DNA from: Pseudomonadota bacterium
Lineage (GTDB): Bacteria; Pseudomonadota; Gammaproteobacteria; Halothiobacillales; Halothiobacillaceae
NCBI GenBank assembly: GCA_021801265.1
Contig: JAJYYE010000012.1
Location: forward strand, 212,548 to 276,547
Reading direction: 5' to 3'
DNA length: 64,000 nt
A program made the translations under genes and the position numbers. Of the stretch, positions 1 through 64,000 are shown piece after piece (the first letter of the stretch is position 1; each line of letters begins with the position of its first letter). The notes beneath the pieces are model-generated. The model was given only the letters and a program-made list of their open reading frames with translations. It had not been told where the DNA came from and made no database searches.

Positions 1-465
1 GACCAATACGCCCAGCAAGATTGCGGCGATGGTCGAGCCTTCAAGCAAACCATTGGCTTTGACCAAACGGTCTGGATGGACTAATTGCGTCAAAATCCCA
101 TATTTTGCGGGGGAGTAAATCGCAGCACCCACACCGGCAATTGCATAACCCAGCAACGGGTTTGCGCCAAATAAAATGAGTATCCCGCCAACCAATTTCA
201 CTAAGTTGGCATACAGCATGACTCGCCCTTTGGGAAAAGCATCCGCAATAGCGCCAACAAATGGCGCGAGCACGATAAAGGCAAACACAAACACGACCTG
301 CAACAAAGGCAACTGCGCACTGCCGCCCACAGCAGTTTTAAGCAACGCAATTGCCGCAACAAACAGGAGATTATCAGCCATCGCAGAGAAAAACTGGGCG
401 ATTAAAACCGCGATCATGCCGCGAGAAGCCAAGCGATATGTGCTGGTGACTGGTATCGAATTCAT
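1..465 (-). CDS. lplT: MFS transporter, lysophospholipid transporter LplT-like (5' part; truncated by window edge)
   Basis: Minus-strand translation from ATG at 465: [43 protein letters not shown]..., LplT-like N-terminus; open to window edge. Confidence 0.7.
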
Positions 466-702
466 TCCGCCGCCGATAGGTTCATTGATGGGTGATTGAT
501 CTTGATTTCACGCAAAGACACCGATATTTCAGAGACTGAGTCCGGACACAGCGTAAAAAATTGGGCGGACTTAGTGTACAGACTTGGCAGAAAGTATGGG
601 CAGACCAACGGCAGACGCCGAGCGGCCTGCCGGACTTCTCTTCGCGATAGCATGGTTAAGTCCAATAAGCGGCTTGATGAGATCGACTGTTTTTGAAACA
701 TG

Positions 703-724
703 AAAAAACCCTGCCGAAGCAGGG
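703..724 (-). terminator. Rho-independent terminator of the Spy/CpxP-like gene
   Basis: Minus strand CCCTGC-TTCG-GCAGGG followed by TTTTTTC, just downstream of the stop at 754. Confidence 0.8.
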
Positions 725-753
725 TACCATTGACCTGGTTCAGCTCAGAGAGA

Positions 754-1413
754 TCAAGGGTGGGTCGGCGCACCCATTGGGGCATTGCCCATGGGACTGC
801 CCACTCCAGGCGCCCGCCTATCCTCATGTTTACGCCATATATTATGGCCATTCTGGTGGGCAATTTCATCCAGAACCTGCTGCTGATTGGGCTCCAGTGC
901 CGCACGCAGATGGGTGGTAGCCTCGCTTAAAACACCGAGTTTCTTAGCCAGTTCAGAAGCGCGTTCGGCACGCAGTTGGGCGATTTCGGCGGCATTCATC
1001 GCCGGTTTGGGACGTTGCACCATTTCTGGCATCAATCCCAAACGCGCAGTCTTATATTGATCCCATATCGGCTGCTGGCTGGCCGTAATTTGCAGGCGGT
1101 TAGATAGGGTGTCCAACTCTTTTTCGACATAAGCCTTGCGGCGCTCGCGCATTTTTGCCATTTTTTCTTGATTCATCTGCGGCTGCATTCCCGGCGCAAT
1201 GCTCGGCTCGGCAGTCACACCCGGCGGCGCGACAGGCGTTTGCGCATGGCTCACATTCATAGCCACACCAGTTAGCGCAATCACCGCCATTGCGATTAAA
1301 GCAATTCGGTACATGTGTGGCCGTTCGGCAATATGGGACAGCGCATTCGTTGATAGTGGACGCATTTTCATAAAAAACCCTCTCAATGGAGAACAACATT
1401 TCACGGCGATCAT
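754..1413 (-). CDS. Spy/CpxP-like periplasmic protein (LTXXQ-type)
   Basis: Signal-peptide-like N-terminus, charged helical body with Met/Arg-rich repeats; divergent from a two-component system; exact start uncertain. Confidence 0.65.
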   Translation of the reverse strand: MIAVKCCSPLRGFFMKMRPLSTNALSHIAERPHMYRIALIAMAVIALTGVAMNVSHAQTPVAPPGVTAEPSIAPGMQPQMNQEKMAKMRERRKAYVEKELDTLSNRLQITASQQPIWDQYKTARLGLMPEMVQRPKPAMNAAEIAQLRAERASELAKKLGVLSEATTHLRAALEPNQQQVLDEIAHQNGHNIWRKHEDRRAPGVGSPMGNAPMGAPTHP

Positions 1414-1565
1414 TAAAACAACCTAAGGTAAATGGGGCATTGCAAACACCCACCCGTATGTAAACCGCATGTGAGTATTTTGTTATTTACCCAAATCAAG
1501 CCACTGTTCCATTCCATCACTCAGCTAAGATGGCGGGTAATTGACACGCGAGATGGAATACCGAG

Positions 1566-2288
1566 ATGAAAACATTACTGGTTGTGGATGATGATCCCGA
1601 TTTACGCGCCTTGCTGCATGCTTATCTGAGTGAGCAAGGATATCTCGTTGTTGAAGCCGCTGATGGTGGAGAATTGTGGGCTCGTTTGGCGGACACCCCG
1701 ATTGATCTCATTATTTTGGATGTGATGCTGCCCGGTGATGATGGACTCACCCTGTGCCGCAACGTTCGCGCCCGCGAAAGCACGCCGATTTTGATGTTGA
1801 CTGCCCGCGGCGATGAAATGGATCGGATTATTGGCCTTGAAATGGGTGCGGATGATTACCTGCCCAAACCATTTCATCCCCGTGAACTATTGGCGCGCAT
1901 CCGCAGTATTTTTCGGCGCGCTGAGCACCAAGGGCAAGCCAGCTCAGTGCGAAATTTATATTTTGGCGGCTGGACACTCGATTTGGCCGCGCGGCATTTA
2001 ATAAGTGCCGATCAAGTCGTTACCCCGCTATCGACAGGCGAATTTCGTTTACTCAAGGCCTTGGCGGAGCATCCCAACCATGTGTTATCTCGGGATCAAC
2101 TGATGGATGCCCTGGCCGGACGAGAGGCTGACCCATTGGATCGCACCATTGATGTCATGATGAGCCGTTTGCGACGTCGGTTGGGCGATGACGCCCGCGA
2201 GCCCACGCTCATTAAAACGATTCGTAACGAAGGGTATATGTTGATTACTGCTCCGACGGGCAACCCGAATCTCGGGCGGCATGGGTGA
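1566..2288 (+). CDS. OmpR-family response regulator
   Basis: KTLLVVDDDPDLRALL... receiver domain with LIILDVMLPGDDG phospho-Asp region, C-terminal winged helix. Confidence 0.93.
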   Translation: MKTLLVVDDDPDLRALLHAYLSEQGYLVVEAADGGELWARLADTPIDLIILDVMLPGDDGLTLCRNVRARESTPILMLTARGDEMDRIIGLEMGADDYLPKPFHPRELLARIRSIFRRAEHQGQASSVRNLYFGGWTLDLAARHLISADQVVTPLSTGEFRLLKALAEHPNHVLSRDQLMDALAGREADPLDRTIDVMMSRLRRRLGDDAREPTLIKTIRNEGYMLITAPTGNPNLGRHG

Positions 2289-3799
2289 AACGGCTTACCG
2301 TCAATCGTCTGGATCATCCCCGAGGGAACCAACCGGCCGCCCCCTTTCGTTGGCTGACTAACGCCCTGCCAAAAAGTTTATTTGGGCAAATTTTACTGGC
2401 GTTAATTTTAGGCATCTTAGCGGCCTTTACCGTCAGCCTTAGCCTGCTGCTGGCCGATCGCGCGCGCTTGGGCGAACGTTTACTGGGTGATTACGCCGTG
2501 CAACGGATTGCCCAAATCATTCAAATTCAAAATGAAGCCACGCCGGTCGAACGGCGCCAATTGGCGCGCTGGCTCAGCTCGCCACCCACTCGACTTTTAT
2601 CCCGTCAGGCCTGGCGCAAAACAGAAAAACACCCTAATGCGGCCCAAATCAACGGGGCCACAAATTTATTTGCCGAGCGTTTACGCAAAGCACTCTTGAC
2701 CCCGATTCCGATTCAAGTATTCGCCATCCAATGGGAAGATTATCCGAGGCGTCCTTTTGAACTGGATACCTTGGCCAGTGAACGACTCGAACTGCCCGCG
2801 CCGCTGTGGGAGCGCACCCATCCTTGGCAGATAAAACCCCTGCCGCCGCCGCATGAAGAACGATTTCTGCTGATTCAGGCACAACTTGACGATGGCAGTA
2901 TCCTTACCTTGCGCCATGCACTGCCGCCGCCGATCCAATGGCCATTCCGCACCATGGGCTGGCTGCTGCTGCTGGGACTGTTGGTGATCATCGGCATTGG
3001 CTGGGTGGTTCGGCGCCTCACCCGCCCTTTGGATGCCTTGGCGCAAGCCGCCACGCACCTACCCAAACATCTCGATCAACCCCCGCTGGCAGAAACGGGC
3101 CCCACGGAAGTCGCTCGGGCGGCACGGGCATTTAATCACATGCAAAATGATATTAAACGCATGATTGAAGCACGCGGCCAAGCCTTGGCGGGGGTTTCGC
3201 ATGATTTACGGTTACCCATCACTCGCCTGCGCCTGCGCATCGCCCATCTGCCGGATGACCCATTGAAACAAAAAATCGAGGCGGATTTGACCGAAATGGA
3301 TGACATGATTGGCCATACCCTCGCTTTTTTACGCGCGGGCACCCCATCCGAACCTGTCGTCGCGTTCGATCTCAATGCGCTCCTCGACATCCTCTGCGAA
3401 GACATGACCCTGCTCGGCGCGAGAATTGAGCGTCATGGCCACGCGCAACATCCGATAAAAACCCGCCCACAAGCCCTTCAGCGGGCGCTGCAAAATGTAC
3501 TCGATAACGCCCGTCGCTATGGCGACGGGCGTATCGATTTGCGGCTCACGGAAACCGACAACCAGCTCATTCTGTCAATTGAAGATCGCGGCCCCGGCAT
3601 TGGCGAAGCTGATCGAGAGCGTATTTTCGAGCCATATGTCCGGTTAGAAGCCTCCCGCGCACGCCATACCGGCGGTAGTGGGCTAGGCCTTGCCATCGCC
3701 CGCGCCATCGTGCGCGGCATGAGTGGCGACATCCGCGTATTGTCCCGTGAAGGCGGTGGTACACAAGTTCAAATAACCTTGCCTAAAATGACCCCATGA
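2285..3799 (+). CDS. EnvZ-like sensor histidine kinase
   Basis: Two TM segments, HAMP, H-box GVSHDLRLPITRLRLR, N box and GSGLGLAI; ATGA overlap with the regulator. Confidence 0.93.
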   Translation: MKRLTVNRLDHPRGNQPAAPFRWLTNALPKSLFGQILLALILGILAAFTVSLSLLLADRARLGERLLGDYAVQRIAQIIQIQNEATPVERRQLARWLSSPPTRLLSRQAWRKTEKHPNAAQINGATNLFAERLRKALLTPIPIQVFAIQWEDYPRRPFELDTLASERLELPAPLWERTHPWQIKPLPPPHEERFLLIQAQLDDGSILTLRHALPPPIQWPFRTMGWLLLLGLLVIIGIGWVVRRLTRPLDALAQAATHLPKHLDQPPLAETGPTEVARAARAFNHMQNDIKRMIEARGQALAGVSHDLRLPITRLRLRIAHLPDDPLKQKIEADLTEMDDMIGHTLAFLRAGTPSEPVVAFDLNALLDILCEDMTLLGARIERHGHAQHPIKTRPQALQRALQNVLDNARRYGDGRIDLRLTETDNQLILSIEDRGPGIGEADRERIFEPYVRLEASRARHTGGSGLGLAIARAIVRGMSGDIRVLSREGGGTQVQITLPKMTP

Positions 3800-3836
3800 A
3801 AAATTCGGTGCTATTTTTTTGTATGACTTCTTTTCC

Positions 3837-4721
3837 ATGACTGTTTTTTTAGCCACCCTGTCGATCACGAGCACGCTCATTGTTCTATTCATGCTGTTTA
3901 ACCGTCGCTTGCGCCGAAGCCTCACCGCACCGCGAGAACCCATTCTCAAATCACTCGCGCAACACGGCATCACGGGCCAGGACATCCGATTCCCTACTCA
4001 GCGCGGACGGCAGCTTGAGGGTTGGTTTTTGCCGGGCAATCAGGGGCAAGGCCTTGTGGTCATCACCCACGGCTGGGGGGCAAATCGGGAGCTCATGCTT
4101 CCGCTTGCCCGCCCGCTGCAAACCACCGGTTTTAGCGTGCTGCTGTTCGATGCGCGTAATCACGGCAGCAGCGATAACGATACATTTTCCTCGATGCCGC
4201 GCTTTGCGGAAGACTTGGACGCGGCCCTGACATGGCTGAAAACTCAGCCAATAGGGCAAAATGAACCCCTTGCCTTGATCGGCCATTCGGTCGGCGCTGC
4301 TGCCACCTTACTCGTGGCCTCACGTCGAAATGATATTTCGGCAGTCGTCAGCCTGGCCGCCTTCGCACACCCCAATGGGATGATGTGCCGCTGGCTGGCT
4401 GAAAAAGGCCTGCCGTATTTTCCGCTCGGCTGGTATGTACTCAACTATGTGCAATGGATCATCGGCCACCGCTTTGATGCGATTGCACCGATTAACACCA
4501 TTCAATCCGTCTCCTGCCCCGTGCTGCTGATACACGGCAGCGACGACACCACCGTGCCACTAGAAGAGGCCAAAGCCATTTGGGCACATCGCCGATGCGA
4601 CACTGTCACACTGCGAATTTTGCCCGGCGAACATGATGCCAGCGACAAAATCGAGCAACATAGGGATGAACTGGTTATTTTTTTAACGCGCCATCTGTCA
4701 CCAAAAACGACCCGATCCTAA
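3837..4721 (+). CDS. Alpha/beta hydrolase
   Basis: GHSVGAA nucleophile elbow, HGWGANRE oxyanion region, late HGSDDTTVP and GEHD. Confidence 0.85.
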   Translation: MTVFLATLSITSTLIVLFMLFNRRLRRSLTAPREPILKSLAQHGITGQDIRFPTQRGRQLEGWFLPGNQGQGLVVITHGWGANRELMLPLARPLQTTGFSVLLFDARNHGSSDNDTFSSMPRFAEDLDAALTWLKTQPIGQNEPLALIGHSVGAAATLLVASRRNDISAVVSLAAFAHPNGMMCRWLAEKGLPYFPLGWYVLNYVQWIIGHRFDAIAPINTIQSVSCPVLLIHGSDDTTVPLEEAKAIWAHRRCDTVTLRILPGEHDASDKIEQHRDELVIFLTRHLSPKTTRS

Positions 4722-4823
4722 CGGCAAATGATTGAAAATGAAATTTTTGATTAACCAAATTACGTTAATCTGCCTAATCAAGAAAAATCAATCTAAATCT
4801 TTATTATTTTGGACCGCCACACC

Positions 4824-7043
4824 ATGACAGTACAAAACACCCTGCGCCTGCCTGCCCTTATATGGGCGTTGCTCCCACTGGCCATCGCCCTGCCCTGCCA
4901 CGCTGATGCATCGAACCTTATGACATCCTCGGCCTTAAGCGTTGTGATGCAGCCGCTGCACCCCGCAGGCATAAACCCGTCACCCAGCCAAGTTCCGGGA
5001 CAAGTTCTAATTCGATATAACAACGCGTTATCCGCACAAAGCCAGCAACCGGTCATCGCCGCCTTGGCCAGCCGCATTGAACCGATGGGGCACAGTGGCT
5101 ACAGCCTGATTCAACTCAAACCGGGCTTGGATTCGGTGGCGTCGGCCATGGCCACCCTGCGCGCATTGCCGGGTGTGGCCACCGTACAACCCAATTACAT
5201 TTACCACGCCACCGCGCTCACCAACGACCCGCAAATCGGCCAGCAATGGGCGCTAAAAAACACCGGGCAAACCATTGCAAATGCCAGCTACTCGACCAAC
5301 AATCCCGGGATCCCGAATGACGACATCGGCATTGAAGCCGCCTGGCAGCATCAATCGGATTGTTCAGCCGTTACCGTTGCAGTGATTGATGAAGGGATCA
5401 ATTACACCCAACAAGATCTCGCCGCCAATATGTGGAACGGGGGCAGCGCTTATCCCTACCATGGCTATGATTTTATCGATAACGATAACAACCCTTACCC
5501 CAATACCGGTGACGAGCAGCACGGCACCCATGTCGCCGGGATTATCGGCGCGGCCGGTAACAACGGTATTGAAGGCTCGGGCATATGCCAAAAAGCCAGC
5601 TTGATGGCGGTGCGGGCTTTAAATACCACAGGCGGCACGACGGCCACCGTCACTCAAGGCATTAATTTTGCAGTGGATCATGGGGCGAAAGTCATTAATT
5701 TGAGCCTAAGCGGTGGCGGCACACTTGATCCCGCCTTCTCCGATGCCATCACCTATGCCCAAAGCAAAGGCGTGATCGTCGTCGTGGCGGCAGGTAATGG
5801 GGCTACCGATAATGACCAAACGCCAACCTACCCGTGCAATTTCACCCAAAGTAACCTGATTTGCGTGGCTGCCGTCGATCAGGCATTCCAGCTGGCCAGC
5901 TTTTCCAATTTTGGCGCCACCAGTGTCGATGTCGGTGCACCGGGTACCAATATCCCCAGCACCTTGGCCGGTGCAAGCCAAACCACGGATTTTGTCAACT
6001 GGAACAAAACCTCAACCACCCAAACCGGTTGGGCAGCACGGAGTACCACAACCGGCATCCCCATTCTGGTTGACCCAAGCGATTACGGTAACGGCAACTA
6101 TGCCGCGAACACCGATGACCGGGCGTGGCATTCCTTTACTTTTGGTACCGACACCCAGCACGTGGCATTAAATTATATTTTGCAAGGTAGCATAGCCAGT
6201 GGCGACTTCATCAACTCGGCGGTAACCGCCGTCAATCAAGACCCGTTCACCGCAGGAAGCACCCTACAAACCAGCACGGGTACATTAGCCTCGCCTACGG
6301 TGCCCTACAACCTTGACGCCAATTGCGCGAATAACCAAACCTGCTCAGTCGGTTTCCAGCTGAAAACCGCTGCCAGCAGTCCGGGGGGGACAGGCCCCTT
6401 AGTCGCGAAACTTTCATTAGACACCATTCAAAATGCCAGCAGTGTCATGGGCAACCTCAATGGCACATCAATGGCTGCGCCCATGGTTTCAGGGATAGCC
6501 GCGTTGTTACTTGCATCAAAGCCAACCGCTACGGCTACCCAGGTGATTCGGTCCATTGAAACTTCCGGCACACCCATCCCCTCGCTCACGGGCGTGACCA
6601 CAAGTGGTAAAGCGGTGAATGCGATGCGCGCACTGGCAAATCTGTATCTCAACCTCAGTGGTCTGAGCGATCAAACCGCGAGTGCAGGTCAACCGCTTAG
6701 TAGCATTACCTTCAATATCGGGGGGTTGGACACACTGAATGTTTCCGTCTCGAGCAGCAACACGGCCGTATTGCCCAATGCAGCGATTACCGGCCAAACC
6801 ACCTGCACCATGGCTGGCACTTGCACGCTGCAATTCCTACCCGTCATGGGCGGCAGCACAACCGTATACGTCACGGTCAGCGATACCCACGGCCAACAAG
6901 CAACAGGCAGCTTTCAGCTCACCATTCCCACTGCGGGGGGCGGAGGGGGTGGCATGAACCTTTGGTTTTTGATTTTGCTCGGCGCAGGTATGTCACTAAC
7001 TTCACGATTAAGCGCCAAACGTAAAGCGGGGCCAAACCCATGA
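4824..7043 (+). CDS. Secreted subtilisin-like serine protease (S8) with Ig-like domain and GlyGly-CTERM-like tail
   Basis: Signal peptide; propeptide-like region; triad motifs AVIDEGIN, HGTHVAGIIGA, NGTSMAAPMVSG; C-terminus GGGGGGMNLWFLILLGAGMSLTSRLSAKRK. Confidence 0.92.
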   Translation: MTVQNTLRLPALIWALLPLAIALPCHADASNLMTSSALSVVMQPLHPAGINPSPSQVPGQVLIRYNNALSAQSQQPVIAALASRIEPMGHSGYSLIQLKPGLDSVASAMATLRALPGVATVQPNYIYHATALTNDPQIGQQWALKNTGQTIANASYSTNNPGIPNDDIGIEAAWQHQSDCSAVTVAVIDEGINYTQQDLAANMWNGGSAYPYHGYDFIDNDNNPYPNTGDEQHGTHVAGIIGAAGNNGIEGSGICQKASLMAVRALNTTGGTTATVTQGINFAVDHGAKVINLSLSGGGTLDPAFSDAITYAQSKGVIVVVAAGNGATDNDQTPTYPCNFTQSNLICVAAVDQAFQLASFSNFGATSVDVGAPGTNIPSTLAGASQTTDFVNWNKTSTTQTGWAARSTTTGIPILVDPSDYGNGNYAANTDDRAWHSFTFGTDTQHVALNYILQGSIASGDFINSAVTAVNQDPFTAGSTLQTSTGTLASPTVPYNLDANCANNQTCSVGFQLKTAASSPGGTGPLVAKLSLDTIQNASSVMGNLNGTSMAAPMVSGIAALLLASKPTATATQVIRSIETSGTPIPSLTGVTTSGKAVNAMRALANLYLNLSGLSDQTASAGQPLSSITFNIGGLDTLNVSVSSSNTAVLPNAAITGQTTCTMAGTCTLQFLPVMGGSTTVYVTVSDTHGQQATGSFQLTIPTAGGGGGGMNLWFLILLGAGMSLTSRLSAKRKAGPNP

Positions 7044-7459
7044 AAGTCGCCCCGATCTGGGCACTGGCGCTTGCCATTCCAGTGGCTGGATGCCAAAGCG
7101 CAGCCCTCGCACCAGCCCCACAAAATAAGCACGCATCAGACAGCGCCCCCACGCCCCAAAATAACACGGCCATTCCAGGTGAGTACCTGCTCAAACTGTT
7201 CCCAAATCAACCTGAAAATGCCGACACACTCGCCCAACTGACCAAAATATTCCAGATCCAACCCGTTAAGGTGATAAAGCCCATCGGTCATGCCTGGTAT
7301 TTAATCATTTTGGATAAAAACCTTGGGAGAGACCCCGGTTTGGCAGCGATGCAAGCCACCGCAAACCACAGTGGCTTGATTGAAACGCTTCAACCGAATT
7401 TCCAGTACGGGATTAATCCACCCAAACAACCGATTTTAAAATGGGATAGCCCTCAATAA
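7040..7459 (+). CDS. Small lipoprotein resembling a subtilase propeptide/I9-like inhibitor
   Basis: Lipobox IPVAGC; body PGEYLLKLF...LIETLQPNFQYGI resembles the upstream protease propeptide PGQVLIRYN...VATVQPNYIYHA; ATGA overlap with the protease. Confidence 0.65.
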   Translation: MKVAPIWALALAIPVAGCQSAALAPAPQNKHASDSAPTPQNNTAIPGEYLLKLFPNQPENADTLAQLTKIFQIQPVKVIKPIGHAWYLIILDKNLGRDPGLAAMQATANHSGLIETLQPNFQYGINPPKQPILKWDSPQ

Positions 7460-7476
7460 ACCCTGTTTACTGAGGG
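7450..7476. terminator. 12-bp inverted repeat between convergent genes (possible terminator)
   Basis: ccctcaataaac-cct-gtttactgaggg, one mismatch; overlaps the lipoprotein stop; no clear T-tract. Confidence 0.45.
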
Positions 7477-7485
7477 CGTGATGGA

Positions 7486-8751
7486 TTAAAACCGATATTC
7501 ATAATCTATATGCGCGGTCATTTGCCGATGTGAAACGGTGCCTGCAACCCCGGGTCCATACAAATTTGGGTTGGTTTGGCTAACCTTGGGCGCATACGCA
7601 ACTGAGGTTTCAATGCGCTGGCCGGGTAAAAACTGCCAACCCAAGCCCACGGTGTACTGCGATTCAACAATCGCGGGTGCCAAGGGATTTAAGGTGCTGT
7701 CGGGTACCGGATTGTTGGCGGTGTTATATCCCGCCCTCAATATTAACGCTCGGCTCAGTTGATATTGGCCACCCAACAAATACACCGTTTGATCTCGCCA
7801 GTTTTGCGGCGCGCCCTTGGGACCGAATACTGGCACGCCATTCACATCCAGCCGAAAAGCGTTCAGCGTTTGTGACCAGCGAATCCGCTTAATATCGGCA
7901 GCCAACATCAACCGCGCCGTTACCTGCCAAGCCACACCGGCACCAAACGTTTCTGGCCACTGCGCATCCTGTACCCGGAAATCGGCAGGATCACTGGGTG
8001 AATTGACAAACCCTGTACCTTTTAAATCACCAAGATGCGATTGGCTGTGATAACTGGCACCCACCGCCAGTACGGGATTAATTTGATAGTGCGCGCCCAG
8101 GGAATAGGCCCAACCGGAACCGGTCGCTTGGCCGGTAAACGCGTTGTTGTCGCTAAAACTGTAATAAGCACCGGTCGCGGGATTGATCATTTTGAGATCA
8201 AGGCTCGCCCAGGCATATTCGAGCTGAGCGGCCAAGGTCAGGGCCTCGGTGACATTCACCGCCAACGGCAATAACACCCGCCCAAAACCCACCTCGGAGC
8301 GTTGCTCAAGCCCGGTGCCTCCCGATAAACGATCACCCCATTCCGAGCCCATGCCGCCCTGAGGGTAAACGCCGAGTCCATACGTCCAGCGGCCGGTTTT
8401 TTGAATCAACGAAAAATTCGGCATGAAATAATGCGTACCCGCAGAATTTTCCGTGGTCGGACCCGATGGCGTGGGTATCGTGGCCGTGACGTGGGGCATT
8501 AAAATCGTCAAGCCAATGCCTGCGGTTGTGCCATCAGGGCGCAAACCCAGCGTGGCGGGATTACTCATCATGCCCGCATTACCGTTGTCATAAGCCATCG
8601 CGGCACCGCCCATACCAGCCGCCACTGCACCGTACCCATCTAAATCCATACCATTGGTGGCATCAGCGTCAGAGAGGAATAAGCCGATTATCACGCTGAA
8701 AAAAACCGCTGAAAATCGTACTGTCTGCTTTGTGCTCATCGCGCCGCTCAC
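7486..8751 (-). CDS. FadL/OmpP1-family outer membrane protein
   Basis: N-terminal NGMDLDGYGAVAAGMGGAAMAYDNGNAGMMSNPATLG typical of FadL family; C-terminal YEYRF. Confidence 0.88.
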   Translation of the reverse strand: MSGAMSTKQTVRFSAVFFSVIIGLFLSDADATNGMDLDGYGAVAAGMGGAAMAYDNGNAGMMSNPATLGLRPDGTTAGIGLTILMPHVTATIPTPSGPTTENSAGTHYFMPNFSLIQKTGRWTYGLGVYPQGGMGSEWGDRLSGGTGLEQRSEVGFGRVLLPLAVNVTEALTLAAQLEYAWASLDLKMINPATGAYYSFSDNNAFTGQATGSGWAYSLGAHYQINPVLAVGASYHSQSHLGDLKGTGFVNSPSDPADFRVQDAQWPETFGAGVAWQVTARLMLAADIKRIRWSQTLNAFRLDVNGVPVFGPKGAPQNWRDQTVYLLGGQYQLSRALILRAGYNTANNPVPDSTLNPLAPAIVESQYTVGLGWQFLPGQRIETSVAYAPKVSQTNPNLYGPGVAGTVSHRQMTAHIDYEYRF

Positions 8752-8806
8752 AAATTAATGGGTTAATATTCACATTATATTCTCCAATTCGCACCAGAGA
8801 ATGGCA

Positions 8807-9964
8807 TTAATCATCATCCGTTTTACATTCAAGCAAAACCAAAACCTCACTGTGTGCTGTGTGCGGGAATAAATCGAAGAGTTGTGCACGAATCGGACGG
8901 AAGCGCGGCATGGCCCGAATATCCCGCGCCAAGGTTTCCGGATTGCAACTGGAATAGATCAGCCAGTGCGCCCCCGAATGATTTGAAGCAGCACCGTTCA
9001 GAAATGCACATAAACCAGCACCCAAACCTCGGCGCGGTGGATTCACCACCACCAAAGCAGGGACATCGGCGCGCTCGGCAACAAATTCATCGGCTTCAAG
9101 CGCTCGAAACTGCACATTTTGCAAGCCCCGTTCAGCCGCAGACTGCGCGGCGCTGGCAATCGCCGCGGCACTGACTTCAATGCCCGTGACTCGCCCCGGG
9201 ATTACCGTTGCGCAGTGCACAGCAAAGCCACCGACACCACAAAATAAATCCCACATATCGGTCGGTGCAATCTCAGCCACCCAATCTCTCGCCGTGGCGT
9301 ACAGCTTGGCCGCCACTTCAGTGTTAGTTTGGAAAAAACTCTGGGGGCGAAGGTAAAATGGCAAATTATTCAAGACCATCGTCAACATTTGGCGATCACT
9401 CAGGATTACCTCGCGCTCCCCTTCTAAAATGGCTTGATGAACCGGCTGAATATTCACAGAAAGGACGGCCAAATGAGGTAAATCAGCTTTTAATCGGGGC
9501 CAATCGGCACGAATGGCCCCGATCATAAGCTCAGAGCGCAAAACCAAACGCACCATCAACGAATCGTCAAACACCGCATGGGTGATCAGCAGATATTTCA
9601 ATTCGCCCCGGCGGTTGCCCACGTCATACGGCGAGAGTACCAAACGTTGAATCATCCGTTTAATCGGCTCAAATGCTGCGGATAAGGGTTGCGGATACAA
9701 GGCACACTGGGAAAGATCAACCCCAAACCCCTCGGCATCTAAAATACCGAACACAGGCCTCTGCCATGAGCCCGAAACAACCATTTTCGCTTTGTTACGA
9801 AAACCACGCTCAGCACTCGGCACCGAAGGTCGCCAATCCAGGGCAGAAAATTCCGCCAACTGCCTCTGAGCGGCCGCAGTTTTGCGGCACACTTGTTCGG
9901 CGTACGGCACAGGCAACCACGCGCACGAACGGCAAGTTCCCGCATCAAAATAAGTGCATTGCAT
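8807..9964 (-). CDS. rlmC: 23S rRNA (uracil(747)-C(5))-methyltransferase
   Basis: MQCTYFDAGTCRSCAWLPVPYAEQ; SSCNPETLARD catalytic motif; DLFCGVGGFA SAM motif. Confidence 0.88.
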   Translation of the reverse strand: MQCTYFDAGTCRSCAWLPVPYAEQVCRKTAAAQRQLAEFSALDWRPSVPSAERGFRNKAKMVVSGSWQRPVFGILDAEGFGVDLSQCALYPQPLSAAFEPIKRMIQRLVLSPYDVGNRRGELKYLLITHAVFDDSLMVRLVLRSELMIGAIRADWPRLKADLPHLAVLSVNIQPVHQAILEGEREVILSDRQMLTMVLNNLPFYLRPQSFFQTNTEVAAKLYATARDWVAEIAPTDMWDLFCGVGGFAVHCATVIPGRVTGIEVSAAAIASAAQSAAERGLQNVQFRALEADEFVAERADVPALVVVNPPRRGLGAGLCAFLNGAASNHSGAHWLIYSSCNPETLARDIRAMPRFRPIRAQLFDLFPHTAHSEVLVLLECKTDDD

Positions 9965-10115
9965 AAAATAATTTCGGTAAAACAGCGTCCTCAGTCACCT
10001 GAGGCGGATTTAAAATCAATCAAGTCCGATATAACTTGGGCCGGTAAAAATGGTGATCAGAAGACCAAGGCCTTCATCATGTGTCTTGTTGCATCAGCAC
10101 GTATTGAACACTGGA

Positions 10116-10634
10116 TTAAATTGAATTGCGCACAATTAATGTGACAGCTTCAGCTGCAATGCCTTCGCCTCGTCCCGTGAATCCCAGACGTTCGGTGGTC
10201 GTCGCTTTGATGTTGATTTGCTCAGGCAAAATCCTGAGAACGTCAGCCAAACGATTGCGCATGGCAGGAATAAAACCGGCCATGCGCGGGGCTTGGGCGA
10301 TCAAAGTGAGATCGACATTGCCGATGCGCCATTGATGCACGTGAATCAGCTCATGTACCTGCACCAAAAGTACGGTGCTGTCGATGCCCTGATAAGTGGG
10401 GTCGGTATCGGGAAAATGCTGACCAATGTCGCCAAGTGCCGCAGCACCCAACAAGGCATCGCACAGGGCATGAATCAAAACATCTCCATCTGAATGGGCT
10501 TTGAAAGCCCGATCAAACGGGATTTTTATTCCACCGATGATGAGATGATCGCCAGGCATAAACGCATGAACATCAAAACCGTGCCCAATTCGCCAAGGGA
10601 GTAACTGTAAAGCGGTTTGGTCATGGCCATTCAT
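10116..10634 (-). CDS. ispF: 2-C-methyl-D-erythritol 2,4-cyclodiphosphate synthase
   Basis: RIGHGFDVHAF, AHSDGDVLIHALCDALLGAAALGDIGQHFPDTD, ATTTERLGFTGRGEGIAAEAV. Confidence 0.95.
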   Translation of the reverse strand: MNGHDQTALQLLPWRIGHGFDVHAFMPGDHLIIGGIKIPFDRAFKAHSDGDVLIHALCDALLGAAALGDIGQHFPDTDPTYQGIDSTVLLVQVHELIHVHQWRIGNVDLTLIAQAPRMAGFIPAMRNRLADVLRILPEQINIKATTTERLGFTGRGEGIAAEAVTLIVRNSI

Positions 10635-10651
10635 GTTGAAAACTCCAAAAT

Positions 10652-11446
10652 TTAGCCCGCAGGGTTTGAGCCAGGGGTGTGCCATTGCCCCTGAGACTGC
10701 AAAATCAATCGCGCAAGCGGCAAGTCGTTGGGATGCGTAATTTTCAGGTTATCTGCATGACCTTCAACGAGCACGGGTGCACCGCCAATCCATTCGATCG
10801 CAGAGGATTCATCCGTCAACTCTGCCCCGATTTGCGCGGCCTGATCCATCGCCATTGCCAGCATACCCAGCGAAAAAGCCTGCGGCGTCAGTGCGTGATA
10901 CACCGATTCACGCGATACGGTGCCTAAAACATGATGTTGCGTATCTGCACGTTTTAATGTGTCACGCACCGGAATTGCGAGCAAGCCGCCTGCCTCGGCA
11001 GCGGACATAACGTTAAGCAACGCCATAATGTCATCGCCTCGAACGCAAGGGCGCGCAGCGTCGTGAACCATCACCCAGGTTTGCTCGGAAACGCCCAACT
11101 GATCCACCAAAAACTGGAGTGCCGCCCGCACGCTGGCCGAACGGGTGGCTCCGCCCTCGGCAAAGAACAACGGGAAATCGGCAAAATTGGCCAGTATAGC
11201 TGGCGCAACCGTATCTCCGGGAGCCAAGGCCAGTACCGCGCCCTGTAATCCGGGCAACCCAATAAATCGAGCAAGGGTGACTTCAAGTACGCTTCGCGCA
11301 TCCAAAGGAAGATATTGTTTGGGCATATCCGCACCCATGCGACGCCCGAAGCCGGCAGCAGGAATCACTAGCCACCAGGCTGATAATTCAAAATTATTGG
11401 GTACGAGCAAGCGACGAACCTGTTGGGCCAGAGGATGGGAAGGCAT
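10652..11446 (-). CDS. ispD: 2-C-methyl-D-erythritol 4-phosphate cytidylyltransferase
   Basis: VIPAAGFGRRMGADMPKQYLPL; VHDAARPCV; start may be downstream of 11446. Confidence 0.92.
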   Translation of the reverse strand: MPSHPLAQQVRRLLVPNNFELSAWWLVIPAAGFGRRMGADMPKQYLPLDARSVLEVTLARFIGLPGLQGAVLALAPGDTVAPAILANFADFPLFFAEGGATRSASVRAALQFLVDQLGVSEQTWVMVHDAARPCVRGDDIMALLNVMSAAEAGGLLAIPVRDTLKRADTQHHVLGTVSRESVYHALTPQAFSLGMLAMAMDQAAQIGAELTDESSAIEWIGGAPVLVEGHADNLKITHPNDLPLARLILQSQGQWHTPGSNPAG

Positions 11447-11828
11447 TGGAATTTGGCGTATTCATCACCGTTTTGGCTTGAGGCACAGCCGAATTGGCGT
11501 GGGGGGCTACCGGGATGGGATTCGGCGTAATTTGTTCAGGACGTGCATCCTCAATCACCTGATAGAAGGTTTCATTCGGCCCAATCAGCCCCAAATCCAA
11601 ACGTGCCCGCGCCTCAACGGCACCGAGGCCAGTTTTGAGATCATCCACCTCAGCATATAAGCGACGGTTACGCTCAACCAGTGATTCTTGTGTAGCAACC
11701 AAGCCGGCCAAGCGCGCTTGCTTGTTCCAAACCTCATGAATTGACGAATCACTGTACCAAAGGCGCCATTGCAGCCCCGCAAGGAGTAATGCCAGCACCA
11801 GGAAAACCCCGCGTATCAACGAACACAA
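11394..11828 (-). CDS. ftsB: Cell division protein FtsB
   Basis: Single TM plus coiled coil NRRLYAEVDDLKTGLGAVEARARLDLGLI..ETFYQV; eno-ftsB-ispD synteny. Confidence 0.88.
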   Translation of the reverse strand: MCSLIRGVFLVLALLLAGLQWRLWYSDSSIHEVWNKQARLAGLVATQESLVERNRRLYAEVDDLKTGLGAVEARARLDLGLIGPNETFYQVIEDARPEQITPNPIPVAPHANSAVPQAKTVMNTPNSNAFPSSGPTGSSLARTQ

Positions 11829-11853
11829 TCCATATTAATGACTCGCGCCGTGC

Positions 11854-13146
<1,293 letters not shown>

Positions 13147-13217
13147 TTATTTAAGTATTCAAAAAATCAGTATGTCATTGGCGCATGACGGCATGGCGAC
13201 ACGCGCCGATACATTGC

Positions 13218-15823
<2,606 letters not shown>

Positions 15824-16087
15824 TCAGCCGCCAAATAACACTTTGGGAACCTGTCCGTGTTTAAAATGACACCCGCACCAAGAGAACTGGGCCAGGGAAA
15901 TGAGCAGGGGTATCAAGCCGTTTCGGCACAGATTTGTTTCTATAGGGCAATAAATTTTTATTTATCGCGGTTTTTGATTAGACTTACTCATAGATTTCAA
16001 CAGATTCAAGCAAGACGATGAGCTTTACCTATCGCTAGTATCTTTGGTTTAATAATTAATTGGAAAAATGATTAGGTGGCTATTATT

Positions 16088-16567
16088 ATGTATACAGAAC
16101 CTTCGACCGTCACGGATGAACAAGCGGCTCGGCTTTTTTTTGATTCCAACAGAATGTGGCGTGCACAACTCAATATTGTGCTGGCCGAATATGACATTAC
16201 AGCTTCCGCCTGGGCAGTTATCCGGGTATTGCGAGACGAAGGTCAAGGTAGAACTCAAAAAGAGTTGGCCAGTGAGTTGGGCATTGAAGGCCCTACGCTG
16301 GTTAAATTACTCGATAGCCTAGAGCGATTGGGTTGGATTGAACGCCGGGTGGCGCCCAACGATCGTCGCGCAAAAACGATTTGGCTGATTGATGCCGCTG
16401 CGGGACAAATCCAAGAAGCCGACAAGAAACTCGGTATGGTTCGCCATGCCATTCTGGCCGTCTTAGATGCCAATGAGCGAGAAGAATTTATTCGCCTTCT
16501 GGCAAAAACAAGAAATAACTTGGAGCAGATGTGTCATGAGTCAAGCAATCAAGGAGCCAACATCTAA
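16088..16567 (+). CDS. MarR-family transcriptional regulator
   Basis: Winged helix RTQKELASELGIEGPTLVKLLDSLERLGWIERRVAPNDRRAK; upstream of EmrAB-type genes. Confidence 0.9.
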   Translation: MYTEPSTVTDEQAARLFFDSNRMWRAQLNIVLAEYDITASAWAVIRVLRDEGQGRTQKELASELGIEGPTLVKLLDSLERLGWIERRVAPNDRRAKTIWLIDAAAGQIQEADKKLGMVRHAILAVLDANEREEFIRLLAKTRNNLEQMCHESSNQGANI

Positions 16568-17771
16568 CCTGTTACATGACCCAGCTGGGCTCAATTCTGC
16601 GCCCGCCGCCCCAGACACCGACCCTGTGGTCAACGCCGAACCGGGCACCTCAAAAAAAGCAAGCGCATCCCGTCTTCGTTTAACCAGTATTTTGTTTGTC
16701 TTGCTGATTGGCGTTTGGTTCGGCTTGGGCTATCTGCATTATTCTGAACAATATTTAACCACCGAAGACGCGTTTATCAATGGTCATCAGGTGCAAATTG
16801 GCTCAGAAGTATCGGGGCAAATCCAATCGGTGCCTTGGCAAAACAATCAAACCGTCAAGCAAGGCAATGTGCTTTTCACACTAGATCCCACGCCATACCA
16901 AGTCGCAGTAGATGCTGCCAAGGCCGCACTAGATACCGCTATGCGCGAGCAGGACTCCGCCATGGCAGCCATCGGCACAGCGGAAGCCGGTTTACAGCAA
17001 CAACTGGCTCAGGCACAACTGACGCAGGATCAATTGCGGCGCCTTGAAAATATCAACAATAAACAATTCGTTTCGGCACAAGATTTATCCAATGCCAAAT
17101 CGGCTGTCGCGGTGGCCGATGCGGCAGTGAATCAAGCCCGTGCCACGCTTGCACAGACCAAGGCCACCGCAGGCGCACCCGGTGCGCAAAATGACCGCAT
17201 CAAGTCCGCCGAGGCCGCGTTAGCCAGTGCCCAATACAATTTAAGTAAAACCATCGTCCACGCCCCAATGAGCGGCCGACTGGCGAATTACGCCATTGAG
17301 CCAGGACAACCGGTAAACGCCAACCAAACGCTATTTTCAATGGTCGCAACCCAGCAGCTTTGGGTAGATGCCAATTTTAAAGAAACCGAGATTGCGTCAA
17401 TCCAACTCGGCGCGCCTGCTGAGATTTTCTCGGATATGTACGCCACGCACCCATTCAAGGGGCGCGTTGCTTCGGTTGCGGCGGGGGCTGGCACCGCGTT
17501 CTCGCTGTTGCCACCCCAAAATGCCACCGGCAACTGGGTGAAGGTAACGCAACGCGTACCGGTGAGAATCACCTTCGATGACACCGATACCGCGCAGTTT
17601 TTGCCGATTGGCACCAGCACCACCACACGAATTTCGCTCACCCCGCACCCACACACTTTTTGGCAGTCTGTTTGGGGGGTGATCGGCTTGGGGGCGGTGG
17701 TTTCCTCGCCTCATTCGACGCCCACCGCGCGGTCCGCACCCCCATCAAGCCCACTGCTACCGACTCAATAA
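16536..17771 (+). CDS. HlyD/EmrA-family periplasmic adaptor
   Basis: One TM, YLTTEDAFINGHQVQIGSEVSGQI, coiled coil, YNLSKTIVHAPMSGRL. Confidence 0.9.
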   Translation: MSQAIKEPTSNLLHDPAGLNSAPAAPDTDPVVNAEPGTSKKASASRLRLTSILFVLLIGVWFGLGYLHYSEQYLTTEDAFINGHQVQIGSEVSGQIQSVPWQNNQTVKQGNVLFTLDPTPYQVAVDAAKAALDTAMREQDSAMAAIGTAEAGLQQQLAQAQLTQDQLRRLENINNKQFVSAQDLSNAKSAVAVADAAVNQARATLAQTKATAGAPGAQNDRIKSAEAALASAQYNLSKTIVHAPMSGRLANYAIEPGQPVNANQTLFSMVATQQLWVDANFKETEIASIQLGAPAEIFSDMYATHPFKGRVASVAAGAGTAFSLLPPQNATGNWVKVTQRVPVRITFDDTDTAQFLPIGTSTTTRISLTPHPHTFWQSVWGVIGLGAVVSSPHSTPTARSAPPSSPLLPTQ

Positions 17772-17776
17772 CCGAG

Positions 17777-19333
17777 ATGTCTTCCCGGCCATTTTTTGAT
17801 GCCAGCAAACTCACTTCATTTGAGCGGGTAATGATTACGGTGGCCGTTATGGCCGCCACGGTCATGCAAGTGCTGGATACCACGATTGCCTCGGTGGCCT
17901 TGCCCTACATGGCAGGAGATTTGGGCGCATCGCCCGATCAAATTTCGTGGGTATTAACCAGCTACCTCGTGGCCTCGGCCATCATCATGCCGCTCACCGG
18001 CTACTTCACCGACAAGATTGGCCAACGCGAATATTTGATGTTGAGTGTCGGCTTGTTTGTGGTGGCTTCGGCACTGTGCGGCCTATCCGAAAGCCTCCCG
18101 CAAATTATTGCGTTTCGGCTCTTGCAAGGTTTAGCTGGGGCCGCGCTGGTGCCCTTATCTCAGGCGATCATGGTGCAAGTGTTTCCACCCGACCAGCGCG
18201 GCAAAGCCATGGCGATTTGGGGCATCGGCGTGATGGTCGGTCCAATCCTGGGCCCCACCATCGGTGGCTGGATTACCGAAACCATCAACTGGCGCTGGAC
18301 GTTTTACATCAACCTGCCAGTGGGGATATTCGCACTCGCCATTATTAGCCGATTCGCCCCAAAACTCCCCCGCAAAGCGGATCGTCGCATGGATTGGCTG
18401 GGTTTCACCTTATTGGGTTTGGTCGTTGCCGGGCTGCAATTTGCGTTGGATCGCGGCAATCAAGATGATTGGTTCAGTTCCGCCAGTATTGTCACCGTCA
18501 GCATCGTGGCATTAGTTGCACTGATTTTTTTCATCTGGCTGAGTTTTGTACCCAATCGCCAGCCGGTGTTTTCACTCGAAATTTTCCGCGACCGTAACTT
18601 CACCCTCGCCAATGGCGTGATGATGCTGATGGGGCTGGGGATGTTCGGTGCTATTTTTGTGCAGCCCTTAATGCTAGAGCAAGAAATGGGGTATCCGGTG
18701 CTCACCACCGGCATGGCACTCGCGCCCCGGGGCGTTGCCAGCATGATTGCCATGATCATCGTCGGGCGCATTATTAATTTTGTGGATATTCGGTTGATTA
18801 TCCTCACCGGCATTGGCTTAAGCATTGTTGGCAGTTGGGGTATGACGCTCTACAACCTTGATGTAGATACCTGGCAAATTGTGTGGCCGCTTTTGTTTCA
18901 GGGTGCGGGTATTGGCATGATTTTCGTGCCGCTCTCGACTGTAGCCTTCTCTACGCTTGCGCCGCAGTTTGCCGCGGAAGCGGCAGGGCTATATAGCTTG
19001 ATTCGCACGGTGGGCTCATCCGTGGGCATTTCAATTGTGGCCACACTGGTGAGCCGTCATGCGCAAATCGCATGGAATCAACTCGGCGGCAGCATCACCC
19101 TTGAAAACCCTTTGGTCTGGCAATACCTCGCCCCGCTTCACCTGACCCCCGATACGTCGCAAGGGGCTGCGATTATGGCCAGCACATTATCCTCGCAAGC
19201 CAATATGCTGTCATACCATGATGCCTTTGTACTGATTCTCTTCAGTTTTATGATCATGTTACCCATCGTATTTGCACTGAAACCCAAAAAATCCAGCGCG
19301 CACAAACCACCAAACCTGCCCTCGATTGATTGA
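17777..19333 (+). CDS. DHA2-family MFS drug transporter (EmrB-like)
   Basis: MQVLDTTIASVALPYMAGDLGASPDQISWVLTSYLVASAIIMPLTGY; 14-TM pattern; adjacent to adaptor. Confidence 0.92.
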   Translation: MSSRPFFDASKLTSFERVMITVAVMAATVMQVLDTTIASVALPYMAGDLGASPDQISWVLTSYLVASAIIMPLTGYFTDKIGQREYLMLSVGLFVVASALCGLSESLPQIIAFRLLQGLAGAALVPLSQAIMVQVFPPDQRGKAMAIWGIGVMVGPILGPTIGGWITETINWRWTFYINLPVGIFALAIISRFAPKLPRKADRRMDWLGFTLLGLVVAGLQFALDRGNQDDWFSSASIVTVSIVALVALIFFIWLSFVPNRQPVFSLEIFRDRNFTLANGVMMLMGLGMFGAIFVQPLMLEQEMGYPVLTTGMALAPRGVASMIAMIIVGRIINFVDIRLIILTGIGLSIVGSWGMTLYNLDVDTWQIVWPLLFQGAGIGMIFVPLSTVAFSTLAPQFAAEAAGLYSLIRTVGSSVGISIVATLVSRHAQIAWNQLGGSITLENPLVWQYLAPLHLTPDTSQGAAIMASTLSSQANMLSYHDAFVLILFSFMIMLPIVFALKPKKSSAHKPPNLPSID

Positions 19334-19434
19334 TCTATGACGAGATCGCCCGTGCTGCATTCTCCTCTCAGACGGGGCAACGCAATTTGGTTATACTCGG
19401 ACGAATATTATTCGCTAACCGGTTCGAGAATCTC

Positions 19435-19968
19435 ATGCCACGCAAATTCTTCCGCAGATGGGCGCCGAGCAAAGAAACGGTGCTTTCGCCTTCGTTCATG
19501 CAGCCTTTTGCCAAGTGGCTTTCGCACCCTAATTTATGGCATTTCAATCGCCGTTCGGTGTCGGGTGGTGTAGCGGTTGGCTTGTTTATTGCGTTTCTAC
19601 CCATTCCTTTTCAGATGGTTTTGGCGGCCATAGCAGCCGTATTTTTACGCGTCAATGTTGCACTGGCCGTCGCCATGGCCTTACTTTCCAATCCACTCAC
19701 GATGGTGCCGATTTTCTGGACTGCGTACATGATTGGCTCCTGGCTTACCGGTTGCCGCATTGCACTGCCTCAATCCGGCATTTCATTTGAATGGGTGATG
19801 GCGCAGATTCACACCATCTGGCTGCCTATGCTGCTGGGCTTGCTCAGCATATCCACAGTCAGTGCCGTAGTCAGTTTCGTGGTGATTCGTGTGTTATGGC
19901 GATTGAATGTCATTCTGCACAAGCGCCGCAAACAACACGAACGCGCAAGCAACATTGACAGAAAATAG
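19435..19968 (+). CDS. DUF2062-type membrane protein
   Basis: SVSGGVAVGLFIAFLPIPFQMVLAA...ALLSNPLTMVPIF. Confidence 0.75.
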   Translation: MPRKFFRRWAPSKETVLSPSFMQPFAKWLSHPNLWHFNRRSVSGGVAVGLFIAFLPIPFQMVLAAIAAVFLRVNVALAVAMALLSNPLTMVPIFWTAYMIGSWLTGCRIALPQSGISFEWVMAQIHTIWLPMLLGLLSISTVSAVVSFVVIRVLWRLNVILHKRRKQHERASNIDRK

Positions 19969-20023
19969 CTCAATCCCTGCTGAAAGCCTCCTTTTTATCG
20001 AACCTTTGCCCTAACCAAAATCC

Positions 20024-23000
20024 ATGTTTAAAAAACCCACCGAACACCCCGTTTTCACCCAACTGCGCACGTTAATGAAAGAGCGCATCTTGATGCTTGA
20101 TGGTGCGATGGGCACCATGATTCAGCGGCACAAACTCGCTGAAACGGATTATCGTGGTGCACGCTTCAAAGACTGGCCCATTGATCTGAAAGGCAACAAC
20201 GATTTGCTGGTGCTCACCAATCCTGGCGTGATTGCCGGCATTCACACCAGTTACTTGGATGCGGGTGCGGATATTCTCGAAACCAACACGTTCAATGCCA
20301 CGCGTATTTCGATGGCCGATTACGAAATGCAGGCATTTGCGCGGGAAATTAACGTCGCGGCCGCTCGCCTTGCCCGCGAATGTGCAGATGCAAAAACGGC
20401 AGAAAACCCTAGTAAACCGCGCTTTGTGGCGGGTGTGATTGGCCCCACCAGCCGCACCGGTTCGATTTCCCCCGATGTCAACGACCCCGGATTTCGCAAT
20501 GTAACATTTGAGGAATTAGTCAGCGCCTACCGCGAATCCGCCGAAGGCTTGATTGAAGGCGGCGCGCATATTCTGATGATCGAAACCATTTTCGACACAC
20601 TCAACGCCAAGGCCGCTGTATTTGCACTTGAGGGATTATTTGCCGATATAGGGCAACGCTGGCCGGTGATGATTTCCGGCACCATTACCGATGCCTCTGG
20701 TCGCACGTTATCGGGCCAAACCACAGAAGCCTTCTACAACAGCTTGCGCCATGCCCAGCCGCTGTCGATCGGCTTGAACTGCGCTTTGGGCCCCGATTTG
20801 TTGCGCCAGTATGTCGCCGAATTGGCGCGGGTGAGCGAATTTCCCGTCTCGGTTCACCCCAATGCCGGTTTACCCAACGAGCTCGGCGAATATGATCTCG
20901 AAGCTGACCCGATGGCGCAGCAAATCGGCGAATGGGCGCAATCCGGGCTCATCAATATCGTCGGCGGTTGCTGCGGCACCACGCCCGAACACATCGCGTA
21001 TATGGCACGCCAAGTCGCCCCGCATCCACCGCGCGTGCCGCCCGTGCCAGAACCGGCCTGCCGTTTATCGGGGTTGGAACCGTTCAACATCACCACCGAA
21101 TCACTGTTTGTGAATGTGGGCGAACGCACGAACGTCACCGGCTCGGCGCGCTTTCGGCGCTTGATTAAAGAAGGCGACTACACCACGGCGCTTGATGTGG
21201 CGCGCCAGCAAGTCGAAGCGGGTGCGCAAGTCATCGACATCAATATGGATGAAGGTTTGATTGACGGCGAAGCCGCGATGGAGCGGTTTTTGAAGCTCAT
21301 CGCCTCCGAACCGGATATTTCCCGCGTGCCGATCATGATCGACAGCTCCAAATTTCACGTCATCGAAAAAGGCTTGCAGTGGGTGCAGGGCAAGCCGATT
21401 GTGAACTCGATTTCGATGAAAGAAGGCGAGGAAATTTTCCTGGAACACGCCCGTTTGGTGCGCCGGTATGGTGCGGCGGCGGTGGTGATGGCCTTCGATG
21501 AGCAGGGTCAGGCCGATACGGTCGCACGGCGCATCGAGATTTGTTCGCGAGCGTACAAACTGCTGACTGAAGAAGTCAGTTTTCCCGCCGAAGATATTAT
21601 TTTCGACCCGAATATTTTCGCAATTGCTACCGGCATTGAAGAGCACAACAATTACGCAGTCGAATTCATCGAAGGCACGCGATGGATCAAACAAAATCTG
21701 CCGCATGCGCTGATATCTGGTGGGGTTTCCAACGTCTCCTTCTCATTTCGTGGCAATGAGCCGGTGCGCGAAGCCATTCACAGTGTATTTTTGAATCACA
21801 CGGTTGCTGCAGGCATGGACATGGGCATTGTGAATGCCGGCCAGCTCGTGCTGGTGGATGATATTCCCACCGAACTACGCGAGGCGGTTGAAGATATCGT
21901 GTTAAATCGCCGCCCCGATGGCACCGATCGCATGCTGGAAATTGCCGAAAAATATCGTGGCACCGGCACCGGAGAAGCCAAATCCACCCTGGACATGAGT
22001 TGGCGCGCATTACCGGTGAACGAACGGCTCGCCCACTCGTTGGTCAAAGGCATCGATACGTTCGTGATTGAGGATGCCGAAGAAGCACGCTTGGCGTCTG
22101 CGCGGCCGTTGCACGTCATTGAAGGCCCGTTGATGGACGGCATGAATATCGTCGGCGATTTATTCGGCGCAGGAAAAATGTTCTTGCCGCAAGTGGTTAA
22201 ATCGGCACGCGTCATGAAAAAGGCCGTGGCGCACCTCATGCCGTTCATGGAAGCCGAGGCCGCTGCGGGTGGCTGTGCAGCGCAATCGGCGGGCAAAATT
22301 TTAATGGCGACGGTGAAAGGCGATGTGCATGACATCGGCAAAAATATTGTCGGCGTGGTGCTGCAATGCAATGGTTTTGAAATTGTCGATTTGGGCGTGA
22401 TGGTGCCCACACAAAAAATTCTCGATACCGCGATGGCTGAGAAATGCGACATCATCGGGCTTTCGGGACTCATCACGCCGTCGCTCGATGAAATGGTCAC
22501 CGTCGCCAGCGAAATGCAACGTCAAGGCTTCACCCTGCCCTTAATGATCGGCGGTGCGACCACCTCAAAACTGCACACCGCGCTCAAAATCGCGCCGATG
22601 TACACGCAACCCGTGGTGCATGTGCTTGATGCTTCGCGCGCTGTTGGGGTCGCGGCAAGTTTGCTGGGCGATAACAAATCCGCTTATTGTGCGCAAATCA
22701 CCATCGAGTACGAAGCACTGGTCGCACGCCGCAAGGCGAATCAAGCGGAAGACAAGCGCGTTTCCTTGCCCGAAGCCCGGGCCAATAAACAGGTGATGGA
22801 TTTCGACAACTACACGCCCAAGGCCCCCAACACACCGGGCATTACCATATTTGATGATTACCCGCTGGATGATTTGGTGCCCTATATCGACTGGACCCCG
22901 TTTTTTCAAAGCTGGCAGTTGTTTGGCAAATACCCTGAGATTTTGACCGATGCGGTGGTTGGCACCGAAGCACAAAAACTCTTCGATGACGCACAAAAAA

Positions 23001-23740
23001 TGCTCGCCACCATCGTCAAAGAAAAATGGGTGAAAGCCACCGGCGTCATCGGTTTTTGGCCCGCTGCAAGCAGCGATGACGACATTCGCATTTTTGTGGA
23101 TGAAAAACGCCAGGCCATCCACACAACCCTGCACAACATCCGCCAACAAATGCCGCGCAGTGGCGGCAAACCCAATCAGTGTCTATCGGACTTTATCGCG
23201 CCTGCGGGTAAAAAAATCAAAGACTGGATTGGCGGCTTTGCGGTCACAACCGGCCACGGCATCGAACCGCATGTCGAGCGCTTCGAGCAAGCCTTCGATG
23301 ATTACCATGCCATTTTACTCAAAGCCTTGGCCGACCGCCTCGCCGAAGCCTTCGCCGAACGGCTGCACCACCGAGTGCGTACCGAGTTTTGGGGCTATGC
23401 GCCCGACGAACAACTGTCAAACACCGACTTGATTGCCGAAAAATACCAAGGCATTCGGCCTGCGCCTGGCTACCCCGCCTGCCCCGATCATACCGAAAAA
23501 GGCACGCTCTGGTCGTTGCTGACACCCGATACGCGTGCGGGCATCACGCTCACCGAAAATTTCGCCATGTATCCCGGTGCGGCGGTATCGGGCTGGTATT
23601 TGGCACACCCCGACGCCCGCTATTTTGGCACCGGCAAAATTGGCCGCGATCAAACTCACAACTACGCCGAGCGCAAGGGCTGGCCTTTAAAAGAAGCCGA
23701 ACGCTGGCTTGCGCCCATTTTGGGCTATGAGCCGGAATGA
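20024..23740 (+). CDS. metH: Cobalamin-dependent methionine synthase
   Basis: 1238 aa; [46 protein letters not shown]-terminal activation domain ending [17 protein letters not shown]. Confidence 0.98.
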
Positions 23741-23802
23741 CCTATCATGGGGCTTCAACAGGTTCTGATGGCGATCACACCGAGCAGGCCATAAAATGCC
23801 CC

Positions 23803-23850
23803 AAGTAATTCACTAGGTAATTAACCAGGTAAAGAACCAGGCAATGACTC
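23803..23850 (+). repeat. Four imperfect 12-bp tandem repeats overlapping the zapD start codon
   Basis: aagtaattcact / aggtaattaacc / aggtaaagaacc / aggcaatgactc. Confidence 0.75.
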
Positions 23851-24617
23851 AGTCCTTGAACATCTTCGAACAGCCCCTCAACGAGCGCATCCGCGCCTGT
23901 TTGCGGCTGGAATACCTGTTTGGCCGCATTGACCATCATCTTGATGATGAGTCACCCGAAGCCGCACTGTGTACCATTTTGATTCTGATCGAAGCCACCG
24001 ATGTGCTGGGGCGAATCGATGTGAAACGCGAGCTCATCAAAGAACTTGAGCGCCAACAAGCGAAACTCCTGCATGTGGCCCACACGCCGCAAATCAATGC
24101 GGAAAAACTCCACCAATTACTCGACCAACAAGCGCATTTACTCGATCAATTGCATCGTTTGCCCGGCTCACCGGGTGCGCATCTTAAAAATCATGAACTG
24201 ATTAATGCGGTTCGCCAGCGCGCCTCTATTCCGGGGGCTTTATGCGCATTTGATCTGGCCGCCCTGCATTATTGGTTGGGCCTGCCGCCCACCGAACGCC
24301 AAGCAGATTTAACCGCTTGGATTGCGCCGCTCAACATTATTCTGGCAGCAAACGACCTGGTGATTAGCCTCATTCGCACCAGCGTGGCTGAGACCGGGTT
24401 TTGTGCTGAAGAGGGTTTTTTTCAACTCAATCTCGAATCCGGGCTCCCCTACCAACTTGCGCGTGTATTATTGCCGCGTAATGCCAATGTATACCCAGAA
24501 ATCAGTGCCAGTAAGCACCGTGTGATTATTCGATTCATGCGGCTGGATCGGGAGACAGGCCACCCTTATCAGGTTAATCACGATGTGACCTTTCACATGG
24601 CGCTGTGCCAGTTATAA
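23844..24617 (+). CDS. zapD: Cell division protein ZapD
   Basis: NIFEQPLNERIRACLRLEYLFGRIDHHL; DVLGRIDVKRELIKELERQ. Confidence 0.9.
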   Translation: MTQSLNIFEQPLNERIRACLRLEYLFGRIDHHLDDESPEAALCTILILIEATDVLGRIDVKRELIKELERQQAKLLHVAHTPQINAEKLHQLLDQQAHLLDQLHRLPGSPGAHLKNHELINAVRQRASIPGALCAFDLAALHYWLGLPPTERQADLTAWIAPLNIILAANDLVISLIRTSVAETGFCAEEGFFQLNLESGLPYQLARVLLPRNANVYPEISASKHRVIIRFMRLDRETGHPYQVNHDVTFHMALCQL

Positions 24618-24668
24618 GCGTCTCATTCAATCCCCCGCATAAACACATAAAAATCCCAAGAAAAATCC

Positions 24669-25481
24669 ATGAGCAAAGCCCCCGTTTCGGCACCCTTCCC
24701 GGCAATTGAGCACGACACCTTCAGCCTGCAACATAACCCGATGCCCATTTCGCGGTTAATTTTGCGTGAGACGCATCTCCTCAAGCTGACCCGTGCGTTC
24801 AAAGATACCTTCGGCGGGCTAGGGATTTTCGCTCAACCCGAGCCGATCCTGATTGATCTTTCCGGCATTGAAAACAGTGGTAAATGGGTAGATTTTCCGG
24901 CGCTGGTGAGTTTGCTACGCAATTATCAGCTCGATCCCATCGCCGTTGTTGGTGGGAATTCCAAGCAACGCGAACAGGCCGCGCTCGCACGATTGCCCCA
25001 AATAGAAAGTCGCATTGAAAGCCAGCCAGAATCCCCCCCAAAACCGCCACCCCCGGTGCTTGAACCGCCCGCTGAGGCACCCGTACGGGCTGAGCCTGAG
25101 ATAAAGGCAGCACTCAACCCCGCCACGACATCTACACACGATCTTCATCTCCCCATGGTGATTCGTCAGCCCGTGCGCTCGGGTGCCGAACTCTACGCCA
25201 AGCACGCCGACCTCATCATCATCAGTATGGTCAGCGCCGGCGCACGTATCGTTGCCGATGGCTCAATTTACGTGCATGGCGCGCTCAAAGGCACTGCGGC
25301 GGCGGGCGTGAATGGCTTGATTCAAGCGCGCATTTTTTGTGAATCCTTTGAACCGGAAATCATTGCCATCAATGGCATTTATCTCGATGGTGAGCAATTA
25401 GCCAATCATCCCGCCTGGGGCAAACGGGTGTTAATTGAACTCAATGATCGGGGCCAACTGGATATTCGTATTTTTGGATAA
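24669..25481 (+). CDS. minC: Septum site-determining protein MinC
   Basis: C-terminal RQPVRSGAELYAKHADLIIISMVSAGARIVADGSIYVHGALKGTAAAGVNG...ARIFCESFEPEIIAINGIYL. Confidence 0.93.
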   Translation: MSKAPVSAPFPAIEHDTFSLQHNPMPISRLILRETHLLKLTRAFKDTFGGLGIFAQPEPILIDLSGIENSGKWVDFPALVSLLRNYQLDPIAVVGGNSKQREQAALARLPQIESRIESQPESPPKPPPPVLEPPAEAPVRAEPEIKAALNPATTSTHDLHLPMVIRQPVRSGAELYAKHADLIIISMVSAGARIVADGSIYVHGALKGTAAAGVNGLIQARIFCESFEPEIIAINGIYLDGEQLANHPAWGKRVLIELNDRGQLDIRIFG

Positions 25482-25608
25482 CCGCTCCGCCCTTCCCTAC
25501 GCCCGTGCAGGCCGGATGGGAATTGGGACAGACTGCAATATCCAGCCCCCGCCCCGACAGGAATTGCCAGAATAACGGGGTTTAAAACTGGTGTGGATGC
25601 TTATGCTG

Positions 25609-25675
25609 GGTAGGAGAGGTTTCAACCCCGACGCGGGTTTACGCCAGCTTTGCGTTTATGCCCAATACACTGAAC
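25609..25675 (+). repeat. REP-like dispersed element, copy 1
   Basis: gtaggagaggtttcaaccccgacgcgggtttacgccagctttgcgtttatgcccaat; near-identical core at 54606-54681 on the minus strand. Confidence 0.55.
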
Positions 25676-25962
25676 GCCGTTTCTCGCCATGCAGCGGCGG
25701 TGGATGAACGGTAGAGAGTGAGTGATGGCACCGAACGCCTGGATCTGGCTGTGCTGTCGGAGATAAATCGCCGCCTACACCATACTTGGATTGGGGAAAT
25801 CCCACGCGGTAAATACTCATGCCCCAACAAGGGGGAGGGCTAATACACCCCAGTTCTCAGCCATTCGTCATTACCTTTGCCCCCCTCGAGCACGGGAAGT
25901 AAAACGCTCATCAGAAATAACCAACCTGAACAACACCAACCGTCCGATACTTGCCTCACAAA

Positions 25963-25998
25963 TTAGTCTAGACTAAACTGCAATTTAGTTCAGCCTAA
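25963..25998 (+). promoter_or_regulatory. Two tandem palindromic operator-like boxes upstream of mntH
   Basis: TTAGTCTAGACTAA (25963-25976, perfect palindrome) and TTAGTTCAGCCTAA (25985-25998), 22 bp apart. Confidence 0.65.
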
Positions 25999-26011
25999 TA
26001 AGAATCTGTTT

Positions 26012-27244
26012 ATGCATCCACCGACTCATTCGCTCCCCCGCTCCACCAAGCGCACCCGCGCTTTATTTCTCGGTCCCGCGTTTGTGGCGGCCATTGGTTA
26101 TATCGATCCCGGCAACTACGCCACCAATATCCAGGCGGGGGCAGATTTCGGCTACTTACTGCTGTGGGTCGTGGTGTGGGCCAATCTCATGGCGGCACTC
26201 ATTCAGTTGCTCTCGGCCAAACTTGGGCTGGCTACGGGGGAATCGCTGGCATCCATGCTCGGCAACCGGCTCCCCCGATGGGCGGTGTATCCGTATTGGA
26301 TTCAAGCCGAAATTTTGGCCATGGCAACCGATATTGCCGAATTTATTGGCGCCGCATTGGGGTTTAAACTCTTGTTTGGCTTCACCCTGATGGAAGGCGC
26401 AATGATTACCGCAATCATCAGTTGGGCAGTGTTAAGTTTGGAGACGCGCAATCTCAAAACGTTGCAGTTGGTGATTGGCACCATGTTGCTGTCGGTCGCG
26501 CTGATTTATGTGGTGGAATTGTTTTACAGCCACCCGCATCCCGTATCGGTGTTTGAAGGCGCGCTCATTCCCGGCTTCGAGGGTCGCGACAGTGTATTTC
26601 TGGCGGCAGGAATTCTCGGTGCCACGGTGATGCCACACGTGATTTATTTACACTCGGCCTTGAGCAAAGCCGACCTGGTGAAATACGGCAAGCTGCATCG
26701 AAAAACCCTATTTCGCAGCACCAAATGGGATGTGGGCATCGCCATGACCATTGCGGGCTTTATCAATTTATCCATGTTGGCCATGGCAGCGGCGGTATTT
26801 TATGGCAACCCGGGCGCAGAATCCGGCAGCATTGAAAACGCCTACCAAACCTTAACGCCCATGCTTGGGCAAGTTGCCGCACAAATTTTTGGCGCAAGTT
26901 TACTCATCGCGGGCCTCGCTTCTACCATCGTGGGCACCTTGGCCGGGCAAGAAATCATGAGTGGGTTTGTACGCTTCCGTATCCCCGTTGCCCTGCGGCG
27001 CGCCATCACCATGACGCCCTCGTTCATCATCATCGCCATGGGCTTAAACGTCACCCAAGTGCTGGTCTATAGCCAAGTCATATTATCGTTTGGCATCGCC
27101 CTGGCACTCATCCCCTTAATGATATTTACGGGCGACCGTCGTTTAATGCGCGGCTATGCCAACCCCACCTGGGTTAATGTCCTAGGCTGGTTGACGGTGG
27201 GCGTTGTGGTCAGTTTGAACAGTTATTTACTCTTTACGAGCTGA
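26012..27244 (+). CDS. mntH: Nramp-family Mn2+/metal transporter
   Basis: GPAFVAAIGYIDPGNYATNIQAG; GATVMPHVIYLHSAL. Confidence 0.95.
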   Translation: MHPPTHSLPRSTKRTRALFLGPAFVAAIGYIDPGNYATNIQAGADFGYLLLWVVVWANLMAALIQLLSAKLGLATGESLASMLGNRLPRWAVYPYWIQAEILAMATDIAEFIGAALGFKLLFGFTLMEGAMITAIISWAVLSLETRNLKTLQLVIGTMLLSVALIYVVELFYSHPHPVSVFEGALIPGFEGRDSVFLAAGILGATVMPHVIYLHSALSKADLVKYGKLHRKTLFRSTKWDVGIAMTIAGFINLSMLAMAAAVFYGNPGAESGSIENAYQTLTPMLGQVAAQIFGASLLIAGLASTIVGTLAGQEIMSGFVRFRIPVALRRAITMTPSFIIIAMGLNVTQVLVYSQVILSFGIALALIPLMIFTGDRRLMRGYANPTWVNVLGWLTVGVVVSLNSYLLFTS

Positions 27245-27319
27245 GATAACCTCTGTGGACTTCCCCCGAAGTCACGGACACTTTTTGGACTTCCTGAGCA
27301 TCGCGCATTCTCCTCATCC

Positions 27320-27754
27320 CTACCGCCCAGCCTCTCTGGCCGTCACATATTCCTCTGGGCTGAGTGATCCCTCCGGCTCATGGGCAGGACAGCGGACCGT
27401 CCACCAACCGCCGTTCGCGGCGATCCGCCCAGGGCAACCGCATTCCTCGCAGATATGGGCAGACAGGATGCGGGCCAGATCGATGACGCTGCTTTGTGCC
27501 TCAGTCATCTCGTCTTCACCGCAGGTGATATAGAATCGAAGCCGTCCAAATTTCTCCTTGACCTGCACGGCCTCTGGCTGCGGGGTGCCCCGATAGTCGG
27601 TCAGGTACTGCAGACTGGTGCACAGGCCGTCGATCAGGTTGAACCAGCCATCGCCGCAGCAGAATCCGAAGTGCATCGTGCTGTCCTTTACCTGTCGCCG
27701 GGCGAAGATTTTGGGATAGTTCGCACACAGCAACTTGTCGAGTTCCTTGTTCAT
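27320..27754 (-). CDS. Hypothetical protein with C-terminal Cys pairs (possible zinc ribbon), mobile-element type
   Basis: ORF with ICEECGCPGR...WWTVRCPAHEPE; immediately follows a decayed metallophosphoesterase. Confidence 0.6.
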   Translation of the reverse strand: MNKELDKLLCANYPKIFARRQVKDSTMHFGFCCGDGWFNLIDGLCTSLQYLTDYRGTPQPEAVQVKEKFGRLRFYITCGEDEMTEAQSSVIDLARILSAHICEECGCPGRIAANGGWWTVRCPAHEPEGSLSPEEYVTAREAGR

Positions 27755-27766
27755 GGCGTTTCCTAT

Positions 27767-28021
27767 AGTTTGATCACCTTGGGTTCATAATTCCGTTCCC
27801 ATTCACCAAAGTCCTGGGGTTGCTCACGATCCGGGTTTGCCCGACACATAGTCCACCGGGTCATGCAAGTGGCAGTGCAGCCATAGATGCGGCTGGTGGG
27901 CTTTATTCCATGTCGCAACAAAAGAAACGGGAGATCGGACTGATCTCATACTTGGGATGCTGGCTTTGGAAGGTCGGCGCGTGGCGGGTCATGATCACGG
28001 TATTACCCGTGAAATAGAGAA
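27767..28021 (-). pseudogene. Decayed calcineurin-like metallophosphoesterase, C-terminal remnant
   Basis: Frame-shifting translation: YFTGNTVIMTRHAPTFQSQHPKYEISPISRFFCCDME / KAHQPHLWLHCHLHDPVDY / GQTRIVSNPR / DFGEWERNYEPKVIKL-stop. Confidence 0.7.
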
Positions 28022-28096
28022 AACACGGCAGACTCAACACTCAAGCGAGTTGAGTCTGGCTAGTTGATAAATTGTCAGCTTGGGCTAGTTGGCGTT

Positions 28097-30415
28097 TCAC
28101 ATAATGCTTTCCATCTCCAAATCTTGATAAAACAGCTCATATAACGCAAAAGTTCTTGTTTCTACTGCTCGTTGAAAGTTGGCTGCCCGGTCACGATCCC
28201 AAAAACGTAGATCTTTTTCATGTTCTTTCGATCGAGAAGCGCCGTCCCAAAAATTACCTTGGCTTTTAACATCAATTAGTGCATTCCTCGGAAGATCGGC
28301 ATATTTACGAATTTTTTCATCTGGAGGCGTATCACTCAAAGAACGGTTTTTGCTGCTATCTAATACATGGATATTGCCGATGGCATTACCCACAACCCAA
28401 TGGCCCGTTTTATCCGCATCATCATTATGACAATCGATCAATCTATTCCCCGCACCTGAGCCGGTCCAATACGACCAATGGGCAGTTGGTAGAATATGAT
28501 CATAATCATAGGGTGTGTCGTCTTCCATACCTGGAAGCACGGGCTGGCCCTTAAACTCGGAATAAACATAATCCCGCTGTAACCAAAGTAATATCGGGTG
28601 AATATGTCGACCATGGCCCCACAATCGATGATAAATATCAACGGCTTGCTGATCTATTTCTTCTTTTTGTGCGCTAAAACGATTGTTACCGCGGAGTATT
28701 TTATTCCCTTGATCAGGGGACATATCAGGCGTATAGGTTAGACCCTCAATTTTGCTTAGATCATCAGGTTTCGGCATTGGCAAGCCCAATTTTTTACCCT
28801 CTTCAGAGCAAAGATGCTCGATCAGAGACTGGTCGGGGAATGTCAGAAGCGTATCGTTTGCCGCCAGAATCTTTAGCTGCTTAATGCACTCTTTACTGGC
28901 CTCGGGCTTCTTGGTAATGGCCAGATGTCCCCACAATAAAAAACGCACCATTGGCAGCTTCGATGCTGTGTAGTCAGGGGTTGCGTCCAGATTGCCTAAA
29001 TACGCCCAAGCCAAGAGAACTTCGAGCAGAGAAGTGTCAATCAAATACAGTGCATGCTTGGGGAAGCCAACATCCTGCCCACTTGGGACATAGGCCAGTG
29101 CATTCAGAATGGCCGAAAGATGTCTCACAAATTTGCCGTCTTTAATTTGCTCAACAAACTGACCCTTGAAGCTTTCATGGGTGTGAATCAGCCGGGCAAA
29201 TTCTGCTTTATTAATGGCTGGTGTATCAGTTAATTGTTTATCATCACCTTTTGTCAACGACATCCAAAAGATTGTCATCCGAACCGCCGACATTACCAAA
29301 GAGGTTGGCGTAAATATCGCCTTGAAATGCTCAGACTTCAGCAGACCTTCAACTAAATTATATGCTTCCGGTTCAATTTGTTTGATGACAGAATATACAT
29401 AGTCCGCATTTGAAAGTTGTACGCCGCCTGTGCCCACTCTCTTAAATAAAATTGCAAGAGGGGGGTCCATCAGGTTGTCTTCTTTACCAATATTTTTTTC
29501 TTCAGCTATCTGGGCTGAAAACAAATTGTCATCAACCTGAATAATGGGAAACTGGTATTCATCAAGTTTTTTCAGATCTTGCTGAATTTGCTGAGCACGC
29601 CGCCCAATGGCATCGGGATCTATCGCACCTCTGGATGATAGGTTTCTACAGATCGCTTTTAAATAATCTTCACCTAATAACGAAGATGGTTCGGTATGTT
29701 CAAACTTTTCACTAAGTTGCTTTATTTCAGTGAAGATTTTGTCCAGATTGATGGACTCATCCATCAGATCAGCAAGCCGGACGGCAAACCTGGCCTTCCA
29801 AGGCATAAAGCTCGGCAATGCCCAAAACTGATCTAGTTCGTTTTTATGCTTATCTAAATCAACAAGATAGACGTAATTGGCTAATCGCAGGTCATGTTTA
29901 GACAGTTTGGCTAGCGCTTGGCCGCCTGTACTTTGCCGTTCATAGCCGAAGGGCTGATTGCGGGTGGTGATCCATAGTCGATATTGGTACTCATTGGGGG
30001 GCGTATCGTCAGCTAAATCAATCCAAATCGTCACAGCACGATCAAAAGTTGCCGCTTCTTTAAAGCCAGCCAGCATGGCCAGTGTGCGTTGCTGCCCATC
30101 AATAAGACCGATGGAACGCGACAAATCCTTTGAATCTAATTGCTCTTTTTGACCAATATTAACTGCATTCATCACACTTTCTGTGGCCATCATTGCGCCA
30201 ATAGGCATCCCGCGCAGAAGCGTGTCCCATAAATCAAGGATTTTATGAGGCGCCCAAACTGACCCCCGTTGAATTAGGGGTAAAGCGACATGGTAAGAGT
30301 TATCAGACACCCCGCCTTGCCCGAGGGCAGCATTGACCCACTCTTTGAATGAAACGGTATGAATTGAACCATCTTTGAAAAACCCTTGTTTTTCAGCATT
30401 TGAGTCTATCGTCAT
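28097..30415 (-). CDS. DUF262 + HNH (DUF1524-like) protein, candidate GmrSD/SspE-type anti-phage nuclease
   Basis: N-terminal LPLIQRGSVWAPHKILDLWDTLLRGMPIG...IGLIDGQQRTLAML; C-terminal YDYDHILPTAHWSYW...GNRLIDCHNDD...NIHVLDSSKNRSLSD. Confidence 0.8.
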   Translation of the reverse strand: MTIDSNAEKQGFFKDGSIHTVSFKEWVNAALGQGGVSDNSYHVALPLIQRGSVWAPHKILDLWDTLLRGMPIGAMMATESVMNAVNIGQKEQLDSKDLSRSIGLIDGQQRTLAMLAGFKEAATFDRAVTIWIDLADDTPPNEYQYRLWITTRNQPFGYERQSTGGQALAKLSKHDLRLANYVYLVDLDKHKNELDQFWALPSFMPWKARFAVRLADLMDESINLDKIFTEIKQLSEKFEHTEPSSLLGEDYLKAICRNLSSRGAIDPDAIGRRAQQIQQDLKKLDEYQFPIIQVDDNLFSAQIAEEKNIGKEDNLMDPPLAILFKRVGTGGVQLSNADYVYSVIKQIEPEAYNLVEGLLKSEHFKAIFTPTSLVMSAVRMTIFWMSLTKGDDKQLTDTPAINKAEFARLIHTHESFKGQFVEQIKDGKFVRHLSAILNALAYVPSGQDVGFPKHALYLIDTSLLEVLLAWAYLGNLDATPDYTASKLPMVRFLLWGHLAITKKPEASKECIKQLKILAANDTLLTFPDQSLIEHLCSEEGKKLGLPMPKPDDLSKIEGLTYTPDMSPDQGNKILRGNNRFSAQKEEIDQQAVDIYHRLWGHGRHIHPILLWLQRDYVYSEFKGQPVLPGMEDDTPYDYDHILPTAHWSYWTGSGAGNRLIDCHNDDADKTGHWVVGNAIGNIHVLDSSKNRSLSDTPPDEKIRKYADLPRNALIDVKSQGNFWDGASRSKEHEKDLRFWDRDRAANFQRAVETRTFALYELFYQDLEMESIM

Positions 30416-30429
30416 GATCAATTCCCTTT

Positions 30430-30747
30430 TTACCAAAGTTTCCAAATCAACTGCCCAGCCACAACCAAAATAGGTTCATTTCCAATTTCGTACGTATTGG
30501 ATGAGTTGGCACCGGATTTCGGCTTGATCTTTCGCCCATCAATAATCCACGTATTTGAGGAGAGCGCACCTTGTTTTGGCTTGAGCTCCCGGCCATCCCA
30601 CAACCATGTATTGGAAGAATGCGCATTTTGCTTCGGGCTGAGTTCCCGACCGTTTAAAACCCATGTGTTAGAAGATGTTGCACCTGATTTTGGCTTGAGC
30701 TCTTGGCCATCACAAAACCAGTTATGGGGTAAATCAATTTTGTTCAT
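30430..30747 (-). CDS. Small tandem-repeat protein, four 19-aa repeats (consensus WxxDGRELKPKxGAxSSNT)
   Basis: 105 aa = 9-aa leader + 4x19 aa + 20-aa tail; 14 bp upstream of the DUF262-HNH gene. Confidence 0.8.
   Translation of the reverse strand: MNKIDLPHNWFCDGQELKPKSGATSSNTWVLNGRELSPKQNAHSSNTWLWDGRELKPKQGALSSNTWIIDGRKIKPKSGANSSNTYEIGNEPILVVAGQLIWKLW
30493..30720 (-). repeat. Four in-frame 57-bp repeats within the small repeat protein gene
   Basis: Repeat starts (Trp codons) at 30720, 30663, 30606 and 30549. Confidence 0.85.
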
Positions 30748-30835
30748 ATCTTGTACGTCCTGTTGAAACATTAAAATTCATCTTTCGCCACCTACATCAA
30801 CGGCGAAGACATCATTGAGCTTTTGCAGCCATCGA

Positions 30836-31243
30836 TCATTCATCACGGCGATCTAGGTTCACTATTAGGATGGAGCCCTTGGGATCGGTGTCTTGGTTGT
30901 TTTTGTAAAATTTTTCGTACTCATCTTCGAACTGTGTGCTCAAACTCGGGTTGATGAATCCGCTCGCAACCATTTCATAGCCACAGTCTTCCCCATGGAT
31001 GTGGGCTTGATCCATCAGGTAGATACGAAGCACCTCTAAAGGTTCACCTTGCTCTGTTTTCAGGGAAAGATTGAGAAAATCCTGATCTTCCCCACCGAAG
31101 GTCGCCACTATGTCTGCCCTTATTGAGTCGTAATCACCAACGGAGGTGAATTTCCCATCTGCTATCCCCATGCACACATCGACGTTAGACAGATTGGTTC
31201 AGCCTTTTAGTCGATCGTTGCTGTAAATATCGAATCGCCGCAT
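30836..31243 (-). pseudogene. Hypothetical protein gene interrupted by in-frame TGA at codon 15
   Basis: AGGAGAAAAAAC-ATG (31243) MRRFDIYSNDRLKG-TGA-TNLSNVDVCMGIADGKFTS...; ORF 30836-31177 continues in the same frame. Confidence 0.6.
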
Positions 31244-31353
31244 GTTTTTTCTCCTGTTCTGTCATTGGGCATAAGCCACAGGTTTGAGATCGTGCTAACT
31301 TTTCTTAAATTGCAAAAAATATGCAGTTTTTCTGCTGGGTGTTTGATCGGGAG

Positions 31354-32225
31354 TGTAGTGGTCAACTAAAACCGGACAGGAAGTTGAGTTTTTTCTCAGC
31401 CACTGCGGGTGGTAACCCCTCATTGAACTGGTGTGGCCTCAACCAGTTATATCGATGTACCAGAAAATGGCTGATATCCCGTTGGGTCTCAAAGGCTGTG
31501 GCATAGCCCAACGCCAGCACCCATTCGGTCTTCAGGCTCCGAAACAGCCGTTCCACTGTCGCCTGCTTGTAGGCAGGCGAACCGGGTTGCTTACTGATCA
31601 ATCCCTGTTCCTGTATCAGTCGGCGCACCTTGAAGCGGCCAATATCAATGCCATCGTCTTGCATCATTGTCATGATGCTGCGGCTGCCCGCAGAGCCTCG
31701 GCTCTGTGTGAATAGCGCATTCACCTGGCTGCGCAGAACCATCCGCTCAAGATCAATATTCTGGCGTCTGCATCGATGTGCGTAGTAACTGGATCGGGAA
31801 ATACCGAACACCGCACAGCACAATTCAACGGGCTCTTGATGGCTTAACTGGTCAATCAACGCATAGGATCGAGATTTTCCGACATCAAGAGCGCGGTAGC
31901 CTTTTTTAAAATGGCCTTCTCGCGCTCAAGGCGATGAATCCTCGCCTCCAGCTCCTGAATTTTCTGCTGCTCAGGCGTCAACGCCTTGGTTTTTGGGGTC
32001 ATCCCATGACGTTCCTGCTAGTTGCTGCACCCAGCGACGCAGAACCGACTCGACTACCCCTCCGACCGGCTGGCCTCCATCAGGGTATACCCCTGATCCA
32101 GCACCAGCAGAGCCGCTTCCCGCTTGAATTCCGTTGAAAACGAACGTCGTTGTTTGCTCATCAGACACCTCTCTATGACGATGATTCTCGCCTAAATCAG
32201 TGTCCGGTTTCATTAGACCACTACA
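31354..32225 (-). mobile_element. Defective IS3-family insertion sequence, internally deleted
   Basis: Terminal inverted repeats tgtagtggtcaactaaaaccggaca / (rc) tgtagtggtctaatgaaaccggaca; orfB-like 31362-31859 lacks the DDE core; orfA frameshifted. Confidence 0.88.
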
Positions 32226-32332
32226 GCCACCGTCGATCCGCAGGGGCAAATCACCGCCCGGCTCAACTAAGACAGCTACGGTAACCTCATCCAAAGCAGC
32301 GGCAGCTTAGAGCAGATTCTTAAACTCAAAAA

Positions 32333-32884
32333 TCATTTAATCGGCGCCATCGCAGGTAACGCCTCAAGCTGAGTTTTCAACTCTGCTGGCGTGCACACGG
32401 ATTGAATCGATTCAACCACACCCGCCTTGAGCCGCAGTAAATCGGCGCAGCCTTTGGCGGGAATTGGCATGCCCGCTTTTTCTTGATCGTCACGAATCAG
32501 TGCCGCCGAATAATTGCGCTCCCGCATTTGCGGTAGGGCAATCAGTTTGCTCACCATCCAGGGCATCCGCGAAATATCTGAGAGATAAATCACCTGCCGG
32601 GCGCTTAAATTTGCCTGCCCCATTTCCGTCAATACCGGGTTCACCCATTCATCCACCGCTTTGGCATTCGCAAACAAAATAGCATGCGCCACACCCGGCA
32701 ATATCACAGGTTTATCGTGTTGATCAGTCAGGGTTAACGTGGGGAAGGGACTTCCGACAGTGAGCGCGGACGTTGGCGTGGCATTGGCGGGCGTTTCCGC
32801 TAATGCCAAAGGGGCGATCAGGCAAAAACAGGCCCCAACCATCCAGTTGTTCAAGATTGGTTTTTGCGTGCGGAAATAGGACAT
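32333..32884 (-). CDS. Periplasmic hypothetical protein, possibly thioredoxin-fold
   Basis: Signal peptide; VGSPFPTLTLTDQHDKPVILPGVAHAILFAN resembles a thioredoxin/redoxin start. Confidence 0.55.
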   Translation of the reverse strand: MSYFRTQKPILNNWMVGACFCLIAPLALAETPANATPTSALTVGSPFPTLTLTDQHDKPVILPGVAHAILFANAKAVDEWVNPVLTEMGQANLSARQVIYLSDISRMPWMVSKLIALPQMRERNYSAALIRDDQEKAGMPIPAKGCADLLRLKAGVVESIQSVCTPAELKTQLEALPAMAPIK

Positions 32885-32939
32885 ATTCGATTTTCCTCAA
32901 TGAATTTAAAATCTAAAGAGCCCCACCCAAAAGCTTGTT

Positions 32940-33140
32940 ATAAAGCAACCTGAATTGCTCGGACGCTGCTTGAATTCAAACTGGGAGCGGGAATCAATCA
33001 GCGTGTATTGACTTACATTGGCGGCTAATTCTTTGGTCGTTAAAATTTTCACGCCCACCAGTTGACATGCCACCCGATGGGGAAATCTACCTCGGCGACA
33101 TGAACAACGGGGGTGAAGGGTTTATCCGCAGCCCACACAC
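32940..33140 (-). pseudogene. Probable rhodanese-like domain remnant
   Basis: Minus frames VVHVAEVDFPIGWHVNWW / VGVKILTTKELAANVSQYTLIDSRSQFEFKQ, frameshifted. Confidence 0.4.
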
Positions 33141-33396
33141 TCGGCGATAGGGTTGCCCTCATCACGCCTAAAACAACCAACCCAATCACTCACTTCACCC
33201 CTGCTACTCCAGATTAAATATCAACAAGTTAAAATAAACAAACCCATTTTCCAGGGTGTTTTCTTAGACTGGGTTATCGCCAAGCAGCGCTATAACGAGT
33301 GCCATTCAAGCACTATTTCCTCATTAGATGTCACGGCAAACCGTTGCTTCTGCTACATTGCGCACTCATTCTTGTGCAGTTTTCGGGATCACGCAA

Positions 33397-34086
33397 ATGT
33401 TGCATCGCATAACTATTTACCAGCCAAGCACTATCCGTTGGTTCGGTTTGAGTGTATTAATCGCCCTATCGCTGGCGGCCTGTTCGAGCAAAGCGCCTGA
33501 TCATCCCTTTTTACCTTGGGATATTACGGTATATCCCGATGGCAGCAGCGCGGTATTTGGTGCGCATTTGGGCAAAGATTCCTTGCTGGAATTCAAGCGG
33601 CTATACAACCAAAAAGCGGATTTAGCCATATTTGTTGACCCCGATAAAAAAGCCTCGTTAGAGGCCTATTTCGGCCCGACTGATGTGGGCGCCCTATCTG
33701 CCAATGTGGCAATCGTCGCAAAAGTTGATCAAACACTGCTCGATAGCTGGGTTGCAAGTAACCATGGCAAGCCCGACCCCACCCCAAGTGGGGCCTGGAA
33801 ATACCCGATGAGTGATGAGCAAATCCGCACCGCGCAAAATTTCCCGATTGAATCGATCACCTATAAACCGTCCGCTGACTATTCCGAGGCGTTGATTGAG
33901 CGCCGCTTCGGAAAGCCCGAAGCCATCATGCACCCGAAAGATACCTATCAATATTGGCTTTACCCCGCCAAAGGTGTGCTGATTACCGTAAATAAGGAAG
34001 GCCGCGATTTATTCCAGTACATTTCGCCAAAAGATTTCACGACCCTGGAAGCGAGTATTCCGCCGCAAGCCCCCGCCAGCAAATAG
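33397..34086 (+). CDS. Hypothetical lipoprotein
   Basis: Signal peptide with lipobox LSLAAC; intact 230-aa frame. Confidence 0.7.
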   Translation: MLHRITIYQPSTIRWFGLSVLIALSLAACSSKAPDHPFLPWDITVYPDGSSAVFGAHLGKDSLLEFKRLYNQKADLAIFVDPDKKASLEAYFGPTDVGALSANVAIVAKVDQTLLDSWVASNHGKPDPTPSGAWKYPMSDEQIRTAQNFPIESITYKPSADYSEALIERRFGKPEAIMHPKDTYQYWLYPAKGVLITVNKEGRDLFQYISPKDFTTLEASIPPQAPASK

Positions 34087-34120
34087 GTAGGAACTTTTGG
34101 TTAATCTGAGTAGGAGTATT

Positions 34121-34161
34121 CACGGTGGATTAACAGGCTAGGAGCCTGTTAATCCACCGTG
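34121..34161. repeat. Perfect 19-bp inverted repeat with 3-nt loop over the prfC stop codon
   Basis: cacggtggattaacaggct-agg-agcctgttaatccaccgtg. Confidence 0.9.
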
Positions 34162-35768
34162 CTGGTGTAATCGCCGTGTTCACGGGTGGAAAGAAAGCGA
34201 ACATCTTTCCAGCGTTCTTGCGCCATGTGTAAATTCACGCGCGTGGGCGCGATGTAGACGAGATCTCCGGCATGGTCGATCGCGAGATTGGATTCGTTTT
34301 TCGCTTTAAACTCTTCCAGGCGTTTGGGGTCATCGCATTCCACCCAACGGGCGGTGGTGACATTCACGGCTTCAAACTGGCAATCCACCGAATACTCGGT
34401 TTTCAGCCGTTCGGACACCACTTCAAATTGCAGGATACCCACCGCACCCAAAATCAAATCATTATTAATTAAGGGTTTGTAAAGCTGGGTTGCGCCTTCT
34501 TCGCACAGTTGGCTTAAGCCCTTAAGCAACTGTTTGGATTTCAAGGGATCACGCAGCCGCGCGCGGCGGAATAACTCTGGCGCAAAGTTTGGGATGCCGG
34601 TAAACGCCAGCCGCTCGCCTTCGGTGAAGGTATCGCCAATACGGATGGTGCCGTGATTGTGAATACCGATAATGTCGCCCGGATACGCTTCTTCGAGTCG
34701 CTCTCGATCGGAGGACATGAAGGTCAAGGCATCCGGGATTTTAATATCGCGGTTCAGGCGCACATGCCTGGCCTTCATGCCCCGGGTGAATTTACCTGAA
34801 CAAACGCGGAAAAATGCAATGCGGTCGCGGTGTTGCGGATCCATGTTGGCTTGGATTTTAAAGACAAACCCCGAGAATTTTTCCTCTGTAGGCAGCACAT
34901 CCCGTGCCGTGCTGGGACGCGGCTGCGGGCCAGGTGCCGATTCAACGAAACCATCCAGCAGTTCCTGTACGCCAAAATTATTCATGGCCGAGCCAAAATA
35001 CACCGGCGACTGTTCGCCGCGCAGATAGGCATCATGATCGAACGTATCCGCAGCGCCCTGCACCAGTTCAATTTCCATCCGCAGTTCATCCGCCTGATCG
35101 CCCAGCAGCTCATCAAGCTCCGGGTTGTTCAACCCCTGAATTTCCGTTTTAGATTGCGCCCGTGTCGGTAGGGATGGCCCGTATAAAATCACTCGGTCTT
35201 CATAGAGGTGGTACACCCCCTTGAAGCGCTTGCCCATGCCAATCGGCCACACAATGGGCGCACAGCGGATTTTGAGAACAGATTCCACTTCGTCGAGCAA
35301 TTCCAGCGGCTCTTTGCCCTCGCGGTCCATCTTGTTGATAAAGGTAATGATGGGCGTATCACGCAGGCGGCACACTTCCATCAATTTAATGGTGCGCGCT
35401 TCGACGCCTTTGGCCACGTCGATCACCATCAGCGCCGAATCCACTGCGGTTAATACCCGGTAGGTATCTTCCGAAAAGTCTTCATGGCCGGGCGTATCCA
35501 GCAGATTAATCATGCGATCTTTATAAGGGAACTGCATCACCGAGCTCGTGACCGAAATGCCGCGTTCTTTTTCCATGGCCATCCAGTCGGAGGTGGCATG
35601 ACGTGTGGACTTACGCCCCTTGACCGTGCCCGCCATTTGAATGGCACCGCCGAACAGCAACAACTTTTCCGTGATGGTGGTTTTACCCGCATCGGGGTGA
35701 GAAATAATGGCAAAGGTACGCCGACGCATGGTCTCGGCGGCAAAATCAAGAGCAGTCATGAAATTCAT
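34149..35768 (-). CDS. prfC: Peptide chain release factor 3
   Basis: [66 protein letters not shown]. Confidence 0.97.
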
Positions 35769-35931
35769 CCGCTAGCGGAACGTGTAAAGTGGGCATTCTA
35801 GCTGATGTTGCCCCAGCCTGCCCAAATCGCGCCTATTTCACATTCGATATGCATGAAAAGTTAAAAAACCCTATACATACTCAGTATTCAAGGGTCAAAA
35901 TGAAAAAGTTGATTAACCTGATGGGGGCGTT

Positions 35932-36984
35932 ATGGCTGCGCGTTTACGCATCGTGATTTTACTTTCAATCATCATCGGAGGCAGCACGGCAGCTTGGTTT
36001 TATTGGCAAAATATTCACCCGGTCGCCGGTCGCAATGCGCTAACGCTGTACGGCAATATTGATTTACGCCAAGTCAATCTCGCCTTCAACGATGCCGCGC
36101 GCATCACGCAAATCAAGGTACAAACAGGCGATGAGGTTCAGCCCGGCGAAATCATCGCCACTCTCGACCCGCGTCGTTATGAAGCGGCCCTAGCGGCCGC
36201 AAAAGCCCAACTCGCGGCCAATCAAGCCGTTCTTGAAAAGCTGACTCATGGCTCGCGCCCCGAAGATATTGATCGCCTGCGCGCACTGGTTGCTGCCGAT
36301 CAGGCTAACCTTACCGAAAAACAACTCACATTTAACCGAATACAGCATCTTGCCGAACAGAAAATGGCAGCCCCCCAAGACCGCGATACCGCCCGTGCCG
36401 CCCGTGATGCGACGGCGGCGCAACTCAAAGCCGATCAAGCCTCCCTCAAACTAGCGGTTATCGGCTCGCGTGTTGAAGATATTGATCAAGCTCGGGCTGC
36501 CGTCGATGCGGCTAAAGCACAAGTCCAGAATGCGCAAATTAATCGGGATGATGCCGTGCTCAAGGCGCCCGCCATCGGCATTGTGCGCAACCGAATTTTA
36601 GAACCGGGTGATATGGCATCCCCCGCCCAGCCGGTAATTGCACTGGCGCTCACCGATCCCATCTGGGCGCGGGTGTATGTGGATGAATCGGATTTGGGTC
36701 TGGTTCGCGAGGGCTTGCCCGCTACCCTCACCAGCGATAGCTTCCCCGGTAAAACCTTCACTGGCTGGGTGGGTTATGTGTCACCCTCGGCCGAGTTCAC
36801 ACCCAAAACGGTCGAAACGACGACCGTGCGCACCGATCTCGTTTATCAGGCGCGAGTTTATGCCTGTAATCCAAACAATCAATTGCGACTGGGCATGCCC
36901 GTCAGCGTGCATATCGCGCGGGATGCCAAGCCAAGCCCCCGGGGTGAAAATCCCTGTTCGCCCCCAAATTCAGCCGGGCAATAG
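35932..36984 (+). CDS. HlyD-family adaptor of ABC exporter (YbhG-like)
   Basis: Coiled coil, ALAAAKAQLAANQAVLEKLTHGSRPEDIDRLRA; upstream of ABC genes in ybhGFSR order. Confidence 0.85.
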   Translation: MAARLRIVILLSIIIGGSTAAWFYWQNIHPVAGRNALTLYGNIDLRQVNLAFNDAARITQIKVQTGDEVQPGEIIATLDPRRYEAALAAAKAQLAANQAVLEKLTHGSRPEDIDRLRALVAADQANLTEKQLTFNRIQHLAEQKMAAPQDRDTARAARDATAAQLKADQASLKLAVIGSRVEDIDQARAAVDAAKAQVQNAQINRDDAVLKAPAIGIVRNRILEPGDMASPAQPVIALALTDPIWARVYVDESDLGLVREGLPATLTSDSFPGKTFTGWVGYVSPSAEFTPKTVETTTVRTDLVYQARVYACNPNNQLRLGMPVSVHIARDAKPSPRGENPCSPPNSAGQ

Positions 36985-36990
36985 GGGCTC

Positions 36991-38751
36991 ATGACCGCCG
37001 CCGCCCCAGATGATCTGGCCCTCATCGCCGAAGGCTTACACAAGTCGTTTGGCAAAGTACCCAAGCGAATCGATGCCGTGGCCGATGTCGCCCTGCGCGT
37101 CCCGCTCGGGCAAGTCACCGGCCTGATCGGCCCCGATGGCGCGGGCAAAACCACCTTGATGCGCCTGATCGCCGGTTTGCTTACCCCCGACTCGGGCACG
37201 CTAACGGTATTAGGCACCGATGCCCTCGCCGATCCGCTCACGGTACAAGCCAGCATCGGCTATATGCCCCAACATTTTGGTTTATACGAAGATTTAACCG
37301 TTCAGGAAAATCTGAACCTCTACGCCGACTTGCAAGGTCTGCCGCACACCGAACGCACCACCCGCTTCCAGCAATTGCTGCACATGACCGGTCTCGCCCG
37401 CTTCACCGATCGGCTCGCCGGACGACTTTCCGGCGGCATGAAACAAAAGCTCGGCCTCGCCTGTACCCTGGTTCGCCCGCCGAAACTTCTGCTGTTGGAT
37501 GAACCGACCGTAGGCGTGGATCCCGTTTCCCGACGCGAACTCTGGGCGATTGTGTACCAACTCGTCGCTGACGAAGGCATGAGTGTTTTGCTTTCTACTG
37601 CGTACCTGGACGAAGCTGAACGCTGCAACGAGGTGATTTTGTTGCATCAAGGGCGAGTGCTCGGTAAAGGCACACCCGACAGCTTTACCGAACATCTGGA
37701 AGGCCGAGTGTATGGCGCCCGCCGTCCGCAGGGCATTCGCCGCCATCTGCAAGCCGAACTCAAAACCCAGCCTTCGGTTCTCGATGCCATCATCGACGGT
37801 GATCTCGTTCGAGTTTTATTAGCCGAACATACCCATCCGTCCGACCTGCCCAATGTGACATGGCAACCCCTCAAACCCCGTTTTGAGGATGCATTCGTGC
37901 TGCAATTACGCCAACAAACCACCCATGAGTGGCTCGGATTGACAACGCCGCCTAAAAAAGAAATCAACCCCAACACGGCGCACACCGACATCATTGCGGT
38001 TTCGGATTTAACCCGTCGTTTTGGGGCATTCATTGCGGTCAATGCGGTCACGTTTTCCGTGCAGCGGGGTGAAATTTTTGGTCTTCTGGGGGCCAATGGT
38101 GCGGGCAAATCGACCACCTTCCGGATGCTCTGCGGCCTGCTGCCCGCCAGCGCCGGCACAATTTCCGTCGCCGGGGTGGACCTGCGCACCGCGGCCGCCC
38201 AAGCCCGCGCCCGCATTGGCTATATGTCTCAAAAATTCGCGCTGTATGACGTGTTGAGCGTGCAGCAAAACCTCAAGTTTTTCGCCCGTGCCTACGGACT
38301 CAAGAGCCAGCGCCAAGCCGAACGCATTGCCTGGGCGGTTCAGGAATTTGGATTAAAGGATTACCGCGATACCAATTGCGACCTATTGCCGTTGGGCTTC
38401 AAGCAGCGCCTTGCCATGGCATGCGCCTTGATGCACGAACCGGATATTCTGTTTTTGGATGAGCCGACCTCGGGCGTTGATCCCATTGAGCGACGCGCCT
38501 TTTGGCAACGCATCAACCAACTCGCCGATCAGGGCGTGACGATCATGATCACCACCCATTTTATGGATGAGGCGGAATATTGCGACCGGCTCGTGATCAT
38601 GAACCAAGGTACCATCCTCGCGGCAGGCAGCCCGGAAGCGGTGCGCAAGCTGGCCCAAAGCCCCGAACATCCCAATCCCAACATGGAAGACGCGTTTATT
38701 GCCTTGATCAGTGCGCCCGCAGCCACAAATGCAGGGGAGACCGCCACCTGA
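36991..38751 (+). CDS. Tandem ABC ATP-binding protein (YbhF-like)
   Basis: Two ABC modules: GPDGAGKTT / LSGGMKQKLGLAC and GANGAGKST / LPLGFKQRLAMACALMHEPDILFLDEPTSGVDP. Confidence 0.92.
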   Translation: MTAAAPDDLALIAEGLHKSFGKVPKRIDAVADVALRVPLGQVTGLIGPDGAGKTTLMRLIAGLLTPDSGTLTVLGTDALADPLTVQASIGYMPQHFGLYEDLTVQENLNLYADLQGLPHTERTTRFQQLLHMTGLARFTDRLAGRLSGGMKQKLGLACTLVRPPKLLLLDEPTVGVDPVSRRELWAIVYQLVADEGMSVLLSTAYLDEAERCNEVILLHQGRVLGKGTPDSFTEHLEGRVYGARRPQGIRRHLQAELKTQPSVLDAIIDGDLVRVLLAEHTHPSDLPNVTWQPLKPRFEDAFVLQLRQQTTHEWLGLTTPPKKEINPNTAHTDIIAVSDLTRRFGAFIAVNAVTFSVQRGEIFGLLGANGAGKSTTFRMLCGLLPASAGTISVAGVDLRTAAAQARARIGYMSQKFALYDVLSVQQNLKFFARAYGLKSQRQAERIAWAVQEFGLKDYRDTNCDLLPLGFKQRLAMACALMHEPDILFLDEPTSGVDPIERRAFWQRINQLADQGVTIMITTHFMDEAEYCDRLVIMNQGTILAAGSPEAVRKLAQSPEHPNPNMEDAFIALISAPAATNAGETAT

Positions 38752-38786
38752 ACGCCCCCTCCCACGCACTGCGCGGCGGCGCTTTG

Positions 38787-39896
38787 ATGCGTCTGTGGGG
38801 CTTGGTACGCAAGGAATCCCTACAAATTCTGCGCGACCCCTCCAGCATTGCCATCGCCTTTTTGATGCCCGTGGTCTTGCTGCTTATTTTCGGGTACGGC
38901 GTGTCGCTCAACGCCAAACACATCCCGCTCGCACTCGTGGCTGATGCGCCGGATACACAAACCGCAGCCTTGTTTGCCTCATTTGATCACTCTGTGTATT
39001 TCAGTCCCAAAATCGCGCCGAATCTGCCCACGGCGGAACACTGGCTACTCAATAGGCAAGTCGATGCCATCGTGCATGTACCGAGCGATTTTTCAGCCCA
39101 GTTGCAAAATACCGCCAACCAGGCACCCGTTCAGCTCATCGTCAATGGCGTGAATGCCAATCAAGCGCGGCTGACTCAAGCCTATATTCAGGCAGCCTGG
39201 CAGGACTGGTTGAGCGCTCGCGCCGAGGCGGCCGGGCAATCGGCTGATCAACCCGTCACCTTGGCGAACCGCATCTGGTTCAACCCGGAACTGCGCAGCC
39301 GGAATTATTTGGTTCCCGGTCTGATCGCCGTGATCATGACGCTGATCGGCGCCCTGCTCACCGCACTCGTCATGGCGCGTGAATGGGAGCGCGGCACGTT
39401 AGAGGCGCTGATGGTGACACCTGTGCACCTCAATGAACTGCTGCTTGGCAAACTCATCCCCTACTTTGTGCTCGGCATGGGCGGCATGGCGCTCTCGGTC
39501 GCCATGGCCGTGTGGTTGTTCGCCGTCCCGTTTCTGGGCAGTTTTTGGATTTTGATTCTCACCTCCGCAATTTTTTTACTGACTTCACTCGGCATGGGGT
39601 TGTTTATTTCCATCATCGCGCGCAACCAGTTTGTCGCGAGCCTGATTGCGATTATTACCACGTTTCTGCCCGCCTTCATGCTCTCGGGGTTTATTTTCGA
39701 TATCGGCAGCATGCCCGGCTGGCTGCAAAATCTCACGTACATCGTATCGGCACGGTATTTCATCGTGATTTTGCACACCCTGTTCTTAGCGGGTGATGTC
39801 AGCAGTGTCATTTGGCCCAACACCCTGGCCATGCTGGCCATTGCGGCATTTTTCCTGGGTACCAGTCGTCGAAAAATCCGTAAATCTCTGGAATAA
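38787..39896 (+). CDS. ABC-2 permease (YbhS-like)
   Basis: MRLWGLVRKESLQILRDPSSIAIAFLMPVVLLLIFGYGVSLN; REWERGTLEALMVTPV. Confidence 0.9.
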   Translation: MRLWGLVRKESLQILRDPSSIAIAFLMPVVLLLIFGYGVSLNAKHIPLALVADAPDTQTAALFASFDHSVYFSPKIAPNLPTAEHWLLNRQVDAIVHVPSDFSAQLQNTANQAPVQLIVNGVNANQARLTQAYIQAAWQDWLSARAEAAGQSADQPVTLANRIWFNPELRSRNYLVPGLIAVIMTLIGALLTALVMAREWERGTLEALMVTPVHLNELLLGKLIPYFVLGMGGMALSVAMAVWLFAVPFLGSFWILILTSAIFLLTSLGMGLFISIIARNQFVASLIAIITTFLPAFMLSGFIFDIGSMPGWLQNLTYIVSARYFIVILHTLFLAGDVSSVIWPNTLAMLAIAAFFLGTSRRKIRKSLE

Positions 39897-39911
39897 CGCG
39901 AGGAAATCACG

Positions 39912-41021
39912 ATGTGGCAACGGATTTTTGCACTCGCCATCAAAGAGTTTCAGGCACTGCTGCGCGACCCTAAAGCACGATTTGTCATTATCGGCCCGCC
40001 GCTCATCCAACTGCTGATATTCAGTTTCGCTGCCACGTTTGACCTGAATCATGTACCAATTGCCATATATAACCAGGATGGCGGACAAGCCGCCCAATCG
40101 CTGGTGTCGCGGTTTAGCGGCTCACAACATTTCGAGATTGTGGACAATTTAACGCGCGAATCCGACATCAAACGCGTGATCGATCATCGCGATGCCCTGA
40201 TGGTATTAACCATCGGCCCGCGTTTTGAACAGGATTTATTGAGTGGAAAACCCGCAACCGCGCAATTGATTATCGACGGACGAAATTCCAATACCGCCGC
40301 CATTGCCTTGAGTTACGCCAGCGGCATCGTCTCGGACTTCAACACAGACTGGCAACAAACTCATCATCTGCGCGCGCCGCCCTCGGTAATCATCACACGG
40401 GCATGGTTTAACCCAAACCTGGAAAGCCGCTGGTTTATCGTGCCGGGTGTCGTAGCGATTTTAATGCTCGTGGTTGTCATGGTAGTCACCGCCCTTTCGG
40501 TCGCGCGTGAGCGCGAACAGGGCACCTTCGACCAACTTCTGGTCACGCCACTACACCCCACCGAAATTTTAATCGGCAAAGCCATACCCGGATTTGTCAT
40601 CGGCATGATCGAAGGCAGTGTGACGATAGCGCTCGCCGCGCAAGCGTTTGGCGTGCCCTTTGAAGGCCAGCTCGCCACATTGTATGTCGGCATGGGCGTA
40701 TTTTTGCTATCAGCCATTGGCGTCGGACTGATGATCTCTGCACTCGCCACCACCTTGCAACAGGCGGTATTGGGCGTGTTTTTGTTTTTGGTGCCCGCCA
40801 TTATTTTATCTGGCTTTGCCACGCCTATCGCCAACATGCCAGGCTTCGTACAGGATTTAACGCTGATCAACCCCATGCGCTATTTCATGGTGATTGTGCG
40901 CGGAATCTTCCTCGAAGGCAGCTCATTTAACAGCCTAATCAATCAGTTCTGGCCCTTGGCCGTGATTGGCCTCACCACCCTCGCCTTTGCCGGCTGGTTG
41001 TTCCGGCATCGAATGAATTAA
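39912..41021 (+). CDS. ABC-2 permease (YbhR-like)
   Basis: IKEFQALLRDPKARFVIIGPPLIQLLIFSFAATFDLNHV; REREQGTFDQLLVTPL. Confidence 0.9.
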   Translation: MWQRIFALAIKEFQALLRDPKARFVIIGPPLIQLLIFSFAATFDLNHVPIAIYNQDGGQAAQSLVSRFSGSQHFEIVDNLTRESDIKRVIDHRDALMVLTIGPRFEQDLLSGKPATAQLIIDGRNSNTAAIALSYASGIVSDFNTDWQQTHHLRAPPSVIITRAWFNPNLESRWFIVPGVVAILMLVVVMVVTALSVAREREQGTFDQLLVTPLHPTEILIGKAIPGFVIGMIEGSVTIALAAQAFGVPFEGQLATLYVGMGVFLLSAIGVGLMISALATTLQQAVLGVFLFLVPAIILSGFATPIANMPGFVQDLTLINPMRYFMVIVRGIFLEGSSFNSLINQFWPLAVIGLTTLAFAGWLFRHRMN

Positions 41022-41054
41022 ATATCTCAAGAAAGCCAAAGATATAACCGACAA

Positions 41055-41078
41055 CAAAAAACCCGCATAAAGCGGGTT
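41055..41078 (-). terminator. Rho-independent terminator downstream of the tRNA cluster
   Basis: Minus strand aacccgc-tttat-gcgggtttttt. Confidence 0.75.
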
Positions 41079-41094
41079 AAATGATTGATCTATA

Positions 41095-41171
41095 TGGGGT
41101 GACCGATGGGGTTCGAACCCACGACAACCGGAATCACAATCCGGGACTCTACCAACTGAGCTACGGCCACC
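41095..41171 (-). tRNA. tRNA-His (GTG)
   Basis: gtggccgtagctcagttggtagagtcccggattGTGattccgg...ggttcgaacccc...cggtcac-C-CCA; G-1 opposite C73. Confidence 0.96.
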
Positions 41172-41189
41172 ATTGTTTTTGAGCGCTTT

Positions 41190-41266
41190 TGGTGCGCCCG
41201 GCAGGACTCGAACCCGCTACCCTCGGCTTAGAAGGCCGATGCTCTATCCAGATGAGCTACGGGCAC
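41190..41266 (-). tRNA. tRNA-Arg (TCT)
   Basis: gtgcccgtagctcatctggatagagcatcggccttCTaagccg...ggttcgagtcc...cgggcgc-A-CCA, anticodon TCT. Confidence 0.95.
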
Positions 41267-41283
41267 AAGTTTGAAAATCTTAA

Positions 41284-41360
41284 TGGTCGGAGTGATAGGA
41301 TTTGAACCTACGACCACCTGGTCCCAAACCAGGTGCGCTACCAAGCTGCGCTACACTCCG
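41284..41360 (-). tRNA. tRNA-Pro (TGG)
   Basis: cggagtgtagcgcagcttggtagcgcacctggttTGGgaccagg...ggttcaaatcc...cactccg-A-CCA. Confidence 0.96.
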
Positions 41361-41520
41361 ATTGGATTGGCTTTATCGCCGTTCCCTTTCGACTTCATCG
41401 AGGACAAGCCCCGAATCACGCGAAGCGCGCATATTAGGCACCTCGCCGGTGGTTGTCAACTAGAAACTGATGCCCTCTTTGGTTTGCGGGGCACCGTTGT
41501 CATCGCGAACCGGATTTTTT

Positions 41521-43806
41521 TCAACGCCCGGCACGGACCAGGCCACCAAGGCCACGTTCATCTAGTGCTTGATAGAGCAATTGCCGAATATCGCCCGGTC
41601 GGCGGCAATTCAGCGCTGCGACCAGCAGTGTTCGGGCATCACTATGCGTGAAGCTTCTGATAACCCATTTAATACGCGGTAAAGAGCCGGCGCTCATGGA
41701 AAGAACGTCGATCCCCATGCCAAGTAGCAGGATGGCGCCCATGGGATCCCCGGCCAGCTCACCGCAGACGGTGATTTCACGCCCGAGCGTGTGTCCTGCC
41801 TCCACGACGTCCACAATCGCGCGCAGTACGGCGGGATGTAGGGCATCGTAGCGGGCGGCGACGCGTTCGTTGTTACGGTCTATCGCAAGGATGTATTGGG
41901 TGAGGTCGTTGGTACCGATGGAGAGGAAATCGACCATTTCGGCAATGGCTTCGATCTGATAAACGGCTGAGGGTACTTCAATCATCACGCCAATTCGCGG
42001 AGGCGCGACGGTCTCGCCTTCTTCACGTAATTCACTCAGTGCTTGGAATATGTATTCTTTCGAGGTTTCCAGCTCATCGACGGAACCGATCATGGGCAGC
42101 AAGATGCTCAAGTTGTCCAAGCCAATCGAGGCACGCAGCATGGCGCGAATTTGGGTGAGAAAAATTTCTGGATGATCGAGTACCAGCCGAATGCCGCGCC
42201 AACCGAGAAAGGGGTTATCTTCCTTGATGGGAAAATAAGAAAGCGGTTTATCGCCCCCCACATCCAGCGTGCGTAAAACGACGGATTTATCTCGAAACGC
42301 TTCGAGCGCTTCTCGGTAAATAACGGCTTGCTCGGCCTCGCCGGGGAATTGCTTACGAATTTGAAACGGTACTTCGGTACGATACAGACCAATGCCTTCA
42401 GCGCCCACAGTTTTAGATGGCGCCATATCGGCCAGTAGGCCGATGTTGACGTATAAACCTATCTTGACGCCATCGGATGTTTCGGCGGGCAAATCGCGCA
42501 AGCTGGTCAGTTCTGCCGTCAGCTGGGCTTCTTCTTGAGCCAGACGCAGCAATTCCTGCCGGTAAGAACCCACTGGACGAACAATCAACAACCCTCGGTA
42601 GCCATCGACCACGACTTCTTGATCGTTCAGTTGGGAAATAGGTAAATCCACTACACCCATGGCGGCTGGAATGCCCAAGGCACGCGCCAAAATCGCTAAG
42701 TGCGATGAGCCAGAGCCACTACTTGAAACGATACCCACCAAGCGCTCGGTCGGTATTTCTGCAAGATGGGATGCCGACAAATCACGTCCGATCAGCACAA
42801 TCCGCTCAGGCCATTGTCGCTCACCTTGGGTGCGCGCTTGAAGTTTGACGAGAATCCGTGAACCTAAATCACGAATATCTTGCGCCCGTTCGCGCAGATA
42901 GGGGTCGCTCATTTTTTCAAATACAGCAGTATGTTCGCGAACCGCATCACGCAGGGCGGCCGAGGCAGCCTGCCCACTTTGCACACGGCTTTCCATGCTA
43001 TCGAGCAATGAACCGCTGCTCAGCATTAAAATAAACGCGTCAAACAGGATATTTTCATCCTCGTTGCCCGAGGCTTTGGCGAAATCCTGTTTGAGCTGCG
43101 CAAACTCGGCGCGCACCGCTTCGATTGCCGCGCACAGCACGGCCCATTCAGTCGCGGGATCATCCACCGCGCGCTCGATAACATGCTCTAAATCCACCAC
43201 ATCCAGCACACTCACCGCTGTGCCAAAGACCACGCCCGGGGAACCCGGCAGCCCGCGCGCGGTAACTGCCGCCGCCCATTTTGGCGCGATCGACTTACTC
43301 TGTGTCAGCTCACCGCTGACCTGTGCTTGACGAATCCCCGAGGCCAATTGAGAAGCCAAGGTGACGAGAAAAGACTCCTGATCGGATGAAAAACGCCGCC
43401 GTTCGCGGGATTGCACCACCAGTACGCCCAACACATCACCCCGATAAATAATCGGCACGCCCAAAAAGCCGTGGTAAAACTCTTCACCGATATCGGATAC
43501 GAATTTGAATGCGGGGTGATCGGGGGCATTTTCAAGGTTGACCAATTCTGCACGACGCGCCACCAAGCCGACCAAGCCTTCATGCAGGGCAAGGCTCACG
43601 GTTCCGATCATGGATTGATTCAAGCCTTCGGTTGCCTGCATAATCAGACTGGCTTCTTGGTCGGCATCGGGATGGATCAAAACATATACTGAGCAAACGT
43701 CGACGTTCAATGCGTCACGCACGCGGCGGGCAATTAAATCCAAAGCCGCCCGCAAATCAACCGATTGGGCGACTTCGGTCACAATTCGGCGCAGTTCATC
43801 GAGCAT
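41521..43806 (-). CDS. ptsP: Phosphoenolpyruvate-protein phosphotransferase PtsP (EI-Ntr) with GAF domain
   Basis: N-terminal GAF; GSGSSHLAILARALGIPAAMG; IGTNDLTQYILAIDRNN; ITVCGELAGDP. Confidence 0.95.
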   Translation of the reverse strand: MLDELRRIVTEVAQSVDLRAALDLIARRVRDALNVDVCSVYVLIHPDADQEASLIMQATEGLNQSMIGTVSLALHEGLVGLVARRAELVNLENAPDHPAFKFVSDIGEEFYHGFLGVPIIYRGDVLGVLVVQSRERRRFSSDQESFLVTLASQLASGIRQAQVSGELTQSKSIAPKWAAAVTARGLPGSPGVVFGTAVSVLDVVDLEHVIERAVDDPATEWAVLCAAIEAVRAEFAQLKQDFAKASGNEDENILFDAFILMLSSGSLLDSMESRVQSGQAASAALRDAVREHTAVFEKMSDPYLRERAQDIRDLGSRILVKLQARTQGERQWPERIVLIGRDLSASHLAEIPTERLVGIVSSSGSGSSHLAILARALGIPAAMGVVDLPISQLNDQEVVVDGYRGLLIVRPVGSYRQELLRLAQEEAQLTAELTSLRDLPAETSDGVKIGLYVNIGLLADMAPSKTVGAEGIGLYRTEVPFQIRKQFPGEAEQAVIYREALEAFRDKSVVLRTLDVGGDKPLSYFPIKEDNPFLGWRGIRLVLDHPEIFLTQIRAMLRASIGLDNLSILLPMIGSVDELETSKEYIFQALSELREEGETVAPPRIGVMIEVPSAVYQIEAIAEMVDFLSIGTNDLTQYILAIDRNNERVAARYDALHPAVLRAIVDVVEAGHTLGREITVCGELAGDPMGAILLLGMGIDVLSMSAGSLPRIKWVIRSFTHSDARTLLVAALNCRRPGDIRQLLYQALDERGLGGLVRAGR

Positions 43807-44338
43807 AAAAGGACTCCTTGTCCGGTTTTACTTCCTCACATTCCAACAGGGTTTGTGGTGGCGAACCCGCACCGGCATGTGCGGCCAAAAACAGCATAGC
43901 CTCTTGATACACCGAGCGTTTGAAGTAAATCACCTCCGGCAAAATCGACCAATACGGCCGCCATTCCCAGCCATCAAACTCGGGCTTTTCGGAGGCATTC
44001 AAATCAAATGCGGATTCCGGTGCGCGCAACCGCAGTAAAAACCATTTTTGTTTTTGACCGATACAAATGGGAAACAAATGCCGCCGAATCATGTTGCGCG
44101 GCAAGCGGTAGCGAAGCCAACCGCAGGTCCAGCCAACCACATCGACATCGGTGGGTTTTAGGCCGGTTTCCTCGTGTAATTCACGATACATGGCCGCCAG
44201 AGGGCGTTCGTCGTCATTAATTCCCCCTTGGGGAAACTGCCAGGACCGATGCCCCGCACGCTTGCCCCAAAAGACGTCGCCTGCTTTATTTATTAGAATG
44301 ATGCCAACATTCGGGCGGAATCCATCTCGGTCAATCAC
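43796..44338 (-). CDS. rppH: RNA pyrophosphohydrolase (Nudix)
   Basis: MIDRDGFRPNVGIILINKAGDVFWGKRAGHRSWQFPQGGI; RELHEETGL Nudix box. Confidence 0.95.
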   Translation of the reverse strand: MIDRDGFRPNVGIILINKAGDVFWGKRAGHRSWQFPQGGINDDERPLAAMYRELHEETGLKPTDVDVVGWTCGWLRYRLPRNMIRRHLFPICIGQKQKWFLLRLRAPESAFDLNASEKPEFDGWEWRPYWSILPEVIYFKRSVYQEAMLFLAAHAGAGSPPQTLLECEEVKPDKESFYAR

Positions 44339-44624
44339 GGTTATACTCGAATTCGAAGGTTATGCGCCAAAACAGGCCGGTCGATGCTTTTGCCTCATGA
44401 ATCGAGACACATCGCCGCTGACAGCAGGCAAACTTATCAGTAAACCTAAACGAGATACCTGCTGAAATCTTGAGGTCATTTTCCACAGGTTCGAGGTGTT
44501 TAGCAAAGCAAAACAATAGAAATATCGTTCCGTGGTCGATTCACGGGTTAGCGCATGAGGCAATCCTTCGGCACCCTGTTTTTATATCTGAATTCTTATC
44601 TGATTTTTCCAACCTGGGGCGATT

Positions 44625-45281
44625 ATGCAACTGGCAATTTTTGATTTGGACAACACCCTCCTCATGGGCGATTCCGACCACGCATGGGGGCAGTATCTCG
44701 CTGAAGTTGGTGCCGTAAATCGTGCAGAATACAGCGCGCGAAATCAGATTTTTTATGAGGAATATCAACGAGGCACATTAGACATTGATGCCTTTCTGCG
44801 ATTTTCACTGGCACCGCTGGCACAACATAGTCTCGAACAACTTCATGCGTGGCGGGCACAGTTTGTCGAGGCGGTCATCGCCCCCATGGTGACGGATAAA
44901 GCGCAGAATCTGGTCGAGCATCATCGACAACGCGGCGACGAATTGCTCATCATTACTGCCACCAATGCCTTCGTCACCGAGCCCATTGCCGCCCTATTTG
45001 GCATCACGCATCTCCTGGCCACACGTCCTGCCTTCGCCAAGGGCCGGTATACCGGCGGGTATGAGGGCACACCGACGTTCCAGGCGGGTAAACGCACGGC
45101 GCTTGACCAATGGCTTGACTCGCGTCGATGGCACCCAGAAAAAATATGGTTTTACTCCGATTCCCGCAATGATTTACCGCTGCTGGAAACGGTCGACCAT
45201 CCCGTCGCAGTGGACCCTGATACCGTGCTGCGTGAACACGCGCAGGCGGCGGGCTGGCCGATTATTTCGCTGCGAGATTGA
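44625..45281 (+). CDS. HAD-superfamily hydrolase (HAD-IB, SerB-like)
   Basis: LAIFDLDNTLLMGDSD; IITATNAF; YSDSRNDLPLLE. Confidence 0.9.
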   Translation: MQLAIFDLDNTLLMGDSDHAWGQYLAEVGAVNRAEYSARNQIFYEEYQRGTLDIDAFLRFSLAPLAQHSLEQLHAWRAQFVEAVIAPMVTDKAQNLVEHHRQRGDELLIITATNAFVTEPIAALFGITHLLATRPAFAKGRYTGGYEGTPTFQAGKRTALDQWLDSRRWHPEKIWFYSDSRNDLPLLETVDHPVAVDPDTVLREHAQAAGWPIISLRD

Positions 45282-45296
45282 TGTGATTTATTTGAT

Positions 45297-45863
45297 TCAG
45301 GCAGACGGCAACGTCACACCGCGCTGCCCTTGATATTTACCACCGCGATCCTTGTATGAAGTTTCACACACTTCATCCGACTCCAGGAACAACATTTGCG
45401 CGACACCCTCAAAGGCATAAATCTTCGCGGGCAACGGCGTCGTGTTAGAAAATTCCAGCGTGACGTGCCCTTCCCATTCTGGTTCCAACGGTGTGACATT
45501 GACGATAATGCCGCACCGGGCATAGGTCGATTTGCCCAAGCAAATCGTTAACACATTGCGCGGGATACGGAAATATTCAATGGTACGGGCCAAGGCGAAT
45601 GAGTTGGGCGGAATGATGCATACATCCGATTCAACATTCACAAAACTGCGCTCGTCGAATGCTTTGGGGTCTACAATCGTCGAGTTAATGTTGGTGAAAA
45701 TTTTGAATTCGTTGGCACAGCGCACATCATAGCCGTAGCTTGACGTGCCATAAGAAATCAGGCGGCGATCGTTCTCGCTGCGCACTTGCTGCGGGGCAAA
45801 TGGTTCGATCATGCCCTGTTGTTCGGCCATTTCCCGAATCCAGCGATCCGATTTAATACTCAT
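45297..45863 (-). CDS. dcd: dCTP deaminase
   Basis: [82 protein letters not shown]. Confidence 0.97.
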
Positions 45864-45949
45864 ACCCACCTCACTCCCACTGATCCATTGCAATGCGGGT
45901 GCATTTTGGTGATGACAGCGGGAGAAGTCCAGCGATCGGTCGACTCCAA

Positions 45950-46240
45950 TTAACCTCGCGCGCCAAAGGTATAGCGTTTCGTGTCTACCGCAGGCGAATT
46001 ATCCGCCGTTTGTTTGGCAGAGGCGGGAACCTGCGTGGTATCCAACCAACCCAGGTAATTTGAAACCTGCATCGCCAATATAATTAAATCCTCATCCTCG
46101 GATTGGTCGGCGATGGCCAAAATCCCCATGGCATAGTCACGCTCCGCAACAAAACGGTAGGTATCTACTTTAAGGCTCAAGGTACGCAACAATTTCAACT
46201 TAAACCGCGCCATCAGTTGCATCAATTCTGTATCCATCAA
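45950..46240 (-). CDS. Hypothetical protein
   Basis: 96-aa [49 protein letters not shown]... Confidence 0.6.
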
Positions 46241-46706
46241 TACCCCCAGCCCCGTGTTGATGTCCCGTGTTTATTCCAGGTAACCATTAGCAAGCAATGC
46301 GCCAGATGATCTAACACCTTGTTATTTAATCAACCAACGTTCAACGCGGCTTAAAGGCCAACCCGCCGCCGAAGTTGGCGCACCAAGACTGTGCCTTAAT
46401 CACTCGCCCGAACTGAATTAATGCACCAAATAAACCGGCGAAGCAAATTCAAAACCCAGTCAAACGGCGCCAAGGATATTCGCGAGACCGCCATGAGACA
46501 TCCTGTCAGGACAACCAACAAGAATTTGCGCATAATGCCAAGCAATCTGTCTTCGACTCTATCGAATAGCTCACCGAAAATCGGGAGATTTTTTGTCATC
46601 GTGTTGAAGTTGAACCATTATTTAATGCCTCTGTCCGTTTTGGCGAAAAATTCATGCCGGTGCTCAAGTCGCACTGTTACCGTTATGCTTCCAAAGGAGT
46701 AGCCCT

Positions 46707-49364
46707 GTGACCGTATTTCAAGATCATGATCCGCAAGAAACCCGCGAATGGCTGGACGCCCTTGAAGCCGTGGTCGCCTTTGAAGGCACGGACAAAGCCC
46801 GGCATCTGATTGGCAGCCTGATTGAAGCTGCGCGTAAACACGGTATTGACACACCCTACTCGGCCACGACGCCCTACATCAATACCATTCCGCCAGAAAA
46901 AGAACCCCCATTCCCGGGCGATCGGCAGATGGAGCAGCGTCTGCGTGCCTTGGTTCGCTGGAACGCGATGGCGATGGTCGCACGCGCGAACAAACACACC
47001 TCAGTCGGTGGGCATATTGCGAGTTTTCAATCCAGCGCCACCCTGTATGAAGTCGGCTTCAACCATTTCTTCAAAGGCCACGATCACCCCGAAGGGGCGG
47101 ATATGGTGTTCTTTCAAGGACACACGGCACCGGGCATGTATGCGCGAGCGTTCCTTGAAGGCCGCATCACCGAAGATCAACTGAAAAACTTCCGCCAGGA
47201 AGCCCATCAAAAAGGCTTGTCTTCTTATCCGCACCCATGGCTGATGCCTGAATTTTGGCAATTCCCAACGGTTTCGATGGGTCTGGGGCCACTCATGGCC
47301 ATTTACCAGGCGCGCTTCATGAAATACATGGATGCGCGCGGCTTATCGCCCATGGCCAGCCGCAAAGTGTGGGCGTTTTTAGGCGATGGCGAGATGGACG
47401 AACCCGAATCCACCGGTGCGATTGGTTTGGCCGTGCGTGAAAAGCTCGATAACCTCGTGTTTGTGATTAATGCCAACTTGCAGCGGCTGGATGGCCCGGT
47501 GCGCGGCAACGGCAAAATCATCCAAGAACTGGAAGGCACCTTCCGTGGCGCAGGCTGGAATGTGATCAAGGTCATTTGGGGGCCGGGCTGGGATGCCCTG
47601 CTGCAAAAAGACACCTCCGGCAAACTCATGCAGCGCATGATGGAAGTCGTGGATGGCGAATATCAGGCCTACAAAGCCAAAGACGGCGCCTTTGTACGGG
47701 AAAATTTCTTTGGCGAATACCCCGAAACCCGAGAACTTGTGCAAAACATGACCGATGACGAAATTTTTGCCCTAACGCGCGGCGGCCATAGCCCGCGCAA
47801 AATGTACGCGGCGTACAAAACAGCCAGCGAGCACAAGGGTCAGCCCACCGTCATTATTGCCAAAACCATCAAAGGCTATGGCATGGGCCCGTTTGGTGAA
47901 GGTGCGATGACGGCGCACAACCAGAAGAAACTCGATGTCGATGGTCTCAAATACTTCCGCGACCGCTTCGGCCTGCCGATCTCTGATGCTCAACTCGAAA
48001 ACGATGTCCCGTTCTACAAGCCGGACGATAACCACGAGCTGATCAAATACTTGCACGAACGCCGCGCAGCGCTGGGTGGCTACCTCCCCAGCCGCATCGA
48101 CCGCGCCGCCTCACTGCCCACGCCAGAGCTTGCCGCATTTGACATGATGCTCAAAGGCACTGCCGACCGCGAAATGTCGAGCACCATGCTGTTCGGCCGG
48201 ATTCTCGCCATCATTTTGCGCGACAAGGCGCTCGGCAAGCGGGTTGTGCCGATCATCCCTGATGAGGCACGCACTTTCGGCCTGGAAGGCCTGTTCCGCC
48301 AGGTCGGAATTTACGATCCGGCGGGTCAGCTATATGAACCGGTCGATGCCGATCAGGTGTCATGGTACAAGCAAGCGACCAATGGCCAGGTTCTGCAAGA
48401 AGGCATCAACGAAGCCGGTTCCATGTCTTCCTGGCTGGCCGCCGCCACCGCCTATGCCAATTACGGCGAGGCGATGATTCCGTTCTATATCTACTACTCG
48501 ATGTTTGGCTATCAACGCGTCGGCGACCTCGTGTGGCTGGGTGGTGACATGCGGGCGCGCGGCTTCATCATCGGCGCCACCGCCGGACGCACCACGCTGG
48601 AAGGGGAAGGCCTGCAACATCAGGATGGCCACAACCTCGTGTTCTTCAGCGCTGTGCCGAACTGCAAGGCCTATGACCCGACCTACGGCTATGAAATGGC
48701 GGTCATCATCCGCGCGGGCCTGAAGGAAATGTTCACCGACAAGCACGATGTATTCTATTACATCACCGCGATGAACGAGAATTATCCCCATCCGGCCATG
48801 CCGGATGGGGTCGAAGAGGGCATTCTGCGCGGTCTGTATCCGTTCTCTCAATCCACCACGAAGCACACGACGCGCGTTCAGCTTTTAGGCTCGGGCACCA
48901 TCCTGCGCGAAGTGGAAAAAGCAGCCCAGATGCTGGAAACCGACTGGAAAGTCGCAGCCGATGTCTGGTCTGCCCCGAGCTTCAGCGAACTGGCCCGCGA
49001 TGGTCAGGCCTGCCAGCGCGAGAACCGCCTGCATCCCGAAGCACCCGCGAAAATCCCGTATGTCACCGCAACGCTCGCACCCACAACAGGGCCGATCATC
49101 GCGGCGACCGACTACATTCATCTGTACACAGAACAGGTTCGCTCATTCATGCCGCGCCGGTACGTCACGCTAGGCACTGATGGCTTTGGCCGGTCGGACA
49201 CCCGTGCGGCGTTACGGAAGTTTTTCGAAGTCGATGCCGTCAATATTGTCATCACTGCGCTCAAGGCTTTGGCTGACGAGGGCACGATCCCCACTTCGGT
49301 GGTCACGGAAGCGATCAAGCGGTATGACATCAACCCCGATTTAGGTATGCCCATTACCCGTTAA
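46707..49364 (+). CDS. aceE: Pyruvate dehydrogenase E1 (homodimeric type)
   Basis: DPQETREWLDALEAVVAFEG; GDGEMDEPES; long E1 conserved to VTEAIKRYDINPD. Confidence 0.97.
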   Translation: MTVFQDHDPQETREWLDALEAVVAFEGTDKARHLIGSLIEAARKHGIDTPYSATTPYINTIPPEKEPPFPGDRQMEQRLRALVRWNAMAMVARANKHTSVGGHIASFQSSATLYEVGFNHFFKGHDHPEGADMVFFQGHTAPGMYARAFLEGRITEDQLKNFRQEAHQKGLSSYPHPWLMPEFWQFPTVSMGLGPLMAIYQARFMKYMDARGLSPMASRKVWAFLGDGEMDEPESTGAIGLAVREKLDNLVFVINANLQRLDGPVRGNGKIIQELEGTFRGAGWNVIKVIWGPGWDALLQKDTSGKLMQRMMEVVDGEYQAYKAKDGAFVRENFFGEYPETRELVQNMTDDEIFALTRGGHSPRKMYAAYKTASEHKGQPTVIIAKTIKGYGMGPFGEGAMTAHNQKKLDVDGLKYFRDRFGLPISDAQLENDVPFYKPDDNHELIKYLHERRAALGGYLPSRIDRAASLPTPELAAFDMMLKGTADREMSSTMLFGRILAIILRDKALGKRVVPIIPDEARTFGLEGLFRQVGIYDPAGQLYEPVDADQVSWYKQATNGQVLQEGINEAGSMSSWLAAATAYANYGEAMIPFYIYYSMFGYQRVGDLVWLGGDMRARGFIIGATAGRTTLEGEGLQHQDGHNLVFFSAVPNCKAYDPTYGYEMAVIIRAGLKEMFTDKHDVFYYITAMNENYPHPAMPDGVEEGILRGLYPFSQSTTKHTTRVQLLGSGTILREVEKAAQMLETDWKVAADVWSAPSFSELARDGQACQRENRLHPEAPAKIPYVTATLAPTTGPIIAATDYIHLYTEQVRSFMPRRYVTLGTDGFGRSDTRAALRKFFEVDAVNIVITALKALADEGTIPTSVVTEAIKRYDINPDLGMPITR

Positions 49365-49433
49365 TTTGTTGACTAGACACATCGCCCGTCACTCATCAAT
49401 GGCGGGTTTGCTGCAAACTTATGGAGCTCACGT

Positions 49434-50753
49434 ATGACCGTGAAATCAGTCCCGCTGCCGGATATCGGTAATTTCAAAGATCTACCCGTCATCGAAGTGC
49501 TCGTTGCCGTAGGCGACCGGGTTGAAGCCGAGCAATCGCTCATCACGCTGGAATCCGACAAAGCGACGATGGAAATTCCCGCCCCGTTTGCAGGCATCGT
49601 GCGTAAAGTTCTCGTCAAAACCGATGATAAGGTCAACATCGGAGATGCCATTGTTGAACTTGAAGCCGATACCGCAGCCACACCTGAAGCGCCAGCCGTG
49701 ACCACCGCCGCTCCGGCCAAATCCGAGCCGCCCGCCGCCCCTACGCCACCCGTGGCCGTTGCGGTGCCTGTGGCAACGGCAAACCCATCACCTACTGCAC
49801 CCGCATCGGCGACTTATCCGATCAACGCACCCACCACCGGTGCGGCTTTTCACGCCAGTCCGTCGGTACGCGCCCTTGCCCGCGAGTTGGGGGTTGATTT
49901 ATCAAAGGTATCAGGCAGCGGGGTTAAATCCCGGATTCAAAAATCCGATGTCACCGCCTTTGTCAAAACCACACTCAGTCAACCGCCGGCTTCAGCCTCA
50001 ACGGCAACGGGAGGCAGCACCATACCGCCGTTACCCCACATCGATTTCACGCAATTTGGCGATATTGAAACTGTACCGCTCTCACGCATTCAAAAACGCT
50101 CCGGCAAACATTTATCGACCTGCTGGCTGAACATCCCGCATGTCACTCAGTTCGATGAAACCGACATCACCGATTTGGAAGATTTCCGCCAGTCTCTTAA
50201 AGCGCGCGCCGAAAAGGCAGAGGTCAAACTCACGCCGTTGGTGTTCATTCTCAAGGCCGTCGCACGCGTATTGGCCGATCAGCCCAAGTTCAACGCTTCG
50301 CTTGATGCCAGTGGCGAAAATCTGATTCTGAAAAAATATATCCACATAGGGGTTGCGATCGACACGCCGAATGGATTAGTCGTGCCGGTCATCCGCCATG
50401 TCGATCAAAAAGGCCTGTTCGAACTCGCCACCGAACTCGCCGCCGTCAGCGCGCGCGCGCGCGCAGGCAAACTCAGCCCCGATGATCTCTCTGGCGGCTG
50501 TTTCTCGATTTCCAGCCTGGGCGGCATCGGCGGCACACAGTTCACGCCCATCGTCAATGGCCCGGAAGTCGCCATTCTCGGGGTTTCCCGTGCAAAAATG
50601 AGCCCGGTCTGGAATGGCGAAGCCTTTATACCGCGTTTGATGCTGCCGCTCGCCCTATCCTACGACCACCGCGTGATTGACGGTGCACAGGGCGCACGCT
50701 TTATCAGCGCGCTCTCTGGCGTGCTGTCCGATCTGCGTGAACTGATTCTGTAA
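49434..50753 (+). CDS. aceF: Dihydrolipoyllysine-residue acetyltransferase (E2), single lipoyl domain
   Basis: ESDKATMEIPAP lipoyl motif; SPSVRALARELGVDLSKVSGSG E3-binding; SYDHRVIDGAQGARF. Confidence 0.95.
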   Translation: MTVKSVPLPDIGNFKDLPVIEVLVAVGDRVEAEQSLITLESDKATMEIPAPFAGIVRKVLVKTDDKVNIGDAIVELEADTAATPEAPAVTTAAPAKSEPPAAPTPPVAVAVPVATANPSPTAPASATYPINAPTTGAAFHASPSVRALARELGVDLSKVSGSGVKSRIQKSDVTAFVKTTLSQPPASASTATGGSTIPPLPHIDFTQFGDIETVPLSRIQKRSGKHLSTCWLNIPHVTQFDETDITDLEDFRQSLKARAEKAEVKLTPLVFILKAVARVLADQPKFNASLDASGENLILKKYIHIGVAIDTPNGLVVPVIRHVDQKGLFELATELAAVSARARAGKLSPDDLSGGCFSISSLGGIGGTQFTPIVNGPEVAILGVSRAKMSPVWNGEAFIPRLMLPLALSYDHRVIDGAQGARFISALSGVLSDLRELIL

Positions 50754-50767
50754 AAGGCGAGTACACC

Positions 50768-52543
50768 ATGGCAACCATAGAAACCCTCACCCTGCCCGAC
50801 ATCGGTAATTTCGAACACTTGGAAGTGATCGAGGTACTGATGACCGCTGGGCAAAACATTGAAGCCGAAACCGCCCTGCTCACGCTGGAATCCGATAAAG
50901 CCACAATGGAAATTCCCGCGCCCAAGGCGGGAAAGGTCGTTGATGTGCTCATTAAAATCGGCGACAAAATCAGCCAAGGCGATCCCATAGCCACGCTGGA
51001 AGTCGCCGATGCAGCCAGCACCAAAGAGGATACCCGCCGTGTTACCGCCGCCGCAAAAACCGAAGCCCTCACAGCTGCGGTACCTGCCGCGACGTCTGGT
51101 TCAGCGCCCAAGCCCAATCAAACCGCCGATCATCAGTGCGACGTGCTCGTCTTGGGCGCAGGCCCCGGCGGTTATACCGCTGCCTTTCGTGCTGCCGATT
51201 TAGGCAAAAATGTCATCCTGATTGAACGCTATGAAAAAATTGGCGGTGTTTGCCTGAATGTCGGCTGCATTCCTTCCAAGGCCTTACTGCACGTATCGAA
51301 TATTTTGAATGAAACCCGCGAGATGGGCAGTCACGGCATCACGTTTGCCGAGCCCAAAATTGATGTAGCGGGTCTGCGTAATTTCAAAAACGGCGTGATC
51401 AACAAACTCACGGGCGGCCTGACGCAATTAGCCAAGCAACGCAAGGTTATGGTACTGCATGGCGTGGCCGAGTTTATCAACCCACAGCAAGTACAAATCA
51501 CCGCGACCGATGGCATTAAAACCACCGTGCAATTCGAACATGCCGTGATTGCGGCAGGCTCGCAACCGGTCAAGCTGCCCTTTATTCCGCACGACGATCC
51601 TCGCGTGATTGATTCAACCGGCGCGCTCGAATTAGCCGATATTCCCGCCCGTATGCTCGTGATTGGTGGTGGCATTATTGGCTTGGAAATGGCTCAGGTG
51701 TACGCCGCGCTGGGCACAAAAATCACGATCGTTGAGCTGGCTGACACGATTATTCCGGGTGCGGATAAAGACCTTGTGCGCCCCCTGTTAAAGGACATCA
51801 AAAAGCGCTACGAGGCCATCTATTTGGGCAGCAAAGTGACTGCGGTGACGGCCCATCCCGACGCGCTTGAAGTACATTTTGCAGGCAAAGACGCCCCCGC
51901 CACCGACCGCTTCGATAAAATCCTTGTGGCTGTTGGCCGCGTACCGAATGGCCGCAAGCTGAATGCCGAAGCCGCTGGCGTGACCGTCAATGAACGCGGA
52001 TTTATCCCCGTCGATGAACGCTTACAAACCAATGTGCCGCATATTTATGCGATTGGCGATATTGTGGGCCAGCCTATGTTGGCGCACAAAGCGGTGCATG
52101 AGGGTAAAGTTGCGGCTGAAGTCATTTGTGGCATGAAATCAGCGTTCACCCCCATCACGATTCCGGGTGTGGCCTACACCGACCCAGAAATCGCCTGGGC
52201 AGGCAAAACCGAAGATCAGCTCAAAGCTGAGGGCATCGAATATGAGAAAGGGGCATTCCCTTGGGCAGCCTCGGGCCGTTCGCTCAGCATTGGCCGTGAT
52301 GAAGGTCTCACCAAAGCAATGTTTTGCGCCAAAACCCACCGATTATTGGGCGTGGGCATCACGGGTCCTAACGCGGGTGAATTAATCGCTGAAGCGGTAT
52401 TGGCGATGGAAATGGGGGCCGATATGGCTGACATCGCACTCACCATTCACCCGCACCCCACACTTTCTGAAACGCTGGGATTCGCCGCAGAAATGGCCGA
52501 AGGGACGATTACCGATCTATTGCCGCCGAAGAAAAGGAATTAA
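50768..52543 (+). CDS. lpd: Dihydrolipoyl dehydrogenase (E3) with N-terminal lipoyl domain
   Basis: N-terminal TLESDKATMEIPAPKAG; then LGAGPGGYTAAFRAADLG, GGVCLNVGCIPSKALL; HPHPTLSE. Confidence 0.96.
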   Translation: MATIETLTLPDIGNFEHLEVIEVLMTAGQNIEAETALLTLESDKATMEIPAPKAGKVVDVLIKIGDKISQGDPIATLEVADAASTKEDTRRVTAAAKTEALTAAVPAATSGSAPKPNQTADHQCDVLVLGAGPGGYTAAFRAADLGKNVILIERYEKIGGVCLNVGCIPSKALLHVSNILNETREMGSHGITFAEPKIDVAGLRNFKNGVINKLTGGLTQLAKQRKVMVLHGVAEFINPQQVQITATDGIKTTVQFEHAVIAAGSQPVKLPFIPHDDPRVIDSTGALELADIPARMLVIGGGIIGLEMAQVYAALGTKITIVELADTIIPGADKDLVRPLLKDIKKRYEAIYLGSKVTAVTAHPDALEVHFAGKDAPATDRFDKILVAVGRVPNGRKLNAEAAGVTVNERGFIPVDERLQTNVPHIYAIGDIVGQPMLAHKAVHEGKVAAEVICGMKSAFTPITIPGVAYTDPEIAWAGKTEDQLKAEGIEYEKGAFPWAASGRSLSIGRDEGLTKAMFCAKTHRLLGVGITGPNAGELIAEAVLAMEMGADMADIALTIHPHPTLSETLGFAAEMAEGTITDLLPPKKRN

Positions 52544-52931
52544 ACCAGGGCCAGATCAATGAGTCGCATGAATTTTCGGTAATGACGCTGAAGCGCCAAG
52601 TGTTCTTATCAATCAAGGGGTTGATTTTTTGATCATACTTGACGTGTTATTGAATTAACCCACCCTGTTCATTCATAAATACTATTCATTATAAAAAAAT
52701 TACAAAATTCGTTATCCTCTTGAAATTCAGATGGTTTGTCATTTCTCAGCCTGCACAGGGTAGTGAAAAACGTCATACGCATTGGTGCGACAAGATAAAA
52801 ATGGGGAAAAACCGCAGTTTACACAGCGTAAATAAGGATTATGAGCCCATTTTTAACACTGTATTGCCGGGTGCACGGGTTTTCAACCCGCCTGTTAATC
52901 CAAAATCCACCGTTAATCGAGCGATAACATA

Positions 52932-53723
52932 TTGATTGAATACAGTGTTTTTATTCTGCTGGGCGTTTTTTCAGGATTGGCCGCCGGCTTGTTGGGCATT
53001 GGCGGTGGACTGGTTGTCGTGCCCATTTTACTGATGCTGTTCCCCCTCATTGGTCTGCAAGACAACGGGCATCTGGTACATTTAGCGATTGGCACTTCGC
53101 TGGCCACCATCATGTTTTCCTCTATGGCATCAATTTACACGCACCATAAATATCAGGGTATTTTGTGGTCATTGTTCGCCAAAATTGCGCCGGGTATCGT
53201 GATTGGTTCGATCGTGGGCGCATCAATCGCCCATTTTTTACCCGGTGAACTCTTGAAAAAAATCTTCGGTGTTTTGGAAGTTCTTATCGCGCTGCAAATG
53301 GGGCTGGGCAAGCAACCTGCGGCCCATCGCACCCTGCCGGGAGCCATTCCCCTAAACGCGCTTGGCATCACCGTGGGTGGCATCGGCACAATCATGGGCA
53401 TGGGGGGCGGCGCCATGACGACCCCATTTTTCATGTGGTGTAATGTCACGGCACGCAACGCCATCGCCACCAGTGCGGCGATTGGTTTGCCCACCTCTTT
53501 AGCGGGCGCGGCAGGGTATGTGGTGACGGGCTGGGGCGTGCCGGATTTACCCGCGTGGTCGCTGGGCTATATTTATCTGCCCGCCCTGCTCGGCATCGTG
53601 ATCCCGAGCCTGATTTTTGCCCCCATTGGCGCAAACCTCACGCATAAACTGCCCGCAACAACGCTCAAACGCATTTTTGCGGTTGTGCTCGTGATTTTCG
53701 GCATCAATATGTTGGTACATTAA
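52932..53723 (+). CDS. TauE/SafE-family anion/sulfite exporter
   Basis: Multi-TM; GLAAGLLGIGGGLVVVPILLM and GTIMGMGGGAMTTPFFMW; TTG start. Confidence 0.85.
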   Translation: MIEYSVFILLGVFSGLAAGLLGIGGGLVVVPILLMLFPLIGLQDNGHLVHLAIGTSLATIMFSSMASIYTHHKYQGILWSLFAKIAPGIVIGSIVGASIAHFLPGELLKKIFGVLEVLIALQMGLGKQPAAHRTLPGAIPLNALGITVGGIGTIMGMGGGAMTTPFFMWCNVTARNAIATSAAIGLPTSLAGAAGYVVTGWGVPDLPAWSLGYIYLPALLGIVIPSLIFAPIGANLTHKLPATTLKRIFAVVLVIFGINMLVH

Positions 53724-53726
53724 TCG

Positions 53727-54209
53727 ATGAAACGCGCCATCTATCCCGGCACATTCGACCCCATCACCCTGGGTCACATTGATGTGGCGTGTCGCGCGGC
53801 CAAGTTATTCGACGAAGTGATCATTGCCGTCGCCGCCGCCTCCACCAAAACGCCCCTGTTTGATTTGGCCGAACGCACGGCGCTCGCCGAACAGGCATTG
53901 CTGGACTATCCAACCATTCGGGTCATGTCATTTGCCGGATTATTGGTGGATTTTGTGCATGAACACGATGCACATGCGATTGTCCGGGGATTGCGTGCCG
54001 TCTCTGATTTCGAGTTTGAAATTCAAATGGCGGCCGTTAACCGACGACTGGCACCCGATATCGAAACGGTCTTTCTTTCACCGACTGAAGAATTGGGGTT
54101 CGTGTCTTCCAGCATCGTGCGCGAACTGGCACGGCTCAATGGCAACGTCGAAACCTTCGTACCGGCACATGTCGCCATAGCACTCAAAGCACGTTGCGCA
54201 TGCAGCTAA
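53727..54209 (+). CDS. coaD: Phosphopantetheine adenylyltransferase
   Basis: AIYPGTFDPITLGHIDV; IVRGLRAVSDFEFEIQMAAVNRRL; FVSSSIVRELARLNG. Confidence 0.97.
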   Translation: MKRAIYPGTFDPITLGHIDVACRAAKLFDEVIIAVAAASTKTPLFDLAERTALAEQALLDYPTIRVMSFAGLLVDFVHEHDAHAIVRGLRAVSDFEFEIQMAAVNRRLAPDIETVFLSPTEELGFVSSSIVRELARLNGNVETFVPAHVAIALKARCACS

Positions 54210-54229
54210 ACACCCTGGAATTGTGCTAA

Positions 54230-54535
<306 letters not shown>

Positions 54536-54605
54536 CTTTGGCGCCTGATTCAAGCACCTGCAAACTAAAAACAACATTCATCTGCCATCGCCGCATGGCA
54601 CAAAA

Positions 54606-54681
54606 TGGCACTCATCACATTGGGTACAAATGCAAAGCTGGCGTAAGCCCGCGTCGTTGGGGGTGAATCCCCTCCTCCACA
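54606..54681 (-). repeat. REP-like dispersed element, copy 2
   Basis: Minus: gtggaggaggggattcacccccaacgacgcgggcttacgccagctttgcatttgtacccaatgtgatgag, matches copy at 25609-25675. Confidence 0.55.
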
Positions 54682-54964
54682 GCATACGCATCCACAGAGC
54701 GAAGTGCCCAATCCAAAACCTATACGCATCTACGCCAGCTCGTAACCCAGAGAAGGCGTGGCTGCATCTGCTGCATGTGTTTCACACTTCATCTGGGTCG
54801 CTTGCTGCACCATGACAGTTGTGGGCAAACTTGTGTCGCGACTAATGCCGCAAAGAGGGGAAATAGAGGGCAATCGAGTGCGGGGAGGGCATTTGCTATC
54901 AGGGGCTCCTTAATAAAAATTCGGCTTTTTTAATTTAAAGATGAGACTCAAATTACTGCGGCAA

Positions 54965-55360
54965 AAGCGCGCTTCAATCGCTTCGGTCAGCGTTTCAAAC
55001 CACGCCGAATCGATGTCATCAACGGATAACCCCAAATAAAACCAATCCTCCAAGGCGGTGAGCAATAACACACGCCCATCGAATCAAGCTCAGGCAGCGC
55101 ACCCGGTAGCGTCGTATCGGTGCTCATCAAGCGTAGGGGAATGGATAAACCCAAGGTTTCAATCACGGTGGCACGAACATCGGTAAAAGGCACTGAATCG
55201 TCAGCGGTACTCATCTCACTTGCTACTGTGAAACGTTGGGGTTGAGAACCGTTTTGCCACGAAGACAGGGTTCAGGGCAGCGGGAATAGCGATGCTGCCA
55301 TCCGCTGGTTGCCGGTTTTCAAGCAAGGCCACCGTTCGTTCGCCCGACCGACCACATAAG
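54965..55360 (-). pseudogene. Decayed duplicate of serS 3' end plus ACP gene
   Basis: ACP part MSTADDSVPFTDVRATVIETLGLSIPLRLMSTDTTLPGALPELDSMGV then frameshift; upstream frame VGRTNGGLAENRQPADGSIAIPAALNPVFVAKRFSTPT matches SerS C-terminus [38 protein letters not shown]. Confidence 0.88.
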
Positions 55361-55517
55361 GAACTTGCCATAGGTAAAGCAGCCTCTTAAAAATGCAAGG
55401 AATGGCCTGGGAATAAACACACACTCCTTTTCGTATACCGGATGATGACGGATTTTTCCGAATTCATTATGGGGATAATTTAGGGTATTCACGCAGATTA
55501 AATCGGGAGATTATTCA

Positions 55518-55955
55518 ATGAAATCATATCAACTCGCTGCCCTGGCTTTGGCCTTGGTGTCAGGGAATGTCCTGGCCGGACCGCTCGAGGAAGCCAAGCA
55601 ACACGTGCAAGCTATCGCAGCAGGTGATGTCGCTCAGATCGTGGCAACCTACGCCGCCGATGCGAATTTGTACTGGATTGGCGGCCCTTTGGATGGCAAT
55701 TATTCCGGTATGGATAACATCACAGGGGTTTGGCAAAAGTTCACGAAATCCCAAGGGACATTCAAGGCGACCATCGACCACGTTCAAGAAGCGATCAATC
55801 CCAAAGGAGCTACGGTGACCGCCGATGTCTTATTCGAAGGCAAACAGACGGTTAAAGTCCGCTATGTGATGAGTTATCGGGAAGGCAAGTTGATCGCAGA
55901 AACGTGGCAGATCGATCCGAAGCGGGATGTAAAGTCAGCATATTCATTCCGATGA
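55518..55955 (+). CDS. Secreted SnoaL/NTF2-like protein (DUF4440-type)
   Basis: Signal peptide; AKQHVQAIAAGDVAQIVATYAADANLYWIGGPLDGNYSG. Confidence 0.75.
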   Translation: MKSYQLAALALALVSGNVLAGPLEEAKQHVQAIAAGDVAQIVATYAADANLYWIGGPLDGNYSGMDNITGVWQKFTKSQGTFKATIDHVQEAINPKGATVTADVLFEGKQTVKVRYVMSYREGKLIAETWQIDPKRDVKSAYSFR

Positions 55956-55988
55956 TCAATCCATTCAATCTCTGAAAGATCGACTATT

Positions 55989-56024
55989 CTCGATAGGTGA
56001 TCAAACCGATCGAGCCTTTTTTTT
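55989..56024 (+). terminator. Rho-independent terminator after the SnoaL-like gene
   Basis: ctcgat-a-ggt-gatcaa-acc-g-atcgag followed by ccttttttttt. Confidence 0.8.
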
Positions 56025-56043
56025 TCGTCTATGAGGACAACCC

Positions 56044-56811
56044 ATGTTCAACAGAATTTTTGGTATTCTGGGATTTTTCGCGCTGGCCATCAGCAGTATT
56101 TCATCAGCGCAGGCGCAGGAAACGCTTTATGTGTATGGCCCAGGCGGACCCGCACCTGCCATGATGGAAGCGGCGGCCGCATTTGAAAAAATGACGGGCA
56201 CCAAAGTCGAGGTGACCGCTGGCCCAACGCCCAAATGGATTGAGCAAGCAAAAACCCAGGGCGACGTCATTTTCAGTGGTTCTGAAAATATGATGACGGA
56301 TTTCACCAACCAGCTCGAGGGACAAATCAAGGCTGACCAAGTGATTCCCCTGTATTTACGGCCAATGGCTATCTTGGTTCGCCCCGGAAACCCGAATAAA
56401 ATCAAGGGCTTTAAGGATATTCTCAAACCGGGCACCAAAGTATTGGTTGTGCAAGGCGCGGGGCAAACCGGCGCTTGGGAAGATATCGCCGGTCGGTTGG
56501 GCAGTATCAAAACCGTTAAAGCGCTGCGCAGCAATATTGTCGCCTATGCCAATAACAGTGCCTTGGCCAAACAGGCCTGGATTAATCAACCCGATATTGA
56601 TGCTTGGCTGATCTACAACATCTGGCAAGTCGCGAACCCGAAATTGGCCGACGTGGTAAAAATTGAACCGCAGTATGCGATTTATCGGGATGCCGGCGTT
56701 GTGCTGACTCAACGTGCTGAAGCGAAGCCCGAAGCCAAAGCGTTTATCGCGTTTCTGCAATCGAAACAAGGTGAGAAAATCTTTGTGAAATGGGGCTGGA
56801 AGGCCAATTGA
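56044..56811 (+). CDS. Periplasmic substrate-binding protein (molybdate/AccA-like fold)
   Basis: Signal peptide; ETLYVYGPGGPAPAMMEAAAAFEKMTGTKVEVTAGPTPKWIEQA; KAFIAFLQSKQGEKIFVKWGWK. Confidence 0.82.
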   Translation: MFNRIFGILGFFALAISSISSAQAQETLYVYGPGGPAPAMMEAAAAFEKMTGTKVEVTAGPTPKWIEQAKTQGDVIFSGSENMMTDFTNQLEGQIKADQVIPLYLRPMAILVRPGNPNKIKGFKDILKPGTKVLVVQGAGQTGAWEDIAGRLGSIKTVKALRSNIVAYANNSALAKQAWINQPDIDAWLIYNIWQVANPKLADVVKIEPQYAIYRDAGVVLTQRAEAKPEAKAFIAFLQSKQGEKIFVKWGWKAN

Positions 56812-56877
56812 GTCGACAAAAACCGGAGTCTCCGTGCTGAATTCACTTGGACCTCATCATCGGGGCCGCTGGCCGCG

Positions 56878-57381
56878 ATGAATCATCATGACGCGATTAC
56901 CACCTGTATTCCCCGGTTGCGGCGGTATGCACTGGTCCTGCTTGGCGATCGTCATCGCGCCGACGATTTAGTGCAAGACACGCTTGAGCGCGCTTTGCAG
57001 AAATTTCATTTGTGGCGTAGCGAGTCCGAGATTCGACCTTGGCTTTTTAGCGTCATGCATAATCTTCATGTCGATCAGTATCGAACCCAACCCAGACACC
57101 TTGACCCCTTGGACACACTCGGGTTCGAGCTCTCAACCCGAGCAACCCAAGAAGATGCGCTAACAATGCGCGATTTACTGCAGCAACTCAGCCAATTGCC
57201 GGATGAGCAACGCAGTATTTTGCTGCTTGTCGCGGTCGAGCAGCTTGCCTATAAAGATATCGCCCGAATTCTTGGCATCCCCATCGGCACGGTGATGTCT
57301 CGATTATCACGCGCCCGTGAACACCTGCGGCGCATCCAGGAAGAAGCGGCACCCACCCCGCACTTAAAGGTGATGACATGA
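56878..57381 (+). CDS. ECF RNA polymerase sigma factor
   Basis: DLVQDTLERALQKFHLWRSESEIRPWLFSVMHNLHVDQYR; AYKDIARILGIPIGTVMSRLSRAREHLR. Confidence 0.94.
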   Translation: MNHHDAITTCIPRLRRYALVLLGDRHRADDLVQDTLERALQKFHLWRSESEIRPWLFSVMHNLHVDQYRTQPRHLDPLDTLGFELSTRATQEDALTMRDLLQQLSQLPDEQRSILLLVAVEQLAYKDIARILGIPIGTVMSRLSRAREHLRRIQEEAAPTPHLKVMT

Positions 57382-58199
57382 CCCCCTCCTCCATCACGGA
57401 ACATGAGCTACATGCGTACATCGATGGGCAACTCCCACCTGAACGCCTCGCAGACGTTGAAGGGTATTTACGGGATCACCCCGAACAAGCGCGGAGAGTT
57501 CTCGCGTATCGACATCAAACCGACTCGCTTCAGCAGATGTTTGAACCGATGCTGGAGGAATCCCCCCCTAACCGCTTTCATCGCCCGCAGCGAAATCCAC
57601 TCGCCCTGCACGGACGATGGTCTCTTGCGGCATCCGTCATCCTCTCTGTCTCAACGGGTATTTTGATTGGCTGGCTGCTCCGCGATGCGCAGACCCAACC
57701 CACGGGCGCGGGCGACATTACAGCGTTCAACACGGCCAACAACGCAACGACGCACAACACAGCCGCCTTAAATCTTGCCCGCCGTGCCGCCATCGCCCAC
57801 GCCGTGTATAGCCCGGACATGCGGCATCCAGTCGAAATTAATGCCAATCATGAAGATCAATTGGTGACATGGCTGTCTAATCGCCTCGGCGTTTCCCTGA
57901 CGCCCCCGAAGTTGAGCACGCTGGGCTACACCTTAATTGGCGGAAGGTTATTACCCGGCAATGATGGGCCAGTCGCTCAATTCATGTATCACAACGCGGC
58001 AGGAAAACGCGTAACGCTGTACATCACCCATGAAGCCAAAGACGACAAAACCACGGCATTTCAATTCGCGCAAGAAGGGCCAATCGGCGTATTTTTCTGG
58101 ATTGATCGTGGCTTCGGTTACGCGATTTCAGCGGGCGCTGATCAACAGGAGCTCGGACGGATTGCTGTCGCGGTGTACGATCAACTACCGATTAAATAG
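57378..58199 (+). CDS. Membrane anti-sigma factor
   Basis: ITEHELHAYIDGQLPPERLADVEGYLRDHPEQARRVLAYRHQ; single TM; ATGA overlap with sigma gene. Confidence 0.88.
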   Translation: MTPSSITEHELHAYIDGQLPPERLADVEGYLRDHPEQARRVLAYRHQTDSLQQMFEPMLEESPPNRFHRPQRNPLALHGRWSLAASVILSVSTGILIGWLLRDAQTQPTGAGDITAFNTANNATTHNTAALNLARRAAIAHAVYSPDMRHPVEINANHEDQLVTWLSNRLGVSLTPPKLSTLGYTLIGGRLLPGNDGPVAQFMYHNAAGKRVTLYITHEAKDDKTTAFQFAQEGPIGVFFWIDRGFGYAISAGADQQELGRIAVAVYDQLPIK

Positions 58200-58258
58200 T
58201 CGGGCCAGACGCATCGCGCAGGGACAAGCCATCTGGCATGATTGATCGCGTTGGGCTT

Positions 58259-59832
<1,574 letters not shown>

Positions 59833-59854
59833 TTAACCTTGATAAATCAAATAA

Positions 59855-60334
59855 CTACACAATGTATTGAACTTGCATAATTTCAAAAATTCGCTTGCCG
59901 CCCGGTGTTTCGATCGTGACTTCATCACCCACCGATTTCCCAACGAGCGCTCGCGCAATCGGCGAATGAATGGAAAGCATGTTGAGTTTGATATCCGCCT
60001 CGTCATCACCCACGATCTTGTAGGTAATTTCTTCATCGGTATCAATGTCCAATACTTGGGTGGTCGCGCCGAAAATCACCTTGTCTGAAGGAGGAATCCG
60101 TGAAATATCAATAATATGAGCATGAGAAAGCTTGGCTTCAATTTCCTTGATTCGGCCTTCCACAAATCCCTGTTCCTCTCGTGCCGCATGATATTCGGCA
60201 TTTTCTTTTAAATCACCCAACTCACGCGCCTCGGCAATGGCCTGAATAATGCGCGGGCGCTCAATACTGCGCAATTGCTTGAGTTCCGCTTCGAGTTTGG
60301 CCGCTCCGGCCGTCGTCATGGGGGTTTGTTGCAT
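59855..60334 (-). CDS. greA: Transcription elongation factor GreA
   Basis: [17 protein letters not shown]...[27 protein letters not shown]. Confidence 0.96.
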
Positions 60335-63300
60335 TAGGCGACACACTCTTTATGAAGATCTTGCAGCCGGTTCACTGAAATCGGCTGCAACAAATAAGCC
60401 AGGGCCAAAGCCATCGCTTCGGCACCCGCCATGGTGGTGAAATAGGGCACGCGCTGGTGCAGGGCTTCGCGGCGAATCTGGAATGAATCGTTTCGCGATT
60501 GATGGCTGCTGGTCGTGGTATTGATGATGAGCGCTATCTCTTTGTTCTTAATCATGTCGACAATATTGGGGCGCCCTTCAGTCACTTTATTCACCGACTC
60601 CACGGCCAAACCTTGCCCAACCAGATGGCGGGCAGTACCCCGCGTGGCGCACAGGGTAAACCCCTTGGCCGTCAGGGCCAGAGCCACTTCAGCTGCGGCC
60701 GGATAATCGTGCTTGCGCACAGAAATAAATGCCAACCCCTTGGTTGGTAAGGAATTACCTGCGCCTGCCTGCGCCTTGGCAAAAGCCTCGCCAAATTCGC
60801 GGCCAATGCCCATCACCTCCCCCGTGGATTTCATTTCAGGGCCCAGCAAGGGGTCAACGCCAGAGAATTTAATAAACGGGAATACCGCCTCTTTGACCGC
60901 ATAAAATGGCGGTACACATTCGCGGGTAACCCCTTGCTTCGCCAGTGTAATACCTGCCATAGCCCGGGCGGCGATTTTCGCCAGCGGGATGCCGACTGCC
61001 TTAGAAACGAACGGCACGGTCCGCGAGGCGCGGGGATTGACCTCAATGATATAAATCTCGCCGCCTTGAATCGCAACTTGGGTATTCATCAACCCCACAA
61101 CGCCCAAGGCCTTGGCCATCGCGGTCACTTGAGCACGCACTTCGGCCAATACGGGCGCAGCCACCGTGTAGGGTGGCAACGAACACGCCGAATCACCCGA
61201 GTGAATTCCAGCCATTTCAATATGTTCCATCAAGCCGCCAATCACGACCGTTTCGCCATCGCATACCGCATCAATATCCATTTCGACCGCATCATCCAGG
61301 AAACGATCCAACAATACCGGCGAGTCGTTCGACACCTTGACCGCGTCACGCATATAGCGCTTGAGGCCTTCTTCGTTATGCACGATTTCCATCGCGCGGC
61401 CACCCAGCACATACGAGGGCCGTACCACCAACGGATAACCAATTTGCGCGGCTAAATTCACCGCTTCATCAGAAGATCGTGCGGTGCGGTTCGGCGGCTG
61501 CTTTAAGCCCAATTCCTGAATCATCAATTGGAAGCGCTCGCGATCTTCTGCCCGATCAATCGCATCGGGTGTCGTGCCGATGATGGGTGCACCGGCTTTT
61601 TCCAGATCGCGGGCCAATTTGAGCGGCGTTTGTCCACCAAACTGCACAATCACCCCTTTGGGTTTTTCGACTTCAATGATTTCCAGCACATCTTCAAGCG
61701 TCAGCGATTCAAAATACAGCCGGTCAGAAATATCATAATCGGTCGAAACCGTTTCCGGATTGCAGTTCACCATGATGGTCTCGAACCCATCCTCGCGCAG
61801 AGCAAGTGCTGCATGGACGCAGCAATAGTCAAACTCAATCCCTTGACCAATTCGATTGGGTCCACCGCCGAGAATCATGATTTTATCGCGATTAGACGGC
61901 GCTGCTTCACAGAACTGCTCATACGTGGAATACAGATACGCGGTATCGGTCGGGAACTCGGCGGCGCAGGTATCCACGCGCTTAAATACAGGGCGAACAC
62001 CCAACGCATGGCGATGCGCGCGTACGGTGCTTTCGGTTTCATCGAGCAAGCGCGCCAAACGGCGATCCGAAAAGCCCATGCGTTTAGTGCGCCACAAGGT
62101 ATCCCGGTCAAGACTGACAAGGGATTGACCGCGCAATGCCTGTTCCTTCTGAATAATTTGTTCGATTTGAATCAAGAACCACGGGTCGATTTTGGAATGT
62201 TCATGCACGTCTTCCAGGGTGAAGCCATACCGGAAGGCTTCAGCGACATACCACAGCCGATCATGTCGCGGTTCACGCAGTTGACGAATGATTTCGTCTT
62301 CCGCATCTTCGGCATCCAAATCACGATCCAGAATTTCATCAAAACCATCCACGCCGATTTCCAGTCCACGCAGTGCTTTCTGCAGCGATTCCTGGAAGGT
62401 ACGGCCAATCGCCATCACTTCACCCACCGATTTCATCTGCGTGGTCAGGCGGCTATCGGCCTGCGGGAATTTCTCAAAGGTAAAACGCGGAATTTTCGTG
62501 ACCACATAGTCAATCGAAGGCTCAAACGAGGCCGGCGTTGCGCCTTGGGTAATATCGTTGCGCAATTCGTCCAGTGTGTAGCCTACCGCCAATTTTGCCG
62601 CGACTTTCGCAATGGGGAAACCCGTGGCCTTGGAAGCCAGCGCCGACGAGCGTGACACGCGTGGGTTCATCTCAATCACGATCATATGGCCGTTTTCTGG
62701 ATTCACCGCGAACTGCACGTTCGAGCCGCCGGTTTCGACACCAATTTTTCGCAGCACCGCCAATGAGGCGTTCCGCATGATTTGATATTCTTTGTCGGTG
62801 AGCGTTTGCGCAGGTGCCACCGTGATGGAATCACCGGTATGCACGCCCATTGGGTCGAAGTTTTCGATCGAACAAATGATGATGCAATTGTCGTTTCGGT
62901 CGCGGACCACCTCCATCTCATACTCTTTCCAACCGAGCACCGATTGCTCAATCAAGAGCTCACTGGTGGGTGATAAGTCCAGCCCGCGACGAACGATTTC
63001 CTCAAATTCTTCGCGATTGTAGGCAATACCGCCACCCGAACCACCCATCGTAAATGAGGGGCGAATAATGATCGGGTAGCCCAATTTGGGTTGCTCCGCG
63101 AAGGCCTCATCCAGCGTGTGCACGATGTAGGAGGTGGGCGTTGACAGGCCAATATCGGTCATTGCCTCGCGGAACCGCTCGCGATCTTCAGCCATGTCAA
63201 TGGCATCTTCGCTGGCACCGATGAGCTCACAACCGAATTTCTCCAGCACGCCATAACGTGCCAAATCCAGTGCGCAATTGAGCGCCGTTTGCCCACCCAT

Positions 63301-63567
63301 GGTCGGCAACAAGGCATCGGGACGCTCTTTTTCGATAATTGCCGCCACGGTTTCCCAATTGATGGGCTCAATATATGTGGCATCTGCCATGCCGGGGTCG
63401 GTCATGATCGTCGCCGGGTTCGAGTTAATCAGAATGACCCGGTAACCCTCTTCTTTCAAAGCCTTACAAGCCTGGGCACCAGAGTAATCGAACTCGCAGG
63501 CCTGGCCGATCACGATGGGGCCGGCGCCGATAATCAAGATACTTTTTAGGTCGGTACGTTTTGGCAT
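60334..63567 (-). CDS. carB: Carbamoyl-phosphate synthase large subunit
   Basis: [42 protein letters not shown]; 1077 aa. Confidence 0.98.
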
Positions 63568-63643
63568 GGCAAATTCACACAGTTAACAACGAACACGCAG
63601 GGGTTCGAAACAGCAAAAGGGGCAGATTACAGAGCGCGCCTAT

Positions 63644-64000
63644 CTATTGAGTGGCCATAGACGCGACGAACTGATCAAACAACGGACTTAAATCATGGGG
63701 GCCTGGGCTGGCCTCGGGGTGTCCCTGAAAACTGAATGCGGAGCAATCAGTACGCGCAATGCCCTGTAAACTGCCGTCAAACAAAGAGCGATGCGTGGCT
63801 TTCACGTTGGCGGGCAAGGTGGCTTCATCCACCGCAAACCCATGATTCTGGCTGGAAATAAATACCTTGCCGCTGGCGATATCTTGCACCGGATGATTCG
63901 CGCCATGATGGCCAAATTTCATTTTGACTGTTTTCGCGCCGCTCGCCAGCGCCAGCAGTTGATGCCCCAGGCAGATACCAAACACGGGAATGTCATGCTT
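63644..64000 (-). CDS. carA: Carbamoyl-phosphate synthase small subunit, C-terminal part (truncated by window edge)
   Basis: [36 protein letters not shown]; upstream of carB. Confidence 0.96.

Follow-up and report, generated by a model that had tools for sequence, protein, structure and literature searches.

A Putative Single-Chain GmrSD/BrxU-Like Nuclease Gene and an Adjacent 19-Residue Repeat Gene in an Accessory Island of a Halothiobacillaceae Bacterium

Results

Gene Content of the Accessory Island beside mntH

The window, a stretch of 64,000 nucleotides from contig JAJYYE010000012.1 (assembly GCA_021801265.1) of a bacterium of the family Halothiobacillaceae, contains an interval of 5.1 kb that separates the end of mntH from the gene that follows. 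The same interval measures 73 bp and 62 bp in two genomes of the same genus (G006 and G004, respectively), which clearly lack the insertion, and about 180 bp, as judged from alignment ends, in G008; it is longer in G009. The interval in the window holds a nuclease gene and a repeat gene together with a 144-aa accessory ORF, a gene with an in-frame TGA, and a copy of an insertion sequence (IS), as follows.

27243-32354 (no strand): accessory insertion as a whole, bounded by mntH and by the gene at 32333-32884, flanks that are near-adjacent in G006 and G004
27320-27754 (minus strand): 144-aa ORF of an accessory family, with matches of 54-58% in L020, L021, and L022
28097-30415 (minus strand): gene for a putative type IV restriction endonuclease of 772 aa, single-chain and GmrSD/BrxU-like, with DUF262 (DGQQR NTPase/ParB-like) at the N terminus and DUF1524 (HNH) at the C terminus, assigned from Pfam, a BrxU profile match, homologues, and motifs
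30430-30747 (minus strand): gene for a 105-aa repeat protein, with four 19-residue, probably beta-hairpin repeats and a C-terminal hydrophobic segment, beta-flower-like, described from repeat statistics, purifying selection, homologues in L003 and Salinibacter, and low-confidence models
30839-31243 (minus strand): interrupted gene (pseudogene), the translation of which shows one stop
31354-32225 (no strand): IS3-type copy with an internal deletion, bounded by terminal inverted repeats of 25 bp (I1) and recognized from these repeats, matches to a genome copy, and HTH_21 and rve_3 remnants (Pfam)

Re-reading of the ORFs and motifs confirmed the coordinates, strand relation, and motifs given for the nuclease and repeat ORFs by a first-pass annotation, which a model had made from the sequence alone. 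The GC contents of the nuclease gene (0.443) and the repeat gene (0.45) are low as compared with that of the window (0.53), consistent with acquisition. The interrupted gene starts at an ATG at 31243 after an AGGAGA box and carries an in-frame TGA at codon 15, followed by 120 further sense codons; it had no match in Pfam, PADLOC, NCBIfam, or PHROG. Relative to a longer copy in the same genome (G000:C5:37773-39004), with which it shows matches of 98% and 87%, the 872-bp IS copy lacks about 340 bp. The decayed neighbours and the IS, from which the first-pass annotation had proposed a mobile or defence-island context, are real, and the context proved to be a laterally acquired, IS-bearing accessory island whose flanks are nearly adjacent in G004 and G006. 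Other genomes of the genus also carry members of the 144-aa ORF family in accessory regions, next to metallophosphoesterase genes (neighbours read in L020), and in L022 two matches to this family lie side by side.

The Repeat Gene Is Conserved and under Purifying Selection

The repeat ORF runs from an ATG at 30747 to a stop ending at 30430 and encodes 105 aa, while an alternative in-frame ATG farther upstream, at 30771, would give a product of 113 aa. The closest homologue (L003, 66%), found in a Thiohalomonas denitrificans MAG, begins with MANKIDLP preceded by AAGGAGG, and in the window AGGA stands 9 nt before MNKIDLP. The 105-aa start, which the first-pass annotation had also chosen, is favoured because the L003 homologue has its start at the corresponding methionine, behind a strong ribosome-binding site, and because of the AGGA in the window.

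The protein consists largely of four units, WFCDGQELKPKSGATSSNT, WVLNGRELSPKQNAHSSNT, WLWDGRELKPKQGALSSNT, and WIIDGRKIKPKSGANSSNT, the last of which is followed by a hydrophobic, aromatic tail, YEIGNEPILVVAGQLIWKLW. Tandem Repeats Finder detected a 57-bp period in the gene, and the residue identity at period 19 was 40/86, whereas 20,000 shuffles averaged 5.2 and reached at most 17, which rules out a chance repeat. Since the differences among the four units fall mostly at third codon positions, the repeats are old and selected, and this codon-position pattern excludes recent slippage as their origin. Between the window and L003 repeat genes, 33 codons differ by amino acid and 43 by synonymous change only, with 31, 19, and 66 differences at codon positions 1, 2, and 3, respectively; dN was 0.28, and dS was not estimable because of saturation. 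The repeat protein is thus maintained under purifying selection.

Three repeat proteins were found in total, in the window, in L003, and on a Salinibacter ruber plasmid. By inspection, the N terminus of the Salinibacter relative is signal-peptide-like, and six to seven units follow it. A rhomboid-like ORF, a 106-aa ORF, and an IS3-type transposase border the L003 repeat gene, and PDDEXK_4, WYL, and DUF2779 genes lie within a few kb of it, so that a loose association with defence is possible. Phage and viral searches with the repeat protein yielded no usable relative: a match on a viral contig (L030) lay in a large phage portal-like ORF, comprised one short GKEIKPKI stretch, and was judged to be due to chance. 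A second genome match (L002/L025; E = 0.29 with two stops) was disregarded. When more genomes were sampled, with either the repeat profile or the nuclease as the query, only the window's own genome was returned, apart from G771 and G010. The repeat protein represents a compact, selected, and unannotated family, which is real and conserved.

Suggestive Resemblance of the Repeat Protein to Beta-Flower Proteins

Two structure models of the repeat protein both showed regular hairpins at low pLDDT (57.5 and 44.6), and the protein probably forms beta-hairpins. Its spacing and layout recall the beta-flower fold, which is described as having short hairpins, long loops, and a C-terminal hydrophobic segment (PMC10584680). 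As in the beta-flower proteins (PF21784-PF21786, Tubby clan CL0395), short, probable beta-hairpin repeats have long loops on one side, here of about nine residues, and aromatic and glycine positions as well as the C-terminal hydrophobic segment are shared. However, the D-G spacing of the window protein departs from the published [DNEQ]xxG motif, and the protein matches none of the three Bflower models.

We weighed an explanation that has nothing to do with restriction, in which the repeat protein would be beta-flower/Tubby-like and would have a role in membranes or lipids. Besides the agreement in layout, the Salinibacter relative matched PF21786 (Bflower_3) over 120 of the 125 profile positions with E = 1.6e-4, and none of 10 permuted or reversed controls gave a Bflower match. 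The score of this match, however, was 22 bits against a cut-off of 34, i.e., sub-threshold, and the margin is modest because one control reached E = 0.001, by a short stretch, to another family. The window protein itself gave no Bflower match in Pfam scans, a direct profile comparison with a Bflower_3 member returned nothing, and fold searches of PDB and viral structures with its low-confidence model gave no match at E ≤ 0.001. In the genome of the window, PF21784 and PF21786 had no match at E ≤ 1e-6, PF21785 being covered by the Pfam scans only. Taken together, a membrane or lipid role of this kind is conceivable but doubtful, and the resemblance is suggestive; we call the protein beta-flower-like and do not claim membership. 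Matches of the repeat protein to Pfam BHD_2, BiPBP_C, and Choline_bind_2 were below cut-off, and permuted controls scored alike to unrelated families; these assignments were rejected.

The 772-aa ORF Has the Domains and Motifs of Single-Chain GmrSD-Type Nucleases

The nuclease ORF is intact, extending over 772 aa from an ATG at 30415 to 28097 on the minus strand. In accordance with the first-pass reading of this ORF as a DUF262 and DUF1524/HNH protein in a single chain, the HMM search exceeded the Pfam cut-offs for both domains, namely, GmrSD_N (DUF262, PF03235) with E = 4.2e-14 and 53.6 bits against a cut-off of 33.2, and GmrSD_C (DUF1524, PF07510) with E = 6.6e-7 and 29.7 bits against a cut-off of 23. 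The motifs DGQQR, DHILP, GNIHVLDSSKN, and NRSLSD are present. In an alignment of the window nuclease with its two full-length homologues (A3), DGQQR (106-110), D639-H640, N677/N681, and N690 are invariant, and DHILP, the GN..N positions, and NRS are also kept across the three nucleases. This agrees with the DGQQR and E/D-H-N-N motifs described for the GmrSD family (PMC4619093). The three-member A3 profile matched BrxU (7p9k_A) with E = 1.9e-9 over profile positions 34-115, in the N-terminal region, whereas the single-sequence search of the nuclease against BrxU gave an E value of only 0.038. The 772-aa ORF is best read, from these sequence comparisons, as a single-chain GmrSD/BrxU-like nuclease. 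Most GmrSD homologues act as a single chain (PMC10952713), and the window nuclease would therefore need no second gene.

The closest homologues, L057 (42%) and L058 (35%), are both full length and come from G010, a genome of another genus in the same family, so that the close full-length nucleases number three, including that of the window. A DUF2779 gene (L057:2236-3699) precedes the L057 nuclease gene by 15 bp, and a DUF2779 gene also occurs a few kb from the L003 repeat gene (L003:10506-12122); DUF2779 may be a defence-island gene in its own right. The L058 nuclease gene, upstream of which the contig ends, adjoins a UDG-superfamily (uracil-glycosylase) gene. A distant DUF262 relative on an Enterococcus faecalis plasmid (L006:52-6636) lies in tandem between a helicase/methylase-like ORF of 1249 aa and an integrase-like ORF. 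Viral searches with the nuclease gave no usable relative. The genome of the window encodes a second GmrSD_N protein (L060; G000:C9:278550-279293), which is not close to the window nuclease; that locus has three consecutive minus-strand ORFs, of 620, 638, and 572 aa.

The Repeat and Nuclease Genes Are Unlinked in the Few Relatives Found

The first-pass annotation had proposed that the repeat protein is a dedicated partner of the nuclease. The repeat gene lies upstream of the nuclease gene on the same strand, with 14 bp between its stop and the nuclease ATG; this gap suggests a single transcript and fits a functional pair. Both genes are intact, the next gene upstream being interrupted, and both have similarly low GC. 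These features would be accounted for if the two genes formed a defence pair specific to this lineage, with the repeat protein acting on the nuclease as its sensor, scaffold, or inhibitor. Against such a pair, no other homologue of either gene showed the linkage. The repeat protein had no match at E ≤ 0.001 in G010, the genome of both closest nuclease homologues, and none was found near the more distant DUF262 relatives that plasmids of Enterococcus and Variovorax carry. GmrSD_N had no match in the L003 genome, an assembled MAG that is possibly incomplete, although the same search was positive in 8 of 14 control genomes, and no DUF262 gene was found on the Salinibacter ruber plasmid record. 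Adjacency of the two genes was therefore seen in 0 cases in other genomes, every independent case being unlinked, in a small sample of three repeat proteins and three close nucleases searched by genome scans that are a lossy first look. In addition, the nuclease already holds both domains in one chain, and the signal-peptide-like start of the Salinibacter relative is ill-suited to a partner of a cytosolic nuclease.

The dedicated-partner claim was thus not borne out. Both known homologues of the repeat protein proved to be unlinked to DUF262 genes in the genome-wide co-occurrence check, an outcome that the first-pass annotation had itself named as speaking against its proposal. We reject the dedicated partner as the main explanation because homologues of each gene occur without the other; these sequence data do not support the repeat protein as a regular partner of the nuclease. 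A local functional link in this lineage is possible, and a lineage-specific defence pair is unlikely. A still less likely reading is that the repeat protein is the founding member of a beta-hairpin accessory that regulates or targets GmrSD-like nucleases and is exchanged among defence islands, pairing with different nucleases.

Comparison of the Nuclease with Known Systems

Like single-chain GmrSD enzymes (e.g., Eco94GmrSD), the window nuclease combines an N-terminal DUF262 and a C-terminal DUF1524/HNH domain in one chain, carries DGQQR and DH-x-x-P motifs, and lies in a defence-island context. It is remote from them in sequence, however, and the LTT that follows DGQQR is TLA in the window. 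Among solved proteins, the subfamily profile clearly matches BrxU (PDB 7P9K, 7P9M) alone; BrxU has the same domain order and motifs, but it measures 587 aa as compared with 772 aa in the window, and the match is confined to the N-terminal domain. No BREX genes were recognized among the insertion genes examined. The PADLOC candidates HEC-05, HEC-06, and PDC-M55C gave partial DUF262 or HNH matches in the window, each covering under 100 residues, which provide no evidence for complete systems. SspE shares DUF262, DUF1524, and DGQQR with the nuclease (PMC10952713). That the nuclease is an SspE-like phosphorothioation-dependent effector instead of a modification-dependent GmrSD/BrxU enzyme is nevertheless very improbable, since sequence searches of the PDB returned no SspE chain and no sspABCD-like neighbours were seen among the genes identified in the insertion.

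Discussion

The data presented above make it probable that the locus is an acquired island with a stand-alone GmrSD/BrxU-like enzyme, in which the repeat protein is a separate passenger and not a required subunit. According to this explanation, the 5.1-kb island beside mntH would have been acquired horizontally, carrying a working-looking, stand-alone type IV restriction enzyme. The activity and specificity of the enzyme may be presumed by analogy with GmrSD and BrxU: its DUF262 domain would bind and hydrolyse NTPs and recognize modified foreign DNA, which the C-terminal HNH domain would then cut. The repeat protein may fold as a compact, beta-flower-like hairpin barrel closed by the hydrophobic tail, and would be a passenger of the island, perhaps co-transcribed with the nuclease gene and independent of the nuclease.

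Of the first-pass interpretation, the nuclease identity and the island context held, and the dedicated partnership did not, as homologues of each gene occur without the other. The nuclease half was right and ordinary, the protein being a known kind of enzyme. An eye-catching neighbour has been shown not to be a conserved partner, and nothing here makes the repeat protein a new defence system. The window nuclease and its two close full-length homologues, both from a single other genome of the same family, add a divergent single-chain GmrSD/BrxU-like subfamily of three members.
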